Positions 1 through 64,000 of a stretch of 64,000 nt of DNA are shown piece by piece. Position 1 is the first letter of the stretch. The number at the start of each line of letters is the position of its first letter. Both the position numbers and the translations under genes were made by a program. The DNA is from Streptomyces liangshanensis (GTDB lineage: Bacteria; Actinomycetota; Actinomycetes; Streptomycetales; Streptomycetaceae): assembly GCF_011694815.1 (NCBI RefSeq), contig NZ_CP050177.1:2407001-2471000 (forward strand). The letters are read 5' to 3'. Below the pieces are notes generated by a model. The model saw nothing but the letters and a program-made list of their open reading frames with translations, ran no database searches and was not told the origin of the DNA.

Positions 1-1380
1 CTGGAACGCGGACTCGGCGATCTCGCCCGTGAACCACCCGTCCTCTATGCCCCGCAGAATTCCCGAGGTGATGGGGCCGATCGGGTGCTGTCCGTCGGGG
101 TGCGCCCGTACCCCCCGCTCCCTGATCTGCTCGAAGATCTTCTCGGCCTCGGCCTCGATCCGGTCGGTCAGCTGCTCCACGAACCACGAGCCGCCGAGCG
201 GGTCGGCCACGTTGGCGACGCCGGTCTCCTCCATCAGCACCTGCTGCGTGCGCAGCGCGATCTCGGCGGCCTGCTCGCTGGGCAGGGCCAGGGTCTCGTC
301 GAGCGCGTTGGTGTGGAGGGAGTTCGTGCCGCCGAGGATCGCCGACAGCGCCTCCACGGCGGTCCGTACGACGTTGTTGTACGGCTGCTGCGCGGTCAGC
401 GAGACCCCGGCCGTCTGCGTGTGGAAGCGCAGCCACTGTGCCTTGTCGGTCTTCGCGCCGTACTCCTCCTTCATCCAGCGCGCCCAGATCCGGCGGGCGG
501 CGCGGAACTTCGCGATCTCCTCGAAGAAGTCGAGGTGCGCGTCGAAGAAGAAGGACAGCCCGGAGGCGAACGCGTCCACGTCCAGGCCCCGGCTCAGGCC
601 GAGCTCCACGTACCCGAAACCGTCGGCGAGTGTGTACGCCAGCTCTTGCGCGGCCGTCGCCCCGGCCTCGCGGATGTGGTAGCCGGAGACCGAGAGCGGC
701 TTGTACGCGGGGATGGAGCTCGCGCAGTGCTCCATGAGGTCGCCGATGAGGCGCAGGTGCGGCTCGGGCTGGAAGAGCCACTCCTTCTGCGCGATGTACT
801 CCTTGAAGATGTCGGTCTGGAGCGTGCCGTTGAGGACGGCCGGGTCGACGCCCTGGCGCTCCGCCGCGACCAGGTACATGCAGAAGACGGGGACGGCGGG
901 GCCGCTGATCGTCATCGAGGTCGTGACGTCGCCGAGCGGGATGTCCCCGAAGAGGATCTCCATGTCGGCGGCCGAGTCGATGGCGACCCCGCAGTGGCCG
1001 ACCTCGCCGAGCGCGCGCGGGTCGTCGGAGTCGCGGCCCATCAGGGTCGGCATGTCGAAGGCGACGGAGAGCCCGCCGCCGCCGTTGGCGAGGATGGTCT
1101 TGTAGCGCTCGTTCGTCTGCCGGGCGTTGCCGAAGCCGGCGAACTGGCGGATGGTCCAGGTCCGGCCCCGATAGCCGGTGGGGTGCAGCCCGCGCGTGAA
1201 CGGGTACTCCCCCGGCCAGCCGATCCGCTCGAAGCCCTCGTAGGTGTCCCCGGGCCGGGGCCCGTACACGGGCTCCACGGCGTCCCCGGACAGCGTGGTG
1301 AAGTCCGCGTCGCGCTTGCGGGCCTTGTCGTAACGTTCCTGCCAGCGACGGCGGCCCTCTTCGACGGCGTGAGCGTCCAT
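1..1380 (-). CDS. icmA: Isobutyryl-CoA mutase large subunit IcmA (3' truncated by window edge)
   Basis: This is the catalytic large subunit of coenzyme-B12-dependent isobutyryl-CoA mutase, which interconverts isobutyryl-CoA and n-butyryl-CoA. The visible 460 residues run from the N-terminus through most of the TIM-barrel substrate domain; the rest lies beyond position 1. The sequence is nearly the textbook Streptomyces IcmA N-terminus (MDAHAVEEGRRRWQERYD). Residue 80 is Phe (RQF) and residue 198 is Gln (IAQK). In methylmalonyl-CoA mutase the equivalent residues are Tyr and Arg, so the pair argues for isobutyryl-CoA over methylmalonyl-CoA. The IcmA class needs a separate small B12-binding subunit, which is not in the window. 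The ATG at 1380 follows a strong GGAGG-type ribosome site (AAGGAGGGTGGAGGT). meaB and a PduO adenosyltransferase elsewhere in the window fit a B12 enzyme. Confidence 0.93.
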   Translation of the reverse strand, partial: MDAHAVEEGRRRWQERYDKARKRDADFTTLSGDAVEPVYGPRPGDTYEGFERIGWPGEYPFTRGLHPTGYRGRTWTIRQFAGFGNARQTNERYKTILANGGGGLSVAFDMPTLMGRDSDDPRALGEVGHCGVAIDSAADMEILFGDIPLGDVTTSMTISGPAVPVFCMYLVAAERQGVDPAVLNGTLQTDIFKEYIAQKEWLFQPEPHLRLIGDLMEHCASSIPAYKPLSVSGYHIREAGATAAQELAYTLADGFGYVELGLSRGLDVDAFASGLSFFFDAHLDFFEEIAKFRAARRIWARWMKEEYGAKTDKAQWLRFHTQTAGVSLTAQQPYNNVVRTAVEALSAILGGTNSLHTNALDETLALPSEQAAEIALRTQQVLMEETGVANVADPLGGSWFVEQLTDRIEAEAEKIFEQIRERGVRAHPDGQHPIGPITSGILRGIEDGWFTGEIAESAFQ

Positions 1381-1413
1381 ACCTCCACCCTCCTTGGCTT
1401 CCATGGAGTCCAA

Positions 1414-1435
1414 TTTACTAGGACGTCCAAGTAAA
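1414..1435. promoter_or_regulatory. 22-bp near-perfect palindrome, putative operator of icmA
   Basis: Ten of eleven base pairs match across the dyad (left half TTTACTAGGAC, right half GTCCAAGTAAA; the mismatch is A against A at 1420/1429). It begins 33 bp upstream of the icmA start codon. Its AT-rich arms stand out in GC-rich DNA. The size and symmetry suit a TetR- or MarR-type dimer. The regulator is unknown. Confidence 0.6.
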
Positions 1436-1521
1436 TGTCGATGGCAGAGGCCGTCAGGGTGACGGGGACGGGGAACGAGGACGGGAGGCGGGGACGGGGG
1501 ATGCGGACGGGGGACGGGGAC

Positions 1522-1560
1522 GGCCCCCGCCGTACCGGTCGTCCCGGTCCGACGGGGGCC
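1522..1560 (-). terminator. Possible terminator of the secreted protease gene
   Basis: An 8-bp inverted repeat (GGCCCCCG at 1522 and CGGGGGCC at 1553) with a 23-nt loop lies just after the protease stop. There is no T run, and the surrounding 1440-1530 is a G-rich low-complexity stretch, so this is weak. Confidence 0.3.
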
Positions 1561-1570
1561 GCCGCGAAGG

Positions 1571-2656
1571 TCAGTGCGCGTGCTGGGCGGCCTCGTACAG
1601 GGGCCGGGTGACCTTGGAGCTGAACTGCGGGCCGACGAGGTACCGGGTGCAGTCGGGGTCGTCGCTGTCCTCACAGACCGCGCCCGTGCTGTGGAAGAAG
1701 GCCCCGTAGGTGTTGTCGCCGACGACCGTGCCGAGACCGGTGGCCGGGTCGAAGGCGGCGATCCGGGGCCCGCCGCTGGAGCCCCCGCCCATCACGCAGG
1801 CGACGCCCCACTCGCCCTTGGGCTCCGGGAAGTCGGCCGTGCCGGGGTCCTCGCGGGTGGAGCCGGCGCAGAAGGCGAGCCGGTCGCCGATGTACTCGGG
1901 CAGGCCGGCCCGCGCCGGGTCGGACGCGGCCCGGGGATAGCCGAAGGCGTACGCCCGCCCGTCGCCGGGCCGGTCGAAGCCGATGCGCTGCGCGGCGCCG
2001 GCCACGTCCTGCACCCGGCGGCCCTGGGAGTCGGTGTTGAGGACCACGAACGCCTGGTCGTAGTCGTCGTACTTCAGCGTGCTCTGTCCGTCGTTCTCCA
2101 ACCAGGTGGCATCGGCCACGCCCAGCCGGCCGACGAACTTCCCGTACGGCGCCCGGCCGTCCTTGAATCCGGGCACGAACATCTCGTTCGCCGCCCACTG
2201 GTTGTCCTCGCCGATGAGGTTGGTGCTGTTCACGCAGTGCCCCGCGGTCACGACGGTGCTGCGGTTCGCGCTGTCGACGACGGTGGCGGTGCAGCTGGCG
2301 TCCTCGCCGTGGTCGGTGAAGAAGAGCCTGCCGACCGTACGGCTCAGGGTGGCGGACCCGGTCCACGGCGCCCCGTCGGGGCCGCTCCTGGGCGGGTTGT
2401 CGGACGACGGCTCGGTGAGGGCGGCGATGCGCGCCGGGGTCCAGTAGTCCAGCACGGCCTGTCGCTGCGTAGCGGTGACCGCCTGCGGGTGGGTGACGAC
2501 ACGGCCCGAGCCGCCCGCAGCCGCCGCGGCGGGCCCGGCAGGCACCGACAGAGCGACGCCCACGGCCAACACCGCCGCCGACAGGGCGACTTCACGCCGT
2601 GCGTACCCGTGTGTCCGGTTCTGATGACCGCGTGCGCGGCCGAAGATCTTGAACAT
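1571..2656 (-). CDS. Secreted trypsin-like serine protease
   Basis: A 361-residue exported serine peptidase of the chymotrypsin/trypsin fold. A positively charged N-terminus (about residues 1-22) and a hydrophobic Ala-rich core (about 23-47, ending AAAAA) form a signal peptide. His140 lies in VVTAGHC, the catalytic Asp is in the KYDDYDQAFV stretch near residue 200, and Ser294 is in GGGSSGGP, giving a complete catalytic triad in the expected order. Cys pairs flank the His and Ser motifs. The gene is monocistronic, with icmA about 190 bp away and DUF397 ending 75 bp upstream. The family usually degrades extracellular protein; the specific substrate cannot be deduced. Confidence 0.88.
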   Translation of the reverse strand: MFKIFGRARGHQNRTHGYARREVALSAAVLAVGVALSVPAGPAAAAAGGSGRVVTHPQAVTATQRQAVLDYWTPARIAALTEPSSDNPPRSGPDGAPWTGSATLSRTVGRLFFTDHGEDASCTATVVDSANRSTVVTAGHCVNSTNLIGEDNQWAANEMFVPGFKDGRAPYGKFVGRLGVADATWLENDGQSTLKYDDYDQAFVVLNTDSQGRRVQDVAGAAQRIGFDRPGDGRAYAFGYPRAASDPARAGLPEYIGDRLAFCAGSTREDPGTADFPEPKGEWGVACVMGGGSSGGPRIAAFDPATGLGTVVGDNTYGAFFHSTGAVCEDSDDPDCTRYLVGPQFSSKVTRPLYEAAQHAH

Positions 2657-2731
2657 ACGCGGGAACGTAGCCAGGCGAGGTCAGGAACCTGTCAGCAAGC
2701 GGTGAGAAGCCTTTGTGCCACGCGACGCCCC

Positions 2732-2941
2732 TCAGCCACCCAATGCGCCGCGCTTCACCGCCGAGACGAACGACGACCAGCCGTCCGCGGGGAAGGCGAG
2801 CACGGGGCCGAGCGGGTTCTTGCTGTCCCGGACGGGGACGATGTCGGCCACGCCGTCGGCGACCTCAAGACACTGGCCGCCGTCCGAGTTGCTGTAAGAG
2901 CTCTTACGCCAAGTGACTGTGGTCAGGTCGAGGGATCGCAC
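2732..2941 (-). CDS. DUF397 domain protein
   Basis: A 69-residue protein matching the DUF397 family (W-R-K-S-S-Y-S near residue 11, C-L-E-V-A, then the V-R-D-S-K core). DUF397 genes in Streptomyces usually sit next to an XRE regulator of the DUF5753 type, as here. The GTG start at 2941 overlaps the end of the XRE gene by 19 bases. A GGAGGAA ribosome site lies inside the upstream coding sequence, indicating translational coupling. In related pairs (WhiJ/BldB-like neighbourhoods) such proteins modulate development, but no specific role can be claimed here. Confidence 0.85.
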   Translation of the reverse strand: MRSLDLTTVTWRKSSYSNSDGGQCLEVADGVADIVPVRDSKNPLGPVLAFPADGWSSFVSAVKRGALGG

Positions 2942-3765
2942 GGTACTTCCTCCAGAAGGCGCAGGATGAACTTCCGCGACTCAGCAGGGGACAGCGCCAG
3001 GTCGCGCACAAAATCGTACGTGAGCTGCAACCGTTCAACCGGTGCGGTTTCCTCGATCAGATCGCCCCGGACATCGTTCTCCGCGTAGGCCACGGTACGC
3101 CCATCGAGGAGCCGAAGAAACATCACGTCAGCGTTCGAGAGCCCATGCAGCCCCGCGCTGAACGGCAGTACCTGCACGGTCACTTCGCCCCGCTCCGTCG
3201 CATCCCGCAGGTACTCCAACTGTGCTCGCCACCGGCCCGCGTCCCGTAACTGTGTGCGCAGCACCGCCTCCGACAGAATCGTGCGGAACGGTGGCGCGTC
3301 GTCTCCCGCCAGCAACTCCCGCCGCCCCATCCGCGCGTCGACCTGCTGATCCAATTCCTCACCCTTGAGGCCACCGGCTGCCAGCAGCTCCCGCGCATAC
3401 CCCGGCGTCTGCAACAGCCCCGGCAGAACGCTCACGGCGTAGTGCCACAAACTCGTCGCCTCGGCCTCCAGGGACATGTACCGCCGATACCGCTCCCGGA
3501 ACTGCGTCTTGTCACTGACCGCCAGCTCCCACAGGGCCAGCAACAGCCCCGGGGTCCCGTAATACGTGTCGAGCGCCTGGACCACCTCCGGGCCCCCCAC
3601 CGTCTCGCCCTTCTCCATCTTGCCGAACAACGACCAGTCCCAGCCCAGCCGTTCACCGAGCTGCCGCAGGCTGTCCCCGCGCTGGAGGCGCAACGAGCGC
3701 AACTCCTCCGCGAACCGCGCGCGGGGCTCCCTGCTGCGGCCCGTGACCACTCGTCTCGTCGGCAT
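2923..3765 (-). CDS. XRE-family regulator with DUF5753 domain
   Basis: A 280-residue DNA-binding regulator. Residues about 15-75 form a Cro/C1-type helix-turn-helix (RSLRLQRGDSLRQLGERLG, then WSLFGKMEKGE). The remainder is the DUF5753 ligand- or partner-binding domain typical of Streptomyces (LPGLLQTPGYARELL, then Q-L-E-Y-L near residue 195). The ATG at 3765 is chosen because it follows GGAGGGCAGCGCC and yields the canonical N-terminus; longer in-frame extensions to 4191 run through the divergent promoter region and a neighbouring gene and are not credible. It forms a two-gene unit with DUF397 and is transcribed divergently from the small gene at 3945. Confidence 0.88.
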   Translation of the reverse strand: MPTRRVVTGRSREPRARFAEELRSLRLQRGDSLRQLGERLGWDWSLFGKMEKGETVGGPEVVQALDTYYGTPGLLLALWELAVSDKTQFRERYRRYMSLEAEATSLWHYAVSVLPGLLQTPGYARELLAAGGLKGEELDQQVDARMGRRELLAGDDAPPFRTILSEAVLRTQLRDAGRWRAQLEYLRDATERGEVTVQVLPFSAGLHGLSNADVMFLRLLDGRTVAYAENDVRGDLIEETAPVERLQLTYDFVRDLALSPAESRKFILRLLEEVPCDPST

Positions 3766-3944
3766 GGCGCTGCCCTCCGTGGAAGGTGTGGAACGTACGT
3801 CGGACGCGAGAGAAGCAGCACCCGCACTCGGCGCGGCCCACTCCTCCGGTGGCGCATTCTCGTAACACGCCCCTGACGCACAGTAATCAGAAACGTGCGA
3901 TCCGGAGGGCGATTCCGCGCAAGAACAACCGAAGGAAGGCCCAC

Positions 3945-4280
3945 GTGACTCAGCAGCCGTCCACCCCTCCCACCCCACCGCTCCCCCGCCGAGACGAACG
4001 GACAACTCCCGCCCCGAGCAACACCGTTCTGGTCCCGCCGGAGGGCCTGGTAGGAGCGCCCAAGATCCAGGAAGCCGTCGAAGCACGGGACGCACTCGCG
4101 GGTGCGCTGACGGCGGCCGGCATCCAACTCCCGGCGATGGACGTACGCACCCCATGGCCCGAGACGGACGACGAGGACGCCGGCCGGGCAACCCGCCACG
4201 CCCTCATCTACCTGGGCGTCTGCTCGGCCCCAGTAGCACTCGCCCTCGCCGCGGTGATCGTGAAGGGCACCACCCGGTGA
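3945..4280 (+). CDS. Small protein with one C-terminal membrane segment
   Basis: A 111-residue protein not assigned to a family. It begins with a Pro/Thr-rich, presumably cytoplasmic stretch (residues 1-30). A conserved-looking middle follows (V-L-V-P-P-E-G-L-V-G-A-P near residue 30). It ends with one hydrophobic helix (about 88-108, LIYLGVCSAPVALALAAVIV). The GTG at 3945 follows GAAGGAAGG. It shares a 180-bp divergent promoter region with the XRE gene, and its stop overlaps the next start (GTGA), so the two small genes form an operon. Genes of this shape commonly accompany XRE/DUF397 pairs in Streptomyces. Confidence 0.7.
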   Translation: MTQQPSTPPTPPLPRRDERTTPAPSNTVLVPPEGLVGAPKIQEAVEARDALAGALTAAGIQLPAMDVRTPWPETDDEDAGRATRHALIYLGVCSAPVALALAAVIVKGTTR

Positions 4281-4612
4281 CGGACGGCCCCCCAGCCGTG
4301 GGCGACACCGTCCACGACCCCGCCCGCGACCGCGTAGGCGTGGTCATGGGCGGGGTAGGCCCCTACCTCCAACTCCGCCCCCTGGGCGGCGGCCAAGAAT
4401 GGGACGCCAACCCGGACCAGGTCCGCCCCCTGACCCCCACCGAACTACTAAGCGCCCGAGTATCCGAAGCCAACACCCGCAGCCGCACAACCCTCGACCT
4501 AGGCCCTCTGCCCGAACGGCAGCCGTGGAGCCCGTCGGTGCAGCTCAGAACCGCCGTCGGGGATAGTGGAGACCTCGTCGACGAAGGAGGCTGCATTGAG
4601 CAGCACGATTGA
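4277..4612 (+). CDS. Small hypothetical protein, coupled to the upstream membrane protein
   Basis: A 111-residue soluble protein. Its N-terminal half (VGDTVHDPARDRVGVVMGG, then Y-L-Q-L-R-P-L-G-G) looks like a small beta-barrel of the kind seen in many short Streptomyces proteins associated with XRE/DUF397 clusters. The GTG start overlaps the preceding stop by four bases. The last codons overlap the start region of the SUKH gene at 4596, so all three genes may be co-translated. No function can be assigned. Confidence 0.65.
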   Translation: MTDGPPAVGDTVHDPARDRVGVVMGGVGPYLQLRPLGGGQEWDANPDQVRPLTPTELLSARVSEANTRSRTTLDLGPLPERQPWSPSVQLRTAVGDSGDLVDEGGCIEQHD

Positions 4613-5213
4613 AGCCTGGTCCCGCGTTACCCGCTGGATGAACGAGAACACGCCTGACCACGCCGATGCTTTGAACGATCCTGCCACTGACGAGCAGATC
4701 GCGCAGGCCGAGGAAAAGATGGGAGTACGTTTGCCCGTCGAGTTGAAGCAGCTCCTGAAAGTGAACAACGGCAGCACCGCCAAGCAGCGGTCCATTGCCG
4801 GGAATGAACGCTACGACATACGAGGCGGCGGCGACTACTCGCCGTTCCCGTTCGACTATGCGTTTTGCGATGTGGAACTCATCTGTTCTTTGTACACGAC
4901 CAACAGGAAAGCGAGCATCGACTTGCAGGAGCCCGGTTCCCGCTACGAGTACTGGAAGGAGGGTTGGATTCCAGTCTTTCGGACCAAGGAAGAGCACAGC
5001 GGACTGTTCCTCGATGTGTCCGGACTCAGCGGGCAGGACCCCGCACCGGTCTACGAGTACGGTGAGGAAAGCTTCCCGGATCTGGCCTTCCCGTCGTTGG
5101 CCGACTATCTGAGCACCATGGCGGATGCATTGGAAGGCATCCGGCCGTTCACGATCATGGGCCGCCGATCGCCGAATTTTCCCGTAGTGCAGGAGGGGCT
5201 GATCCACTGGTAG
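4596..5213 (+). CDS. SMI1/KNR4 (SUKH) family protein, candidate immunity protein
   Basis: A 205-residue protein with the SUKH signature: an acidic helix then L-P-V-E-L-K-Q-L-L-K-V-N-N-G near residue 45, a W-I-P-V-F strand in the middle, and an S-F-P-D-L-A-F-P-S-L-A-D-Y-L segment near the end. SUKH proteins are a major class of immunity proteins in bacterial polymorphic toxin loci, and also occur as stand-alone proteins. The TTG at 4596 is preferred because AAGGAGG sits 5 nt upstream; a GTG at 4566 is an alternative. It converges on the large NucA/NucB-domain gene, with only 42 bp between stops, and both share a hairpin. Base composition (AT-richer codons) resembles that gene more than the core genes. 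Immunity function is inferred. Confidence 0.82.
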   Translation: MSSTIEAWSRVTRWMNENTPDHADALNDPATDEQIAQAEEKMGVRLPVELKQLLKVNNGSTAKQRSIAGNERYDIRGGGDYSPFPFDYAFCDVELICSLYTTNRKASIDLQEPGSRYEYWKEGWIPVFRTKEEHSGLFLDVSGLSGQDPAPVYEYGEESFPDLAFPSLADYLSTMADALEGIRPFTIMGRRSPNFPVVQEGLIHW

Positions 5214-5228
5214 GTGGATCAGCCCCTC
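5193..5228. terminator. Bidirectional hairpin between the SUKH and secreted-nuclease genes
   Basis: A perfect 15-bp stem (5193-5207 with 5214-5228; arms GAGGGGCTGATCCAC and its complement) closed by a 6-nt loop. The SUKH stop codon TAG (5211-5213) lies inside the loop. It sits just beyond the 3' end of the convergent large gene and could terminate both transcripts. Confidence 0.8.
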
Positions 5229-5255
5229 TCCCTCACACTGTTCAGCACCCCACGG

Positions 5256-8200
5256 TCACGGAGTAAAGCCGTTCAGGTCAAGCCAGTAATCGTCCTTGTC
5301 CATCAGCCTGTTCCGGGTGATGAAGGCACCAAAAGGTCGCATGGATTGGACATTCTGGTTTTTGGACATGGTGGCGCGTCCACACTTCTCGTTCCACGTC
5401 GGAAGCGGGTAGCGAAGGTCGGGACGAAGCGTCCATACGCCATTGTCGCCCCTCTTGGCGTACGTCTGAAGACACTGGTCGCCTGAGTCGACCGGGTTGA
5501 ACCCGCCGGCCATGCCCGCACTGTTGTAGCTGGCGGCGAAGGCCAACTCGTCGCAGGAATATGTATCAGGATCGCTTCCTTCATCCAATTCCGGCGAGAG
5601 GGTGGCGTCCGTATTGCGTGCCCAACTTCTCGGGCAGATGACCTCGCGGTTGGCTGTGCTCTGCTTCTTGGCGGGGTTGGTCGGCGACATCACGCCGCTG
5701 CCGAGGTAGGTGAGCGGAGTATCGAACGCCTTGCTCCCGAAATGTCCGGGAAGCTTGTTCTGGGCAAGCCAGGCGTGTGCGGCCGCGGCGGGGAACTTCT
5801 TCGAGTTCATGACGTACGTCGGACTGTACTGATCGAACACACACCCCGGGGACGCCCCCGGGACCGTGGAGTCGCACCGGATCTGCGCTTTGGGACCCTC
5901 GGTACCGACCTTCGCTTCGTTCTCCGTCAGGATTCCCCCGATATCGCCCGTCATGGACCATCCAGGGAAGAGCAGATCCGCCGGCCTGGACTCACCCCAG
6001 CGCCAAATCTGCGACATGGAGTACGTATGCCTGTCGCCCAGGTCGAATTGCCACCACAGACCGTTATCCTCCGTTCGGGGTCCGTTCCTCGTGCAGTCCA
6101 GGGAGCACACATCGTTGACATCTACGAAGATCGCCTCAGTAGCGGCTTCGCCAGTCGCTTCAACCAGTTTGAACTTGAACGCGGTATTCCATCCGATTGA
6201 GTCGGGGTGAACCTTCATCTCGGCCTGGAAGTCGAAGGTGGCGGTTCCGGTCACGCGTCCGTCAACCGATTTGATGAATCCGAACTGTCCTTTGATGCAG
6301 GCTTCTGTGCGGTTGGTCCAGACCTTGCGATTGTCGCGGAATCCGAAGGGTTTGGCCGCGCACCAGGGGACGTAGGTGTTCACGGGTGAGGAGAACTCCC
6401 GCTGAATGGAGTCGAGGGGCTCCAGCCCCTGGGAAGTCGCCTCAGGCGTCATGTCCTCCGGGGTGGTGATGTCGCCGGGCTGCGGGGCGCTGACATCCGG
6501 GTCGGCGAAGGCGATGCTGGGCATGCCGGAGTAGTCGCCCGGTACGAACGCGACAGCGTCGTAGGCCACGTCCTTCTCCGCCGTACCGTCCGATGTCGCG
6601 TTGGACAGCTGAACTTCCGGTGCCTGGTCCTTGAAGTTGTAGGCGCCGAGAGACACCCACTGGTTGGCCGAGTTCCCCTGGTTGACGGTCTTGTTCACCG
6701 CGCCGAACGGCGTGATGATCCGGTAAGTGGCGTTCGAGACCTGGGCTCCCGTGTCCGGGACGTGCACGTACACCTTTGCCTGGCTGCCGGTGATGGCTGA
6801 GTTCAGCTTCCAGTCACCCAGGATGGTCATGCGTCCGCCGTCGCCGCCCAGGTGCGCGGCGTCGCGTGCGTGCGTGTACCAGAAGTGCCCCTGGTAGCCG
6901 CCGCCGATCTGGTGCAGGTCAGCCTTCGCGTCGTATGCCCCCAGGCCCGGTCCCGTCGCGCTCGGATCGGGGTAGAAGGTGAACTGGAACGAGCCGGCTG
7001 TTGTGGTGGTGCCGCAATCGCTCCAGGTGTTGGTGCCTGCTGGGACGGATGCGACGACCTTCGCGCCCGAGGGAGCGCCGGAGCACACCGGTGTGCCGTA
7101 TTGGAGCCGGTAGCCGCGACCGGGCTCGCTGATCAACGTCTGGTACTTGACATTCTCGAAACCGCAGGTGGTGGCACAGTCGGACTTCCAGGTGGCGTTG
7201 GGCGCGTTCCACCAGTACTGGGTGTAGCAGGCGGCGTCCGGGCAATCCGGCGGGTGGGCGGTGTCGCAGTTGTTCTTGGCGTTGCAGAACGTGTCGAGGG
7301 GCGGCGCGACGTGGGCCCGGTTGTATCGTGCGCTGCCTTCGAATGCGTAGGGCAGGTCCGAACCGTTCCAGTAGGCGGGACGGAAGCCGGCCGATGAGAA
7401 CCCGGCTTCTCCCGGCCAGTCCTGTCGCCCGGAGGTGGCATAGGAGTGTCCGGTGTCGATGGACCAGGCGGCCCAGCCCATCACCTTCTCCTCGTACGGC
7501 CATTTCTGCGGCTGCGCGGCGTCCTTGGCGGCAAGCGGGTCGATGTCGGTGTTCATGAACGCCAGCCGGGACGCGGGATAGACCGGGTTGGCGGGGTTGT
7601 TGTACCAGCCGAGACCCCAACTGCCGTTGGTTGCCTCGTCCGCCTTCGCATTGAAGCCGAGGTTGTAGTTCCAGACGGCCGTGAACCAGTTCTCGGGCTT
7701 GGCCGGGTTGTCGTTGTTCACGGCGATCGTCTGTCCCGCCTTGTGGACCTCGTTCCACTTGTCGGCGAGGATGTAGAGCGACGCGGCTATGTTGGTCGTG
7801 TAGTCGATGGCGATGGCGCGTTGCGTGGCGACCGGGCGCGAGTGTTCGCCCTCCTTCTCGAAACCTGCCTTGCGCATGCCGTCGGTGACCTGACCGACGC
7901 CGTAGCCGCAGTCGGACAGGTTCCAGTGGATGGCCCAGAAGTCGGTGAGACTTCCACCGGTCTGGTGACCGTAGTAGCCGTCCACTGCCGCGAGTGGGCT
8001 GCCCATCTGACCCGGGATAGCGCCGGATTCCGCCTGCCACAGGTTGGACTCCTGTGCGAGGACGCCAAGTTCGACCTGTGCGGGGATGGTTCCGCCGGTG
8101 ACCAGGTCGGGGCGGGGAAACATGCCTTGCGGGTCGATGGTGCCGAGCCCGGTCTGCGCGCGCCAGCCGCCCTGGGTGATGTATCCCGAGCGCAGGTTGT

Positions 8201-9626
8201 TGCGGACAGCCATGTCAACGGCCCACTCGACCTGGTTGGAGGTCGGCTGCAGGGCCTGGGCGTCGACATCGTTGCGGGCCACCGAGCACCAGGCATCCGT
8301 ATCGACCGGATCGTGCGCCCGCGAATCGTCGGCAGCCGCCGCCATCGCACTCATCGTTGACGTCTGCGGCTTCGACGAGCCGGTCAGCGCCGGTGACGGC
8401 TTGCTCCCCGCGGTAACGCCGGGTTCGGCGGCCTTCTGCTTCGTGCGCCGGCCCGTGCTCGGCGCCGTGCTGGTGATGGTCAGCACATGACTGGTCCGGC
8501 CCAGCGTTCTTTCCGCGGCCGGTTCGGTGGTCTCGGTCTTGGTGAAGCCGCGGCCCGCGCTGGTGATGTGGTCAACGCCTGCCTGCACGGCCGGGGAGAC
8601 CACCGGGTCGACGGCGAGGCGACCGCGGGTGGAGACCTCCGCGTCGGGTGAGACCTTCAGCGCCTTGACACCGCTCGCCGCGAAGTTCTTCTCCCGCGTC
8701 GCCGTACCGGTGAGGTAGACCGTCCCGTCCATGCCCTGGCGCAGATTCATCTCCGCCAACTTGCCACTCGCGACGGTCGCTCTCCTGCCGCGGGCGTAGG
8801 TGTGCACGCCGGCGACGGTGTTATCGGTCCGGTCGAGATAGGTGACCGTGCCGTCACCAGCCACACGGATACCGTACGGGGCGTGCTTCGTGGCCGCGAG
8901 TTCGTCGACCTCGCCCTTGCGGTCGATGTGGACGAGCCTGTTTCCGGAGGCGGCGACAGCACCGTCGTCGGTGGGGACAGCGGAGGTGATCTCGCCCGTC
9001 GCGGTGGTGTTCGCGACAGTGGCGCCCTTGGTGTTCACCGTGACCAGGCGTGTCTTGGTGTCGCGGAGCGCGGTGAAAACTGCGGTGTGGGTGGTGGGGC
9101 TGCAGGTGGGGTCGAAGTACGCCAACGACGCCGTGAAGGGCAGCTTGGTCACGCTGCCGTCATCGAGATTCACGATCGCGGTGAACGCGCCACCCATCAT
9201 GAGGTCCGGCTTGTTGGTGAAAGTACGGGGTGCGTAGACAACGGCCGCGTAGTGGTCGTTCATCACGCACTGGTTGCCGATCCAGGTGTCGGCCGGTAGC
9301 TGCGGCTCACTCAACACCGCTACGGTCTTCCAGTCGTAGCCAGATGTGCTGTCAGCGACCAGGAGATGGAGTCCATCGCTGTCGGCCGCAGCGGTCACTG
9401 CCCGGTCGGCCGATGCCTTCCAGCCCTTCCCGAGAACCGTGTCACGGTCCTTCAACGGGACTCCCGACGACGAGGACCTCTTTTCCGACGCGGTGACCTT
9501 TTCCCGTATCGAGCCCTTGGGTGGTTTCGGTATCGACGCTTGCGCGGTGCTGACAGTGAGGGTGGACGCGATCAACGCGACTGCCATGACGGCAACCGGT
9601 ATTCTCGCTTTCTTCCGGAATCTCAA
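5256..9626 (-). CDS. Giant secreted protein: propeller-like, transglycosylase-like, golvesin-like and C-terminal NucA/NucB nuclease domains
   Basis: A protein of about 1456 residues with a signal peptide (RFRKKARIPVAVMAVALIA, cleavage after A-Q-A near residue 32). Residues about 75-400 look like a repeat-built beta structure, possibly a propeller. Residues about 455-680 resemble a lytic-transglycosylase/lysozyme fold: a candidate catalytic Glu526 in AQESNLWQAE, then GYGVGQV near residue 573, and AVWNYNLGFN near 650 in place of the usual Y-N-A-G. A Cys-rich segment follows. A golvesin/Xly-like binding module lies at about 930-1032 (GDWKLNSAI to AFVPGD). The last 210 residues match the actinobacterial NucA/NucB deoxyribonuclease pattern (I-R-C-D, later V-I-C-P-R, then SCDELAFAASYN near 1357). 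The TTG at 9626 is chosen for its AAGGAG site and because it directly precedes the signal peptide. The gene is last in a run of genes led by a MacB-type transporter. Predicted exported wall-acting nuclease; activity is inferred. Confidence 0.72.
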   Translation of the reverse strand: MRFRKKARIPVAVMAVALIASTLTVSTAQASIPKPPKGSIREKVTASEKRSSSSGVPLKDRDTVLGKGWKASADRAVTAAADSDGLHLLVADSTSGYDWKTVAVLSEPQLPADTWIGNQCVMNDHYAAVVYAPRTFTNKPDLMMGGAFTAIVNLDDGSVTKLPFTASLAYFDPTCSPTTHTAVFTALRDTKTRLVTVNTKGATVANTTATGEITSAVPTDDGAVAASGNRLVHIDRKGEVDELAATKHAPYGIRVAGDGTVTYLDRTDNTVAGVHTYARGRRATVASGKLAEMNLRQGMDGTVYLTGTATREKNFAASGVKALKVSPDAEVSTRGRLAVDPVVSPAVQAGVDHITSAGRGFTKTETTEPAAERTLGRTSHVLTITSTAPSTGRRTKQKAAEPGVTAGSKPSPALTGSSKPQTSTMSAMAAAADDSRAHDPVDTDAWCSVARNDVDAQALQPTSNQVEWAVDMAVRNNLRSGYITQGGWRAQTGLGTIDPQGMFPRPDLVTGGTIPAQVELGVLAQESNLWQAESGAIPGQMGSPLAAVDGYYGHQTGGSLTDFWAIHWNLSDCGYGVGQVTDGMRKAGFEKEGEHSRPVATQRAIAIDYTTNIAASLYILADKWNEVHKAGQTIAVNNDNPAKPENWFTAVWNYNLGFNAKADEATNGSWGLGWYNNPANPVYPASRLAFMNTDIDPLAAKDAAQPQKWPYEEKVMGWAAWSIDTGHSYATSGRQDWPGEAGFSSAGFRPAYWNGSDLPYAFEGSARYNRAHVAPPLDTFCNAKNNCDTAHPPDCPDAACYTQYWWNAPNATWKSDCATTCGFENVKYQTLISEPGRGYRLQYGTPVCSGAPSGAKVVASVPAGTNTWSDCGTTTTAGSFQFTFYPDPSATGPGLGAYDAKADLHQIGGGYQGHFWYTHARDAAHLGGDGGRMTILGDWKLNSAITGSQAKVYVHVPDTGAQVSNATYRIITPFGAVNKTVNQGNSANQWVSLGAYNFKDQAPEVQLSNATSDGTAEKDVAYDAVAFVPGDYSGMPSIAFADPDVSAPQPGDITTPEDMTPEATSQGLEPLDSIQREFSSPVNTYVPWCAAKPFGFRDNRKVWTNRTEACIKGQFGFIKSVDGRVTGTATFDFQAEMKVHPDSIGWNTAFKFKLVEATGEAATEAIFVDVNDVCSLDCTRNGPRTEDNGLWWQFDLGDRHTYSMSQIWRWGESRPADLLFPGWSMTGDIGGILTENEAKVGTEGPKAQIRCDSTVPGASPGCVFDQYSPTYVMNSKKFPAAAAHAWLAQNKLPGHFGSKAFDTPLTYLGSGVMSPTNPAKKQSTANREVICPRSWARNTDATLSPELDEGSDPDTYSCDELAFAASYNSAGMAGGFNPVDSGDQCLQTYAKRGDNGVWTLRPDLRYPLPTWNEKCGRATMSKNQNVQSMRPFGAFITRNRLMDKDDYWLDLNGFTP

Positions 9627-9706
9627 AGCATCTCCTTGGACTTCATGCGCGCCACGCCATGTGGCGAACGCTCGACGTGAGTTGGTCCGAAGCGTGCGGG
9701 GAGCGG

Positions 9707-10921
9707 CTAGTGGCGTAGTGCCTCGACGGGCTGGATACGGCTGGCCCGCCACGCGGGATAGAGACCCGCGAGCAGGCCGGTGAAGAGGCCGATGCCAGGC
9801 GCGGCGGCGACGGTCGCGAAGGAGATCACGGGGGTCCAGTCACGCGCGACGGCGACGATGACCACGGTGAGGGTGCCGAGCGAGGTGCCGATCAGACCGC
9901 CGAGTGTGCCGAGTACCGCTGACTCGGTGAGGAACTGGGCGGTGATGTGGCGACTGCGGGCGCCCAGCGCACGGCGCAGGCCGATCTCGCCGGTGCGCTC
10001 CAGCACCGCGACCAGGGTTGTATTGGCGATGCCGATCGTACCGATGAACAAACAAATCACGGCTAGCAGGAGAAACAGCTCGTCGAGGTCCCCGGACACC
10101 GCGCTGCGCAAGGTCCGGGGGTCGGGCGGAGGAATCGCTTTGAAGTAGTCGGGATGGGCCGGATCCAGCGCGACCGGTGCTTCCGCCGCGACCTGGACCG
10201 CGGCACCGGGCGCCGTGGAGATGAGCATCTTGGCGTCGCTCTTGGGCGCGCCCCAGAGCTGCTCGGCGGTCGAGCGGGGCACCACGACGGACAGCAGGAG
10301 GTCCGCCTTGCGTTTCACGTCGCTGACGATGCCCACGACGGTGAAGGCCTCGTCGCCGATGAAGACAGCCGGATGGGTCTCAAGCGTGGTGATGCCGAGC
10401 CGCGAAGCCACGCCGGCGCCGACAACGGCGACTTGCTGGTCGGTCCTGTCGTGCCAGCGGTCGAAGAGCCGCCCCTCGACCAGGGTGGGTTCGGCCGCCT
10501 CGAGTACGCCGGAGGAGGCGGCGACGACCTGCGTGTTGCCGTTGGAGCCCGCGGCGGTGATCGGCGACGCCCGTACCGCGTGGTCCTCGTCCAGTTGGAC
10601 GGACCAGTAGACGCCCGCGTGCTCGACCCCGTTGAGCTGCTCCACCCTGGTGTCGGCGTCCGACGGGAAGGCGAGAACGCTGAACTCGTCCTGTTCGCCC
10701 GCGACATCCTCGACCGTCACTTCGGTCGCGCTCAGCAGGCTGAACCGCTCGTCGATCTGCGAGGATGCGGTCGCGGTGAGACCGAGGATGGCGACGAACG
10801 CCCCGACACCGAGCAAGGTGCCCACGGAGGTGAGCGCCGCGCGGGCCGGACGTTGCAGAATTCCGGCAAGCGATTCGGAGAGCAGGTCCTGCCAGGGCAG
10901 ACGTGAGCGCGGGGGCTTCAT
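9707..10921 (-). CDS. MacB/FtsX-type ABC transporter permease
   Basis: A 404-residue permease. One transmembrane helix near residues 30-50 is followed by a large extracellular MacB-type core domain (about 50-270) and three C-terminal helices of the FtsX domain (LLAVICLFIGTIGIANTTL, then the E-R-T-G-E-I-G-L-R-R-A-L-G-A coupling motif, and a last hydrophobic pair). It ends with the family hallmark G-L-Y-P-A-W-R-A-S-R-I-Q-P-V-E-A-L-R. The ATG overlaps the ATPase stop (ATGA). MacB-type permeases act as mechanotransmitters moving peptides, antibiotics or proteins across the envelope. About 80 bp separate it from the large secreted-nuclease gene. Cargo is unknown. Confidence 0.9.
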   Translation of the reverse strand: MKPPRSRLPWQDLLSESLAGILQRPARAALTSVGTLLGVGAFVAILGLTATASSQIDERFSLLSATEVTVEDVAGEQDEFSVLAFPSDADTRVEQLNGVEHAGVYWSVQLDEDHAVRASPITAAGSNGNTQVVAASSGVLEAAEPTLVEGRLFDRWHDRTDQQVAVVGAGVASRLGITTLETHPAVFIGDEAFTVVGIVSDVKRKADLLLSVVVPRSTAEQLWGAPKSDAKMLISTAPGAAVQVAAEAPVALDPAHPDYFKAIPPPDPRTLRSAVSGDLDELFLLLAVICLFIGTIGIANTTLVAVLERTGEIGLRRALGARSRHITAQFLTESAVLGTLGGLIGTSLGTLTVVIVAVARDWTPVISFATVAAAPGIGLFTGLLAGLYPAWRASRIQPVEALRH

Positions 10922-11622
10922 TCCTTCACCCGTTCGGTCATTTTGCCGTCGCGGATGGTCAGAGTGCGACAACCTCGTTGCGCGACCGCGGTGTCGTGGG
11001 TGATGACCAGAACGGTCATCCCGGCCTGATTGAGGTCTTCGAGAAGCCCAAGAATCGTATCGGCGGTCGCGGTGTCGAGGTTGCCGGTCGGCTCGTCGCA
11101 CAACAGCAGAGAGGGTCCTCCGACCAAGGCCCGGGCGATCGCCACGCGTTGGCGCTCCCCGCCGGACAAGGTCGTGGGGAGCGCCTCCACCCGGTGCCCC
11201 AGGCCCACTCGGAGGAGAGCCTGCCGTGCGAGGTCACCGCGTGCCTTACGGGGAGTGCCGTTGTAGACGAGAGCGAGTGCCACGTTTTCCACCGCGGTGC
11301 GATGAGGCAGCAGGTGGAACGACTGGAAGACGAAGCCGATGCGTTGCCCGCGCAGAGCCGTGCGATCGCGGTCACGGAGATTGACGGTGTCGAAGCCGTC
11401 CAGCAGGTAACTGCCCCTGGTAGGAATGTCGAGAAGGCCCACGATGTTGAGGAACGTCGACTTGCCGGCCCCCGAGGGCCCGACGACGGTGACGAACTCT
11501 CCTTGATGAACCGTCAGGTCGCAGCCGTCGAGGGCCGTGAACGGGGGCGGTCCCGGATAGCGAAGGCCAGCCTGCCGCAGTTCGATGACCGGAGGCCTCC
11601 CGGGCTGGTCGTCGCCCATCAC
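10918..11622 (-). CDS. ABC transporter ATPase, MacB/LolD type
   Basis: A 234-residue ATP-hydrolysing subunit with all motifs in order: Walker A GPSGAGKST near residue 50, Q-loop F-V-F-Q-S-F near 97, signature LSGGERQRVA near 154, Walker B LLLCDEPTGNLD near 175 and an H-loop I-T-H-D near 209. The spacing and the L-L-P-H-R-T-A-V-E-N-V segment are typical of the MacB/LolD subfamily. GTG at 11622 (GGAG 5 nt upstream) and the adjacent ATG at 11619 are both possible; the overlap with the adaptor stop (TGATG) signals coupling. It energises the adjoining permease. Confidence 0.92.
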   Translation of the reverse strand: MMGDDQPGRPPVIELRQAGLRYPGPPPFTALDGCDLTVHQGEFVTVVGPSGAGKSTFLNIVGLLDIPTRGSYLLDGFDTVNLRDRDRTALRGQRIGFVFQSFHLLPHRTAVENVALALVYNGTPRKARGDLARQALLRVGLGHRVEALPTTLSGGERQRVAIARALVGGPSLLLCDEPTGNLDTATADTILGLLEDLNQAGMTVLVITHDTAVAQRGCRTLTIRDGKMTERVKE

Positions 11623-12998
11623 CTGGACTCCGGTGGAGCCTGCACTCCGGTGATGACCCGGTCCCCCTCCGCCAGCCGCCCCCCGGCGGCGGGGCGTACT
11701 TCGACATAGCCGTCACCGCTGGCTCCGGCCCTGACGGGAACCCTGCGCTGATGGCTCGTCCTGTCCACCACGACCACAGAGGTCTTTCCGTCCGCCGCGG
11801 CGAAGACCGCGGTGACCGGGACAACGATGGCCTTGCCACCGGTGGATGCCGCCTGGACCGTGAGGCGCAGGTCCTGTCCCGCAAGCCTCGCGTCCAGGTC
11901 CTTCTCCGGCTTCACAGCCATCCGGTAGCCGCTGGGGCCGGAGTTCGGCTGGACGGCGCCGCCGCCCTCCGGCTGCTGATCCGAAGTGATCGTGTCACCG
12001 ACGGAAACCACGACCCCGGACGCGCTCATCCCCGTCAGTTCGGATTCGATGTCGACCTTCTGACCGACTCGCACGAGGCCCCTCTGCTGCTGCCGCAGAA
12101 AGCCGTGCACCACCAGGGCACCGGAGGACACAGTGAGAACGGGACCGGAGACTGTCGCGCCCACCGTGGTCGTGACCGTGTCGACACGGGCGGGAAAGCG
12201 CTTCAGGAACACCACCTCGGCAGCCGGCAGCATGGGGCCGCTCTTGGCCAGGGTGCCGGCCAGTTGCTCTTCGGCCTTGCGTAGATCCTCCTCCGCCCGC
12301 TCCGTCCGCCGGTCGGCTTCCTTGTCGCCGCCGCCCTTGACAGCATCACGGGAATCCTCCATGGCGCGCTGCGCCGCGGTCACGGCGTCCCGGGCGCTCT
12401 CCACGGCGGCGTCGCCGTCCGGATCGGCGGGCATCGGGTCGTACCCGACACTTTGGTAGAGCATGGCGAGAGCGGACTTCGTGCCGCTCCCGAAGTGACC
12501 CTTGGCGTCCGCGCCTGATCCATGGCCCAGTTTCTCGAGGGCCCTTTGGAGTTGGGCGACGTCGTCCCCCTCGGCGCCCGGCTTGAGATCCCGGTACACA
12601 GGCAGGTTTCCCTCGAGGGCGATCACCGGCCGGCCCGAGACCTCCAGCAGCACCTGACCGGCTTTGATCTTCGCCCCGGAGAGCAGCGGCAGCTTCGTCA
12701 CCACCGCCGCCCCTGCTTCACTGCCCCCTGAGGGAGCCACCGACACGGATTGTTCGGCCGTCGCCGTGCCGCGCACGATCACGGAGTCGGTCAGTACGCG
12801 GCGCTCCACAGGAGCGGTGAGAACACTGGGCACAGGAGGTACGGAATCCGCGACGGCCTGGGCCGGGGACTTGATCATTTGAGCGGCCGTCAGCCCCGCG
12901 CCGGAGACCAGCACGGCCCCCGCCGCCACGCCAGTCACCCACCGGCGCCGGCTCACCAGGCCGGGAAATGCCGACCGGGGTTCCTTTTCCTTGTCCAT
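11619..12998 (-). CDS. Membrane-fusion-like adaptor with peptidoglycan-binding domain
   Basis: A 459-residue envelope protein. A single N-terminal transmembrane segment lies at about residues 20-40. It is followed by adaptor-type beta-barrel and lipoyl-like strands (near 60-125), then a peptidoglycan-binding module (L-K-P-G-A-E-G-D-D-V-A-Q-L-Q-R-A-L near 138, G-H-F-G-S-G-T near 165). A charged coiled-coil hairpin (about 195-250) precedes C-terminal HlyD-like beta domains. This architecture is the Gram-positive counterpart of MacA, with the wall-binding domain perhaps anchoring the pump to peptidoglycan. It is translationally coupled to the ATPase gene. Family assignment is firm; the transported substrate is not known. 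Confidence 0.85.
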   Translation of the reverse strand: MDKEKEPRSAFPGLVSRRRWVTGVAAGAVLVSGAGLTAAQMIKSPAQAVADSVPPVPSVLTAPVERRVLTDSVIVRGTATAEQSVSVAPSGGSEAGAAVVTKLPLLSGAKIKAGQVLLEVSGRPVIALEGNLPVYRDLKPGAEGDDVAQLQRALEKLGHGSGADAKGHFGSGTKSALAMLYQSVGYDPMPADPDGDAAVESARDAVTAAQRAMEDSRDAVKGGGDKEADRRTERAEEDLRKAEEQLAGTLAKSGPMLPAAEVVFLKRFPARVDTVTTTVGATVSGPVLTVSSGALVVHGFLRQQQRGLVRVGQKVDIESELTGMSASGVVVSVGDTITSDQQPEGGGAVQPNSGPSGYRMAVKPEKDLDARLAGQDLRLTVQAASTGGKAIVVPVTAVFAAADGKTSVVVVDRTSHQRRVPVRAGASGDGYVEVRPAAGGRLAEGDRVITGVQAPPESR

Positions 12999-13025
12999 AC
13001 TCCCCCCAACCCCGTCTGCTCCGCC

Positions 13026-14003
13026 CTAGCCGCGGAGCACTCTTTCAGCGGCCTTCACCGCTGCCGTGTTCTTCTTCTTGAGTTCATCCAGGGCAAGGGC
13101 GTTCTGCGCGATCTGCTCGTGCTGGATCGAGGTCTCCTCCTCGAACCAGATCTTGACCAGGTCGGTTTGCTTCTTGCAGTCGATGTCCGCGATCGCCGTG
13201 GCTATTTCTGCCTGGGAGGCCTGTCCGTTCCCGGAGGAGGGGTTGAGTTTCACGGCGTCATAAGGATCAGCAACGTCGTAGCCGCTCTTCTTCATGCAGT
13301 CGGACCAGTCCTTGATGGCCGACCGCACCTTGGGGCGCTCCTGTGATTTCGTCTGGCTCTCGTACGCGAGCGTCTCGGGGAGGCTCCCGTCCAGACGTCC
13401 ACCTACCTTGGCGAACGAGGATCCCGCGCAACCGTCCTTGGGGATCTTCTTTCCCTTGTACGTGTCCGGAGCGAGCTCCGCGTTGGGCCCTCGGCCCTTA
13501 CGGCCGGTCAGAACAGCGACGGCTGCTTCGCTGAGCTGGGGACCCTGCGGGCGCGCTTCTTCGGATTCCGACAACTGGTAGCCATATCGTGCGGCGGTCT
13601 CACGGTCCGTGATGCCGTAGCGCCGGGGCATGTTCATGCTGTTGTTACTCGGCGGCGGATTCGTTCCCGCCGGGGGGAACTTGATGTCGAACCCGAAGCC
13701 CGCCATGCACTCTTCCTGGAGATTCCGTCCCGCCTGCTCAACGGTGACGGACTCCTCGTAGGACTGCATATACGTCTCCAGCGGCAGCACAAGCCCTTTC
13801 GCCAGCCCGGTTCTCGGAATAGCGGCCGGCCAGGCACCCCTCTCCACGAGAGGAGTGCCTGCTCGACCGACGGCGCCGGGAGGCTCGCCAGGCCCCTTCG
13901 TACTCGATGTGTCGCAGGCGCTCGCACCTGCCACCACGATGCCGACGAGCCCCAGGACCGCACTGCCCCGACCGAAGGCATGACGCATCCGCGATCGCCT
14001 CAT
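13026..14003 (-). CDS. Putative lipoprotein of the transporter locus
   Basis: A 325-residue protein with an N-terminal Arg-rich stretch, a hydrophobic helix and a lipobox-like A-S-A-C at about residues 27-30, predicting diacylglycerol attachment on the outer membrane face. The rest is soluble and charged, with Cys residues near 95, 195, 240 and 275 and a Lys-rich C-terminus. No family was recognised. A second in-frame ATG at 13988 could be the start. It ends 28 bp before the adaptor gene in the same direction, so it probably belongs to the same operon and may act with the transporter or its exported protein. Confidence 0.75.
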   Translation of the reverse strand: MRRSRMRHAFGRGSAVLGLVGIVVAGASACDTSSTKGPGEPPGAVGRAGTPLVERGAWPAAIPRTGLAKGLVLPLETYMQSYEESVTVEQAGRNLQEECMAGFGFDIKFPPAGTNPPPSNNSMNMPRRYGITDRETAARYGYQLSESEEARPQGPQLSEAAVAVLTGRKGRGPNAELAPDTYKGKKIPKDGCAGSSFAKVGGRLDGSLPETLAYESQTKSQERPKVRSAIKDWSDCMKKSGYDVADPYDAVKLNPSSGNGQASQAEIATAIADIDCKKQTDLVKIWFEEETSIQHEQIAQNALALDELKKKNTAAVKAAERVLRG

Positions 14004-14055
14004 CTTGCCGTACCTATTTCTTGAGTGAGATGTGCACCGGCGCCCCGAAGCCCAG

Positions 14056-14547
14056 TTACGCGAAATGCTGGGAGGCGTTGTTGTTCTTCAGGGCGGCAAT
14101 GAAATTCTCCGCCACGAAGCACCCGCCGGCATGCTCGAAGAGCTGAGCCGTGCCGGTGTAACCGGAGTTGAAATAGACTCGGTAGTTGTCCGCGTCAGCG
14201 CAGTTGGTCGCGGATGCGGCGTTGTTCTTCACCGACGTCCCGCTCCCGTCACCCGGCCCGAAGACAAATACATAGTCGACTGCCGTCGCCCCGTTGTAGC
14301 TGATGGTCTGCCCGGCATAGTTGTAAACGTTGCCGTAGAACGTCGCCAAGGCGCTGTTCGGGACTCCCGACGAGCGGTACTTGAGGTAAAGGTCACCACT
14401 GCTGCACCCCGCGTACGGACAGTTACTGTCGACGTACTTCGTGGTGTTCGCAGCTTCTGCCGACGTGGCGGGCAACAGCATTCCTGACGCGGCTATCGCC
14501 GCGGCACACACGACTCCAAGACGCTGACGCAGAGATCCTGACTTCAT
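14056..14547 (-). CDS. Small secreted protein, first gene of the transporter locus
   Basis: A 163-residue protein with a clear signal peptide (residues 1-33, ending S-A-E-A-A). The mature part is about 130 residues, rich in Asn, Gly, Ser and Tyr, with five cysteines (pattern C-P-Y-A-G-C, then one in N-C-A-D and one in G-G-C-F). The composition suggests a disulphide-bonded beta-rich domain. The ATG has an excellent GGGAGGAAACA ribosome site. It is the most upstream gene of the minus-strand run to 5256. It might be a cargo, an inhibitor or a marker protein; no family was recognised. Confidence 0.78.
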   Translation of the reverse strand: MKSGSLRQRLGVVCAAAIAASGMLLPATSAEAANTTKYVDSNCPYAGCSSGDLYLKYRSSGVPNSALATFYGNVYNYAGQTISYNGATAVDYVFVFGPGDGSGTSVKNNAASATNCADADNYRVYFNSGYTGTAQLFEHAGGCFVAENFIAALKNNNASQHFA

Positions 14548-15001
14548 TGTTTCCTCCCGTTATCAAGGCAGCCTGTCGAGAACATCGCCCATACGACGAA
14601 AAGAGCGGGCGCACGTGACAGGGGTGGACGCTATCCTCGTCGCGCGGCGAAGGTCCAGACCTTATTTCGCTGCCCCAGCCTTCCACCGCGCCCGAATTGG
14701 GCAGGTGAGCGGACTTGGTCGCCATATGGCACCTGCGGGAGCGTCAGAACGACTTCCGAAAATGACGATGTGTCAGATTGAACGCGCACAAGGGCAACTC
14801 GCGATCCGGCCGATGCGCGGACCCTTCTGCGTACACCCACGACTACACTGAGTTAGGTGTCATGCATCACACAGATATTTCAGGATCGGCTCCCGCGTCC
14901 GGGGCACGCCGGTCCGACGCGGGACGGCCGACCGAGTGAACGACAAAGGCCGACCAGCGCGTTCGCGCATGGTCGGCCTCCGTGCAGGGGAGAACCTGTG
15001 G
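14548..15001. other. Intergenic region without a convincing gene
   Basis: About 450 bp between the transporter-locus leader gene and DUF3817. It should hold the promoter of the minus-strand locus near 14548-14650, and it contains the DUF3817 terminator at 14947-14979. Short open frames here lack ribosome sites and codon bias. Confidence 0.5.
14947..14979 (-). terminator. Terminator downstream of DUF3817
   Basis: A perfect 10-bp stem (AGGCCGACCA at 14947 pairs with TGGTCGGCCT ending 14979) around a 13-nt loop. On the minus strand it is followed by TTTGTC, a short U tract, directly after the DUF3817 stop at 15002. Confidence 0.8.
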
Positions 15002-15340
15002 TTACACCTTTGCCGTGACGGGGGTCTCGTCGGTGAGTCTGGCGGCCAGTTCGCGGGTGACCTTGCGTTCCACGAAGAACGCGGCCGTGGGGACCGTGCC
15101 GGCCAGGAGGACCCAGATCTGGCGCTTGACCGGCCACTTCGCCTTGGCGCCGAGGTCGAAGGCGAAGACCAGGTAGACGATGTAGAGCCAGCCGTGGGCG
15201 ATGCCGACGACGCTGGTGAAGCCGCTCGCGCCGTCGATGTCCAGCACGTACTTGGCGATCACGCCGAGAGTCAGCAGGACCAGCAGCACACCGGTCACGT
15301 AGGCCATGACCCGGTAGCGGGTGAGCACGCTTCGTTTCAT
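15002..15340 (-). CDS. DUF3817 membrane protein (copy 1)
   Basis: A protein of about 112 residues with three hydrophobic helices: VMAYVTGVLLVLLTLGVIA, then G-W-L-Y-I-V-Y-L-V-F-A, then I-W-V-L-L-A-G-T-V-P-T. It has the family ending P-T-A-A-F-F-V-E-R-K. The ATG at 15340 is preferred over the GTG at 15391 because it gives the usual MKRSVLTRYR start and a TACGCT box lies 7 nt upstream, consistent with leaderless translation. It lies downstream of marR and the MFS gene in the same direction. A second DUF3817 gene is at 24816. The function of this family is unknown. Confidence 0.82.
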   Translation of the reverse strand: MKRSVLTRYRVMAYVTGVLLVLLTLGVIAKYVLDIDGASGFTSVVGIAHGWLYIVYLVFAFDLGAKAKWPVKRQIWVLLAGTVPTAAFFVERKVTRELAARLTDETPVTAKV

Positions 15341-15347
15341 GCGGACG

Positions 15348-15353
15348 AGCGTA
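15348..15353 (-). promoter_or_regulatory. Candidate -10 box for leaderless DUF3817 mRNA
   Basis: TACGCT on the minus strand, 7 nt before the ATG at 15340, with no ribosome site in between. It fits the TANNNT-plus-short-spacer pattern seen before several other starts in this window. Confidence 0.4.
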
Positions 15354-15408
15354 ACCGGCACGTTCCAGGCGATCTTCGCTGGGTCCTCCACCTACTTCGG
15401 CGGCGCCG

Positions 15409-15918
15409 CTACTCGTCCTCGAAGTCGTTCGCCGCGACCCGCAGCGGGCGCAGCATCGCGAAGATCTCGGCGCACTCCTCGGCGTCGTACGCGCCCAGGC
15501 CGAAGTCCATCCGCATCAGCTCCTGGGTGGCGGACTCGACCACCTCGCGGCCCTTGTCGGTGATGGAGGCGAGGGTGCCGCGCCCGTCGTTGGGGTTGGG
15601 ACGCTTGTCGACGAGACCGGACTTCACCAGGCGGTCGACGGTGTTGGTGACGGACGTCGGGTGGACCATCAGCCGCTCGCCGATCTTCGACATGGGCAGT
15701 TCGCCGGCCTTGGAGAAGGTGAGCAGCACCAGCGCCTCGTAGCGGGCGAAGGTCAGTCCGTACGGCTTGACCACGGCGTCGACCTCGGCGAGCAGGATCT
15801 GGTGGGCGCGCATGATCGAGGTGATCGCCCCCATGGAGGGCACCGGACCCCAGCGCTGCTGCCAGAGTTCGTCGGCGCGGGCGATCGGGTCGAAGGGAAG
15901 GCTGAGCGGCTTTGACAC
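15409..15918 (-). CDS. MarR-family transcriptional regulator
   Basis: A 169-residue winged-helix regulator. The N-terminal dimerisation helices include A-I-T-S-I-M-R-A-H-Q-I-L-L-A-E-V-D. The recognition region is L-P-M-S-K-I-G-E-R-L-M-V-H-P-T-S-V-T-N-T-V-D-R-L, followed by the wing D-K-R-P-N-P-N-D-G-R-G, and a C-terminal acidic helix. MarR proteins often repress adjacent efflux genes and respond to small aromatic compounds. The MFS exporter gene ends 10 bp upstream in the same direction, so the two are probably co-transcribed and may be functionally linked. Confidence 0.9.
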   Translation of the reverse strand: MSKPLSLPFDPIARADELWQQRWGPVPSMGAITSIMRAHQILLAEVDAVVKPYGLTFARYEALVLLTFSKAGELPMSKIGERLMVHPTSVTNTVDRLVKSGLVDKRPNPNDGRGTLASITDKGREVVESATQELMRMDFGLGAYDAEECAEIFAMLRPLRVAANDFEDE

Positions 15919-15928
15919 GGCCCCGACC

Positions 15929-17497
15929 TTACCCAGTGGTCACTTGCCGGCCCGACCCGTCTCGTACTTCGGTCCTTTCGGCTTCGGGGGCTGTTGCTCT
16001 CACCTCCCGTACGAGCAGCAGACAGCACAGGGTGCCGAGGCCGCCGGACCAGGCGACGACGTGGTGCACGGGGAGGAACTCCGCGGCGGCCCCCGCCAGT
16101 GCCATGCCGAGGCCCTGGATGGTCATCAGGCCGGCGGTGAGCAGCGTCATCGCGCTGCCGCGCCGCTCCTCGGGTACGGCGGCGACGAACCACTGGTCGA
16201 GGCCGATGACGTACGCGGCGCCGACGCCGGACAGCGCGAGCGCGGGCAGGGCCCAGCCGAGGCCGGGGCGGGCGGCGTAGACGAGCAGGGGTACGAGGCC
16301 GAGGGCGGCGACCGGCAGGACGATACGGCCACGGGCGCGCGGCGAGAGTGCCGTACCGACGTACAACTCCGCCGAGATGTGGCCGATGGGCATGGCGCAC
16401 ATCATCAGGCCGAGGGCGGCGGGGCCGGCGTCGATGGCGTCGGCGTAGGGGGCGGCGAGGGCTTCGGGGGCGACGACGAACATCGCGGGGATCCAGAAGA
16501 GGAGGAGCAGGGCGCGGATGCGGCGGTCGCGGAGGAGGAAGCCGGCGCCGGCGAGGGACTCGCGCATCATGCCGTGGGGCTTGGCCGCCTTGGCGTTGTC
16601 CCGCCGGGCGTTGTCCCGCCGGGCGTTGTCCCGCCGGGCGTTGTCCCCCCTGGCGTTGTCCCGCGCGGCGGCCTTGCGGGCCGGGCGCTTGCGCGTGCCG
16701 AGGCGCAGGAGGAGGGCCGAGCAGAGGAACGTACCGAGGGTGACGCCGATCGCGCCGCGCGCGGGAATGACGGCGAGGAGGACGCCGCCGACGCCGTAGC
16801 CCGCGAGCAGGGCGCTCTGGGAGACGATCCGCAGGAGGGAACGGCCGAGGACGTAGAGGTCGCCCTCGCCGAGGATGTCGGTGAGCGCGGCCATGCGGGT
16901 GCCGGTGAAGACGGGCGAGACGGCGGCCACCGCGCACCGCAGCGCGAGCAGGGCGGCGACGGGGGTGCTGGGCAGGACCATCACCGCGACGCAGGCGGCG
17001 CAGATCAGGTCGCAGGTCACGAGGGTGCGGCGGGCGGGGTACCGGTCGGCGACGCCGGCGAAGAGGAGCCCGCCGAAGAGGTACGGGAGCAGCCCGAGCG
17101 CGAAGGTGAGGGCGGAGAGCAGGGGGGAGCCGGTGAGGTCGTAGACGAGGACGGTCAGCGCGATCTCGCTGACGACGACGCCGAGGAGGGAGAGGAGGTG
17201 GGCGGCGAACACGAACCGGAACTCACGCACGGCGAAGACGGCTCGGTAGCCGTGCGGCGCGGCGGGGGACTCGGCGGCGCCGGTGCCCGGGGTGCGGGTC
17301 GGTCCGGTGGCGTCGACCCCGGCCGCGTCCGACACCGCGGCAAGCGGCACGGCGGCAACCGCCCCGGCGGCAGGAGCGTCGGCGTCAGGAATATCGGCGC
17401 CCGTGCCGACGGGCCCCACAGCGGCGGGCTCCCTGCCGACGGGCCCCACAGCGGCGGGCGCGCCCGTAGGCGGGGGTTGCGTGTTCTTCTTGGGCAT
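15929..17497 (-). CDS. Major facilitator superfamily exporter
   Basis: A 522-residue MFS transporter. A low-complexity Ala/Pro/Gly N-terminus of about 85 residues, including a duplicated A-A-V-G-P-V-G segment, precedes the first of about 12 membrane helices. The family loop motif D-R-Y-P-A-R-R lies between helices 2 and 3. The cytoplasmic central loop carries five copies of an R-R-D-N-A type pentapeptide. The ATG at 17497 gives the plausible start; an 880-residue reading to 18571 would run through the divergent regulator gene and was not accepted. It resembles drug/macrolide exporters of the enterobactin-exporter-like subgroup. Substrate unknown. Confidence 0.85.
   Translation of the reverse strand: MPKKNTQPPPTGAPAAVGPVGREPAAVGPVGTGADIPDADAPAAGAVAAVPLAAVSDAAGVDATGPTRTPGTGAAESPAAPHGYRAVFAVREFRFVFAAHLLSLLGVVVSEIALTVLVYDLTGSPLLSALTFALGLLPYLFGGLLFAGVADRYPARRTLVTCDLICAACVAVMVLPSTPVAALLALRCAVAAVSPVFTGTRMAALTDILGEGDLYVLGRSLLRIVSQSALLAGYGVGGVLLAVIPARGAIGVTLGTFLCSALLLRLGTRKRPARKAAARDNARGDNARRDNARRDNARRDNAKAAKPHGMMRESLAGAGFLLRDRRIRALLLLFWIPAMFVVAPEALAAPYADAIDAGPAALGLMMCAMPIGHISAELYVGTALSPRARGRIVLPVAALGLVPLLVYAARPGLGWALPALALSGVGAAYVIGLDQWFVAAVPEERRGSAMTLLTAGLMTIQGLGMALAGAAAEFLPVHHVVAWSGGLGTLCCLLLVREVRATAPEAERTEVRDGSGRQVTTG
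16593..16667. repeat. 15-bp tandem repeat inside the MFS gene
   Basis: Five consecutive 15-bp units of the form GCGTTGTCCCGCCGG, three exact and two with small changes. They encode the Arg-Arg-Asp-Asn-Ala repeats of the cytoplasmic loop. Because the unit is a multiple of three, copy-number change keeps the frame. Confidence 0.85.
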
Positions 17498-17593
17498 ACG
17501 CGCAGCCTGCCGGGGCTGCCCGCCGGTCGGTAGACTTTCGGGTACGGGCGAATCTTCCGGAAGCCCGGCCAACCCCCCGGAGCCGGTCGGACC

Positions 17594-18637
17594 ATGCCCT
17601 TCCACCTTCACTTCGGCGAGAGCGACCTCCTCCGCTCCCGCTTCGCCGTGTCCCCGCTCTGGGAGACGCAGGAGGCGGTACGGACTCTCGCGCGCCCCGA
17701 GCGCCACGGTTACCACCTGCCGTGGCTCCGGCGCGTGCGGGGCGCGGCCGCCGGGCTCGACCTCGGGCCGTTGCGCCTGCTGATGCCCGACCTCGGCCAC
17801 AACCCCGACTTCCTCTGCCCGGCGCCGCTGAGCGCCGTCGCCTCCTTCGAGGAGGAGATCGAGGCCGTACGGGCCACTCCGGCCGAGGCCGCCCGTACCG
17901 ACATCGCCCTCTCCCTCGCCGACTCCCCCGGCGCGGCCGGCACCCCGGCGGGGCGCGCGATGCTGGCCGATCCCGCCGGCGCCGTGCGGGAGTTGGCCGA
18001 TCTGCTGGAGGCGGCCTGGCGGGCGCTGGTCGAACCCGAGTGGCCACGGCTGCGCGCGCTGCTGGAGGCCGATGTGGCGTACCACTCGCGGCGGTTGGCG
18101 GACGGCGGCTTCGAGCGGCTGATCGGGGAGCTCAGTCCGCAGCTCAGGTGGGGCGGGGGCGCCACAACCGGGGGCGCAGCGGGCGAGGGCGCCACGGGCG
18201 GCGGCGCCTCGCTCACCATCGTCGGGACGCACGGCGACCACGAGCGCGTGCTCGGCGGCCAGGGGCTCGTCCTGATGCCGAGCGTCTTCTGCTGGCCCCG
18301 GGTCGTCAGCGGGTACGAGGCGCCCTGGCAGCCCGCGCTCATCTACCCCGCGCGCGGGATCGGCGGGCTCTGGACGGAGGCCGCCGACCGTACCCCCGAC
18401 GCCCTCGCCCGGCTCCTCGGCCGCGCCCGCGCCGACGTCCTCTGCGCCCTCGACGAGCCCGCCGGGACCACCGCGCTCGCCCACCGGCTGGGCCTCGCGC
18501 CCTCCTCGGTCTCCGCGCACCTGTCGGTGCTGCGCGGGTCGGGGTTGCTGACCTCGCGGCGGTACGGCCACCAGGTGCTGTACGAGCGGACGCCGCTGGG
18601 GATCACCCTCGCGGTGTCGCAGCCCCTCCCTGACTGA
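17594..18637 (+). CDS. ArsR-like winged-helix regulator with DUF5937-type N-terminus
   Basis: A 347-residue regulator. The long N-terminal domain (residues 1-250, beginning M-P-F-H-L-H-F-G-E-S-D) is of the DUF5937 type found before ArsR-like domains in Streptomyces. The C-terminal winged helix (about 270-335) contains T-A-L-A-H-R-L-G-L-A-P-S-S-V-S-A-H-L-S-V-L-R and a wing S-R-R-Y-G-H-Q-V-L-Y. A Gly/Ala-rich linker near residues 190-205 varies in composition. It is transcribed divergently from the MFS exporter gene with a 96-bp gap, the usual layout of a local repressor controlling a pump. Confidence 0.85.
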   Translation: MPFHLHFGESDLLRSRFAVSPLWETQEAVRTLARPERHGYHLPWLRRVRGAAAGLDLGPLRLLMPDLGHNPDFLCPAPLSAVASFEEEIEAVRATPAEAARTDIALSLADSPGAAGTPAGRAMLADPAGAVRELADLLEAAWRALVEPEWPRLRALLEADVAYHSRRLADGGFERLIGELSPQLRWGGGATTGGAAGEGATGGGASLTIVGTHGDHERVLGGQGLVLMPSVFCWPRVVSGYEAPWQPALIYPARGIGGLWTEAADRTPDALARLLGRARADVLCALDEPAGTTALAHRLGLAPSSVSAHLSVLRGSGLLTSRRYGHQVLYERTPLGITLAVSQPLPD

Positions 18638-18709
18638 CCGTTATGCCACGATGTGCCGGATCTGTCGTTCCCCGTTGTCACGTCACGTCGTCATGCCCTA
18701 GGGGGCTGG

Positions 18710-19780
18710 ATGTCCGGCCGCAGACCGCGCTCACCCTTCGCCGCCCGTTCCGTCGCCCCCGCCCGCTCGCCCTTCGCCGCCCGCACCGTCCTCGCCGCCC
18801 TCGCCCTCGCCCTCGCGCTGGGCGGCTGCGCGTCGCCCCAGGGCGACCGGGGCGCCCAGCGCGGCGGCTCCTCCGTCGGCCACGGCGAGGCGGCCCCCGA
18901 GGCGTCGCCGTTCTGGGTCGATCCCGACAGCGAGGCGGCCCGCCAGGTCGCGCGGTGGGAGCGGCAGGGGCGGGCGGCCGACGCGAGGGTCCTGCGGCGG
19001 ATCGCCGACCGCCCGGTCGCCGTGTGGCCGTCGGGCGCCGACCCCGTACCGCAGATCGAGCACGCCGTACGCGGCGCCACCGCCGAAGGGCGCACCCCGG
19101 TCCTCGTCGCGTACAACATCCCCCACCGCGACTGCGGCCTCTACTCGGCGGGCGGGGCCGCCGACGCCTCCGCGTACCGCACCTGGATCCACTCCTTCGC
19201 CACCGCCCTCGGCCGCGCCCCGGCCGTGGTGATCCTGGAGCCGGACGCGATCGCGCACCTGGCGGACGGCTGCACCCCGGCCGAACACCACGAGGAGCGC
19301 TACACCTTGCTGGCCCAGGCGGTCAGCCGCCTCAAGCAGCAGCCCCGTACCCGCGTCTACCTCGACGCGGGCAACCCGGCCTGGATCTCCGACCCGGCCC
19401 GGCTCGCGGGCCCCTTGCAGCGGGCCGGCGTCAACGCCGCGGACGGCTTTGCCCTCAACGTCTCGAACTTCCAGTCGAACGGTACGGTACGGGCCTTCGG
19501 CGCCCGTCTCTCCGCCCTCCTGGGCGGCTCCCACTTCACCGTCGACACCAGCCGCAACGGCCAGGGGCCACTGCCCGGCAACCGCGCCCAGGCGTGGTGC
19601 AATCCACCGGGCCGCGCGCTCGGCACGCCCCCGACCACGCGTACGGGCGACAAGCTCGTCGACGCCTACCTGTGGATCAAACGCCCCGGCGAGTCGGACG
19701 GCCCCTGCCGAGGCGGCCCACCCGCCGGCACCTGGTGGCCCGACTACGCCCTCGGCCTGGCCCGCAGAGCAACAAACTGA
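18710..19780 (+). CDS. cslZ: Glycoside hydrolase family 6 lipoprotein (CslZ-like endoglucanase)
   Basis: A 356-residue exported GH6 beta-1,4-glucanase. An Arg-rich N-terminus and Ala/Leu-rich helix end in the lipobox L-G-G-C at about residue 42. GH6 features follow in order: L-V-A-Y-N-I-P-H-R-D-C near 130, the catalytic-acid region V-V-I-L-E-P-D-A-I-A near 175, V-Y-L-D-A-G-N-P-A-W near 218, and D-T-S-R-N-G-Q-G near 280. The ATG at 18710 follows AGGGGG; an upstream ATG at 18653 lacks a site. It lies convergent to glxA and cslA. In Streptomyces a GH6 enzyme (cslZ) accompanies these two genes and is thought to trim the tip glucan. Confidence 0.85.
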   Translation: MSGRRPRSPFAARSVAPARSPFAARTVLAALALALALGGCASPQGDRGAQRGGSSVGHGEAAPEASPFWVDPDSEAARQVARWERQGRAADARVLRRIADRPVAVWPSGADPVPQIEHAVRGATAEGRTPVLVAYNIPHRDCGLYSAGGAADASAYRTWIHSFATALGRAPAVVILEPDAIAHLADGCTPAEHHEERYTLLAQAVSRLKQQPRTRVYLDAGNPAWISDPARLAGPLQRAGVNAADGFALNVSNFQSNGTVRAFGARLSALLGGSHFTVDTSRNGQGPLPGNRAQAWCNPPGRALGTPPTTRTGDKLVDAYLWIKRPGESDGPCRGGPPAGTWWPDYALGLARRATN

Positions 19781-20592
19781 CCCCGCCCCTCGCCCCCAAG
19801 CCCAGGAGCCCGAACCGGCCCCGGACCCACCCCACAGGGCAACCGGCCTGAACCAGGACTCGAACCGGACCAGACCCGCAAGACAACGAGCCCAACCCGG
19901 ACTGTGCCCCAGCCCACAAGGCCGGGAGGCCGATCCGGAACCGAAACCGGGACCCGAACCCGCCCCGACCGGCAGGGCGCAGGGCTGAACCCGAACCAGA
20001 CCTCACCCGACCCGCAAGGCAAAGGGCTGAGCCGGAACCCGACCCGACCCGCAGGACAACGGGCTCAGCCCGGACCCGAACCAGGCCGGGCCCGCAAGGC
20101 CGGGAGGCCGAACCGGAACCGGACCGCCACGACCGGCAAGGCGCAGGGCTGAACCCGACGCCAAACCCCACCCGACCCGCAGAACAACAGACTCAGCCCG
20201 GACCCAAACCAGGCCAGGCCCACAAGGCCGCAAGGCCGAACCGGAACCGGACCCGCCCCCACCCGCAGGGCAAAGGCCTGAGCCTCGACCGGACCGCGCC
20301 CGACCCACAAGGCAACGGGCTCAGCCCGGACGCGGACCAGGCCCGGTCCGCAGGGCCGGGAGTCCGAACCCCGGGCCCCACCCGGCCCACAGGCCCGGGC
20401 CGGGAGCCGGATCCGGGCGGGACACGCGCGCCCCGTGGCCCGCGGCCAACGATCCCCCGGCCACCGGCCACCGCCCGGCCCGCGCCCCGGGCGCCCCGTG
20501 GCCCGCGGCCAACGACCCCCCCGGCCCCCGGCCACCACCCCGCGCCCGCGCCCCGCCCACCCCCCGCCCCCCCGGCCTACGGCCAACACCCC
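19781..20592. repeat. Intergenic degenerate tandem repeat, about 128-bp unit
   Basis: The 812-bp gap between the convergent GH6 and glxA genes has no credible gene. It contains a degenerate repeat: blocks beginning AACGGGCTCAGCCCGGAC or close variants occur at about 19885, 20058, 20186 and 20314, so the last three are exactly 128 bp apart and the first is offset by an extra 45-bp block. Each unit then carries an AGGCC..GGGAGGCCGAACCGGAACCG stretch and a C-rich tail. From about 20400 onward it degrades into Pro-codon-like C-rich sequence. Confidence 0.8.
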
Positions 20593-22557
20593 TCACCCCA
20601 CCCGCACCCACTTGGCCTCCGAAGGCACCCCCTCCGCGTTCGTCACGAACAGCATGTACCAGCCCGGCGGGACCAGCGTCGGGTCCTTCGGTACGCCCAC
20701 CGTCACCTCGCCCGCCCCCTTCGTCAGCGTCAGCGCGATCGAGCGCTGCTCCACGTCCGTCGTGTGCGTGACCGCGCTCGGGCGCATCAGGCGGGCCTTG
20801 GTGATCCGGTCCGCGTCCGCCGTCGCGAAGGTCGCGCGGCCCGACGCGTCCAGCGTGGTCGGGCCCGTACCCAGCACCGGGCGGTCCTCCTCCCCGCCGC
20901 CGTGCAGGTACGGCGGCGTGTAGATCTCCACCCGCTGCTCGAACGTGCCGAGCTTCGTGTTGTCCTCGTCGTCGAAGAGCGGGTCCGAGCCGAAGGTGAC
21001 CACCCTCCCGTCGGGCAGCAGCAGCGCCTCGGAGTGGTAGTTGCGCCCCACCGTCGGGTCGGCGGCCCGCCGGAACGCGTTGGTCAGCGGGTCGTAGAAC
21101 TGCGCCTTGTGGATGTCACTGGCCGACCGCCCCCGGTAGTCGGAGGACCCGCCGGTGGTGAACACCGAGTCGTCCGGCATTAGCACGCTGCTCAGGTACC
21201 GCGTGCCCTGCGGCAGCGAAGGCCCCTTCACATAGCCGGGGCTCTCCCGCTTGAGGTCGACGATCGCCGTACGGGACGTCGCGAGGGACGACTCGCCCAC
21301 CCCGCCGCCGCCCAGGATCATCACCTTCTGGTCCTGCGCGGGCGGCAGCATCAGGGAGGCCGACGTCTCCGTCTGGTCGACGTCCGTCAGCCCGTTGACC
21401 CGGGTGAACGTGTTGGTCCGCACGTCCCACAGCCCGGGCTGCCGCCCCTTCTCGGCGGGCCCGTACCCGGCGTTGGAACCGGAGTAGAAGAGCTTGCCGC
21501 CCTTGGTGAGGAACAGCGCCGGATAGGTGGGGAAGTAGCGGGTCGGGCCCTTGGACCACGTCTTCGTCGCCGGGTCGTAGATCTCGTTGTCCCCGGTGAG
21601 TACGGCACCGACGTCGTCCAGCCCGGAGACGGCGAGCACCTTGCCGTCGTCCAGGGTCACCAGCGTCGGGTACCAGCGGGCCTCCTTCATCGGGCTGACG
21701 GGGACGTACTTCTCGGCCCGGGGGTCGAACTCGTACGCCGCCTTGATGCCCTGGAAGTCCTGCTTCTCCGTGGTGAGCTTCTGCGCGAGGCCGTACAGGT
21801 TGTCGGCGTCCTTGCCCTTGAGGCCGAGGATCTCGTACTGCGCCGCCTCGGTCGTCAGCGCCTCGGGCCCCGCCTTCGCCGCCTCCACGAAGACCCGCGC
21901 CTCGCCCGCCGTGACCTTCGTGCGCCACGGCATCATCCGGCCGCCGCGCGCGTACGAGATCTTGAACTGCCGTTTCGCCTTGGGCACGGTGACGTCGAAC
22001 CTGCTGACGTACTCCACCCCCGACGGGGAGCGGAAGCGCGTGCCCTTCTTGAAGGTGACCGCCTTGTCCGGGCTCTCGTTCTTGACGCGCATCCCGCCGC
22101 CCGCCCGGTCGACCTCGCCGTCGAGCACCTCGTACCGCGCCGTCCCGCCGGCCACCAGCAGCCGCCCGTCCGGCAGTTGGGAGTGGCCCGAGCAGAAGAA
22201 GTCCTCGGGGGTGGGGATCTTGCGGAAGCTGTTGTCCGCGGGGTTCCACAGGATGGTGTCGAAGGTCCCCTTGTCGAACTTCTTCTGGCTGTTGCCCGAG
22301 CCCGCGATGATCAGCACCTTGCCGGTGCGCAGCAGGGCCGCGTGGATCGCGTTCGTACGGAACTCCTCCGGCACGTCGAGCAGCTCCCAGGAGCCGTAGC
22401 GCTGCTTGTAGCCGGGCTGCGAGATCTTGTACGCGTGGTACTTCTCGCCCGCGAAGGAGAGCGCGGCCGGGGCGTTGAGCCCCGCGAGGACCACCAGCGC
22501 CCCGCCGCCCAGCAGCGTCTTCCTGAACCTGTCCGTCGGACGGTACCGGTACCTCAT
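20593..22557 (-). CDS. glxA: GlxA-type copper radical oxidase (galactose oxidase-like)
   Basis: A 654-residue membrane-anchored copper radical oxidase. The N-terminal hydrophobic segment (residues about 13-36) acts as anchor or signal. Kelch-type propeller repeats follow. Active-site residues match the galactose oxidase family: Cys122 in F-F-C-S-G-H, the Tyr of A-R-W-Y-P-T near 294 (Cys-Tyr cofactor, with a preceding Trp), Tyr-His ligands in G-R-N-Y-H-S-E-A near 505, and the last His in V-T-H-T-T-D-V-E-Q near 596. The C-terminal DUF1929-like domain ends the protein. In Streptomyces GlxA oxidises the glycan made by CslA at hyphal tips and is needed for aerial growth. The start overlaps the cslA stop (ATGA). 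Confidence 0.95.
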   Translation of the reverse strand: MRYRYRPTDRFRKTLLGGGALVVLAGLNAPAALSFAGEKYHAYKISQPGYKQRYGSWELLDVPEEFRTNAIHAALLRTGKVLIIAGSGNSQKKFDKGTFDTILWNPADNSFRKIPTPEDFFCSGHSQLPDGRLLVAGGTARYEVLDGEVDRAGGGMRVKNESPDKAVTFKKGTRFRSPSGVEYVSRFDVTVPKAKRQFKISYARGGRMMPWRTKVTAGEARVFVEAAKAGPEALTTEAAQYEILGLKGKDADNLYGLAQKLTTEKQDFQGIKAAYEFDPRAEKYVPVSPMKEARWYPTLVTLDDGKVLAVSGLDDVGAVLTGDNEIYDPATKTWSKGPTRYFPTYPALFLTKGGKLFYSGSNAGYGPAEKGRQPGLWDVRTNTFTRVNGLTDVDQTETSASLMLPPAQDQKVMILGGGGVGESSLATSRTAIVDLKRESPGYVKGPSLPQGTRYLSSVLMPDDSVFTTGGSSDYRGRSASDIHKAQFYDPLTNAFRRAADPTVGRNYHSEALLLPDGRVVTFGSDPLFDDEDNTKLGTFEQRVEIYTPPYLHGGGEEDRPVLGTGPTTLDASGRATFATADADRITKARLMRPSAVTHTTDVEQRSIALTLTKGAGEVTVGVPKDPTLVPPGWYMLFVTNAEGVPSEAKWVRVG

Positions 22558-24383
22558 GACTCAGTTCCTCCTGTTGTCGTCGAGGCGAGCGCCGTGGTGG
22601 CGGGGGCGGGGGTGGGGGTGGGGGTGACAGCCGAGGTCGTCGGGGCGGGAGCCGGAACCGGCTCCTGGGTGGTGGCGGCCACCGACGGGGCCACCGCGCC
22701 CGCCGCGCGCCGCTCGCGCCGTACCGTCCCCACCCATATCGCCACCGGCGCGAGCGCGATCGCGAGGGCCAGGACGGCCCAGGTGCGCATCGCCGCGTGC
22801 GTGTGGCCGAGGACGACGGACGCGACGAGCGAGCTGACCAGCACGGCCGCCCAGAAGAGGTGGACCCGGAAGGTCATCAGCCGGTCGACCGTGGTCTCGC
22901 CGCCCTTGGGCGTGACCACGAACCGGCCGCGGGTGCGCAGCAGCGCCGAGCCGAGCGAGGTGAGGTAGATCGGCGCGGAGAGGGCGGACATCGCCATCCC
23001 GGCGAGGCCGCCCGAGCCGCGCGGCTCGTGGGGCGAGACGTTGTGGCGGCGGTTCCAGAGGTACAGGCCGATCTGGAAGGCGGCGGCGTCGCTGTAGAGC
23101 ATCAGCAGGACCGAGGACGACACCTGGGTCCCGGAGGCGCCCAGCCACAGGAACAGGACGCAGCTGAGGATCCCGAGGAACCAGTTGACGGCGGTCATCG
23201 GGTAGTAGACGAGCATCAGCGTGTAGCTGACCACGCGGCCGGGCGGCATCCGGAAGGGCGCCTTCCAGTACTGCTTGATGAGCGTCTCGTACGTGCCCCG
23301 CGACCAGCGCAGCTGCTGCGTGAAGAAGTCGGTCCAGGAGGCGGGGCCCTCGCCGACCGCCAGCACGTCGGGGGTGTAGACGGAGCGCCAGAACCGGCCG
23401 GTGAGGGGGTTCTTCCTGCGGTGCAGCTCGAACCCGGTCGCCATGTCCTCGGTGATCGAGTCGTAGAGGCCGCCGGCCTGCTTGAGGGCGGTGATGCGGA
23501 CGACGTTGTTGGTGCCGACGAACATCGGCGCGTGGTAGCGGTTGCCCGCGCGCTGGATCAGGGCGTGGAAGAGGAACTGCTGCGACTCGGCGGCCTTGGT
23601 GACGGGCGAGGTGTAGTTGCCGTACACCTGCGGTCCGACGACGAAGGCGATGTCCGGGTCGCGGAAGAAGCCGAGCATCCGCTCCAGGAAGTTGGGCAGC
23701 GGTACGTGGTCGGTGTCGACCGACGCGAAGAAGTCGTAGTCGTCGCCGTGCCGGGCGAGCCACGCGTTGTAGTTGCCGTGCTTGGTGCGCGCCTTGTGGG
23801 GGCCCTTGGGGCGGTTCCACTCCGGTACGCCGTTCCGGGTGAAGTGCCAGACGCCCAGCTCCTCGCAGAGCGCCCGGGCCTCGGGGTCGTCGCCCTCGTC
23901 CAGCAGCCAGATGTCCAGGAGGCCCTGGTGCCGCAGGGCCACGGCCCCTTCGAGGGTGGCCCGCACCATGGCGAGCGGTTCCTTGCCGGGGACGTACGTG
24001 GTGAGGAACGCGACGCGGGTGCCGACCTCGGCGGGCACGGGGACCGGGTCCCGGGCGACGAGGGTGGCGTGGGCGACCGAGGCCACGTTGACCAGCATGA
24101 AGAAGGCGATGAGCCCGATCGACACGAGCATCACGTGGTCGAAGGCGACCAGCCAGCGCTGGCCGCCCTCACGCTCGGTGCGGTGCGAGGGCCAGACCAG
24201 GTACAGCAGCAGGACACCCGAGAGCAGCGGCGCCATCGTCATCAGCAGGACAGCGCGTATTCGGTGCGGCTCCTGGGCGAGCAGACTCCGGTATCCCACC
24301 CGGTAGACGGCCGCCGGGTCCGGTTCCGTGAGGGGACCGGCCAGGCAACTGTGGCTGTCGTAGTCGTAGCCTTCGGGCCGCAC
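22554..24383 (-). CDS. cslA: Cellulose synthase-like glycosyltransferase CslA
   Basis: A 609-residue processive family-2 glycosyltransferase of the inner membrane. Two N-terminal helices precede the cytoplasmic catalytic domain with D-E-G-D-D near residue 165, A-S-V-D-T-D-H (DXD) near 220, T-E-D-M-A-T-G-F-E near 322 and Q-Q-L-R-W-S-R-G near 360. Several membrane helices follow (about 385-580), and a Pro/Thr/Ala-rich tail ends the protein. These motifs define beta-glycan polymerisation and export. The GTG at 24383 follows GGAGGC. It is transcribed ahead of glxA, forming the operon known to make a tip-located beta-glucan in Streptomyces. Confidence 0.94.
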   Translation of the reverse strand: MRPEGYDYDSHSCLAGPLTEPDPAAVYRVGYRSLLAQEPHRIRAVLLMTMAPLLSGVLLLYLVWPSHRTEREGGQRWLVAFDHVMLVSIGLIAFFMLVNVASVAHATLVARDPVPVPAEVGTRVAFLTTYVPGKEPLAMVRATLEGAVALRHQGLLDIWLLDEGDDPEARALCEELGVWHFTRNGVPEWNRPKGPHKARTKHGNYNAWLARHGDDYDFFASVDTDHVPLPNFLERMLGFFRDPDIAFVVGPQVYGNYTSPVTKAAESQQFLFHALIQRAGNRYHAPMFVGTNNVVRITALKQAGGLYDSITEDMATGFELHRRKNPLTGRFWRSVYTPDVLAVGEGPASWTDFFTQQLRWSRGTYETLIKQYWKAPFRMPPGRVVSYTLMLVYYPMTAVNWFLGILSCVLFLWLGASGTQVSSSVLLMLYSDAAAFQIGLYLWNRRHNVSPHEPRGSGGLAGMAMSALSAPIYLTSLGSALLRTRGRFVVTPKGGETTVDRLMTFRVHLFWAAVLVSSLVASVVLGHTHAAMRTWAVLALAIALAPVAIWVGTVRRERRAAGAVAPSVAATTQEPVPAPAPTTSAVTPTPTPAPATTALASTTTGGTES

Positions 24384-24525
24384 GGTGCCTCCAGCTGATC
24401 AGCAAGGTCGATAACCCCACAAAAAGGGAGATCGACCGGCGTGTCGACTGGAGACGGGCCGAGCGGGTGGCGTATGGAGCGGGAGGCCGGGTACGGGGGC
24501 GGTCAGCTCGCGAGCTCGTGTCGGC

Positions 24526-24819
24526 TCAGCCCGCGAGGTGGCGTTCGACCGTCTCGACCTTGGACGTCAGGCCGTCGGTGACGCCCTGTCGGATGTCGGC
24601 CTTGAGGACGAGCGAGACGCGCGGGGCGCGGGCCTCGACGGCGGCGACGGCGCGCTTGACGACGTCCATCACCTCGTCCCACTCCCCCTCGATGGAGGTG
24701 AACATGGCGTCGGTACGGTTCGGCAGGCCGGACTCGCGGACGATGCGGACGGCGTCGGCGACGTACTCACCGACGTCCTCGCCGGCACCGACGGGCGAGA
24801 CGGAGAAGGCAACGATCAT
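24526..24819 (-). CDS. MTH1187/YkoF-type thiamine-binding-like protein
   Basis: A 97-residue protein of the MTH1187 (DUF77) family, starting [11 protein letters not shown] and containing [21 protein letters not shown] near residues 28-48. These form ferredoxin-like dimers or tetramers that bind small ligands, reported as thiamine-like in some members. The start overlaps the preceding DUF3817 stop (ATGA), so the pair is co-translated. A physiological role in Streptomyces is not established. Confidence 0.87.
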
Positions 24820-25169
24820 GCGCCGACCTTAGCTTCCCCGGCCTCGCGGCGGGCACGCGAGGCGATGACCTCGTCGTCCGCGGCGCGCTTGAGCTTGCGC
24901 TCGGCGAAGAAGCCGCCGGTCGGCAGGACGGAGAGCACGAAGTAGAGGGCGGCCGTGCCGAAGGACCACCGGGTGCGCTGCCAGGCGACGGCCCAGAAGA
25001 GCACGTACAGGATGAAGAGCACGCCGTGGATCATGCCCATCGCCGGGACGGCGTTGAAGTCCGTCGTGCGCTTGAGCACCGAGCAGACGAGCAGCAGCAG
25101 GAAGGACACGGCCTCGGGCGCGGAGACCAGGCGGAGGCGGTGGAGGGCGGAGGCGGTCTTGATGTCCAC
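24816..25169 (-). CDS. DUF3817 membrane protein (copy 2)
   Basis: A protein of about 117 residues with three membrane helices ([13 protein letters not shown], then [14 protein letters not shown], then [13 protein letters not shown]) and the family ending F-F-A-E-R-K-L-K. The GTG at 25169 is chosen because it follows GAAGG and matches the usual length; a longer start at 25217 is possible. It is a paralogue of the gene at 15002, and the csl locus lies between the two copies. It is translationally coupled to the thiamine-binding-like gene. Confidence 0.83.
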
Positions 25170-25321
25170 GAGGCAGGCACCTTCGTCGTCGGAGTGGGAT
25201 CTTGTGAATGCGTGCACAAGCGCCGCCCCATTGTCGCAGGCCGCCCCCGTACCGCTTTATCAGGGTCGGGTCAGGGAGGGGAAGAGCCCGGTTGCTCTGT
25301 TCCCGGGGGTCCCCGGCCGAC

Positions 25322-25327
25322 TACCGT
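25322..25327 (+). promoter_or_regulatory. Candidate -10 box for leaderless AIM24 mRNA
   Basis: TACCGT, six nt before the GTG at 25334, with no ribosome site between. The spacing matches other boxes noted in this window. Confidence 0.4.
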
Positions 25328-25333
25328 CGTCGT

Positions 25334-25972
25334 GTGGCTCAGTTCCGACTGCAAGGCAGCAAGGTGCTCGCCGTCGACATGTCCGGCGACGCGGTGAAGG
25401 CGAAGAACGGCTCGATGGTCGCGTACGACGGCCAGATGGCCTTCAAGAAGATGTCCGGCGGCGGTGAGGGCATACGCGGGATGGTGACCCGCCGGCTGAC
25501 CGGCGAACAGATGGTCATGATGGAGGTGAAGGGCCAGGGCACCTGCTATTTCGCCGACCGGGCGAGTGAGATCAACCTCGTCTCGCTGCACGGCGACAAG
25601 CTGTACGTGGAGTCCAGCAACCTGCTCTGCACGGACGCGGGCCTGCGGACGGGCACGTCGTTCACCGGCCTGCGCGGGGGCGCGACGGGCAACGGCCTGT
25701 TCACCACCACCGTCGAGGGGACGGGCCAGGCGGCCATCATGTCGGACGGCCCGGCGGTCGTCCTGCGGGTGACCCCGCAGTACCCGCTCTCGGTCGACCC
25801 CGGCGCGTACATCGCGCACCAGGGCAACCTCCAGCAGAACTTCCAGTCCGGGGTGACCTTCCGGACGTTCATGGGCGAGGGCTCGGGCGAGGCCTTCCAG
25901 ATCCGCTTCGAGGGCGACGGGCTCGTGTACGTGCAGCCGAGCGAGCGGAACACCATCGGGGGTGACGTCTGA
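25334..25972 (+). CDS. AIM24 family protein (first of three)
   Basis: A 212-residue protein of the AIM24 family, a double beta-helix/TRAP-like fold. Visible family features are S-G-D-A-V-K-A-K-N-G-S-M-V-A-Y-D-G near residues 17-33, T-C-Y-F-A-D near 69, L-Y-V-E-S-S-N-L-L near 87 and V-D-P-G-A-Y-I-A near 157. No ribosome site precedes the GTG; a TACCGT box 6 nt upstream suggests leaderless translation. It is the first of three consecutive overlapping AIM24 genes. The bacterial role is not known; yeast Aim24 supports mitochondrial membrane organisation. Confidence 0.88.
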   Translation: MAQFRLQGSKVLAVDMSGDAVKAKNGSMVAYDGQMAFKKMSGGGEGIRGMVTRRLTGEQMVMMEVKGQGTCYFADRASEINLVSLHGDKLYVESSNLLCTDAGLRTGTSFTGLRGGATGNGLFTTTVEGTGQAAIMSDGPAVVLRVTPQYPLSVDPGAYIAHQGNLQQNFQSGVTFRTFMGEGSGEAFQIRFEGDGLVYVQPSERNTIGGDV

Positions 25973-26622
25973 TGCCGTTCCGTGAGGTCAATTCGAAGAT
26001 GGTCGAGGCGACGGTCCTGCCCGGCCAGAAGATGTACAGCCAGCGCGGCGCGATGCTCGCGTACCGCGGCGACGTCAGCTTCACCCCGAACATGCAGGGC
26101 GGCCAGGGCGGCCTGGCGTCGATGATCGGCCGGCGCGTGGCGGGCGAGGCGGCGCCGCTGATGACCGTCGAGGGCAACGGCACGGTGATGTTCGGGCACG
26201 GCGGCCACCACATCCAGGTCATCGGGCTGGCGGGCGACACCTTGTACGTGGAGGCCGACCGGCTGCTCGCCTTCGACGGCACGCTCCAGCAGGGCACGAT
26301 GTTCATGGGCTCGCAGGGCGGGGTCATGGGCATGGTCCGCGGCCAGGTGACGGGCCAGGGCCTGTTCACCACGACCCTCAAGGGCCACGGCGCGGTCGCG
26401 GTCATGGCACACGGCGGGGTGATCGAGGTGCCGATCACCCCCGGCCGCCCGGTCCACGTGGACCCCCAGGCGTACGTCGCCCACCACGGCGACGTACGGA
26501 ACAAGCTCTCCACCGCCCTCGGCTGGCGCGACATGGTGGGGCGTGGCTCGGGCGAGGCGTTCCAGCTGGAGCTGAGCGGCAACGGCGCGGTGTACGTGCA
26601 GGCATCGGAGGAGAAGCTGTGA
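25972..26622 (+). CDS. AIM24 family protein (second of three)
   Basis: A 216-residue paralogue. It keeps S-Q-R-G-A-M-L-A-Y-R-G-D-V near residue 24, the long G-G-Q-G-G-L segment, L-Y-V-E-A-D-R-L-L-A-F near 93 and a C-terminal G-S-G-E-A-F-Q-L-E-L-S-G. The ATG overlaps the upstream stop in a TGATG junction. The three paralogues share strand order but are diverged enough to suggest distinct subunits of a hetero-oligomer, which is an inference. Confidence 0.9.
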   Translation: MPFREVNSKMVEATVLPGQKMYSQRGAMLAYRGDVSFTPNMQGGQGGLASMIGRRVAGEAAPLMTVEGNGTVMFGHGGHHIQVIGLAGDTLYVEADRLLAFDGTLQQGTMFMGSQGGVMGMVRGQVTGQGLFTTTLKGHGAVAVMAHGGVIEVPITPGRPVHVDPQAYVAHHGDVRNKLSTALGWRDMVGRGSGEAFQLELSGNGAVYVQASEEKL

Positions 26623-27413
26623 GCGGGCCCGTGATCCATGACCCGATGACGCTGCCGAGCGACGACAACGTCAACGCGTACACCTTCTGCGTGGAGCTCA
26701 AGGGGAGCCAGTGGTTCCTCCAGAAGGGCAAGATGATCGCCTACTACGGGCGCATCGACTTCAACGGGATCGGCCACGGCCGGTTCGAGGGGCTGCTGCG
26801 GACGAGCTTCCACTCGCCACTGCACGCGGCCGACTGGGTGGTGGCGGAGGGCAGCGGGAAGATGCTGCTCGCCGACCGGGCGTTCGACGTCAACTCGTAC
26901 GACCTGGAGGACGGGAATCTGACGATCCGGTCCGGGAACCTGCTGGCGTACCAGCCCTCGCTCGCCCTGAAGCAGTCGATCGTGCCGGGCTTCCTGACCC
27001 TGATCGGTACGGGGAAGTTCGTGGCCGCGTCGAACGGGCCCGTGGTCTTCATGGAGCCGCCGCTCAAGGTGGACCCGCAGGCGCTGGTGGGCTGGGCGGA
27101 CTGCCCGTCCCCCTGCCACCACTACGACCACGGGTACATGACGGGTCTGCTGGGCGGTCTGCGGGCCATGACGGGGATCGGCGGGGCGTCCGGCGAGGAG
27201 CACCAGTTCGAGTTCGTCGGGGCCGGGACGGTGCTGCTCCAGTCGACCGAGATCCTGATGGCCGAGCAGCCGACGGGCGCGGTGCCGCAGCAGGCGGGGG
27301 TGCCGGGCGGTGGCCCGGGGGTGCCGGGGCACGGTCCCGGCGGGGGTCAACAGGGCGCCGCGCCCCGGTTGCCCGGCCAGCTGGGGGACCTCCAGCGCCG
27401 CTTCGGTCTGTGA
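26619..27413 (+). CDS. AIM24 family protein (third of three) with Gly/Pro/Gln-rich tail
   Basis: A 264-residue paralogue starting at a GTG that overlaps the previous stop (GTGA). The AIM24 core covers residues about 12-215 (K-M-I-A-Y-Y-G-R-I-D-F near 43, M-L-L-A-D near 85, L-T-I-R-S-G-N-L-L-A-Y near 100). A low-complexity tail with repeated G-V-P-G and Q-Q-G residues ends in a short charged segment R-L-P-G-Q-L-G-D-L-Q-R-R. The tail is absent from the first two copies and may mediate assembly or membrane contact. Confidence 0.88.
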   Translation: MSGPVIHDPMTLPSDDNVNAYTFCVELKGSQWFLQKGKMIAYYGRIDFNGIGHGRFEGLLRTSFHSPLHAADWVVAEGSGKMLLADRAFDVNSYDLEDGNLTIRSGNLLAYQPSLALKQSIVPGFLTLIGTGKFVAASNGPVVFMEPPLKVDPQALVGWADCPSPCHHYDHGYMTGLLGGLRAMTGIGGASGEEHQFEFVGAGTVLLQSTEILMAEQPTGAVPQQAGVPGGGPGVPGHGPGGGQQGAAPRLPGQLGDLQRRFGL

Positions 27414-27537
27414 GCGGTAGGCTGCGGAGGGTGACGTCGAACGCCTGCGCCGTTTCTCCGGGGCTCCCGGGGGGACATCCTCGGGTGGGTGCGGCATGTC
27501 ACCCGCCGAGGATTCGTCCAAATTTCAACTTCTTAGG

Positions 27538-27543
27538 TAGAAT
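27538..27543 (+). promoter_or_regulatory. Candidate -10 box for leaderless marR mRNA
   Basis: TAGAAT, close to the TATAAT consensus, six nt before the ATG at 27550, within a locally AT-rich patch (27521-27550). No ribosome site is present. Confidence 0.5.
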
Positions 27544-27549
27544 GCTCAT

Positions 27550-28026
27550 ATGGAGACCGAGACGGAAACCCGCTGGCTGACCGAGGCCGAGCAATGCGCG
27601 TGGCGCACCCACCTGGACGTCAACAGACTGTTGACCCACCAGCTGGAGAAGGATCTCCAACCGTTCGGCCTGACCCTGAACGACTACGAGATCCTGGTCA
27701 ACCTGTCCGAGTCGGCGGAACGGCGCATGCGGATGAGCGACCTCGCCGCCGCCACGCTCCAGTCGAAGAGCCGCCTCTCCCACCAGATCACCCGGATGGA
27801 GACGGCCGGCCTGGTGCGGCGGGAGAACTGCGAGTCGGACCGGCGCGGCCTGTTCGCCGTCCTGACGGACGCGGGCATGGAGACCATGCAGAAGGTCGCC
27901 CCCTTCCACGTCGACTCCGTACGGAAGCACTTCATCGACCTGCTGTCGACGGAGGCACTCGCGGACCTGAGCGCGTCGCTCACCCCGGTCGCGGAGCGCC
28001 TGCGGGGGCGGCGGGGGAAGCTCTGA
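27550..28026 (+). CDS. MarR-family transcriptional regulator
   Basis: A 158-residue winged-helix regulator. The core is L-T-L-N-D-Y-E-I-L-V-N-L-S-E, then M-R-M-S-D-L-A-A-A-T-L-Q-S-K-S-R-L-S-H-Q (recognition helix) and a wing R-R-E-N-C-E-S-D-R-R-G. The start codon lies six nt after a TAGAAT box, so the message is probably leaderless. It is followed by a strong terminator and is likely monocistronic. The targets are unknown. Confidence 0.9.
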   Translation: METETETRWLTEAEQCAWRTHLDVNRLLTHQLEKDLQPFGLTLNDYEILVNLSESAERRMRMSDLAAATLQSKSRLSHQITRMETAGLVRRENCESDRRGLFAVLTDAGMETMQKVAPFHVDSVRKHFIDLLSTEALADLSASLTPVAERLRGRRGKL

Positions 28027-28052
28027 CCGGTCGGCGGGGAAGCGGGACGACG

Positions 28053-28085
28053 CAGGGCCCCCGCCGGTCATCGGCGGGGGCCCTG
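28053..28085. terminator. Strong bidirectional terminator
   Basis: A perfect 14-bp stem (CAGGGCCCCCGCCG with its complement) and a 5-nt GTCAT loop lie between the marR stop at 28026 and the convergent secreted-protein gene stop at 28099. It could serve both. Confidence 0.85.
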
Positions 28086-28098
28086 TCCGTGGACGGCA

Positions 28099-28476
28099 TC
28101 AGCACGTGGGTGAGTCCATGATCCGTATCCCGGTCGGCCCGGCCGCTCCGGGAGCGGTCTGCCAGCTCCAGCCGGGCTGGAGACAGTAGGTGCCGCTGGA
28201 GAAGCGGAGCAGCGCCCCGTCGTCGTTACGGGAGTTGTGGACCCACTTGGCTCCCATGGCTCCCGAGCTGAGGTTCTGGAAGTAACTGGTGACGTCCTTG
28301 TACGCGGCTGTCCACCGCCTGGCGTCCCAGTCCGCCTGCGTCTTGTAGAAGCAGACCTGCGGGTATCCGCAGCCGAACGCGGTGTCCGCGGCGGCCGGCG
28401 TGGTCCCCGTCGCGGCGATGCCGAGAGCCAGGCCCGCGGTGACGAGAGCGCCGGCGACGGTGCGTTGGAGCCTCAT
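28099..28476 (-). CDS. Small secreted protein, peptidase-inhibitor I36-like
   Basis: A 125-residue exported protein with signal peptide (residues 1-31, ending P-A-A-A-D). The mature domain begins G-C-G-Y-P-Q-V-C-F-Y and contains V-T-S-Y-F-Q-N-L near 66, W-V-H-N-S-R-N-D near 78 and Y-C-L-Q-P-G-W-S-W near 97. This pattern resembles the beta/gamma-crystallin-like I36 group of small Streptomyces secreted proteins, some of which inhibit metalloproteases. Inhibition has not been shown here. A related secreted gene lies 74 bp upstream in the same direction. Confidence 0.75.
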   Translation of the reverse strand: MRLQRTVAGALVTAGLALGIAATGTTPAAADTAFGCGYPQVCFYKTQADWDARRWTAAYKDVTSYFQNLSSGAMGAKWVHNSRNDDGALLRFSSGTYCLQPGWSWQTAPGAAGPTGIRIMDSPTC

Positions 28477-28549
28477 GAATCCCCCTGGGTGCGTCCTGAT
28501 TCGTTCGCTGTCACGCGCGTTTCGTTCACGGGCCTTTCGTTCGCGGCAT

Positions 28550-29044
28550 TCAGCAATTGCGGATCGACCAGACGAGCGTCCAGTCGTAGTTCTGCTGACC
28601 GCCCCCGGGAGCGAAGGGACCCTTCAGTACGTTTCCGCTCGACCCGTAGAAGGTCGATCGGGCGCTCGGGGTCTGGTTGTTCCAATAGGCCCCGCCGCCG
28701 TTCCAGTTCGCCAGCGCATACCTCGCGCAGTTGTAGAGGTAGAAGACCTTCCAGCTCGCGGTGGTCGGATCCCAGGCGAGGGCGCAGAAGTTTCCGTACG
28801 CGCAGGTGTAACTGCCGCCCGGCGCCACGTGCGTGGTGGTCACGGCCGGCGAGATCGTGGGCGGGACCGCGGCGGGCGCGAAGGCCGGCCCGATCCCCGC
28901 GGGGGCCGGTGGCGCGGTCAGGGCGGGCCCGGCCGCCCGGTGGTCGGCGGGTGCGGCCGCCTGGGCCGGTCCGGCGGTGAGGAGACTTCCCAGCACCAGG
29001 GCCAGGATGCCCAGCAGGGTGAGGATGAGGCGCTTGAGGCGCAT
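28550..29044 (-). CDS. Small secreted protein, Cys-rich I36-like
   Basis: A 164-residue protein. A signal peptide (residues 1-30, L-I-L-T-L-L-G-I-L-A-L-V-L-G, ending A-Q-A-A) is followed by a Pro/Ala-rich linker (about 32-72) and a C-terminal domain with C-A-Y-G-N-F-C-A-L-A-W, N-C-A-R-Y, repeated Trp/Asn and a final cysteine. The pattern resembles small secreted beta-crystallin-like proteins and its downstream neighbour. Four cysteines could make two disulphides. Function unknown. Confidence 0.72.
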   Translation of the reverse strand: MRLKRLILTLLGILALVLGSLLTAGPAQAAAPADHRAAGPALTAPPAPAGIGPAFAPAAVPPTISPAVTTTHVAPGGSYTCAYGNFCALAWDPTTASWKVFYLYNCARYALANWNGGGAYWNNQTPSARSTFYGSSGNVLKGPFAPGGGQQNYDWTLVWSIRNC

Positions 29045-29411
29045 GACGTGGTTTCCCCCAGTCAGGACGACAACATTTCCGAAGGTCGCGAATCGCTGGT
29101 CAGGCGAGAACCGGTACCGATCTCCGTCGCCGGTATTCCGGTGTGCGAAAAGCGCGACTGTCCGCGCTCCCCGTGCCCGTCAGAGTCACGGCCGTCCGCG
29201 AGGGCGTCAACGACGTCTTTCGGTCCGCTCGTACCTCGTGTCCCAACAGTCCCGGAAAGCCGGGGCGGTGGGCGTCTCACGCCCCTGTGGTGAGCTGGTT
29301 CGATACCGAATCGAACTCCTGTTTCCCGGGAAATGCGGCGGGCGCTCAGGAATGACGCATTCCGGGTGGTTCTCGTCGACGCTCAGCCGGCCCTCCGGGC
29401 CCCCGGACCGC
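29045..29411. other. Intergenic region without a recognised gene
   Basis: About 367 bp. A 19-bp inverted repeat GTTCGAT-ACCGA-ATCGAAC at 29298-29316 and a short GGAATG/CATTCC dyad near 29349 stand out. The promoter of the small secreted gene at 29044 should lie at its left edge. Confidence 0.45.
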
Positions 29412-31082
29412 TCATGCCAGGGGCAGGTTCAGGGTGAACAGGGCGCCGCCCCGGGGGGATCGGGCGAGGGTGAGGGTGCCGTTGTGGCGGTGGGCCACGT
29501 CGCGGGCGATCGCGAGGCCGAGTCCCGCGCCGCCGTCATCGCGGGCGCGGGCGTCGTCCAGCCGTACGAAGCGCTCGAAGACCCGCTCCCGCTCCGCCTC
29601 CGGCACACCGGGGCCGTCGTCGGCGACCGTCAGCGCGACGCGGCCGCCCCGGCGGTGGACCGCGACCGTGACCGACGAGGCGGCGTGGCGCTGGGCGTTG
29701 TCCAGGAGGTTGCCGAGGACGCGGGCCAACTGGCCCCGGCTGCCGGTCACTTCGAGGGCGTCGTCCGGCCCGGGCTCCCTCGCCGCCAGGGACACCGTCA
29801 CGCGGTCGCCCGCGCGTGACGCGATCTCCTCGGCCGCCAGGTCGCCCAGGTCCAGGCGGGCCGGCCCGGGCCGCTCCCCCGCGTCCAGGCGGGCCAGCAG
29901 CAGGAGGTCGGCGGCGAGCCGCTGGAGCCGTACGGTGTCGGCGACCGCGCCGGGGACGTCCAGCAACTCCGGGTGGGCGTCGCCCACTTCGAGCTGGGTG
30001 CGGAGCGAGGCGATCGGGCTGCGCAGTTCGTGCGAGGCGTCCGCGACGAAGCGGCGCTGGCGCTCGACGGAGGCCTCCAGCGCGGTGAGTGTCTCGTTGG
30101 TCGTACGGGCCAGCCGGGCCACCTCGTCGCGCGTGGCGGGCTCGGGCACCCGCCGGGAGAGGTCCGCCGACGCGGTGATCGCCGCCATCTCGCGCCGGAT
30201 GCCCTCCACCGGGCGCAGCGCGCGCCGGGTCACCAGCCAGGTCACTCCGCCGACGACCAGCAGCAGCACCGGCAGTCCGGCCAGCATCGCCGCGGCGGCC
30301 GTACCGACGGCGCTCTGGCGGGCGGCCAGGGTGGCGCCCGCGTGGACGACGACCGTCCGGCCGGCGGTGTCGGTCACCTCGATGGAGGTGAAGCGGTAGT
30401 CGCCGGTCTCGCCGTCGACCGTGGCGCGGCCGGTGGTCGGGGAGCCCGGCGTCCCGATGGCGCCGATCGCCGGGTCGTCGTTGTCGTCTTCGTTGTCGCC
30501 TTCGCTGTCGTCGTCGCTGCCGCCGCTGTGGCGGCTGGTGCCGCTCCCGCCCCCGGAGCCGTTGCGGTCCTCGGTGGTGTCGTCGTCGGACCCGCTGTCG
30601 TCGGCGGAGGTGTCGGTGTCGGCGCTGTCGGTATCCGGGGTCGCGGTCGTCGGCGGGGCCGTCGGTGCCGGGGCCGTGGCGGTCGGCAGGGCGGTCGGTC
30701 GCGGGGCCGGAGACCGTACCGGAGTCACCGCCGCCACGCCCGTGCCGCTGATCCCCTCCAGGTCGCCGCTCACCGCGATCAGCCGGCCCCGCTCGTCGGC
30801 GACCTGGACCGGGTGCTCGTCGGCGTCGGGCAACTCCAGTCCGCTGTACGGGGTCCGGCCCGGCACCTGCCGGGCGATGATGTCGAGCGCCACCTCACGC
30901 GCGGCCGCCTCCGCCTGCCGGTCCGCCTGGTCGGTGAGGTCGGAGCGCAGCGACAGCAGCACCGCGAGCCCCGCCGCCACCAGGGCGACCGCGACGACCA
31001 GGGTGGCGCCGAGGGAGGCCCTGGCCCGTACGGAGGAGAACCGGCCACCCCGGCGGCCCGGCGCGGGGCTCACGCGGCTCAC
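29412..31082 (-). CDS. OmpR-type sensor histidine kinase with acidic extracellular domain
   Basis: A 556-residue membrane kinase. The first helix spans about residues 22-44. The extracellular sensor of about 210 residues includes a Pro/Thr-rich stretch and a long Asp/Ser/Glu/Gly low-complexity block (about 140-210). A second helix (M-L-A-G-L-P-V-L-L-L-V-V-G-G) leads into HAMP, then HisKA with D-A-S-H-E-L-R-S-P near 348, and the ATPase domain with N-L-L-D-N-A-Q-R-H, D-D-G-P-G-V-P and G-L-G-L-A-I-A motifs. The GTG overlaps the response-regulator stop (GTGA). The acidic block suggests cation sensing or binding, as an inference. The cognate regulator is adjacent. Confidence 0.9.
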   Translation of the reverse strand: MSRVSPAPGRRGGRFSSVRARASLGATLVVAVALVAAGLAVLLSLRSDLTDQADRQAEAAAREVALDIIARQVPGRTPYSGLELPDADEHPVQVADERGRLIAVSGDLEGISGTGVAAVTPVRSPAPRPTALPTATAPAPTAPPTTATPDTDSADTDTSADDSGSDDDTTEDRNGSGGGSGTSRHSGGSDDDSEGDNEDDNDDPAIGAIGTPGSPTTGRATVDGETGDYRFTSIEVTDTAGRTVVVHAGATLAARQSAVGTAAAAMLAGLPVLLLVVGGVTWLVTRRALRPVEGIRREMAAITASADLSRRVPEPATRDEVARLARTTNETLTALEASVERQRRFVADASHELRSPIASLRTQLEVGDAHPELLDVPGAVADTVRLQRLAADLLLLARLDAGERPGPARLDLGDLAAEEIASRAGDRVTVSLAAREPGPDDALEVTGSRGQLARVLGNLLDNAQRHAASSVTVAVHRRGGRVALTVADDGPGVPEAERERVFERFVRLDDARARDDGGAGLGLAIARDVAHRHNGTLTLARSPRGGALFTLNLPLA

Positions 31083-31741
31083 GCGGCCACCAGCCGGTAC
31101 CCCGCCCCGCGCACGGTCTGGATGCTCGCCGCGCCGATCTTGCGGCGCAGGGCGCTGATGTAGACCTCGACGATGTTCGGGTCGCCGTCGTAGGCGAAGT
31201 CCCAGACGTGCTCCAGGATCTCCGGCTTCCCGACCACCTCGCCGACCCGGACGGCGAGTTGCTCCAGGACCGCGAACTCCTTGGCGGTGAGGGCCACTTC
31301 GGTGTCGTCGCGGAAGACCCGGCGGGCGGCGGTGTCGATGCGCAGGGCGCCGGCCCGCAGCACGGGCGAGGCCCCGGCCGTACCCCGGCGGCGGAGCAGC
31401 GCCCTGACCCGGGCGACGAGCACCACGTACGAGAACGGCTTGGTCAGGTAGTCGTCGGCCCCGGTGTCGAGCCCCTCGGCCTCGTCGTACTCGCCGTCCT
31501 TCGCCGTGAGCATCAGGATCGGCACCTCGTTGCCCGCGTCCCGGAGGGCGGCGCAGACGCGGTAGCCGTTCATGCCGGGCAGCATGATGTCGAGCACGAC
31601 GAGGTCGTACACGCCCTCCCCGGCCCGGTGCAGGCCCTCCAGGCCGTCGTGGACGACGTCCACGGCGAAGCCCTCGGCCGTCAGCCCCCGGGCGAGCGAG
31701 ACCGCGAGCCGTCTTTCGTCCTCCACGATCAGCAGGCGCAT
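31079..31741 (-). CDS. OmpR-family response regulator
   Basis: A 220-residue regulator. The receiver domain has E-D-E-R-R near residue 7, the phospho-acceptor Asp in V-V-L-D-I-M-L-P-G near 51, T-A near 79 and K-P-F near 101. The winged-helix output domain has E-V-A-L-T-A-K-E-F-A-V-L and V-E-V-Y-I-S-A-L-R-R-K-I-G. It is first in the kinase operon and faces the PepSY gene, sharing a regulatory region with phased TTCAG direct repeats that it may bind. Confidence 0.93.
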   Translation of the reverse strand: MRLLIVEDERRLAVSLARGLTAEGFAVDVVHDGLEGLHRAGEGVYDLVVLDIMLPGMNGYRVCAALRDAGNEVPILMLTAKDGEYDEAEGLDTGADDYLTKPFSYVVLVARVRALLRRRGTAGASPVLRAGALRIDTAARRVFRDDTEVALTAKEFAVLEQLAVRVGEVVGKPEILEHVWDFAYDGDPNIVEVYISALRRKIGAASIQTVRGAGYRLVAA

Positions 31742-31760
31742 GCCCCCACCCTCCCAAACG

Positions 31761-31801
31761 CCACCTGAAGATCTCTTCAGGTGGCTTCAGGCTGCGTTCA
31801 G
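31761..31801. promoter_or_regulatory. Dyad and phased TTCAG repeats in the divergent regulator/PepSY promoter
   Basis: A 10-bp inverted repeat CCACCTGAAG (31761-31770) and CTTCAGGTGG (31775-31784) is followed by further TTCAG copies at 31786 and about 31797, giving steps of 10 and 11 bp. Same-face direct repeats near one helical turn apart are typical of OmpR-type regulator boxes. Confidence 0.6.
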
Positions 31802-31823
31802 CCTCGCCGGGCCACCTTGGGGT

Positions 31824-31862
31824 CATCCACAACGGACATCCACGACGGACATCCACGACGGA
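31824..31862. repeat. Three 13-bp tandem repeats upstream of the PepSY gene
   Basis: CATCCACAACGGA followed by two exact copies of CATCCACGACGGA, ending 21 bp before the PepSY start codon. They probably lie in the 5' leader. Confidence 0.8.
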
Positions 31863-31883
31863 CCGACTTCGGAAGGACCCTCC

Positions 31884-32555
31884 ATGAAGCGCAATCTGGT
31901 GATCGCGGCCGTCACCGCGGCGGCACTCGTCGGCGGCGGCACGTACACGGCGGTCGCGGTGGGCGGCGAAGGACGCGACGACGACAGGGGTACGACCCGG
32001 GTCGCCGACGACCGGAGCCGTACGACCACCACCGCCAGCACCCCCACCACGGCGGCCGGCGCGCCGGGCACCGCGAACGAGGCCGCGGCCGCCGCGCTCG
32101 CGAAGTACCCGGGCGCGGTGGCCTCGTTGGAACGCGACGACGACCGCGGGAGCGTCTGGGAGGTCGAGGTGCTCGGCGAGGACGGCCGGTGGCACGAGCT
32201 GAGGATCGACGCGGCCGGTACGGTACGCGCCGACGGCCGCCAGGACGACAACAGCCGGGACGACGACCGCGACGACGACCGGGAGGACCTCGCCGAGCGC
32301 GCCGCGCTGCGGGCGGCCACGGTGGACGCCCAGGAGGCCGCGAAGGCCGCCCTGGCCTCCGTCCCGGGCACGGTGACCTCCGTGGACCTGGACGACGACC
32401 ACACGAGCGCCTGGGACGTCGACGTACGCGGCGAGGACGGCCGTACGCACGAGCTGACCGTCCACACGAGGACGGGCAAGGTCACGCCGGCGGGCACCAC
32501 CGAGGACCGCCACGACCGCGACAACCGCGACGACGACCACGGCGACGACGACTGA
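31884..32555 (+). CDS. Exported double PepSY-domain protein
   Basis: A 223-residue protein with an N-terminal signal or anchor (residues 5-27, V-I-A-A-V-T-A-A-A-L-V-G-G-G). Two PepSY-type repeats follow at about 62-112 (A-A-A-A-L-A-K-Y-P-G, W-E-V-E-V-L-G-E-D-G) and 148-200 (A-A-K-A-A-L-A-S-V-P-G, W-D-V-D-V-R-G-E-D-G). They are linked and flanked by strongly acidic D/R-rich stretches. The ATG follows GGAAGGA. PepSY proteins encoded beside two-component systems often are their targets or modulate the kinase. The acidic repeats mirror the kinase's acidic sensor block, hinting at shared cation or cationic-peptide chemistry. Confidence 0.88.
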   Translation: MKRNLVIAAVTAAALVGGGTYTAVAVGGEGRDDDRGTTRVADDRSRTTTTASTPTTAAGAPGTANEAAAAALAKYPGAVASLERDDDRGSVWEVEVLGEDGRWHELRIDAAGTVRADGRQDDNSRDDDRDDDREDLAERAALRAATVDAQEAAKAALASVPGTVTSVDLDDDHTSAWDVDVRGEDGRTHELTVHTRTGKVTPAGTTEDRHDRDNRDDDHGDDD

Positions 32556-32565
32556 CCGCCGTCAG

Positions 32566-32598
32566 CCGAACGGCCCGGCTTTCCGGCCGGCCGTTCGG
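32566..32598. terminator. Terminator between PepSY and membrane-protein genes
   Basis: A 10-bp perfect inverted repeat CCGAACGGCC (32566-32575) and GGCCGTTCGG (32589-32598) with a 13-nt loop. It lies between two convergent stops and may be bidirectional. Confidence 0.7.
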
Positions 32599-32627
32599 CC
32601 GCCCGCCGGCCGCTCCCCCTCGCCCGC

Positions 32628-33479
32628 TCAGAGGAACAGCGACTCGACCAGCTGGAAGGGCACCAGATAGAGCCCCAGAGCGACCGCGGGCAGCAGGACG
32701 AACACCACTCCCAGCGTCCGGAGAATCCAGCTGCCCACCGGCAGGACCGCCGCAGTCCGGGCAGGGCGGAGGGGGTCGTAGTTGATCTCGTACCGTTCCG
32801 GCCCGGTGCTCACCGGCCTCGCGGCGCCGTCGATCTCGACCCGGCGCTCCGTCCCCTTGGCGTCGGTGAACGCGTACCCGTTGCCGTAGGGCACCGCCAG
32901 CACGGTGATACCGCGACGCCGAAGGATCCACCGGGTGTACAGCGCCTTGACCACCACGGAAAGGAGGACCAGCGCCTTGATGAGGGGCGAGATACCGATG
33001 ACCCACAGGATCGCCCCCACCACGTCGCCCCTCACGACCAGCGTCACGAAGCCGGCCACGTAGCACACCAGCCCGGTGACGGCTCCGATCAACCACCAGT
33101 TGGGTGACCAAGGTTGACGGCGCTTCGGCGGCAGCACCTCCACCAGCTCCGCGCCGTCCCGCCGCGGGGCGCCGTCCTCGCGGCGCGGCAGCGCGCCGTT
33201 GACCGCGTCCGCGAAGGCCGTGACCGCCGCGCTGTTGCGGCAGTTCAGCCGGAACACCGTGCCCGGAACGCCGTCGGGGGCCGTCAGCACCACCTCGACC
33301 GCAGACGGGCGGGCGTCGTCGGCCCGGATTCTCTCGACCGCCGCCAGCGGTATGCGTCTTCGTGTCCCGTCCTGGTCGAGCAGGAGCGCCCCCGGCTCCG
33401 CGCACAGCCTCGACGAGCGGTCGCGAAGTACCAACGAGGTGGGCTGAGTTGAGTTGTTCGCCTTGGTTTGTCGGGTCAT
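32628..33479 (-). CDS. Membrane protein of unknown function with PH-like soluble domains
   Basis: A 283-residue protein. The N-terminal 100 residues look like a small beta-rich PH-like domain (R-R-I-P-L-A-A-V-E-R-I-R-A-D, F-R-L-N-C-R-N-S-A-A-V-T-A-F). Two or three helices follow at about 125-190. A second soluble stretch contains V-L-A-V-P-Y-G-N-G-Y-A-F-T-D, and a last helix spans about 248-275. No family was recognised. It stands alone, convergent with the PepSY gene and co-directional with meaB about 80 bp downstream. Confidence 0.75.
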   Translation of the reverse strand: MTRQTKANNSTQPTSLVLRDRSSRLCAEPGALLLDQDGTRRRIPLAAVERIRADDARPSAVEVVLTAPDGVPGTVFRLNCRNSAAVTAFADAVNGALPRREDGAPRRDGAELVEVLPPKRRQPWSPNWWLIGAVTGLVCYVAGFVTLVVRGDVVGAILWVIGISPLIKALVLLSVVVKALYTRWILRRRGITVLAVPYGNGYAFTDAKGTERRVEIDGAARPVSTGPERYEINYDPLRPARTAAVLPVGSWILRTLGVVFVLLPAVALGLYLVPFQLVESLFL

Positions 33480-33560
33480 GGCGGAACCCTAACGAGACGC
33501 CCGGGGGCCGCGTGGGCGGTTTCCGCCCTTCAGGGCCGCGTCAGGGGCGGTTCCGGGCCG

Positions 33561-34526
33561 TCACCCGGCCTCCGGTTCCGTCAGGCCCGCGATCAGTTCG
33601 TCCGCCGCCGTGTACGGGTCCAGTTCGCCCGCCACGACCCGGCCCGCCAGGGTCTCCAGGCGGCGGTCGCCGTGGAGGTCCGCGATGCGCTCCCGCAGGG
33701 CGGTGACGGCGATCGTCTCCACCTCGCGGGCCGCGCGGGCCGCCCGGCGCGTGGTGAGGACGTCGTGCTCCTCCATCCACGCACGGTGCTTCTCCAGCGC
33801 CTCCACGACCTCGTCCATGCCCTGGCCCCGCGCCGCGACGGTCTTCACGATCGGCGGCCGCCAGTCGCCGGCGCCCCGGGCCTCGCCTAGCCCCAGCATG
33901 TGGTTCAGCTCGCGGGCCGTCGCGTCGGCGCCGTCGCGGTCCGCCTTGTTGACGACGTACACGTCACCGATCTCCAGGATCCCGGCCTTCGCCGCCTGGA
34001 TGCCGTCGCCCATGCCGGGGGCGAGCAGCACCACGCACGTGTCGGCCTGGGAGGCGATCTCCACCTCGGACTGGCCGACGCCGACCGTCTCCACCAGGAT
34101 CACGTCGCACCCGGCCGCGTCCAGGACCCGGATCGCCTGCGGCGCCGACCAGGCGAGGCCGCCGAGGTGGCCGCGGGTCGCCATGGAGCGGATGTAGACG
34201 CCCGGGTCGGACGCGTGCTCGGACATCCGTACCCGGTCGCCCAGCAGCGCCCCGCCGGAGAACGGCGACGACGGGTCGACGGCCAGCACCGCGACCCGCT
34301 TGCCGGCCCTGCGGTACGCGGACACCAGCGCGGAGGTCGACGTGGACTTGCCGACCCCCGGCGAACCGGTCAGCCCGATCACGTACGCGCCTCCGGCGAG
34401 CGGCGCCAGCGCCGCCATCACCTCGCGCAGCTGCGGGGACGCCCCCTCCACCAGGGAGATCAGCCGGGCCACGGCCCGCGGCCTGCCCTCCCGCGCCTGG
34501 GCCACCAGCCCGGGGACGTCCTGCAT
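33561..34526 (-). CDS. meaB: Methylmalonyl-CoA mutase-associated GTPase MeaB
   Basis: A 321-residue G3E-family GTPase that protects and loads B12 into acyl-CoA mutases. Visible motifs are P-loop G-S-P-G-V-G-K-S-T near residue 53, V-D-P-S-S-P near 83, E-T-V-G-V-G-Q-S-E near 145, N-K-A-D near 193 and a C-terminal dimerisation helix region. The ATG at 34526 follows a GGGAGC site. It is 60 bp downstream of the thiolase gene in the same direction. The B12-dependent mutase in this window is IcmA at 1-1380; MeaB may serve it or methylmalonyl-CoA mutase encoded elsewhere. Confidence 0.94.
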   Translation of the reverse strand: MQDVPGLVAQAREGRPRAVARLISLVEGASPQLREVMAALAPLAGGAYVIGLTGSPGVGKSTSTSALVSAYRRAGKRVAVLAVDPSSPFSGGALLGDRVRMSEHASDPGVYIRSMATRGHLGGLAWSAPQAIRVLDAAGCDVILVETVGVGQSEVEIASQADTCVVLLAPGMGDGIQAAKAGILEIGDVYVVNKADRDGADATARELNHMLGLGEARGAGDWRPPIVKTVAARGQGMDEVVEALEKHRAWMEEHDVLTTRRAARAAREVETIAVTALRERIADLHGDRRLETLAGRVVAGELDPYTAADELIAGLTEPEAG

Positions 34527-34586
34527 CACAGCTCCCGTTCCTCCTGTCACCTGCTCGTCATGCCGTACGGATCGTCGGGACCGCGG

Positions 34587-35795
34587 CTACTTCGCCACCC
34601 GCACGATCAGGGCGTCCCCCTGGCCGCCGCCCCCGCAGAGCGCCGCCGCGCCGACCCCGCCGCCGCGCCGCTTGAGCTCCAGCGCCAGGTGCAGCACGAG
34701 CCGGGCGCCGGACATGCCGATCGGGTGCCCGAGGGCGATCGCCCCGCCGTTCACGTTCACCTTTTCCGGGGAGACCCCGAGATCCTTCATTGACTGGACC
34801 GCGACCGCCGCGAACGCCTCGTTGATCTCGATCAGGTCCAGGTCCCCGACCTCCAGGCCCTCCTTCTCCAGGGCGTGCCTGATGGCGTTCGAGGGCTGCG
34901 ACTGGAGCGAGTTGTCGGGTCCCGCCACGTTGCCGTGGGCGCCGATCTCCGCGAGCCATTCGAGGCCCAGCTCCTCGGCCTTGGCCCGGCTCATCACCAC
35001 GACCGCCGCCGCGCCGTCGGAGATCTGCGACGACGTGCCGGCCGTGATCGTGCCGTCCTTGGCGAAGGCGGGCCGCAGCCGGGCCAGCGAGTCGACCGTC
35101 GTCTCGGGCCTGATGCCCTCGTCCTCGCTGAAGAGCACCGGGTCGCCCTTGCGCTGCGGGACCTCCACCGGGGTGATCTCGGCCTCGAAGATCCCGTTCT
35201 TCCTGGCCGCCGCCGCCCGCTGGTGGGACAGCGCGCCGAACTCGTCCTGCGCCGGGCGGGCGATGCCCAGGCGCGTGTTGTGCTTCTCCGTGGAGGCGCC
35301 CATGGCGATGTCCTCGAAGGAGTCGGTCAGCCCGTCGTACGCCATCGCGTCGAGCATCTCGACGGCCCCGTACTTGTATCCCTCGCGGGACTTGGGCAGC
35401 AGGTGCGGCGCGTTGGTCATCGACTCCTGGCCGCCGGCCACCACGACGTCGAACTCCCCGGCGCGGATCAGCTGGTCGGCGAGGGCGATCGCGTCGAGCC
35501 CCGAGAGGCAGACCTTGTTGATCGTCAGCGCGGGGACGCTCATCGGGATGCCGGCCTTGACGGCCGCCTGGCGGGCCGGGATCTGGCCCGCGCCGGCCTG
35601 GAGCACCTGGCCCATGATCACGTACTCCACCTGCTCGCCGCCGATCCCGGCCCGCTCCAGCGCCGCCTTGATGGCGAGCCCGCCGAGGTCCGCGCCGGAG
35701 AAGGACGTGAGCGATCCGAGCAGCCTGCCCATGGGGGTACGGGCGCCCGCGACGATCACCGAGGTGGTCTTGTTCGTCTTGTTCGTGTCAGCCAT
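34587..35795 (-). CDS. atoB: Acetyl-CoA C-acetyltransferase (thiolase)
   Basis: A 402-residue biosynthetic-type thiolase condensing two acetyl-CoA or cleaving acetoacetyl-CoA. The nucleophilic Cys lies in N-K-V-C-L-S-G near residue 96, the activating His in L-G-H-P-I-G-M-S-G near 355 and the acid/base Cys in [10 protein letters not shown] near 387. [10 protein letters not shown] marks the family. Full length compared with the usual 390-400. The gene precedes meaB, linking acetoacetyl-CoA supply with the butyryl/methylmalonyl routes encoded nearby. Confidence 0.95.
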
Positions 35796-35952
35796 GAGAC
35801 GCGATCCCCTTTGCGTTGCCGCTGCGGTGCGGCGTGAGGAGGTGAACGAGGGTTAACCCCAATGTACTGAGGGGTAGCACCCCCGGTCACCCGGCAGCGC
35901 GTGTGACAGCGCGCACGTTGCGTAACCGCCGCCGTACCGCTGCACTGGGACC

Positions 35953-36381
35953 ATGCTGACGCGCATCGACCACATCGGAATCGCCTGCTTCGACCTCGAC
36001 GCCACCGTCGAGTTCTACCGCGCCACCTACGGCTTCGAGGTGTTCCACACCGAGGTCAACGAGGAACAGGGCGTCCGCGAGGCCATGCTCCGGATCAACG
36101 GCACCTCGGACGGCGGCGCCTCGTACCTCCAGCTGCTGGAGCCGATCCGGGAGGACTCGGCCGTCGGGAAGTGGCTGGCCAAGAACGGTGAGGGCGTCCA
36201 TCACCTCGCGTTCGGGACCGCCGACGTCGACGGGGACGCCCAGGACATCCGCGAGAAGGGCGTCCGGGTGCTGTACGACGAGCCCCGCACCGGCTCCATG
36301 GGCTCCCGCATCACCTTCTTGCATCCCAAGGACTGTCACGGAGTCCTCACAGAACTGGTCACCTCGGCCCCGGAGCACTGA
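35953..36381 (+). CDS. mce: Methylmalonyl-CoA epimerase
   Basis: A 142-residue vicinal-oxygen-chelate enzyme that racemises the C2 of methylmalonyl-CoA. Metal ligands visible in canonical places are His7 (I-D-H-I-G-I-A), the second His of V-H-H-L-A-F near 84 and Glu in L-T-E-L-V near 135. D-S-A-V-G-K-W-L-A near 70 is typical. It is transcribed divergently from the thiolase gene across a 157-bp region containing GGGTTAACCC at 35850. Together with meaB it indicates a propionyl/methylmalonyl pathway. Confidence 0.94.
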   Translation: MLTRIDHIGIACFDLDATVEFYRATYGFEVFHTEVNEEQGVREAMLRINGTSDGGASYLQLLEPIREDSAVGKWLAKNGEGVHHLAFGTADVDGDAQDIREKGVRVLYDEPRTGSMGSRITFLHPKDCHGVLTELVTSAPEH

Positions 36382-36392
36382 CCTCAAGCATT

Positions 36393-36426
36393 CCCGGCCC
36401 GGTAGAGTGGACCGCTCCGGGCCGGG
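36393..36426 (+). terminator. Possible terminator after the epimerase gene
   Basis: A 10-bp dyad CCCGGCCCGG / CCGGGCCGGG with a 14-nt loop lies 12 bp after the epimerase stop. There is no T run, and it may overlap the scy promoter region. Confidence 0.4.
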
Positions 36427-36542
36427 GCCGGGCCGGGGCCGCGCCCCGACCGAAGATCTGACACCATTCCCCGGGGGGGCCGTTCACCGAAAGAACGGGC
36501 TCTATAGGGCAGTTGCGACCAGGGGACGGATGGGACCGCGCA

Positions 36543-39500
36543 GTGCGGGGCTACGAACGCCAGGAGAGCCACCGAGCTGACGACGACCACCTCTCGCGGT
36601 TCGAAGCCGAGATGGAACGGCTGAAGACCGCGCGGGAGAAGGCCGTCCAGCACGCCGAGGACCTCGGTTACCAGGTCGAGGTATTGCGCGCCAAGCTGCA
36701 CGAGGCGCGCCGCAATCTGGCGACCCGTCCCTCCTACGACAACGCCGACCTCGGCTACCAGGCCGACCAGCTGCTCCGTAACGCGCAGATCCAGGCCGAG
36801 CAGATGCGCACCGACGCGGAGCGCGAGCTGCGCGACGCCCGGGCCCAGACGCAGCGCATCCTCCAGGAGCACGCCGAGCACCAGGCGCGGCTCCAGGCCG
36901 AGCTGCACGCGGAGGCCGTCCAGCGCCGCCAGCGCCTCGACCAGGAGCTGGCCGAGCGCCGCCAGACCGTCGAGTCGCACGTCAACGAGAACGTCGCGTG
37001 GGCCGAGCAGCTGCGCGCCAGGACCGAGTCCCAGGCCCGGAGGCTCCTCGACGAGTCGCGCGCCGAGGCGGAGCAGTCGCTGGCCGCCGCCCGCGCCGAG
37101 GCCGCCCGGGTCACCGACGAGGCCCGCCGCCGGCTCAGCTCCGAGGCCGAGTCGACCCGCGCCGAGGCCGAGGCGCTCCTCCAGCGCGCCCGCAGGGACG
37201 CCGAGCGGCTGCTGAACGCCGCGTCCGCGCAGGCGCAGGAGGTCACGAGCCACGCCGAGCAGCTCCGTACGTCCAGCACCGCCGAGTCCGACCAGGCGCG
37301 CCAGCAGGCCGGTGACATCAGCCGGGCCGCCGAGCAGCGGATGCAGGCCGCCGAGGAGCGGCTGCGCGAGGCCCGCGCGGAGGCCGAGAAGGTCGAGGCG
37401 GAGGCCAGGGAGGCCGCGGCCAAGCGGATGGCCGCCGCCGACTCGCAGAACGACCAGCGCACCCGTACGGCCAAGTCGGAGATCGCCCGGCTGGTCGGCG
37501 AGGCCACCCAGGAGGCCGAGGCGACGAAGGCCGAGGCCGAGCAGGCGCTCGCCGACGCCCGCGCCGAGTCGGAGAAGCTGGTCGCGGAGGCGGCCGAGCG
37601 GGCCCGTACGGCGGCGGCGGAGGACTCCGCGGCGCAGCTCGCGAAGGCGGCCCGGACGGCGGAGGAGGTCCTGAACAAGGCGTCCGACGACGCCCAGGCC
37701 ACCATCCGGTCGGCGAGTGAGGAGGCCGAGCGGATCCGCCGCGAGGCGGAGGCCGAGGCGGACCGGCTGCGCGGCGAGGCGGCCGAGCAGGCCGACCAGC
37801 TCAAGGGCGCGGCCAAGGACGACACGAAGGAGTACCGCGCCAAGACCGTCGAGCTCCAGGAGGAGGCGCGCAGGCTGCGCGGCGAGGCCGAGCAGCTGCG
37901 GGCGGACGCGGTCGCCGAGGGCGAGCGGATCCGGGGCGAGGCGCGGCGCGAGGCCGTCCAGCAGATCGAGGAGGCGGCCAGGTCCGCCGAGGAGCTGCTG
38001 ACCAAGGCGAAGGCCGACGCGGACGAGGCGCGGACGAACGCGACCGCGGAGAGCGAGCGGGTCCGTACCGAGGCGATCGAGCGGGCCACGACCCTGCGTC
38101 GGCAGGCCGAGGAGACGCTGGAGCGCACCCGCGCCGAGGCCGAGCGGCTGCGGGCGGAGGGCGAGGAGCAGGCCGAGGCGACGAAGAAGGCCGCCGAGGA
38201 GGCCGCCGCCGCGCTGCGCGAGGAGACGGAGCGGGGCGTCGAGTCCCGCAAGGCCGAGGCGGCGGGCGAGCTGACCCGGCTGCACACGGAGGCCGAGCAG
38301 CGCCTCGCGTCGGCCGAGGAGGCGCTCACCGAGGCCCGCGGCGAGAGCGAGCGGATCCGCCGGGAGGCCGGCGAGGAGACGGACCGGCTGCGCGCGGAGG
38401 CCGCCGAGCGGATCCGTACGCTCCAGGCGCAGGCCGAGCAGGAGGCCGAGCGGCTCCGTACGGAAGCGGCGGCGGACTCCGCGCAGTCCCGCGCCGAGGC
38501 GGAGACGCACGCGGTACGGCTGCGCACCGAGGCCGCGACGGAGGCGGAGCGGCTCAAGAACGAGGCGCAGGAGAGCGCCGACCGGATCAGGGCCGAGGCC
38601 GCCGCGGCGGCGGAGCGGGTCGGTACGGAGGCCGCGGAGGCGCTGGCGGCCGCGCAGGACGAGGCGGCCCGGCGGCGGCGCGAGGCGGAGGAGACGCTCG
38701 CCGCGGCCCGCGCGGAGGCGGACCAGGAGCGCGCGGCGGTCCGCGAGCAGAGCGAGGAGTTGCTCGCGTCGGCCCGCAAGCGGGTCGAGGAGGCGCAGGC
38801 CGAGGCGCAGCGGCTGGTCGAGGAGGCGGACCGGCGCGCGACGGAGCTGGTGACGGCCGCCGAGCAGACGGCCCAGCAGGTACGGGACGCGGTGGCCGGT
38901 CTCCAGGACCAGGCCGAGCAGGAGATCGCCGGGCTGCGGTCGGCGGCGGAGCACGCGGCGGACCGGACGCGTACGGAGGCGCAGGAGGAGGCCGACCGGG
39001 TGCGCGGCGACGCGTACGCGGAGCGGGAGCGGGCCACGGAGGACGCCAACCGGATCCGGGCGCGGGCGAACGCGGAGTCGGAGGCGGCGCAGGCGCTCGC
39101 CGAGCGGACGGTCACGGACGCGATCGCGGAGGCGGAGCGGCTGCGGGCGGACACGGCGGAGTACGCGCAGCGGGCCAGGACCGAGGCGTCCGACTCGCTG
39201 GTCGCCTCCGAGCAGGACGCGTCCCGGGCGAGGGCCGAGGCCAGGGAGGACGCCAACCGGATCCGCGGGGACGCGGCGGCGCAGGCGGACCGGCTGGTCA
39301 CGGAGGCGACCGGCGAGGTCGAGCGGATGCGCGCCGAGGCCGCCGAGGCGATGGGCCAGGCGCAGCAGGCCGCGGAGCGGTTGCGGGCCGAGGCCGAGCG
39401 GTTGAAGGCGGAGACCGCGGAGGCGGCGGAGCGGCTCAGGACCGAGGCGCAGGAGGAGACGGACTGGCTGCTCGACGAGGCGCGCAAGGACGCGGCCAAG

Positions 39501-40259
39501 CGCCGTGCGGACGCGGCCGAGCAGGCGGACCAGCTCATCAACAAGGCCCAGGAGGAGGCGTTGCGCGCCGCCACCGAGGCCGAGGAGCAGGCGGACCGGA
39601 TGGTCGCGGCCGCCCGCAAGGAGTCCGAGCGCATCGACGCGGAGGCGACGATCGAGGGCAACTCCCTGGTGGAGAAGGCCCGGGCGGACGCGGACGAACT
39701 GCTGGTGGGCGCGCGGCGCGACGCGACGGCCATACGCGAGCGGGGCGAGGAACTGCGTCAGCGCGTCGAGTCGGAGATCGAGCAACTGCACGAGCGGGCG
39801 CGGCGCGAGACGTCCGAGCAGCTGCGGACGGCGGGCGAGCGGGTCGACGCGTTGATGAAGGCGGCCGAGGAGCAGCGGGCCGAGGCGGCGCGCAAGGCGG
39901 AGGAGCTGGTCTCGGAGGCCAACTCCGAGGCGAGCAGGGTCAGGATCGCCGCCGTGCGCAAGGCGGAGGGGCTCCTCAAGGAGGCCGAGACGAAGAAGGC
40001 CGAACTGACCAAGGAGGGCGAGACGTTGCGCGCGGACGCCCAGCAGGCCGCCAAGCAGATGGTCGAGGACGGCGAACGGGAGCTGGACGTCCTCACCCGC
40101 AGACGCGCGGACATCCAGACGGAGATCTCCCGTGTCCAGGACGTGCTCGAAGCGTTGGGGTCATTGGAGGCACCGTCGGGCCCGGCGAAGGACAACCCGG
40201 TCAAGGCGGGTGCGGCGGCCGGAACGAATCGTTCGGGTGGCAAGTCTTCGGACGGCTAG
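36543..40259 (+). CDS. scy: Polarisome coiled-coil protein Scy
   Basis: A 1238-residue, almost entirely coiled-coil protein, extremely rich in Glu, Ala, Arg and Gln. The N-terminus (V-R-G-Y-E-R-Q-E, then D-H-L-S-R-F-E-A-E-M-E-R-L) matches Scy, the organiser of the Streptomyces tip complex that recruits DivIVA and FilP and controls branching. After a heptad-like N-terminal segment (about 20-110), the rest follows the repeating E-A-E-R-L-R-x-E-A pattern of the Scy 51-residue (hendecad-based) repeats, ending with a short non-helical tail. The GTG at 36543 gives the family N-terminus. It is somewhat shorter than the roughly 1326 residues I recall for S. coelicolor, suggesting fewer repeats. filP follows 114 bp downstream. 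Confidence 0.93.
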   Translation: MRGYERQESHRADDDHLSRFEAEMERLKTAREKAVQHAEDLGYQVEVLRAKLHEARRNLATRPSYDNADLGYQADQLLRNAQIQAEQMRTDAERELRDARAQTQRILQEHAEHQARLQAELHAEAVQRRQRLDQELAERRQTVESHVNENVAWAEQLRARTESQARRLLDESRAEAEQSLAAARAEAARVTDEARRRLSSEAESTRAEAEALLQRARRDAERLLNAASAQAQEVTSHAEQLRTSSTAESDQARQQAGDISRAAEQRMQAAEERLREARAEAEKVEAEAREAAAKRMAAADSQNDQRTRTAKSEIARLVGEATQEAEATKAEAEQALADARAESEKLVAEAAERARTAAAEDSAAQLAKAARTAEEVLNKASDDAQATIRSASEEAERIRREAEAEADRLRGEAAEQADQLKGAAKDDTKEYRAKTVELQEEARRLRGEAEQLRADAVAEGERIRGEARREAVQQIEEAARSAEELLTKAKADADEARTNATAESERVRTEAIERATTLRRQAEETLERTRAEAERLRAEGEEQAEATKKAAEEAAAALREETERGVESRKAEAAGELTRLHTEAEQRLASAEEALTEARGESERIRREAGEETDRLRAEAAERIRTLQAQAEQEAERLRTEAAADSAQSRAEAETHAVRLRTEAATEAERLKNEAQESADRIRAEAAAAAERVGTEAAEALAAAQDEAARRRREAEETLAAARAEADQERAAVREQSEELLASARKRVEEAQAEAQRLVEEADRRATELVTAAEQTAQQVRDAVAGLQDQAEQEIAGLRSAAEHAADRTRTEAQEEADRVRGDAYAERERATEDANRIRARANAESEAAQALAERTVTDAIAEAERLRADTAEYAQRARTEASDSLVASEQDASRARAEAREDANRIRGDAAAQADRLVTEATGEVERMRAEAAEAMGQAQQAAERLRAEAERLKAETAEAAERLRTEAQEETDWLLDEARKDAAKRRADAAEQADQLINKAQEEALRAATEAEEQADRMVAAARKESERIDAEATIEGNSLVEKARADADELLVGARRDATAIRERGEELRQRVESEIEQLHERARRETSEQLRTAGERVDALMKAAEEQRAEAARKAEELVSEANSEASRVRIAAVRKAEGLLKEAETKKAELTKEGETLRADAQQAAKQMVEDGERELDVLTRRRADIQTEISRVQDVLEALGSLEAPSGPAKDNPVKAGAAAGTNRSGGKSSDG

Positions 40260-40373
40260 CCACTCAAAAGGCTGGACATTCTCCATATCAAACCGGCATC
40301 AACACGATGACACGCCGCTCCGGCCCCTAGGATTCCCCCTATCACCTCACCGGTCTCATTCGACAGGAACCCC

Positions 40374-41312
40374 ATGAGTGACACATCCTCCCCATTCGGC
40401 TTCGAGCTCGTGCGGCGTGGTTACGACCGTGGTCAGGTGGACGACCGCATTACCAAACTCGTCGCCGACCGTGACAGCGCCCTGGCCCGCATCACCGCGC
40501 TGGAAAAGCGCATCGAGGAGCTGCATCTCGAAACGCAGAACGCCCAGGCCCAGGTCAGCGACGCGGAGCCGTCGTACGCCGGCCTCGGCGCGCGTGTAGA
40601 GAAGATCCTCCGTCTCGCCGAGGAGGAGGCGAAGGACCTGCGCGAGGAGGCCCGTCGCGCGGCGGAACAGCACCGCGAGCTCGCCGAGTCGGCGGCCCAG
40701 CAGGTCCGTAACGACGCCGAGTCGTTCGCGACGGAGCGCAAGGCCCGGGCCGAGGACGAGGGCACGCGCATCGTCGACAAGGCGAAGGGCGACGCGCAGA
40801 CGCTGCGCTCGGAGGCGCAGAAGGACGCGCAGTCCAAGCGCGAGGAGGCGGACGCGCTCTTCGAGGAGACCCGCGCCAAGGCCGCCCAGGCCGCCGCGGA
40901 CTTCGAGACGAACCTCGCCAAGCGGCGTGAGCAGTCGGAGCGTGACCTCGCGTCGCGTCAGGCGAAGGCCGAGAAGCGCCTGGCGGAGATCGAGCACCGC
41001 GCCGAGCAGCTGCGCCTGGAGGCCGAGAAGCTGCGTACGGACGCGGAGCGCCGCGCCCGTCAGACGGTGGAGACGGCCCAGCGTCAGTCCGAGGACATCG
41101 TGGCCGACGCGAACGCCAAGGCCGACCGGATCCGCAGCGAGTCGGAGCGCGAGCTGGCGGCGCTCACCAACCGCCGCGACTCGATCAACGCGCAGCTGAC
41201 CAACGTCCGCGAGATGCTGGCGACGCTGACCGGTGCCGCGGTGGCCGCCGCGGGCACGCCGGCCGACGACGAGCCGATCTCCCGCGGGGTGCCGGCGCAG
41301 CAGTCGCGCTGA
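40374..41312 (+). CDS. filP: Intermediate-filament-like protein FilP
   Basis: A 312-residue coiled-coil protein. A short DivIVA-type N-terminal motif (F-G-F-E-L-V-R-R-G-Y-D-R-G-Q-V-D-D-R) is followed by two coiled segments separated by an S-Y-A-G-L-G stretch near residue 68, and a non-coiled tail. FilP forms filaments that bind DivIVA at hyphal tips and give cell stiffness; older annotations call it a cellulose-binding protein. The ATG follows CAGGAACCCC. The gene sits immediately after scy and ends in a strong terminator. Confidence 0.95.
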   Translation: MSDTSSPFGFELVRRGYDRGQVDDRITKLVADRDSALARITALEKRIEELHLETQNAQAQVSDAEPSYAGLGARVEKILRLAEEEAKDLREEARRAAEQHRELAESAAQQVRNDAESFATERKARAEDEGTRIVDKAKGDAQTLRSEAQKDAQSKREEADALFEETRAKAAQAAADFETNLAKRREQSERDLASRQAKAEKRLAEIEHRAEQLRLEAEKLRTDAERRARQTVETAQRQSEDIVADANAKADRIRSESERELAALTNRRDSINAQLTNVREMLATLTGAAVAAAGTPADDEPISRGVPAQQSR

Positions 41313-41372
41313 CGGCATCCTTCCGGATCGCGCCGGATCGCGCCGGATCGAGGTCCGCGTAACGATCGCGTA

Positions 41373-41405
41373 AGCCCCCTGCCACTCCGGTGGCGGGGGG
41401 CTTTT
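41373..41405 (+). terminator. Rho-independent terminator of filP
   Basis: A 13-bp stem with one G-T pair (AGCCCCCTGCCAC / GTGGCGGGGGGCT) and a 4-nt loop, followed by a TTT run. It is the most classical terminator in the window. Confidence 0.92.
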
Positions 41406-41413
41406 GGTGCCCT

Positions 41414-41419
41414 TAGGTT
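41414..41419 (+). promoter_or_regulatory. Candidate -10 box for leaderless ABC ATPase mRNA
   Basis: TAGGTT, six nt before the ATG at 41426, right after the filP terminator. There is no room for a ribosome site. Confidence 0.4.
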
Positions 41420-41425
41420 GTCCGC

Positions 41426-42406
41426 ATGATCGAGGTTGAGGGTCTCACCAAGCGCTTCGGCCGCAAGGTCGCCGTCGACCACCTCTCCTTCGAGGTCAGA
41501 CCCGGGGTCGTGACGGGCTTTCTGGGGCCCAACGGCGCGGGCAAGTCCACCACGATGCGGATGATGCTCGATCTGGACAATCCGAGCGGTGGCTCGGTCA
41601 GGATCGACGGCAAGCGCTACCGCGACCTCGCGGAGCCCCTCACCCACATCGGGGCGCTGCTGGAGGCGAAGGCCATGCACGGTGGCCGGACCGCGTACAA
41701 CAACCTCCTCTGTCTCGCGCAGAGCAATCGCATTCCGGAGCGCCGGGTGTCCGAGGTGCTGGACATGGTCGGACTGACGGCCGTGGCGCGGAAGAAGTCC
41801 AAGGGTTTCTCCCTTGGTATGGGCCAACGCCTCGGAATCGCCTCGGCGCTGCTCGGTGATCCCGAGATCCTGATGTTCGACGAACCGGTCAATGGTCTGG
41901 ACCCCGAGGGAATTCACTGGATCCGCAATCTGATGAAAGCCCTGGCGGCCGAGGGCCGGACGATCTTCGTCTCCAGTCACCTGATGAGTGAAATGGCCCT
42001 GACAGCGGATCACTTGATCGTGATCGGTCAGGGACGGCTTCTCGCGAACACCTCGATGGCCCAGTTCATCCACGACAACTCCCGCAGTTACGCGCGTCTG
42101 CGCTCGCCGCAGCGCGAGGAGTTGAGGGACGTGCTCGCGGCGGCCGGCCACACCCCGGTCGAGGGGGAGGGCGGGGTCCTGGAGGTCGACGGGGCCGAGA
42201 CCGAGGAGCTGGGTGAGCTGGCGGCGCGGCACGGCATCGTGCTGCACGAGCTGAGCGCCCAGCGCGCCTCCCTGGAGGACGCCTTCATGCAGATGACCGC
42301 GGAGTCCGTCGAGTACCACGCCCACGCGGCGGCCGGCGGGGGCCCGCCGACCGGGGGCGCGGTGCCGCAGTGGGGTCCGGACCGGTTCGAGGGCAAGGGA
42401 GCCTGA
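41426..42406 (+). CDS. ABC transporter ATPase (first tandem system)
   Basis: A 326-residue ATPase of the DrrA/CcmA-like export group. Walker A is G-P-N-G-A-G-K-S-T near residue 36, the signature is S-L-G-M-G-Q-R-L-G near 131, Walker B is I-L-M-F-D-E-P-V-N-G-L-D-P near 152 and the switch His is in S-S-H-L-M-S near 190. The C-terminal 100 residues form the subfamily regulatory domain and end in a Gly/Pro-rich tail. It lies only 24 bp after the filP terminator and is probably leaderless. Its permease follows 3 bp downstream. Likely cargo is a small molecule or lipid; not determinable. Confidence 0.92.
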   Translation: MIEVEGLTKRFGRKVAVDHLSFEVRPGVVTGFLGPNGAGKSTTMRMMLDLDNPSGGSVRIDGKRYRDLAEPLTHIGALLEAKAMHGGRTAYNNLLCLAQSNRIPERRVSEVLDMVGLTAVARKKSKGFSLGMGQRLGIASALLGDPEILMFDEPVNGLDPEGIHWIRNLMKALAAEGRTIFVSSHLMSEMALTADHLIVIGQGRLLANTSMAQFIHDNSRSYARLRSPQREELRDVLAAAGHTPVEGEGGVLEVDGAETEELGELAARHGIVLHELSAQRASLEDAFMQMTAESVEYHAHAAAGGGPPTGGAVPQWGPDRFEGKGA

Positions 42407-42409
42407 CCC

Positions 42410-43195
42410 ATGGCACTGACAGCGGCACCGGCGGTCCTCCGGTCCGAGTGGACCAAGATCCGTACGGTCTCCTCCACCACCTGGACCCTGATCAGCGCCC
42501 TCGTGGTGACCGTCGCCCTGGGCGCCGTCCTCTGCGCGGTGTACAACGCGACGTTCGACGACCTCAGCGACGCCCAGCGGGCCACCTTCGACCCGACGTT
42601 CGCCAGCTTCTCCGGGATGGTCCTCGGCCAGCTGGCGATGGTGGTCTTCGGGGTGCTCGTGGTCGGCTCCGAGTACTCCTCGGGCATGATCCGCACCTCG
42701 CTGGCCGCCGTCCCCCGGCGCTCGCTCTTCCTCTTCTCCAAGATCTTCGTGGCCGGGGTGCTGGCCCTGATCGTCGGGCTCCTCACCGGCTTCCTCTCCT
42801 TCTTCCTCGGCCAGGCGCTGCTGGGCGACCACAGCACGACCATCGGCGCGCCTGACGTGCTGCGCGCGGTCATCGGCAGCGGGCTCTACATGGCGCTGAT
42901 CGCCGTGTTCTCGATGGGGGTGGCGGCGATGCTGCGCAGCTCGATGCTGTCGCTGGGCATCCTGATGCCGTTCTTCTTCCTGGTCTCCCAGATCCTGGCG
43001 GCGGTCCCGGGCGCCAAGGACGTCGCGCGGTACTTCCCCGACCAGGCGGGCCGGAAGATCCTCCAGGTGGTGCCGGACGCGATGAACACGGACCGGGCGC
43101 CGTACGGGCCGTGGGAGGGCTTCGGGATCCTGGTCCTGTGGGTCGCGGCGGCGCTGGTCGGCGGCTGGATCGTGATGAAGAGGCGCGACGCCTGA
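42410..43195 (+). CDS. ABC transporter permease (first tandem system)
   Basis: A 261-residue ABC-2-like permease with six predicted helices. It starts with the subgroup hallmark S-E-W-T-K-I-R-T-V near residue 12, carries the coupling segment V-V-G-S-E-Y-S-S-G-M-I-R-T-S-L near 85, and ends in G-W-I-V-M-K-R-R-D-A. It partners with the ATPase encoded immediately upstream. A second, paralogous ATPase/permease pair follows. Confidence 0.9.
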   Translation: MALTAAPAVLRSEWTKIRTVSSTTWTLISALVVTVALGAVLCAVYNATFDDLSDAQRATFDPTFASFSGMVLGQLAMVVFGVLVVGSEYSSGMIRTSLAAVPRRSLFLFSKIFVAGVLALIVGLLTGFLSFFLGQALLGDHSTTIGAPDVLRAVIGSGLYMALIAVFSMGVAAMLRSSMLSLGILMPFFFLVSQILAAVPGAKDVARYFPDQAGRKILQVVPDAMNTDRAPYGPWEGFGILVLWVAAALVGGWIVMKRRDA

Positions 43196-43369
43196 CGGGA
43201 GCGGCCCGGGCGAATACGTCGTCGCCGCGACAAATCCGCCGCCGACGCTCCGTCGTAACGACTTGGCCGGAACCGTCAAGGCCCGGATATCCTCCTAACT
43301 CAAACGGGGGGCATTCGGTCCACGAGCGGCCACTGCCCCGACGACCTGACCTGTCGATGGGGCTGGCGA

Positions 43370-44587
43370 ATGATCGAGGCGATCGGCCTGACGAAGCGCT
43401 ACGGCGCCAAGACGGCCGTGCACAACCTTTCCTTCCAGGTACGGCCCGGCACCGTGACCGGGTTCCTGGGCCCCAACGGTTCCGGCAAGTCCACAACGAT
43501 GCGGATGATCCTCGGGCTCGACCAGCCCACGGCCGGGCAGGTCACGGTCGGCGGCCATCCCTTCCGGCAGTTGCCGAACGCGCCGCGCCAGGTCGGCGCG
43601 CTGCTCGACGCCAAGGCCGTGCACGGCGGCCGCACCGCCCGTACTCACCTGCTGTCGCTGGCCCAGCTGTCGGGCATCCCGGCCGCCCGGGTCGACGAGG
43701 TCCTCGGGGTCGTCGGCCTCCAGGACGTGGCACGGCGGCGCTCCAAGGGCTTCTCGCTCGGCATGGGCCAGCGGCTCGGCATCGCGGCGGCGCTGCTCGG
43801 CGACCCGCAGGTGCTGCTGTTCGACGAGCCGGTCAACGGTCTCGACCCCGAGGGCATCCTCTGGGTCCGCAACCTGATGAAGCGGCTGGCCTCCGAGGGC
43901 CGTACGGTCTTCGTCTCCTCGCACCTGATGAGCGAGATGGCCGTCACCGCCGACCACCTGATCGTGATCGGGCGCGGGCAGCTGCTCGCCGACATGAGCG
44001 TCACGGACTTCATCTCCGCCAACTCCGCGGACTTCGCGCGGGTGCGGACCGCGCCGATCGACCCGCCGCGGCGCGAGAAGCTGACGGCGGCGCTGACGGA
44101 GGCGGGCGGCCAGGTGCTGTCCGAGCCGGACGGCGCGCTGCGCGTCACGGGGCTGCCGCTCCCCCGGATCAGCGACCTCGCGCACGAGGCGGACGTACGG
44201 GTCTGGGAACTGTCGCCGCACCAGGCCTCCCTGGAGGAGGCGTACATGCGGATGACGCAGAGCGTGGTGGACTACCGCTCGACGTCGGACGCCCTGGAGG
44301 GCTTCCAGCCGCCGCAGCAGCAGGGCTGGGGTCAGCACCAGGGGTACGGCACCCCGGCGCCGCCGGTGGTCCAGGAGGCGCCGCAGCAGGGCTGGTACGC
44401 GCCGCCGCCGCCCGGACAGAACCCGTACGCGACGACGCCGCCCGCGGGGGCGCCGGCCCCCGCCGTACCGGCCGCGGCTCCCGCGCCGGCCCCGGCCGCT
44501 CCTCCCGTAGCCCCCGCGGCCCCCATGGCTCCGGCCGCCCCGGCCGTTCAGACGACGAAGCGCGACAGCAACGAGGACGCCCGATGA
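43370..44587 (+). CDS. ABC transporter ATPase with Pro/Gln/Ala-rich tail (second tandem system)
   Basis: A 405-residue paralogue of the ATPase at 41426: Walker A G-P-N-G-S-G-K-S-T, signature S-L-G-M-G-Q-R-L-G and Walker B V-L-L-F-D-E-P-V-N-G-L-D-P at the same positions, with high visible identity across the first 300 residues. It adds a C-terminal low-complexity tail of about 95 residues (Q-Q-Q-G-W-G-Q, P-P-P-P-G-Q, then many A-P-A). Its stop overlaps the permease start (ATGA). The pair presumably arose by tandem duplication. Confidence 0.92.
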   Translation: MIEAIGLTKRYGAKTAVHNLSFQVRPGTVTGFLGPNGSGKSTTMRMILGLDQPTAGQVTVGGHPFRQLPNAPRQVGALLDAKAVHGGRTARTHLLSLAQLSGIPAARVDEVLGVVGLQDVARRRSKGFSLGMGQRLGIAAALLGDPQVLLFDEPVNGLDPEGILWVRNLMKRLASEGRTVFVSSHLMSEMAVTADHLIVIGRGQLLADMSVTDFISANSADFARVRTAPIDPPRREKLTAALTEAGGQVLSEPDGALRVTGLPLPRISDLAHEADVRVWELSPHQASLEEAYMRMTQSVVDYRSTSDALEGFQPPQQQGWGQHQGYGTPAPPVVQEAPQQGWYAPPPPGQNPYATTPPAGAPAPAVPAAAPAPAPAAPPVAPAAPMAPAAPAVQTTKRDSNEDAR

Positions 44588-45450
44588 CGACCCCGTACCA
44601 GCAGCACGCTCCGCAGCAGCCGGCCCCGCAGTGGGGCGCGGGCCCGGTGGGCGGTTACGTCTCCCCGATCCCCGTGCGGCGTGCCACGCTCGGCGACGCC
44701 GTGGCGTCCGAGTGGACCAAGCTCCGGTCCGTACGTTCCACGATGTGGACCCTCGGCGTGATGCTCGTCCTGATGGTCGGCATCGGAACGCTCACCGCCT
44801 GGGTGGTCTCCGCCTCGTCCACCGAGTCGATCAACGACGACGTGCTGACCCTCGGCTTCTTCGGGGTGCTGCTCGGCTCGATCTGTGTGATCACGCTCGG
44901 CGTGCTGACCATCTCGTCCGAGTACTCGACCGGCATGATCCGTACGACCCTGACGGCGTGCCCGAGCCGGGTCCGGGTGCTCGGCGCGAAGTCGCTGGTC
45001 TTCTTTCTGCTGATCTTCGTGCTGGTCGTGGTCACCACGGCGCTGGTGGGCGCGCTCCAGGTGGCGATCACCGACGCCCCCTCGCCCTCCGGCGAGGTGT
45101 GGTTCCGCTCGACGGTCGGCGTCAGCCTCTTCGTCGCGACGCTGGGGCTGTTGTCGCTGGCCGTCGGGGCGCTGATCCGGCACTCCGCGGGCGCGATCAC
45201 GATCATGATCGGTGTGGTCCTGCTGCCGCTGGTGCTGGCGATGTTCATGTTCGCCGACTCGCTCGACGGGCTGCGGGACGCGCTGTTCAACTACTCGATC
45301 CCCAACATGCTCGCGGCGCTCTACGACAACACGGGCGTCTCCACCGACAGCTCGGGACCGACCGGCTGGCTGCCGCTGTGGATCATGATCGGCGTGACGG
45401 TGGTCGCGATGACGGGCGCGTTCTTCTCGCTGGACCGGCGCGACGTCTGA
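44584..45450 (+). CDS. ABC transporter permease (second tandem system)
   Basis: A 288-residue paralogue of the permease at 42410, with S-E-W-T-K-L-R-S-V-R-S-T near residue 42, S-S-E-Y-S-T-G-M-I-R-T-T-L near 114 and the ending S-L-D-R-R-D-V. A soluble N-terminal extension of about 35 residues is rich in Gln and Pro, matching the tail of its partner ATPase. The ATG overlaps the ATPase stop, so ATPase and permease should be made in equal amounts. Confidence 0.9.
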   Translation: MTTPYQQHAPQQPAPQWGAGPVGGYVSPIPVRRATLGDAVASEWTKLRSVRSTMWTLGVMLVLMVGIGTLTAWVVSASSTESINDDVLTLGFFGVLLGSICVITLGVLTISSEYSTGMIRTTLTACPSRVRVLGAKSLVFFLLIFVLVVVTTALVGALQVAITDAPSPSGEVWFRSTVGVSLFVATLGLLSLAVGALIRHSAGAITIMIGVVLLPLVLAMFMFADSLDGLRDALFNYSIPNMLAALYDNTGVSTDSSGPTGWLPLWIMIGVTVVAMTGAFFSLDRRDV

Positions 45451-45465
45451 CCGCGCGGGCGGGTC

Positions 45466-45492
45466 CGGCCGCCGGTGATTCGTCGGCGGCCG
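45466..45492. terminator. Bidirectional terminator between ABC permease and zinc-motif gene
   Basis: A 9-bp perfect stem CGGCCGCCG / CGGCGGCCG with a 9-nt loop, 15 bp after the permease stop and 26 bp beyond the stop of the convergent gene. Confidence 0.65.
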
Positions 45493-45517
45493 CCGGTGTC
45501 GTACCAGCGGGCGGTCG

Positions 45518-45847
45518 TCAGTAGCGGGGCGCGTTACGGGACCGCTGCACCCGCGAGGTGCGGCGGTCCTTGGCGTTCCAGCACGCCTGGTGCCAGTGCC
45601 GCCGGTCCTCCACCCCGCCGTACTCGGGCCAGGCCACCACGTGCGCGACCCCGGAGGGGATCTCCTGGTCGCACCCGGGGCAGCGGTAGCGCTTGCCGGC
45701 CGCGCTCGCGCCGGCGACGTGGCGCACGGACCACTGCTCGCCCTGCCAGCCCTCCGTGCGCTGGAAACCGCCGTACCGGTCCCCCGCTTCGCCGGCGGGT
45801 TCGGTCGGTTTCTCGCCGCCTTTGGGGCGGTTGCGGCGCGGGGACAC
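45518..45847 (-). CDS. Small conserved protein with C2-H-type zinc motif
   Basis: A 109-residue basic protein. The N-terminus is charged and Pro/Lys-rich; the C-terminal half has Y-R-C-P-G-C-D-Q-E-I-P near residue 58 and D-R-R-H-W-H-Q-A-C-W near 85, a Cys-x2-Cys with His-x2-Cys arrangement resembling an HNH/treble-clef zinc site but lacking an obvious nuclease His-Asn pair. The GTG at 45847 follows GAGGTGT; a longer reading to 45943 is less likely. Related Streptomyces proteins have been labelled ATP/GTP-binding without clear basis. It may be a nucleic-acid-binding protein. Confidence 0.78.
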   Translation of the reverse strand: MSPRRNRPKGGEKPTEPAGEAGDRYGGFQRTEGWQGEQWSVRHVAGASAAGKRYRCPGCDQEIPSGVAHVVAWPEYGGVEDRRHWHQACWNAKDRRTSRVQRSRNAPRY

Positions 45848-46057
45848 AGGACACCTCACGGGGCAGGCAGCACGGTTCAGCTCCAGCGTACGGCCCGTAC
45901 CCGCGGGCGGGCGTCGCACACGGCCCGGGACAACTCCCACCACAAGGGGGACTTACCGGACAATCGCAAGAACTTTGCGGGGAGCCGTGCCTTTGGCACG
46001 TGTCAGGCGTTGTTGCCGGTAGGGGGAGTCGCGTCGGCCGCAAGGAGGCAGAGAGCG

Positions 46058-47071
46058 ATGCGTGTGGGAGCTTTTGTGCTCGCGGCCCAGTTCCCGGGCC
46101 AGGGACAGGGTGAGGCGCTGCACCGGGCGGTGCGTACCGCCGAGGTCGGCGAGGAGTCCGGCCTGGACTCGGTCTGGCTGGCCGAGCACCACTTCGTGCC
46201 GTACGGCGTGTGCCCGTCGGCCGTCACCCTGGCCGGGCTGCTGCTCGGCAGGACCCGGCGCCTCAGGGTGGGTACGGCGGTCAGCGTGTTGCCGAACGTG
46301 CATCCGGTCGCCCTCGGCGAGCAGGCCGCGCTGCTGCACCTGGTCTCCGGGGGCCGGTTCTCGCTCGGGGTGGGCCGGGGCGGTCCCTGGGTGGACCTGG
46401 AGGTGTTCGGCAACGGCCTACGGGCGTTCGAGGAGGACTTCCCCGAGTCCCTCGACCTGCTGCTGCGCTGGCTGCGCGAGAGCCGCGTCGGGGCGGCGGG
46501 CGACCGGTTCGGTTTCCGTGAGGTCGCCGTCGTACCGCGGCCGGACGAGCTGATGGACGCGCCGGCCCCGGAGGTCGTCGTGGCGTGCACCTCGCCCCGG
46601 AGCGTCCAGCTGGCGGGCGAACGCGGCCTGCCGATGCTCCTGGGCATGCACTCGGGCGACGACGAGAAGGCGGAGATGGTCGCCCTGTGGCGTACGCACG
46701 CCCGCGCGGCCGGGCACGATCCGGAGGCCTCGCACGTGTCGGCGGGGGTCGCGCAGATCGCGGACACGGACGCGGAGGCGAGGGAGAGCCTCGTCAAGGC
46801 GATGCCCGGCTGGCTGCGGCAGGGGCTCGGCGCCCATGTGACCGTGGACGGCCGGGAAAGGACCATGCGGGACCCGGTCGGCTACACGGAACTGCTCTGC
46901 GGCATGCACCCGGTGGGCTCCCCCCGGCTCGCCGCCGACCGGCTGGCGGCCACGGCGGAACGTACCGGCATCACGCGCTTCGCGCTGCTCGTCGAGGGCT
47001 CCGGCGACCTGGCGTCGACGGAGGGGAACGTACGGCGGCTCGGAGCGGACGTACTCCCCCTGCTGACGTAG
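46058..47071 (+). CDS. LLM-class F420-dependent oxidoreductase
   Basis: A 337-residue luciferase-like monooxygenase-fold enzyme. It begins M-R-V-G-A-F-V-L-A-A-Q-F-P-G, with A-E-E/E-H-H region W-L-A-E-H-H-F near residue 42, R-L-R-V-G-T-A-V near 70, and the cofactor-binding S-L-G-V-G-R-G near 105. The family transfers hydride from reduced F420 or FMN; actinobacteria commonly use F420. The ATG follows AAGGAGG with 9-nt spacing. Monocistronic, ended by a strong hairpin. Substrate unknown. Confidence 0.88.
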   Translation: MRVGAFVLAAQFPGQGQGEALHRAVRTAEVGEESGLDSVWLAEHHFVPYGVCPSAVTLAGLLLGRTRRLRVGTAVSVLPNVHPVALGEQAALLHLVSGGRFSLGVGRGGPWVDLEVFGNGLRAFEEDFPESLDLLLRWLRESRVGAAGDRFGFREVAVVPRPDELMDAPAPEVVVACTSPRSVQLAGERGLPMLLGMHSGDDEKAEMVALWRTHARAAGHDPEASHVSAGVAQIADTDAEARESLVKAMPGWLRQGLGAHVTVDGRERTMRDPVGYTELLCGMHPVGSPRLAADRLAATAERTGITRFALLVEGSGDLASTEGNVRRLGADVLPLLT

Positions 47072-47089
47072 GGCCTGTCCGGCGGAGCA

Positions 47090-47124
47090 CCGCCACTCCG
47101 CCGATTCAGGCGGCGGAGTGGCGG
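47090..47124. terminator. Bidirectional terminator after the LLM oxidoreductase gene
   Basis: A perfect 13-bp stem CCGCCACTCCGCC / GGCGGAGTGGCGG with a 9-nt loop, placed between convergent stops at 47071 and 47134. Confidence 0.85.
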
Positions 47125-47133
47125 CACGGGACG

Positions 47134-47526
47134 TCAGCAGTCCCGGAGTTCGGGGGACTGGTTGAGCAACTGGCCGCGTATCGAGGTGAATCGGGCCAGC
47201 CGCTCGTCGACCGAGGGATCCAGCGGGAACACCGCGACACGATGGCAGTTCTGGAAGGCGAGACGCACTCCGAAGTGGCGCTGGAGCGCTCCGCGAATGG
47301 CATCACTCGCGAGGGCGCGCAGCAACTGACCACGTGCCTGCTCGTCCGGCGGCGGCGTCTGGTTGTCGGCGAACTGTCCACCGTCCACCTTCAGCTGAGC
47401 CACCAGAGAACTGATCATCTCCCACGCGTAGGGCAGGGAGGTCCGGACGCAGTCGACGAAAGCCGCTTCGTCGACCTCGCCTCGCTCGGCCTGTTCCAAC
47501 AGTGCCGGTGAGACGTCGAGCGACAT
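47134..47526 (-). CDS. Conserved hypothetical protein divergent from nucS
   Basis: A 130-residue protein: M-S-L-D-V-S-P-A-L-L-E-Q-A-E-R-G, then C-V-R-T-S-L-P-Y-A-W-E near residue 27, and a C-terminal S-Q/S-P-E-L-R-D-C. Mostly helical and acidic, no membrane segment. From memory, a nearly identical protein is found beside nucS throughout Streptomyces (the SCO5389 position). The ATG at 47526 follows AGAGGAGAA. The 212-bp divergent region upstream of nucS is AT-poor. Function unknown; conserved linkage to a mismatch-repair enzyme is the only clue. Confidence 0.85.
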   Translation of the reverse strand: MSLDVSPALLEQAERGEVDEAAFVDCVRTSLPYAWEMISSLVAQLKVDGGQFADNQTPPPDEQARGQLLRALASDAIRGALQRHFGVRLAFQNCHRVAVFPLDPSVDERLARFTSIRGQLLNQSPELRDC

Positions 47527-47724
47527 GAGTTCTCCTCTCGCGACCCCGAAGACCGGGGTCTTGCGGGCACGGAAAGAGGCGACGACGACGCAGCGTGCAC
47601 GACCGGCGACCTCAGGTATCCACGTTAGGCGCGCAGTCGGGCCCGCACCAGGCGAATGGGAACACAACCGGCCAATAACGAACGGGGCTTCCGGGGCGAA
47701 TCGCGCGCGACACGACGGGTCGAG

Positions 47725-47730
47725 TAGCGT
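47725..47730 (+). promoter_or_regulatory. Candidate -10 box for near-leaderless nucS mRNA
   Basis: TAGCGT, eight nt before the ATG at 47739, with no ribosome site. Confidence 0.4.
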
Positions 47731-47738
47731 TGCCGACC

Positions 47739-48398
47739 ATGCGTCTCGTCATTGCCCGCTGCTCCGTGGACTACGCGGGCCGGCTCACCGCCCACCTGCC
47801 CTCCGCGCCCCGCCTCATCCTGGTCAAAGCCGACGGCAGTGTGTCGATCCACGCCGACGACCGGGCGTACAAACCCCTCAACTGGATGTCGCCGCCCTGC
47901 ACCCTCAAAGAGGATGACGGCACTTGGACGGTGGTGAACAAAGCGGGCGAGAAACTGATCATCACGATGGAGGAGGTCCTCCACGACTCGTCCCACGAAC
48001 TCGGTGTCGACCCCGGCCTGATCAAGGACGGCGTCGAGGCCCACCTCCAGGAGCTGCTCGCCGACCGCATCGAGACGCTCGGCGAGGGCTACACCCTGAT
48101 CCGCCGCGAGTACCCGACGGCCATCGGCCCGGTGGACATCCTGTGCCGGGACGCGGACGGCGCGACGGTGGCGGTGGAACTGAAGCGGCGCGGCGACATC
48201 GACGGCGTGGAACAGCTCACCCGCTACCTCGAACTCCTCAACCGCGACCCCCACCTGGCCCCGGTGAAGGGCGTCTTCGCGGCCCAGGAGATCAAACCCC
48301 AGGCCCGAGTCCTCGCCACGGACCGAGGCATCGGCTGCCTGGTCCTGGACTACAACGCGATGCGAGGCATCGAGGACGACAAACTCCGCCTGTTCTGA
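47739..48398 (+). CDS. nucS: Mismatch-specific endonuclease NucS/EndoMS
   Basis: A 219-residue RecB-like nuclease that cuts both strands at mismatches and gives actinobacteria without MutSL their mismatch repair. The N-terminal DNA-binding/dimer domain ([16 protein letters not shown]) and the C-terminal nuclease domain are both complete: G-P-V-D-I-L-C-R-D near residue 133 (catalytic Asp), [10 protein letters not shown] near 148 (Glu-x-Lys) and Q-L-T-R-Y-L-E-L near 162. It ends L-R-L-F, a C-terminus that could carry the beta-clamp-binding signal. A TAGCGT box 8 nt upstream suggests a near-leaderless message. Confidence 0.95.
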
Positions 48399-48404
48399 CG
48401 CGAC

Positions 48405-48435
48405 AGGGCCCGACCTGAGCAACAGGCCGGGCCCT
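48405..48435 (+). terminator. Terminator of nucS
   Basis: A 12-bp stem with one mismatch (AGGGCCCGACCT / AGGCCGGGCCCT) and a 7-nt loop, seven bp after the nucS stop, followed by TCAC. Confidence 0.75.
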
Positions 48436-48658
48436 TCACGTCGTACGGCTGCCGACGGGACGACCACGACCGGCCGAACTCCCCCCGTCGTGCCGCTGGA
48501 CGAACACGGTCAGCCAGCCACAGCACCCACCCGTGCACTCGGGCTCACCGAGCACTGCCCGCACCGCCGTGGGCCGACTCGGACGAGTGGGTTTCGGTGC
48601 GCAGAAGGTAACCGGCTGTGCGGGCGGGCGTACCGTGTGGCGGGGGAAGGGGAAGATC

Positions 48659-48931
48659 GTGGATGCCACCTTCAAGACCGTCATCGGCGGCAAGCTCGTG
48701 GAGCTGCCCGGCACCATCGCGGGCGTGCGCGCGACCATGGACGCCGGCCGGGCCGCGGAGTTCGATCGCGAGATCGAGCACGTGCCCGCCGACCGGCTTC
48801 CCGCGGCTCTGGTGCGCTGGGCGCTGGCCGGGACGGGTGCGGACGACGAGGACGACGCCCTCTTCGAGAGGCTGGCCCGCGGCGAGGACATCGGCGCGCA
48901 CGATGCCGCTCCGGGCTCGGAGACCGCGTGA
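48659..48931 (+). CDS. Putative antitoxin of a small type II-like pair
   Basis: A 90-residue acidic protein (V-D-A-T-F-K-T-V-I-G-G-K-L-V-E-L-P-G-T-I, ending in a D/E-rich tail). The GTG at 48659 follows AAGGGGAAG. The stop overlaps the following start (GTGA). Small size, acidity and coupling to a basic RelE-like gene suggest an antitoxin, but no DNA-binding motif of a known antitoxin class is evident. A hypothetical-protein label is equally defensible. Confidence 0.6.
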   Translation: MDATFKTVIGGKLVELPGTIAGVRATMDAGRAAEFDREIEHVPADRLPAALVRWALAGTGADDEDDALFERLARGEDIGAHDAAPGSETA

Positions 48932-49170
48932 CCTACCGCCTCCAGTACGCGCCGCCCGCGGAACAGGCGCGCCGCGCCATGCCTCGCGCGTTACAGACCG
49001 TCTTCGACGCGGGCATGCGGCGCCTGGCCGCCGATCCGTACGGTCTCGGCTCCACCCCGGTCAAGGCCGACACGGATCGCCGTGACGCCACGGTCGGCGG
49101 AGTTGTCGTCCGCTACTACGTCAGCGCGGCCGTGCTGGTGGTGACCGTCGTCCGCGTCGTGTACGTCTGA
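48928..49170 (+). CDS. Putative RelE/ParE-superfamily small protein
   Basis: An 80-residue basic protein: Y-R-L-Q-Y-A-P-P-A-E-Q-A-R-R-A-M near the start, L-A-A-D-P-Y-G-L-G-S near 40 and a hydrophobic C-terminal beta hairpin (V-V-R-Y-Y-V-S-A-A-V-L-V-V-T-V-V-R-V). Strand/helix order and the D-P-Y-G loop resemble RelE/ParE toxins, but the usual Y-R-V-R-Y catalytic cluster is degenerate, so it may be inactive. Its start is fused to the preceding stop (GTGA), as in toxin-antitoxin pairs. Confidence 0.6.
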   Translation: MTYRLQYAPPAEQARRAMPRALQTVFDAGMRRLAADPYGLGSTPVKADTDRRDATVGGVVVRYYVSAAVLVVTVVRVVYV

Positions 49171-49232
49171 CGACGGCGACGGTGCGTCGCTCTCCAAGGA
49201 GGGCTGACTCACCAGTCCGACAACCCGCCCGG

Positions 49233-51812
49233 TCAGGCGATGACGCCGCCCTGCGTTGTCTGGGTGCTCGTCGGGGTGCCGGCGCTCAGGCTGGGTTGGG
49301 AGGAGCTGGCCGTCGGTGGGGTGGAGTCCGACGACGGGGTTTCGCTGGGCGGGTCGGAGGGCGTGTCCGAGGGGGTGTCCGACGGGGTTTCGCTCGGGGT
49401 GTCCGAGGGGGTCGTCGGGTGGGACGGGGACTTCGTGGGCGACTTGGTGGGGGTGGACGGGTCGTCGTCCGGGGGTGTCGAGGTGGAGCTGGTGGTCGGG
49501 GACGGGGTGTCCGTGGTGGTGGGGGTGCCCGAGGGGGTGCCGGTGCCGGTGGGGGACGGGGGGGCCGCTTCGCCCGGGGCCGCCGCGTTGCCGCCGATGG
49601 GGCGGTTGGTCGAGCCCGTTCCCGGCTGGTCCTGCTGCACGCCGCCGTCGCCGTCGTCCGGCTCCAGCGACTGGCCCGGCGTCCCGTGGTCGAGCTGGTT
49701 GTTGTCGTTGTTGGACGTCGCGCCCAGGGTCACGACCGTGCCCAGGACGGCGGCCAGCACCGCGCCCGTGCCCGCGGCGACCAGGTTGCGGCGCGCCCCG
49801 CCGAAGACCGCGCGGCGTCGGCGGCCGCGCCCCGAGGGCGGGACGGCGACGGTCGGGGTGCCGCCGACCGGGGTGTCGTTGCGGGTGACCAGCATGTTGT
49901 TGCCGGCGGACGACGGCAGGGCGGGGAGAGCGGCCACCCCCGCCGAGCCGCCGCCCAGCGCGAGCGCCTTGGGCGTGGTGGGCGGCGCGTCGCCCGGGGT
50001 CGTACGGGCGCCGAACGCGTTCCCCGGCACCCCGAAGCCCGACAGGCCCGGCATCCCGGTCAGCCCGCCCTCGCGGTCCGTGACCAGCGCCAGCGCGCGG
50101 CGCCCCGCGACCGTACCGCTGCGGTCGGCGACCGCGCCCCGCATGCCGATCGAGGCCTCCAGCTCGGCGCGGGCCCGCTCCAGGTTCCCCACGCACAGCG
50201 CCAGGACGCCCAACTCGTGGTGGAAGTACGCCTCTTCCGCGACCTCCCCCGCCAGCCTGGCGGCCTCGGAGCCGGACCGCAGGGCCCGCTCCCAGGCGCC
50301 CCAGTGCAGCCCGGCCAGGAACGCGGGCGCGGCGCTGCGGGCGAGCAGGACCGCCGCGCTGGCGTGCCCCGCCTCCGGGCTCGTGACCAGCGGCGCCATC
50401 GCGGCGAGGATCGCGTCGGCCTCCGCGGCGGCGCGCTCCGGCGTGACCGAGGGGTGCGCCGACCACCAGGCGTAGTGCTGGGCGGCCGTGTGGGCGTGGG
50501 ACACCGCGTCCTCGCTGTACCCCTCCGCCTCCAGCTGTACGGCGACGCCGGTCGCCAGCCGGTAGCGGGTGCCGACCGGCGAGATCAGCGCGCACGCCAT
50601 CAGTTCGCCGAGGGCGGCGTCCGCGTGGGTGTCGCCGATCAGCGCGGGCAGGTGCGCCTGGTGCGGCACCTCGCCGCCGAGCGCGACGGCGAAGCGCAGG
50701 GTGGCGCGGGCGGACTCGCTCAGCCGGGAGGCGAGCAGGGCCGCGGGCGCGGCGCCCTCGCCGACGGTGGGCAGCGGCGGGTCGTAGCCGTCGGCGGTGC
50801 CGAGGCCCACGACGAGCGGTACGTCCCCGGTGGCCTCGGCGAACGGCTCGAAGTCGTCGATCGCCTCGGCGGACGCGCCGCGCAGGACGTCGCGCTGGCG
50901 CAGCAGCGCGCCCGCCTGGACGAAGCGCAGGGGCAGCCCCTCGGACTCGAACCAGAGGTCTCCCGCCCAGTTCGCCTCCTCGTCCGTGAGGGGGCGGTCG
51001 ACGGCGCGTTCCATCACTTCCAGCGAGCCCCCGCGGCCGATGCCGCCGAGCAGGACCTCGTGGAGGCGCGCGGTGGCGGACGGCGGGTCGGCCTCGGGCG
51101 CGGTGGCGAGCAGGTACGCGCACTCGGGCGTCGCGGCGAGCAGCTCGTCGAGGGCCTCCCCGCCGATCTCCAGGTCGTCGAGGAGGACGACGGCCCCGAT
51201 GCCGTGGACGCGTTCGAGCAGGGCGGCCCGGTCGGGGCGGGAGAGCTCGATGCGGTAGACGGCGGCGTACAGGTCGTACAGCAGCTCGGTGGTGGTGCGG
51301 CGGTGTCCGGAGAGCCGGACGACTCCGTCCGGCGCGAGGTCCGCGCACTCGGCGCCGACGGCCTCGATGAGCGCGGTGCGGCCGGATCCGGGCTGTCCTG
51401 TGAGTCGTACGGAACGGCCGCGGCCGAGCAGCTCGACCAGTTCCTTGTGCTCGGCGCCGCGCTCCAGGAGCGGGAGGGGCGGCGCGGCGGGCCCCGGCGG
51501 GACGGGCGGGCGGCCGGCGCGCTGGAGGGCGGTGCGCTCGGTGGCGCTGCGCCGGATGGGTGCGGCGGGTTTGCGGCCCGGCGGGCAGGGCTCTATCTCC
51601 GTGCCGTCGACCGGGTTGACGGTGAGCAGGAAGTCGCCCGATATCAGCTGGACGGTACGGGCGGGGACAGGCGTGGTCGCGCCCGCGCCCTTGATGTGTC
51701 CCTGGGGTGGGGTGAGGGGCTCACGCGACGGCCGCTGCTCGTCGGCGCTCCCGGCGGCGCCTTCGCCGTCGTGGCCGTGTTGTTCTTCCGCTCCCCGGCT
51801 CATCGGGTCCAT
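49233..51812 (-). CDS. Membrane P-loop ATPase with extracellular Ser/Thr/Pro/Asp tail
   Basis: An 859-residue protein. The cytoplasmic part holds a P-loop L-T-G-Q-P-G-S-G-R-T-A-L at residues about 138-149, a Walker B-like V-V-L-L-D-D-L-E near 210, a winged-helix-like stretch and helical repeats of STAND/AAA type (about 330-600). A Gly/Ala-rich linker leads to one transmembrane helix (about 690-715, G-T-G-A-V-L-A-A-V-L-G-T-V-V). The remaining 140 residues are extracellular and built of T-P-S-D/S-P-T-K repeats, fitting a cell-wall-spanning stalk. The ATG at 51812 follows GGGGGAC. The layout suggests transmembrane signalling between the wall and a nucleotide switch. Function unknown. Confidence 0.82.
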   Translation of the reverse strand: MDPMSRGAEEQHGHDGEGAAGSADEQRPSREPLTPPQGHIKGAGATTPVPARTVQLISGDFLLTVNPVDGTEIEPCPPGRKPAAPIRRSATERTALQRAGRPPVPPGPAAPPLPLLERGAEHKELVELLGRGRSVRLTGQPGSGRTALIEAVGAECADLAPDGVVRLSGHRRTTTELLYDLYAAVYRIELSRPDRAALLERVHGIGAVVLLDDLEIGGEALDELLAATPECAYLLATAPEADPPSATARLHEVLLGGIGRGGSLEVMERAVDRPLTDEEANWAGDLWFESEGLPLRFVQAGALLRQRDVLRGASAEAIDDFEPFAEATGDVPLVVGLGTADGYDPPLPTVGEGAAPAALLASRLSESARATLRFAVALGGEVPHQAHLPALIGDTHADAALGELMACALISPVGTRYRLATGVAVQLEAEGYSEDAVSHAHTAAQHYAWWSAHPSVTPERAAAEADAILAAMAPLVTSPEAGHASAAVLLARSAAPAFLAGLHWGAWERALRSGSEAARLAGEVAEEAYFHHELGVLALCVGNLERARAELEASIGMRGAVADRSGTVAGRRALALVTDREGGLTGMPGLSGFGVPGNAFGARTTPGDAPPTTPKALALGGGSAGVAALPALPSSAGNNMLVTRNDTPVGGTPTVAVPPSGRGRRRRAVFGGARRNLVAAGTGAVLAAVLGTVVTLGATSNNDNNQLDHGTPGQSLEPDDGDGGVQQDQPGTGSTNRPIGGNAAAPGEAAPPSPTGTGTPSGTPTTTDTPSPTTSSTSTPPDDDPSTPTKSPTKSPSHPTTPSDTPSETPSDTPSDTPSDPPSETPSSDSTPPTASSSQPSLSAGTPTSTQTTQGGVIA

Positions 51813-52095
51813 CGTGAAAGTCCCCCAGATCGTGGCGTGCGGTTGCCCCCCGGCCTCGCACGCTTGTCTGTCGCTCCGGTCCGGTGCCTGCTCCATGGGT
51901 CGGTCGATCCGCAGACGGCCGAAACCCTAGGCTCCGGACAGTATCTACGAACAGGCGGGGTGCTGACCTGCCCAGGAAGTCACGTTCTCGTGAGGATTGT
52001 GCGGCGCATCGGGGAGTACGTGCGGCGCGCGGCGGCGCGCGGGCCGCGCACCGGCGGACGTACCCGCCGGTCCGTCACCCACCGGAACGGACCCC

Positions 52096-52419
52096 TCACA
52101 CCCGCGGCAGCGACTCCGCCGCGATGCCGCCCTCGATCGCGAGGATGCGGTGGAGCCGGGTGGCCACGAGCAGCCGCTGCATCTGCGGCGGGACGTTGCG
52201 CAGCACGAGTCTGCGCCCGCACCGTCCCGCCCGTCGGTGGGCCCCCATGATGACGCCGAGTCCCGTGGCGTCCCAGGAGTCCAGATCGGTGAGGTCGAGC
52301 ACGAGGTCGCCGGCTCCGCCGTCGACGGCCGAGTGCAGGACCGTACGGGCGTCCGCCGCGCTGCGCACGTCGAGGCGGCCCTCGACGACCAGCTCGGCGT
52401 GGTCGCCCCTGATGTGCAT
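52096..52419 (-). CDS. STAS-domain anti-sigma-factor antagonist
   Basis: A 107-residue single STAS domain: H-A-E-L-V-V-E-G-R-L-D-V-R-S-A near residue 7, then D-L-V-L-D-L-T-D-L-D-S-W-D-A-T-G-L-G-V-I near 38. In SpoIIAA/RsbV-type proteins the phosphorylated residue lies in the D-S-S-G position; here the local sequence is D-A-T-G, so Thr would be the candidate site. No kinase is encoded beside it. Partners could be any of the many RsbW-like kinases of Streptomyces. Confidence 0.88.
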   Translation of the reverse strand: MHIRGDHAELVVEGRLDVRSAADARTVLHSAVDGGAGDLVLDLTDLDSWDATGLGVIMGAHRRAGRCGRRLVLRNVPPQMQRLLVATRLHRILAIEGGIAAESLPRV

Positions 52420-52563
52420 ATGCGCTCCCCGAGAGTGCTCAGTGCTCCATGGCCTGTTCGGTCTCGCACCCCACTGACTGTCACGCAGCCGTGGAAGTTG
52501 CCGTCCGTGAGCGAACCGATACCGAATTCACCCGGTGGGGTGAGGTCGCGACGGCGGTGCGGC

Positions 52564-53412
52564 TCAGTGCTTGTAGAACCCCTGCCCGCTCTTGCGGCCG
52601 ATGTCACCCGCGTCCACCATCCGGCGCATCAGCTCCGGCGGGGCGAACTTCTCGTCCTGCGACTCGGTGTAGATGTTCTCCGTGGCGTGGAGCAGGATGT
52701 CGACGCCCGTCAGGTCGGCCGTGGCGAGCGGGCCCATGGCGTGTCCGAAGCCCAGCTTGCAGGCGGTGTCGATGTCCTCGGCGGACGCGACGCCCGACTC
52801 GTAGAGCTTGGCCGCCTCCACGACGAGCGCGGAGATCAGCCGGGTGGTCACGAAGCCCGCCACGTCGCGGTTGACCACCACGCACGTCTTGCCGACGGAC
52901 TCGGCGAACTCCCGCGCGGTGGCGAGCGCTTCGTCGCTGGTCTTGTACCCGCGGACCAGTTCGCACAGCCGCATCATCGGCACCGGCGAGAAGAAGTGCG
53001 TGCCGACGACGCGCTCCGGACGGTCCGTCACGGCGGCGATCTTCGTGATCGGGATGGCCGAGGTGTTGGAGGCGAGGACGGCCTCGTCCCGTACCAGCTT
53101 GTCCAGCTGACGGAAGATCTCGTGCTTGACGTCCAGCCGCTCGAACACGGCCTCCACCACGAGGTCCGCCTCCGCGACGGCGTCCAGGTCGGTGGTGGTG
53201 GTGATCCGGCTCAGCGCGGCGTCGGCGTCGGCCTCCTCCAGGGTGCCCTTGGCGACGAACTTGCCGTACGAGGCCCGGATGCCATCGATCCCGCGGGCCA
53301 GCGCCGCGTCGGTGACGTCACGCAGGACGACGTCCCAGCCCGCCTGGGCGGAGACCTGCGCGATCCCGGACCCCATGAGTCCGGCCCCGATGACGGCGAG
53401 CTTCCTGGCCAC
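52564..53412 (-). CDS. hbd: 3-Hydroxybutyryl-CoA dehydrogenase
   Basis: A 282-residue NAD-dependent enzyme reducing acetoacetyl-CoA to 3-hydroxybutyryl-CoA or the reverse. The Rossmann motif is V-I-G-A-G-L-M-G-S-G-I-A near residue 7. The catalytic pair lies in V-G-T-H-F-F-S-P-V near 140 (His with an adjacent Glu/Asn network) and N-R-D-V-A-G-F-V near 185. The C-terminal domain contains G-P-L-A-T-A-D-L-T-G and ends K-S-G-Q-G-F-Y-K-H. The GTG at 53412 follows AAGGGGTG. It supplies the butyryl-CoA route that IcmA feeds on or into. Confidence 0.95.
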   Translation of the reverse strand: MARKLAVIGAGLMGSGIAQVSAQAGWDVVLRDVTDAALARGIDGIRASYGKFVAKGTLEEADADAALSRITTTTDLDAVAEADLVVEAVFERLDVKHEIFRQLDKLVRDEAVLASNTSAIPITKIAAVTDRPERVVGTHFFSPVPMMRLCELVRGYKTSDEALATAREFAESVGKTCVVVNRDVAGFVTTRLISALVVEAAKLYESGVASAEDIDTACKLGFGHAMGPLATADLTGVDILLHATENIYTESQDEKFAPPELMRRMVDAGDIGRKSGQGFYKH

Positions 53413-53625
53413 GACACACCCCTTGAATCGCCCCGGTCTTAACGCCGGGTTTACATTTGCGTGCTCTGCCGGAGGTTAGCGTTCGCGGGCGGCCGGATGG
53501 CGGCGAAGAGATGCGCGTCACGTCTCACATGACGGACATCACACCGGAGGGGGTCATCAGGGGCCCCGTACCGGGCACTTGAGCGGGTTGTCCCCCGTAC
53601 GGCGCAGCACCTCGGGGGGCCTCAC

Positions 53626-53631
53626 TACCCT
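53626..53631 (+). promoter_or_regulatory. Candidate -10 box for leaderless adenosyltransferase mRNA
   Basis: TACCCT, six nt before the ATG at 53638, with no ribosome site between. Confidence 0.4.
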
Positions 53632-53637
53632 GGTCGT

Positions 53638-54210
53638 ATGGTCAATCTGACGCGCATCTACACCCGCACCGGCGACAAGGGCACGACGGCGCTCGGCGAC
53701 ATGAGCCGTACGGCCAAGACCGATCCGCGGATCGCCGCGTACGCCGACGCGAACGAGGCCAACGCCTGCATCGGGACGGCGATCGCGCTGGGCCGGCTGC
53801 CCGAGGAGATCGTGAAGGTCCTCGTCCGCGTCCAGAACGACCTCTTCGACGTGGGCGCGGACCTGTGCAACCCGGTGGTGGCGGAGCCCGAGTACCCGCC
53901 GCTGCGGGTCGAGCAGGCGTACGTGGACAAGCTGGAGCGGGACTGCGACCGCTTCCTGGAGGAGGTGGAGAAGCTCCGCAGCTTCATCCTGCCGGGCGGC
54001 ACGCCGGGCGCGGCGCTGCTGCACCAGGCCTGCACGGTCGTGCGGCGCGCGGAGCGCTCGACGTGGGCGGCGCTGGAGGTGCACGGCGACACGATGAACG
54101 CCCTGGCGGCGACGTACCTGAACCGCCTCTCCGACCTCCTGTTCATCCTGGCCAGGGTGGCCAACAAGGAGGTCGGGGACGTGCTCTGGGTGCCGGGCGG
54201 CGAGCGGTAG
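53638..54210 (+). CDS. Cob(I)alamin adenosyltransferase, PduO type
   Basis: A 190-residue ATP:corrinoid adenosyltransferase producing adenosylcobalamin, the coenzyme of IcmA-type mutases. PduO-family marks are I-Y-T-R-T-G-D-K-G-T-T near residue 6, V-Q-N-D-L-F-D-V-G-A-D-L near 65, F-I-L-P-G-G-T near 117 and the C-terminal R-R-A-E-R and N-R-L-S-D-L-L-F motifs. It fits the B12-linked genes icmA and meaB in the window. The TACCCT box 6 nt before ATG suggests leaderless expression. Confidence 0.95.
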   Translation: MVNLTRIYTRTGDKGTTALGDMSRTAKTDPRIAAYADANEANACIGTAIALGRLPEEIVKVLVRVQNDLFDVGADLCNPVVAEPEYPPLRVEQAYVDKLERDCDRFLEEVEKLRSFILPGGTPGAALLHQACTVVRRAERSTWAALEVHGDTMNALAATYLNRLSDLLFILARVANKEVGDVLWVPGGER

Positions 54211-54240
54211 GACGGGGCGGGGCGCCGAGGGGCGCCGCGC

Positions 54241-54804
54241 TCAGCGCTCCTCGCGGGAGCCGGCCGTGACCGCCGGCTCCTTCTTCGGCCAGAGGGTGTA
54301 CGTCAGGGCGATCACGCCGTGGATCCCGGCGGCCCGCAGCGCGGTGAACTGCCACTGCCTCAGCGAGCCGGTGTCGCCCCCGTCGCCGACGTACAGGACG
54401 GCGAGCTGGAGCAGGGCGACCGCGACCGCCGCGCCCAGCAGCGTCCGGAGCCACATCTTGGCCTCGTGCGCGGCGCGGGCGGTCCCGTAGCGGGGCGGCC
54501 TGCGCGGGGGCGGGCCGCCGGCGAAGCGGTGGGCGACGTGCCCGTCGATCCACCGGATCGTGTAGTGCCCGTACGCGACGGTGTAGCCGAGGTAGAGGGC
54601 GGCCAGGCCGTGCTTCCAGTCCGGGGCGGCGCCGTTCCTGAGGTCGACGGCCGTGGCGACCAGCAGGACGAGCTCCAGCAGGGGTTCCAGGAGCAGGACC
54701 GCGGCCCCCAGGCGCCGCTTCCCCGCCGCGTACCGCAGCGCCAGGCCGGCGGCGAGCAGCACCCAGAAGCCCACCTCGCAGACGATGATCAGGGTGACGA
54801 TCAC
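54241..54804 (-). CDS. Conserved hypothetical membrane protein
   Basis: A 187-residue protein with about five hydrophobic helices (residues 1-22, 32-54, 64-82, 118-138, 150-172) and a cytoplasmic Pro/Arg-rich loop (about 95-115). The short H-Y-T-I-R-W-I-D segment is its most distinctive feature. No family was recognised. It converges on the adenosyltransferase gene with 30 bp between stops. The intergenic stretch 54805-55041 upstream is low in features except a GAC-rich repetitive patch near 54850-54900. Confidence 0.78.
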   Translation of the reverse strand: MIVTLIIVCEVGFWVLLAAGLALRYAAGKRRLGAAVLLLEPLLELVLLVATAVDLRNGAAPDWKHGLAALYLGYTVAYGHYTIRWIDGHVAHRFAGGPPPRRPPRYGTARAAHEAKMWLRTLLGAAVAVALLQLAVLYVGDGGDTGSLRQWQFTALRAAGIHGVIALTYTLWPKKEPAVTAGSREER

Positions 54805-55041
54805 GGGGGTTCCTCTCGGTGGGGTGGGGGCCGGCGCGCCTCACGGACACGACCCGGACGGGCACGACCCGGACGAGCGCGACCCCGACGGATACGCCCC
54901 GGCCCGACACCGTCCAGCCTGCCGACCGGCCGCCGCCCCGGCGTCGTCGCCGGTGACGAATCCCCACTGCATCTTTCGATGTACCCGCCACTCCCCCGGC
55001 ACGCCGACGCCACCACCCCGCACGCCGTGTTTCATGGAGGC

Positions 55042-56358
55042 ATGACCGCCTCCCTCCGCCCGGGCCGCGCCGTCCGGCCGCACCGCGACGACGTGTTGAT
55101 CGCCTCGGCGGGGCTCCTGGGCGGCGTCGTGCTGTGGGCGGCGGGGGTCCACACCCAAGGGCCCCGCCTGTGGAACGGCGCCTGGGTGCTGGTGCCCGTG
55201 GTCGTCATGGCCGCGATGGAGCCGCTCCGCAGGACCGCGCCCGCGACCGCCCTCGCCGTCGGCACGCTCGCCCTCGTCGCGGACCAGTTCACCCGGGGCA
55301 GCGTCGCCACCGTCGTGATGTTCACGGATCTCGTGTACGCGGCTGTCCTGTACGGGACCCCGGCCGCCGCCCGCCGGGTCCCGCGCGTCACGGGTCTGCT
55401 CACGATCGCGGCGACGGTCGGGTTCCTCGCGTGGTTCCGTACGGCCGACGCCCTGCTCATCGGGATCGCCCTCGGCGTCGTCGGCTTCACGCCCGCCGCG
55501 ACGGGCGCCCTCGTGCGCAACCACCGGGACGCCGCGGAGACGGCCCGGCTGCGGACCCGGCAGGTGGCGTTGCTGGCGGAGATCGACCGGAGCCAGGCGG
55601 TGACGGCCGAGCGCGCCAGGATGGCCCGCGAACTGCACGACATGGTGGCCAACCACCTGTCGGCGATCGCGATCCACTCCACGGCCGCGCTCTCGCTGGA
55701 CGACGCGCGCACGACCCGGGACGCGCTCACCGTGATCAGGGAGAACAGTGTGGAGGGCCTCGCGGAGATGCGCCGGCTGATCGGGATCCTGCGGGACAGC
55801 GGCGGCGGTGACCCGGAGCCGGCCGCCGCGCCGAGCCTGCGCGCCCTGGACTCCCTGTTGGCGCAGGCGGGCACCAACGGGGCCGCCAGCGGGCTGGAGT
55901 TCGTCCTCGACGACGGGCTGCCCGGGGGTCGTGCGCTGCCCGCGCCGGTCGAGCTGGCCGCGTACCGCATCGTGCAGGAATCGCTGACCAACGCCCTCAA
56001 ACACGCCTCTCCGGGGCGGGTGTTCGTCGGGCTGGCCGTCGAACCGGTCGACGGCGCGGAGGAGTTGACCGTAACGGTGGAGAGTCTGTACGGGGACCGG
56101 CCAGGACCCCGGGCGCCCGGCTCGGGAGCGGGTCTGGTGGGGATGCGGGAGCGGGTGGCGCTGCTGGACGGTGTGTTCGCGGCCGGGCCCGTCACCGACG
56201 GCGGCGGGCGGAGGATCTGGCGGGTACGGGCCCGGGTGCCCGTCGGGACCACCGGGACCACCGGGACCACCGGGACCACCCGGATCACCGGGACCGCCGG
56301 GCTTCTCGGAGCCGCCGGGAGCGCCAGGAACGCCGGGAAAGTACGGGAGGGGCGATGA
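55042..56358 (+). CDS. chiS: NarL-type sensor histidine kinase upstream of chitinase (ChiS-like)
   Basis: A 438-residue kinase with a membrane domain of about five or six helices (residues 18-155), then HisKA_3 with A-R-M-A-R-E-L-H-D-M-V-A-N-H near 195, and the ATPase domain with E-S-L-T-N-A-L-K-H-A near 315 and G-S-G-A-G-L-V-G-M-R-E-R near 355. A C-terminal extension contains four T-T-G repeats (56246-56282) and Ala/Gly sequence. A GGAGG is only 1 nt from the ATG at 55042, so the exact start is uncertain. By position next to chitinase and a NarL regulator it corresponds to ChiS of Streptomyces chiC loci; the signal is probably chitin-derived. Confidence 0.82.
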   Translation: MTASLRPGRAVRPHRDDVLIASAGLLGGVVLWAAGVHTQGPRLWNGAWVLVPVVVMAAMEPLRRTAPATALAVGTLALVADQFTRGSVATVVMFTDLVYAAVLYGTPAAARRVPRVTGLLTIAATVGFLAWFRTADALLIGIALGVVGFTPAATGALVRNHRDAAETARLRTRQVALLAEIDRSQAVTAERARMARELHDMVANHLSAIAIHSTAALSLDDARTTRDALTVIRENSVEGLAEMRRLIGILRDSGGGDPEPAAAPSLRALDSLLAQAGTNGAASGLEFVLDDGLPGGRALPAPVELAAYRIVQESLTNALKHASPGRVFVGLAVEPVDGAEELTVTVESLYGDRPGPRAPGSGAGLVGMRERVALLDGVFAAGPVTDGGGRRIWRVRARVPVGTTGTTGTTGTTRITGTAGLLGAAGSARNAGKVREGR

Positions 56359-57017
56359 CGATCCGGGTGCTGGTGGCCGAGGACCAGTCGGCGGTCCGCG
56401 CGGGGCTGGTCCTCATCCTGGGCAGCGCGCCGGACATCGAGGTGGTCGGCGAGGCCGCGGACGGCGAGGAGGCGGTGGCCCTGGCGCGTGAACTCCGGCC
56501 GGACCTGGTGCTGATGGACGTGCAGATGCCGCGTCTCGACGGGGTGGCGGCGACCCGGCGGGTGGTCGAGGAGGGGCTCGCGGACGTGCTGGTGCTGACC
56601 ACCTTCGACCTGGACGCGTACGTCTTCGGGGCGCTGCGGGCCGGGGCGGCGGGCTTCCTGCTGAAGCACACCGAGGCCGCGGACCTGCTCACGGCGGTAC
56701 GGACGGTGGCCCGCGGCGAGGGTCTGATCGCACCGGCCGTCACGCGCCGCCTGATCGCGGAGTTCGCGTCCCCCACGGCGTCCTCCACGGCGGCGCGTGC
56801 GGGGAGCGCGGCGGACCCGGCCGTACTGGAAGCGCTTACCCGCAGAGAGCGTGAAGTGCTCTCGTGCCTGGGCGACGGGCTGTCGAACGCTGCGATCGCG
56901 GTACGCCTCGACATGGCGGAGGCGACGGTGAAGACGCACGTCAGCAGGGTGCTGGGCAAGCTCTCGCTGCGCAGCCGGGTCCAAGCGGCCATGCTCGCGC
57001 AGGAGTTGGGTGTGTAG
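56355..57017 (+). CDS. chiR: NarL-family response regulator (ChiR-like)
   Basis: A 220-residue regulator. The receiver carries A-E-D-Q near residue 8, the phospho-acceptor Asp in V-L-M-D-V-Q-M-P-R near 53 and L-L-K-H near 101. The LuxR-type helix-turn-helix is L-T-R-R-E-R-E-V-L-S-C-L-G near 160 and E-A-T-V-K-T-H-V-S-R-V-L-G-K-L near 190. The ATG overlaps the kinase stop (ATGA). The chitinase gene begins 151 bp downstream behind an inducible-type promoter. Confidence 0.88.
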   Translation: MTIRVLVAEDQSAVRAGLVLILGSAPDIEVVGEAADGEEAVALARELRPDLVLMDVQMPRLDGVAATRRVVEEGLADVLVLTTFDLDAYVFGALRAGAAGFLLKHTEAADLLTAVRTVARGEGLIAPAVTRRLIAEFASPTASSTAARAGSAADPAVLEALTRREREVLSCLGDGLSNAAIAVRLDMAEATVKTHVSRVLGKLSLRSRVQAAMLAQELGV

Positions 57018-57035
57018 CCCACCTATCACCGTCGG

Positions 57036-57077
57036 TGGTCTGGACCTATTGACGATTGGTCCAGACCTTCCTACTCT
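57036..57077 (+). promoter_or_regulatory. Chitinase promoter with 12-bp direct repeats (DasR-like sites)
   Basis: TGGTCTGGACCT (57036-57047) and TGGTCCAGACCT (57057-57068) are 21 bp apart, two helical turns, on the same face. They match the direct repeats known from Streptomyces chitinase promoters and are close to the DasR operator core TGGTCTAGACCA. They flank TTGACG (57049-57054), which is 17 bp from TACTCT (57072-57077), giving a full -35/-10 promoter. Confidence 0.85.
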
Positions 57078-57167
57078 CACCGCACACACTGCGGTGAGCC
57101 GACGTGGTGTGCCCAGTGCACGGACCACCCCCGAATTGTCCGGTACTCACTCCACCGAGGAGCACCT

Positions 57168-59024
57168 TTGAACATCCCACCTGCTCTCAAGAACAGGTTC
57201 AGATCGAGAGCCGTCGCGGGCCTCACCGCGCTGCTCCTGCCCCTGGCCGCCATGGTCGGGCTCGCCGCCCCCGCCGAAGCCGCCACGTCGGCCACGGCCA
57301 CCTTCTCCAAGCCCTCCGACTGGGGCTCGGGCTTCGAGGGCAGGTGGACGGTGAAGAACACCGGCACCACGACCCTCTCCTCCTGGACCGTCGAGTGGGA
57401 CTTCCCCGCCGGCACCACCGTGACCTCCGCGTGGGACGCGGACGTCACCGGCTCGGCCAACCACTGGACGGGCAAGAACAAGACCTGGAACGGCACGCTG
57501 GCCCCCGGCGCGTCCGTCACCTTCGGCTTCAACGGCACCGGCTCGGGATCGCCCTCCGGCTGTAAGCTCAACGGCGCCTCCTGCGACGGCGGCCCGAGCG
57601 TCCCCGGCGACGCGCTGCCCTCGGCCCCCGGCACCCCCACCGCCAGCAACATCACCAACACGGCGGTCACGCTGAACTGGTCGGCGGCGACGGACGACAA
57701 GGGCATCAAGAACTACGACGTCTTCCGTAACGGCACGAAGGTCGCCACGGTCACCGGCACCTCGTACACCAACACCGGCCTCACCGCCGGCACGGACTAC
57801 TCGTACACCGTCCAGGCCCGCGACACCATCGACCAGGTGGGCCCCGTCAGCGGCGCCCGCGCGGTCCGCACCACCGGCGGCTCCACGGACCCCGGCACCC
57901 CCGGTACCGGCAGCAAGATCAAGCTCGGGTACTTCACCGAGTGGGGCGTCTACGACCGGAACTACCACGTCAAGAACATCGTGAGCTCCGGTTCCGCCTC
58001 GAAGATCACGCACATCAACTACTCCTTCGGCAACGTCACCGGCGGCAAGTGCGTCATGGGTGACGCGTACGCCGCGACGGACAAGGCGTACACCGCCGAC
58101 CAGGCCGTCGACGGTGTCGCCGACACGTGGGACCAGCCGCTGCGCGGCAACTTCAACCAGCTGCGCAAGCTCAAGGCCGCGAACCCGAACATCAAGGTTC
58201 TCTGGTCCTTCGGCGGCTGGACCTGGTCCGGCGGCTTCACGGACGCCGTGAAGAACCCGACCGCGTTCGCGCAGTCCTGCTACGACCTCATCGAGGACCC
58301 CCGCTGGGCCGACGTCTTCGACGGCATCGACCTGGACTGGGAGTACCCGAACTCCTGCGGTCTGTCCTGCGACGCCAGCGGCCCGAACGCGTTCAAGAAC
58401 ATGATGCAGGCCATGCGGGCGAAGTTCGGCCCGAACTACCTGGTCACCGCGGCCGTCACGGCCGACGGTTCGGCCGGCGGCAAGATCGAGCAGACGGACT
58501 ACGCCGGCGCTGCCCAGTACATGAACTGGTTCAACGTCATGACGTACGACTTCTTCGGCTCCTTCAACGCGGCGGGCCCGACGGCGCCGCACTCCCCGCT
58601 GACCTCCTACACCGGCATCCCGCAGCAGGGCTTCACCTCGGCCGACGCGATCGCCAAGTTCAAGGCGCAGGGCGTCCCGGCGGCCAAGCTGCTGCTCGGC
58701 ATCGGCTTCTACGGCCGCGGCTGGACCGGCGTCACGCAGGCCGCCCCGGGCGGCACGGCGACGGGCGCGGCGCCCGGCACGTACGAGGCGGGCATCGAGG
58801 ACTACAAGGTCCTCAAGAACACCTGCCCGCCCACCGGCACCATCGCCGGGACGTCGTACTCCAAGTGCGGCTCGAACTGGTGGAGCTACGACACCCCGGC
58901 GACCGTCGCGGGCAAGATGGCCTGGGCCAAGCAGCAGGGCCTGGGAGGCGCGTTCTTCTGGGACTTCACCGGTGACACCGCCAACGGCGAACTGGTCACG
59001 GCGATCAGCAACGGTCTCCAGTAG
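57168..59024 (+). CDS. chiC: Secreted family 18 chitinase with CBM2 and FnIII domains (ChiC-like)
   Basis: A 618-residue exported chitinase. A signal peptide (residues 1-38, ending A-E-A-A) is followed by a CBM2-type carbohydrate-binding domain (about 40-135, with conserved Trp at S-D-W-G-S-G-F, T-V-E-W-D-F and A-N-H-W-T-G), a fibronectin-III domain (about 150-235) and a GH18 catalytic barrel (about 245-618). The barrel has S-F-G-G-W-T-W near 347 and the DxxDxDxE motif F-D-G-I-D-L-D-W-E-Y near 385, with M-T-Y-D-F-F near 460. The TTG at 57168 follows GAGGAGCACC. The upstream kinase/regulator pair and DasR-like repeats indicate chitin-inducible control. Confidence 0.96.
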   Translation: MNIPPALKNRFRSRAVAGLTALLLPLAAMVGLAAPAEAATSATATFSKPSDWGSGFEGRWTVKNTGTTTLSSWTVEWDFPAGTTVTSAWDADVTGSANHWTGKNKTWNGTLAPGASVTFGFNGTGSGSPSGCKLNGASCDGGPSVPGDALPSAPGTPTASNITNTAVTLNWSAATDDKGIKNYDVFRNGTKVATVTGTSYTNTGLTAGTDYSYTVQARDTIDQVGPVSGARAVRTTGGSTDPGTPGTGSKIKLGYFTEWGVYDRNYHVKNIVSSGSASKITHINYSFGNVTGGKCVMGDAYAATDKAYTADQAVDGVADTWDQPLRGNFNQLRKLKAANPNIKVLWSFGGWTWSGGFTDAVKNPTAFAQSCYDLIEDPRWADVFDGIDLDWEYPNSCGLSCDASGPNAFKNMMQAMRAKFGPNYLVTAAVTADGSAGGKIEQTDYAGAAQYMNWFNVMTYDFFGSFNAAGPTAPHSPLTSYTGIPQQGFTSADAIAKFKAQGVPAAKLLLGIGFYGRGWTGVTQAAPGGTATGAAPGTYEAGIEDYKVLKNTCPPTGTIAGTSYSKCGSNWWSYDTPATVAGKMAWAKQQGLGGAFFWDFTGDTANGELVTAISNGLQ

Positions 59025-59057
59025 GACCGACCCGGTTCGTGACACACCCGCATGACT

Positions 59058-59090
59058 GAAGGGGGCGGCGCTTCGAGCGCCGCCCCCTTC
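59058..59090. terminator. Strong bidirectional terminator after chitinase
   Basis: A perfect 15-bp stem (GAAGGGGGCGGCGCT with its complement) and a 3-nt TCG loop, between the chitinase stop and the convergent DUF2550 stop at 59156. Confidence 0.9.
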
Positions 59091-59155
59091 ACCCTGTCCC
59101 GGTACGGTACCGGAGCCCCGGGCCGGACCGGCCCCGGGCCCCGCGCCCAGGCTCT

Positions 59156-59602
59156 CTACGCCACGTTCACCCGCTGGCCGGGAGGCGCGGCCTCCAGCCA
59201 GGCCAGGAAGCCCGTGAGCGCGTCCTCGCTCATCGCCAGCTCCAGCCGGACGCCCCGGTGCGCACAGCCGAGGATCACCGCGTCGGAGAGCAGCGCGAGT
59301 TCCTCCTCGCCCTGCGGGCCGCGGCGGGCCGTCACCTCGATCGACGCGCGGTCCAGGGTGCGGCGGGGGCGGGGGGCGTACGAGAAGACGCGGAACCAGT
59401 TGACGCTGTCGCCGTTGTAGCGGGCGACCCCGTACACCCAGCCCTTGCCGGAGAGGTCGATCTCCTCCGGCACGTCCCAGCGCAGACTGCAGTCGAAGGT
59501 CCCTCCGGAGCGCTGGATCAACCGCCGGCGCAGACCGAAGACGAAGAGCCCCACCGCCACCAGTACGACGACCAGTCCGCTTACGAGCAGAGCGAGGACC
59601 AT
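59156..59602 (-). CDS. DUF2550 membrane-anchored protein
   Basis: A protein of about 148 residues with one N-terminal membrane helix (V-L-A-L-L-V-S-G-L-V-V-V-L-V-A-V) and a cytoplasmic DUF2550 domain (G-T-F-D-C-S-L-R near residue 35, W-V-Y-G-V-A-R-Y near 54, W-F-R-V-F-S near 68). The three tandem candidate codons GTG-GTG-ATG (59608-59600) leave the start ambiguous; ATG at 59602 gives 9-nt spacing to AGGAGG. The gene lies next to the ATP synthase operon, a linkage conserved in actinobacteria. Function unknown. Confidence 0.85.
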   Translation of the reverse strand: MVLALLVSGLVVVLVAVGLFVFGLRRRLIQRSGGTFDCSLRWDVPEEIDLSGKGWVYGVARYNGDSVNWFRVFSYAPRPRRTLDRASIEVTARRGPQGEEELALLSDAVILGCAHRGVRLELAMSEDALTGFLAWLEAAPPGQRVNVA

Positions 59603-59731
59603 CACCACCGACCTCCTCGCCCTATCCAGTACCGGACCCAGAACCGCACCCGCATCGCCTCAGCCGCGACCCGGTCTGGAAGTCCAGCCAGGGCCGCGGC
59701 TGAGGGTGGAACCGTTGTGCCGGAGCGCTTG

Positions 59732-60106
59732 TCAGCGCGCCGACACCGCACGCATCCGTACGTCGGCGCGCCGCTCGGCGGCGTCGTCGTCGTCGGACTT
59801 CGCGCGTTCCAGCGCACGCTCCGCGCGCTGGGTGTCGATCTCGTCCGCCAGCTCGGCGATCTCCGCCAGCAGCGAGAGCTTGTTGTCGGCGAACGAGATG
59901 AACCCGCCGTGCACCGCGGCGACGACGGTGTCGCCGCCACTCGTACGAATGGTCACCGGGCCCGATTCCAGCACACCGAGCAGTGGCTGGTGACCGGGCA
60001 TGACGCCGATGTCGCCGGACGTGGTGCGCGCGACGACCAGGGTGGCCTCGCCGGACCAGACACTACGGTCGGCGGCGACCAGCTCGACATGCAGCTCAGC
60101 AGCCAA
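59732..60106 (-). CDS. atpC: ATP synthase epsilon subunit
   Basis: A 124-residue F1 central-stalk subunit that couples rotation and can inhibit hydrolysis. The N-terminal beta sandwich shows A-D-R-S-V-W-S-G-E-A-T-L-V near residue 11 and G-D-I-G-V-M-P-G-H-Q-P-L near 30; the C-terminal helical hairpin is short and charged. The start is TTG at 60106 with a GAGGAG site. It is last in the operon and separated from atpD by 134 bp holding two strong hairpins. Confidence 0.95.
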   Translation of the reverse strand: MAAELHVELVAADRSVWSGEATLVVARTTSGDIGVMPGHQPLLGVLESGPVTIRTSGGDTVVAAVHGGFISFADNKLSLLAEIAELADEIDTQRAERALERAKSDDDDAAERRADVRMRAVSAR

Positions 60107-60125
60107 GGGTGGCTCCTCGGGTCAC

Positions 60126-60147
60126 CACCCGGCCCTGCGGCCGGGTG
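60126..60147 (-). ncRNA. Hairpin in the atpD-atpC spacer (near atpC)
   Basis: A 9-bp perfect stem CACCCGGCC / GGCCGGGTG with a 4-nt loop, starting 20 bp upstream of the atpC start codon. It could shape mRNA stability or translation of atpC. It is a predicted structure only, not a separately transcribed RNA. Confidence 0.4.
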
Positions 60148-60182
60148 TTGGAATTGATTCTATGGGGTACCGGAGGATGCGC

Positions 60183-60214
60183 CGGAGGGGGGCAGGTCGA
60201 CCCGCCCCCCTCCG
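60183..60214 (-). terminator. Strong hairpin after atpD
   Basis: An 11-bp perfect stem CGGAGGGGGGC / GCCCCCCTCCG with a 10-nt loop, 27 bp after the atpD stop. It may be a partial terminator or a 3'-end stabiliser reducing atpC relative to atpD. Confidence 0.6.
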
Positions 60215-60240
60215 AGCGTCCGCCAGGTCGGAAGACCGGG

Positions 60241-62600
<2,360 letters not shown>

Positions 62601-62620
62601 GAGTCAGGTCCCTTCCGTCG

Positions 62621-64000
62621 TCACTTGGCCGCGCCGGCCGGGGCGTCCTCGCCGAGCAGCTTGCCGTCCGAGGTCTCGAACTGCTGCTTGAAGGCGCTGA
62701 TCGCGTCGCCGATCGACTGGATCGTGTCGTCGGACATCTTGCCGCCCTCGGCGATGCTGGTGAGGAGGTCCTTGCGCTCGCGGCGCAGGTACTCCAGCAG
62801 CTCCGACTCGAAGCGGCGGATGTCCAGGACCGGTACCTCGTCCAGCTTGCCGGTGGTGCCGGCCCACACGGAGACGACCTGCTCCTCGACGGGCATCGGC
62901 GCGTACTGCGACTGCTTCAGCAGCTCGACCAGGCGCTGGCCACGGGCGAGCGACGCCTTGGACGCCGCGTCCAGGTCGGAACCGAAGGACGCGAACGCCT
63001 CCAGCTCACGGAACTGGGCGAGGTCCACGCGCAGTCGTCCCGACACCTGGCGCATGGCCTTGTGCTGGGCGGAGCCACCGACACGGGAGACCGAGATACC
63101 GACGTTCAGCGCGGGCCGCTGGCCGGCGTTGAACAGGTCGGACTCCAGGAAGCACTGGCCGTCGGTGATGGAGATGACGTTGGTCGGGATGAACGCCGAG
63201 ACGTCGTTGGCCTTCGTCTCGACGATCGGCAGACCCGTCATCGAACCGGCGCCCAGGTCGTCCGAGAGCTTCGCGCAGCGCTCCAGGAGACGCGAGTGCA
63301 GGTAGAAGACGTCGCCCGGGTAGGCCTCGCGGCCCGGCGGACGGCGCAGCAGCAGGGACACGGCGCGGTACGCGTCGGCCTGCTTCGAGAGGTCGTCGAA
63401 GATGATCAGGACGTGCTTGCCCTGGTACATCCAGTGCTGGCCGATGGCCGAGCCGGTGTACGGCGCCAGGTACTTGAAGCCGGCCGGGTCGGACGCGGGG
63501 GCCGCGACGATGGTCGTGTACTCCAGCGCGCCGGCCTCGTCCAGCGCACCGCGCACGGACGCGATGGTGGAGCCCTTCTGGCCGATGGCGACGTAGATGC
63601 AGCGCACCTGCTTGTTCACGTCGCCCGAGCGCCAGTTGTCGCGCTGGTTGATGATCGTGTCGACGGCAAGAGCGGTCTTGCCGGTCTGACGGTCACCGAT
63701 GATCAGCTGTCGCTGGCCACGGCCGATCGGCACCATGGAGTCGACGGCCTTGTAGCCGGTCTGCATCGGCTCGTGCACCGACTTGCGGACCATGACGCCA
63801 GGGGCCTGCAGTTCGAGGGCGCGGCGGCCGTCGGTCGCGATCTCGCCGAGGCCGTCGATCGGGTTGCCGAGCGGGTCGACGACGCGACCCAGGTACCCCT
63901 CGCCGACGGCGACGGAGAGGACCTCGCCGGTACGACTGACCGGCTGCCCCTCCTCGATGCCGCTGAACTCGCCGAGGACGATGGCACCGATCTCGCGCTC
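62621..64000 (-). CDS. atpA: ATP synthase alpha subunit (5' end beyond window)
   Basis: The C-terminal 459 residues of the non-catalytic F1 alpha subunit; its start lies past position 64000, so about 70 N-terminal residues are missing. Visible are [13 protein letters not shown] near the left edge of the fragment, the P-loop G-D-R-Q-T-G-K-T-A, the Walker B region [12 protein letters not shown], and the alpha-specific [12 protein letters not shown] near the middle. The reading frame is open through 64000. Confidence 0.97.

What the first reader, a model, noticed from the sequence alone, without database searches (positions are those of the whole stretch)
4596..14547. Candidate exported-effector locus: giant NucA/NucB-type secreted protein, MacB-type pump with wall-binding adaptor, and a SUKH immunity-family gene
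The 1456-residue exported protein at 5256-9626 ends in a NucA/NucB-like nuclease domain (C-D-E-L-A-F-A motif) after a lysozyme/transglycosylase-like segment and a golvesin-like module. That is an architecture expected of a wall-crossing antibacterial effector. Its 3' neighbour is a SUKH gene, the most common immunity family of polymorphic toxins, and both stops share one hairpin. Upstream in the same direction lie a MacB-type ATPase/permease, an adaptor with a peptidoglycan-binding domain, a lipoprotein and a small secreted protein. A convergent rather than downstream immunity gene, and a dedicated MacB-like pump beside a signal-peptide-bearing effector, are unusual. Alternative: the large protein serves DNA scavenging or wall turnover and the SUKH gene is unrelated.
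Basis: partly seen in the sequence, partly recalled or inferred. Interest (0 to 1): 0.8.

Follow-up and report, generated by a model that had tools for sequence, protein, structure and literature searches.

The report
Streptomyces wall-crossing exotoxin with swappable warheads
This Streptomyces locus encodes a large secreted protein whose DNA-cutting tip is one of several interchangeable tips in a widespread family of what look like bacterial weapons, next to a gene that most likely protects the producer from that tip.

Summary
In detail: gene order, domains and the convergent SUKH gene are as described. The 1456-aa protein is a propeller/SLT-transglycosylase/golvesin carrier with an exchangeable C-terminus. 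Of 67 carrier frames, 33 end in a GDSL/SGNH lipase, 14 in this NucA/NucB-like nuclease, 9 in an unknown domain, 3 in RHS; 6 have no or a cut tail, 2 an out-of-frame tail. On a tree of 79 carriers the tail changed at least 12 times; a single nuclease clade is rejected (p-AU 9e-6). The nuclease also sits on other carriers. In 60 further loci found by the nuclease alone, 56 have a SUKH (35) or DUF6461-like (21) gene within 400 bp of the stop; SUKH is convergent in 34 of 35 and its divergence tracks the nuclease, not the carrier. SGNH tails are followed by small membrane proteins (23 of 32). Best reading: a polymorphic exotoxin family with soluble immunity to the nuclease form. The MacB-type pump is optional (5 of 30 nuclease-tailed carrier loci). 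Toxicity, neutralisation and entry into cells are untested; the tail's structure prediction failed (pLDDT 34).

The parts
4596..5213 (+). SUKH-1 (SMI1/KNR4) gene, 205 aa, no signal peptide by inspection: predicted cytosolic immunity protein
   Evidence: PF09346 E 1.4e-13; convergent SUKH beside the nuclease in 44 of 74 nuclease loci
5192..5229 (.). 17-bp hairpin between the convergent genes, enclosing the SUKH stop codon: likely two-way terminator (inferred)
   Evidence: -39.6 kcal/mol, z -4.1
5256..9626 (-). giant exported protein, 1456 aa (TTG start)
9531..9626 (-). Sec-type signal peptide (basic start, hydrophobic core, AQA)
   Evidence: read from the sequence; no predictor run
8622..9467 (-). 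beta-propeller domain, about residues 54-335
   Evidence: AlphaFold2 model, 10-residue pLDDT means 52-90 in this part; Foldseek to PDB: TolB, NHL and other propellers, best E 5.5e-8, TM-scores low because only part of the model aligns
7227..8339 (-). SLT lytic-transglycosylase-like region, residues 430-800; invariant Q-E(526)-S, GYG..Q and AxWxYNxG
   Evidence: 27 of 27 homologues keep the motifs; PF01464 in 22 of 27
6543..6815 (-). golvesin C-terminal-type beta domain, residues 938-1028
   Evidence: PF25275 E 2.6e-11
5259..6530 (-). exchangeable tail, residues 1033-1456; NucA/NucB-like nuclease core about 1251-1456 with C-D1359-E1360 and N1425
   Evidence: alignment A1: C, D, E, R and N invariant in 14 of 14; PF14040 in 9 of 14
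9707..10921 (-). MacB-type permease (optional neighbour)
   Evidence: MacB_PCD and FtsX; in 5 of 30 nuclease-tailed carrier loci
10918..11619 (-). ABC ATPase of FtsE/LolD/MacB type
11619..12998 (-). adaptor with peptidoglycan-binding domain
   Evidence: PF01471 E 2.8e-6
13026..14003 (-). lipoprotein of unknown family that accompanies nuclease-tailed carriers
   Evidence: tblastn: 20 of 30 nuclease-tailed carrier loci, 4 of 42 SGNH- or unknown-tailed
14056..14547 (-). small secreted cysteine-containing protein, no Pfam or NCBIfam hit
   Evidence: homologue in 10 of 30 nuclease-tailed carrier loci

Best explanation
A polymorphic exotoxin. The protein is exported through its signal peptide (inferred). 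Its beta-propeller and golvesin domains probably bind the target surface, and its SLT-type domain cuts peptidoglycan on the way in (folds shown or likely, roles inferred). The C-terminal NucA/NucB-like domain reaches the cytosol of a competing, probably related, bacterium by an unknown step and degrades DNA (nuclease family shown through homologues, activity inferred). The convergent SUKH gene makes a soluble protein that neutralises this particular nuclease in the producer and its kin (genetic coupling shown, binding inferred). The tail and its immunity gene behave as one exchangeable cassette on a conserved carrier.
For: Tail exchange on one carrier. Tree of 79 carriers: 12 tail changes (shuffled mean 36.6), at least 4 for the nuclease state; a single nuclease clade rejected, p-AU 9.4e-6. 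The window carrier is 70-78% identical to four nuclease-tailed carriers (L001, L002, L003, L008), then 55-59% to 13 SGNH- or unknown-tailed ones, and only 39-41% to the nuclease-tailed L069, L070 and L074. Same nuclease on other carriers, incl. DNRLRE proteins L139 and L131; carrier fused to RHS. Immunity: first 14 loci, 13 have SUKH (10) or DUF6461-like (3) next to the stop; 60 further loci, 56 do. Background PF09346: 68 matches in 10 genomes of about 85 Mb. SUKH tracks the nuclease: r 0.82 (n 45, 0 of 2000 permutations); partial r 0.77 given the carrier, against 0.16 for SUKH-carrier given the nuclease (n 18) (permutation does not remove shared ancestry). In L121 and L123 the nuclease genes are 79% alike up to the stop, then SUKH is replaced by DUF6461. 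A NucB-like tip of S. suis WapA was toxic in E. coli, partly relieved by its neighbour gene, and killed competitors (PMC12704120, passages).
Against: No activity, secretion or killing data. Structure prediction of the tail failed (mean pLDDT 34.4), so the fold rests on a family match and motifs. PF14040 matches 9 of 14 tails and not the window's own. Of the 20 next-weaker nuclease hits, only 10 have an adjacent SUKH or DUF6461 by profile, so some relatives may be plain secreted nucleases. A cytosolic inhibitor beside an exported nuclease could also just guard against unexported enzyme. L102 has no immunity candidate and L107 only transposase-like debris. DUF6461 calls are partly by a 3-sequence profile: 4 of 10 sampled ones do not match PF20062.
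Confidence: 0.78

Rival explanations
1. Secreted scavenging or biofilm nuclease with a barnase/barstar-type (recalled) or NucA/Nin-type safety inhibitor: SUKH only protects the producer before export, and the enzyme works outside cells on free DNA.
For: NucB of Bacillus is a secreted nuclease; Nin inhibits both NucA and NucB (PMC5758888, passages). Some weaker relatives of about 430-456 aa (L170, L171, L173, L175) lack a recognised immunity gene next to them (in L170 the next gene is transposase-like).
Against: The nuclease is joined to carriers that also bear lipase, RHS or unknown tails; immunity genes diversify with the nuclease and faster than the carrier (mean identity SUKH 31%, nuclease 43%, carrier 56%, n 18) and switch family; a wall-cutting domain is not needed to degrade free DNA.
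Confidence: 0.15
2. The SUKH gene is an unrelated neighbour, or a stand-alone phage-defence gene.
For: SUKH matches number 3-11 per genome in 10 Streptomyces genomes; the window SUKH matches PADLOC candidate PDC-M40A (E 1.1e-12, residues 6-70).
Against: Adjacent in 10 of 14 and 35 of 60 loci at about 0.8 SUKH matches per Mb, absent from the fetched flanks of 33 of 33 SGNH-tailed carriers, and co-diverging with the nuclease.
Confidence: 0.02
3. Dedicated MacB-type secretion cassette for the giant protein.
For: Cassette upstream and in the same direction in the window and in L001, L099/L179 and L105/L185; a permease homologue was found beside none of 42 lipase- or unknown-tailed carriers, so it is confined to nuclease-tailed ones.
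Against: Permease homologue in only 5 of 30 nuclease-tailed carrier loci plus one partial match (L182), and on the opposite strand in L083; giant has its own signal peptide (by inspection).
Confidence: 0.05

Closest known systems
Polymorphic toxin systems (Zhang et al. 2012, PMC3482391; passages read)
   Same: Conserved export/carrier region, variable C-terminal toxin, adjacent immunity gene; SUKH is listed there as immunity for many HNH-fold nuclease toxins
   Different: Their Tox-NucA is listed as HNH/EndoVII with GH, N, N, E motifs (by recall the Serratia/Anabaena-type NucA), not Bacillus NucA/NucB; their method counted unidirectional genes as operons and looked at head-to-head pairs, so convergent immunity genes would be easy to miss (inference); golvesin and DUF6461 do not occur in the part of the text held
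Streptococcus suis WapA-CT1 (PMC12704120; passages read)
   Same: NucB-like toxin tip on a secreted Gram-positive giant with a DNRLRE domain; tip toxic in E. coli, partly relieved by adjacent Imm1, mediates competition
   Different: RHS/LysM carrier, no SLT-golvesin carrier mentioned in the passages; SUKH and SMI1 do not occur in that text
Streptomyces umbrella toxins (PMC11062931; passages read)
   Same: Extracellular Streptomyces polymorphic toxins that block growth of competing species
   Different: Multi-protein particles (UmbA/B/C) with immunity gene downstream; here one chain with propeller, SLT and golvesin domains and mostly convergent immunity
Bacillus NucB / NucA-Nin (PMC5758888; passages read)
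   Same: Nuclease family (PF14040 in 9 of 14 tails), D-E pair and Asn of the active site; neighbouring inhibitor in the NucA case
   Different: Small stand-alone enzyme; no carrier or toxin context; Nin is, by recall, not a SUKH protein
Pore-forming colicin loci (recalled)
   Same: Immunity gene convergent to the toxin gene
   Different: Unrelated proteins and targets

Membership tests
Polymorphic toxin system | Conserved N-terminal part with exchangeable C-terminal domain | tested here: met
   67 carriers with SGNH, NucB-like, unknown, RHS or no tail; 12 tail changes on the tree
Polymorphic toxin system | Same C-terminal domain on other carriers | tested here: met
   44 of the 60 test loci have no match to the SLT-golvesin carrier in the nuclease frame; two of them have DNRLRE
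Polymorphic toxin system | Cognate immunity gene next to the toxin end | tested here: met
   SUKH or DUF6461-like next to 13 of 14 and 56 of 60
Polymorphic toxin system | Immunity gene co-directional, downstream | tested here: not met
   Convergent in 44 of 45 SUKH cases and 13 of 24 DUF6461-like cases; a usual but not defining trait
Polymorphic toxin system | Toxicity and specific neutralisation | not testable with these tools
   needs experiment
NucA/NucB nuclease (PF14040) | Profile match | tested here: met
   9 of 14 homologous tails at E up to 10, best 3.6e-7; window copy itself no hit
NucA/NucB nuclease (PF14040) | Active-site D-E and metal-binding N | tested here: met
   D, E and N invariant in 14 of 14; roles from PMC5758888; the equivalence of the Asn is by motif, not structure
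NucA/NucB nuclease (PF14040) | beta-beta-alpha fold | tested here: inconclusive
   model pLDDT 34; no PDB hit by profile
SLT lytic transglycosylase | Catalytic Glu and motifs | tested here: met
   E526, GYG..Q and AxWxYNxG invariant in 27 of 27 (motif names recalled); PF01464 in 22 of 27, the window copy not among them
SUKH-1 immunity | PF09346 match above cut-off | tested here: met
   also 8 of 10 SUKH genes sampled from the test set
DUF6461 (alternative immunity) | PF20062 match above cut-off | tested here: inconclusive
   L002 and 6 of 10 sampled from the test set match; L008 and L069 do not but are BLAST relatives of L002
Umbrella toxin | ALF repeats and lectin partners | not tested
   the Pfam scan of the giant lists only Golvesin_C; no search with Umb proteins was made
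Effector with dedicated MacB pump | Pump genes linked to the effector | tested here: not met
   5 of 30 nuclease-tailed carrier loci

The most novel reading that the evidence does not exclude
One Streptomyces carrier acts as a single-chain, wall-drilling delivery vehicle for interchangeable warheads without any injection machine, and each warhead's immunity gene lies in the compartment where that warhead acts: soluble SUKH or DUF6461 proteins for the DNA-cutting tail, small membrane or lipoproteins for the lipase-like tail (23 of 32) and the unknown tail (6 of 9), against 14 of 169 background genes and 0 of 14 nuclease tails. DUF6461 would be a new immunity family that has repeatedly replaced SUKH opposite closely related nucleases.
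Probability: 0.45. Interest if true: 0.85.

Novelty: new variant of a known kind. Interest (0 to 1): 0.72.

Why it matters
Streptomyces are known for small-molecule antibiotics; protein weapons such as umbrella toxins were described only recently. The SLT region of this carrier was found in 28 of 101 sampled Streptomyces genomes, with up to 8 places per genome, and the nuclease tail in 126 of 295. In the top 20 plasmid rows listed for each part the proteins are mostly annotated as hypothetical or as SGNH/GDSL hydrolase (20 of 47 and 20 of 33 records listed). The family offers a testable route by which a single secreted protein could cross a thick Gram-positive wall, a convergent toxin-immunity layout that surveys of unidirectional operons would miss, and a candidate function for DUF6461, a family named in no paper of the library searched.

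Tried and rejected
Structure prediction of the tail (5 rows) gave pLDDT 34 and was not used for a fold search. The carrier model (mean pLDDT 47.9) is usable only for the propeller and part of the golvesin domain; the SLT region is under 50. Profile searches of the PDB with the tail and the SLT region, and single-sequence ones, gave no nuclease or SLT hit. PHROGs gave nothing for 4 proteins. NCBIfam had no hit at E up to 0.1 for the giant or the SUKH gene. Chance neighbourhood of SUKH was rejected. The idea that the pump is the exporter was rejected by its rarity. A free-DNA scavenger is kept as a rival. A weak match of the SLT region to Endonuclease_NS (E 0.023 in the window; 2 of 27 members, best 0.0019) is treated as chance. 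One short carrier match (G090:C1:100607) was not fetched. Two carriers (L046, L079) whose tail lies out of frame were left as broken and not counted as SGNH or nuclease.
Full report
WHAT IS THERE. The window lies in a Streptomyces chromosome (relatives; G000:C1:2407001-2471000). The giant gene runs 9626-5256 on the minus strand from a TTG with a ribosome-binding site, with a signal peptide by inspection. The convergent SUKH gene is 4596-5213. Between them is a 17-bp perfect hairpin, 5192-5229, that encloses the SUKH stop codon; the giant's stop lies beyond it with 26 nt between.

DOMAINS. Pfam finds only Golvesin_C in the giant. Homologues fill in the rest. A 27-member alignment of the middle region keeps Q-E-S, GYG..Q and AxWxYNxG in every row, and 22 of 27 members match the SLT transglycosylase family, best 1.7e-5; the window copy is not one of them. 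The tail has no hit by itself, but 9 of 14 homologous tails match PF14040 DNase_NucA_NucB, best 3.6e-7; C-D-E (D1359, E1360), the N-R pair and N1425 are invariant in 14 of 14. In Bacillus licheniformis NucB the D-E pair (D93, E94) and N117 are metal and catalytic residues (PMC5758888, passages); the equivalence of the Asn is by motif only. AlphaFold2 gives a moderately to well supported beta-propeller for about residues 54-335 (10-residue pLDDT means 52-90), nearest to TolB and NHL propellers. The model of the tail itself failed (pLDDT 34).

THE TAIL IS EXCHANGEABLE. The first relatives already split: four of eight match to the end, four only to about residue 1070-1120 of the 1498-aa frame. 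In 101 Streptomyces genomes, 28 have the SLT region, with up to 8 places per genome. I fetched the places bar one short match and examined 67 carrier frames including the window and L001-L008. Tails by BLAST cluster: SGNH/GDSL lipase 33 (Pfam run on two of them, both match), NucB-like 14, one unknown family 9, RHS repeats 3 (L095 twice, L096), no or cut tail 6, out-of-frame tail 2. L095 has SLT, Golvesin_C, DUF6531 and RHS repeats in one protein. On a tree of 79 carriers (30 nuclease, 33 SGNH, 9 unknown, 4 none, 3 RHS) the tail type changes at least 12 times, the nuclease state at least 4 (quick tree, LG+G4), and a single nuclease clade is rejected (p-AU 9.4e-6; the group was named after a first look at the data). 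The window carrier is nearest to nuclease-tailed L001, L002, L003 and L008 (70-78%), then to 13 SGNH- or unknown-tailed carriers (55-59%), and only 39-41% identical to nuclease-tailed L069, L070 and L074.

THE NUCLEASE TRAVELS TOO. A profile of the 14 tails matches 126 of 295 Streptomyces genomes (E up to 0.001). In the 60 test loci the nuclease lies in frames of 171 to 1764 aa, the shortest perhaps fragments; 16 have the SLT-golvesin carrier, 44 do not. Among the 44, L139 and L131 are DNRLRE proteins. Outside Streptomyces nothing reached 1e-20 in 148 genomes of 81 genera of the class, Streptomyces included, though one Kitasatospora-labelled and one Embleya plasmid are among the 47 plasmid records with a match at 1e-5.

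IMMUNITY. Beside the first 14 nuclease tails stand a convergent SUKH gene (10; Pfam above cut-off in 9, L057 below it) or a DUF6461-like gene (L002 and L008 convergent, L069 co-directional; PF20062 hit for L002, BLAST kinship for the other two); in L084 a SUKH gene lies 1.2 kb away behind transposase-like debris (judged by eye). I then tested the next 60 nuclease hits in order of E-value that were not already fetched (down to 1.2e-54), with profiles built only from the first 14 loci: within 400 bp of the stop, SUKH convergent 34, SUKH co-directional 1, DUF6461-like convergent 11, DUF6461-like co-directional 10, none 4. Of those four, L118 and L133 have DUF6461-like genes beyond transposase-like genes, L107 has transposase-like debris and L102 a large synthetase-like gene (these names are by eye). 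In samples of ten, 8 SUKH calls and 6 DUF6461-like calls pass the Pfam cut-off. The 74 nucleases fall into 68 clusters at 90% identity. Of the next 20 weaker hits, 4 have an adjacent SUKH and 6 an adjacent DUF6461-like gene by profile; L158 has SUKH behind a transposase-like gene; L164, L166, L168 and L169 have a gene that looks DUF6461-like by eye; L170, L171, L173, L175 and L176 have none adjacent. Background: 68 SMI1_KNR4 matches (E up to 0.001) in 10 genomes of about 85 Mb. Among the lipase-tailed carriers no SUKH or DUF6461 gene was found in the fetched flanks; among the unknown-tailed ones only L044 had a SUKH gene, 1 kb downstream.

COUPLING. Pairwise identity of SUKH follows that of the nuclease (r 0.82, n 45, 0 of 2000 permutations; shared ancestry is not removed). 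In the 18 loci with the SLT-golvesin carrier the partial correlation of SUKH with the nuclease given the carrier is 0.77, of SUKH with the carrier given the nuclease 0.16; mean identities are nuclease 43%, SUKH 31%, carrier 56%. In L121 and L123 the nuclease DNA is 79% identical over 1.6 kb and the similarity stops at the stop codon; beyond it one has convergent SUKH, the other co-directional DUF6461. Other pairs of 55-70% identical nucleases also differ in immunity family. A relative on a plasmid of Streptomyces sp. AD2-2 shows the same pair in a GenBank record: a giant protein followed by a convergent SMI1/KNR4 gene; of two other plasmid stretches looked at, pSV2 has a convergent and NBC_00299 a co-directional unnamed gene there.

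OTHER TAILS. The first gene after an SGNH tail is a small (<300 aa) membrane or lipoprotein within 300 bp in 23 of 32, after the unknown tail in 6 of 9, after the nuclease tail in 0 of 14, and in 14 of 169 background genes from the same loci (my own gene caller and a hydropathy rule). This fits immunity in the compartment where each tail would act, but a lipase chaperone or chance operon partner is not excluded.

NEIGHBOURS UPSTREAM. The MacB permease is found in 5 of 30 nuclease-tailed carrier loci (window, L001, L083, L179, L185; L182 partial) and beside none of the 42 lipase- or unknown-tailed ones; in L083 it points away from the giant. Some loci end at contig ends, so this is a lower bound. 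The lipoprotein of 13026-14003 is found in 20 of 30 against 4 of 42.

MECHANISM. Shown: domain make-up (part by homologues), tail exchange, coupling of nuclease and immunity gene. Inferred: export by Sec, receptor binding by propeller/golvesin, wall cutting by SLT, entry into the cytosol, DNA degradation, inhibition by SUKH. A soluble inhibitor argues that the nuclease can meet cytosolic DNA; it does not by itself prove delivery to other cells. The strongest outside support is the S. suis WapA-CT1 work, where a NucB-like tip on a DNRLRE/RHS giant was toxic in E. coli, was partly relieved by its neighbour, and mediated competition (PMC12704120, passages).

PRIOR ART. Searches: golvesin (10 papers, none on a bacterial toxin by title and abstract start), DUF6461 (none), PF14040 / NucA NucB (10 papers, which hold only strings beginning with PF14040 and are about Plasmodium), SUKH with Streptomyces and polymorphic toxin, umbrella and polymorphic toxins (20 of 73 listed), NucB with immunity protein (15 of 27 listed), secreted Streptomyces RHS toxins (12 of 53 listed). 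Passages were read of PMC3482391, PMC12691689, PMC11796102, PMC13392607, PMC11062931, PMC5758888 and PMC12704120. I saw no description of this carrier or of DUF6461 as immunity in those listings or passages; most subscription papers are not in the library.

Noticed in passing
L095:1-19501 and L096: SLT-golvesin carrier fused to RHS repeats, with tips that differ between two neighbouring genes and a third locus; neighbours not studied for immunity.
   Followed up: partly
L121 and L123: 79% identical nuclease genes with different immunity families; DNA similarity ends at the nuclease stop codon.
   Followed up: partly
L002:8326-14539: Carrier with DUF6461 downstream and a SUKH gene upstream on the opposite strand: possible double immunity.
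   Followed up: no
L118, L133, L158, L084: Transposase-like genes or debris sit between the nuclease and its immunity gene.
   Followed up: no
L004, L006, L044, L048, L050, L052, L055, L056, L060: An unknown tail family of about 430-450 aa (178 aa in L060), no Pfam hit for the L004 copy, six of nine followed by a very small membrane protein.
   Followed up: partly
window 13026-14003: Lipoprotein family without Pfam hit above cut-off that accompanies nuclease-tailed carriers in 20 of 30 loci.
   Followed up: partly
window 4596-5213: Residues 6-70 of the SUKH protein match PADLOC candidate PDC-M40A (E 1.1e-12).
   Followed up: no
L079 and L046: Carrier genes whose tail lies out of frame; L079 keeps a SUKH gene about 1.3 kb beyond the early stop (broken gene or sequencing error; not mended).
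   Followed up: no
window 2732-3765: A helix-turn-helix gene followed by a small DUF397-like gene (by recall, a common Streptomyces pair) not far beyond the SUKH gene.
   Followed up: no
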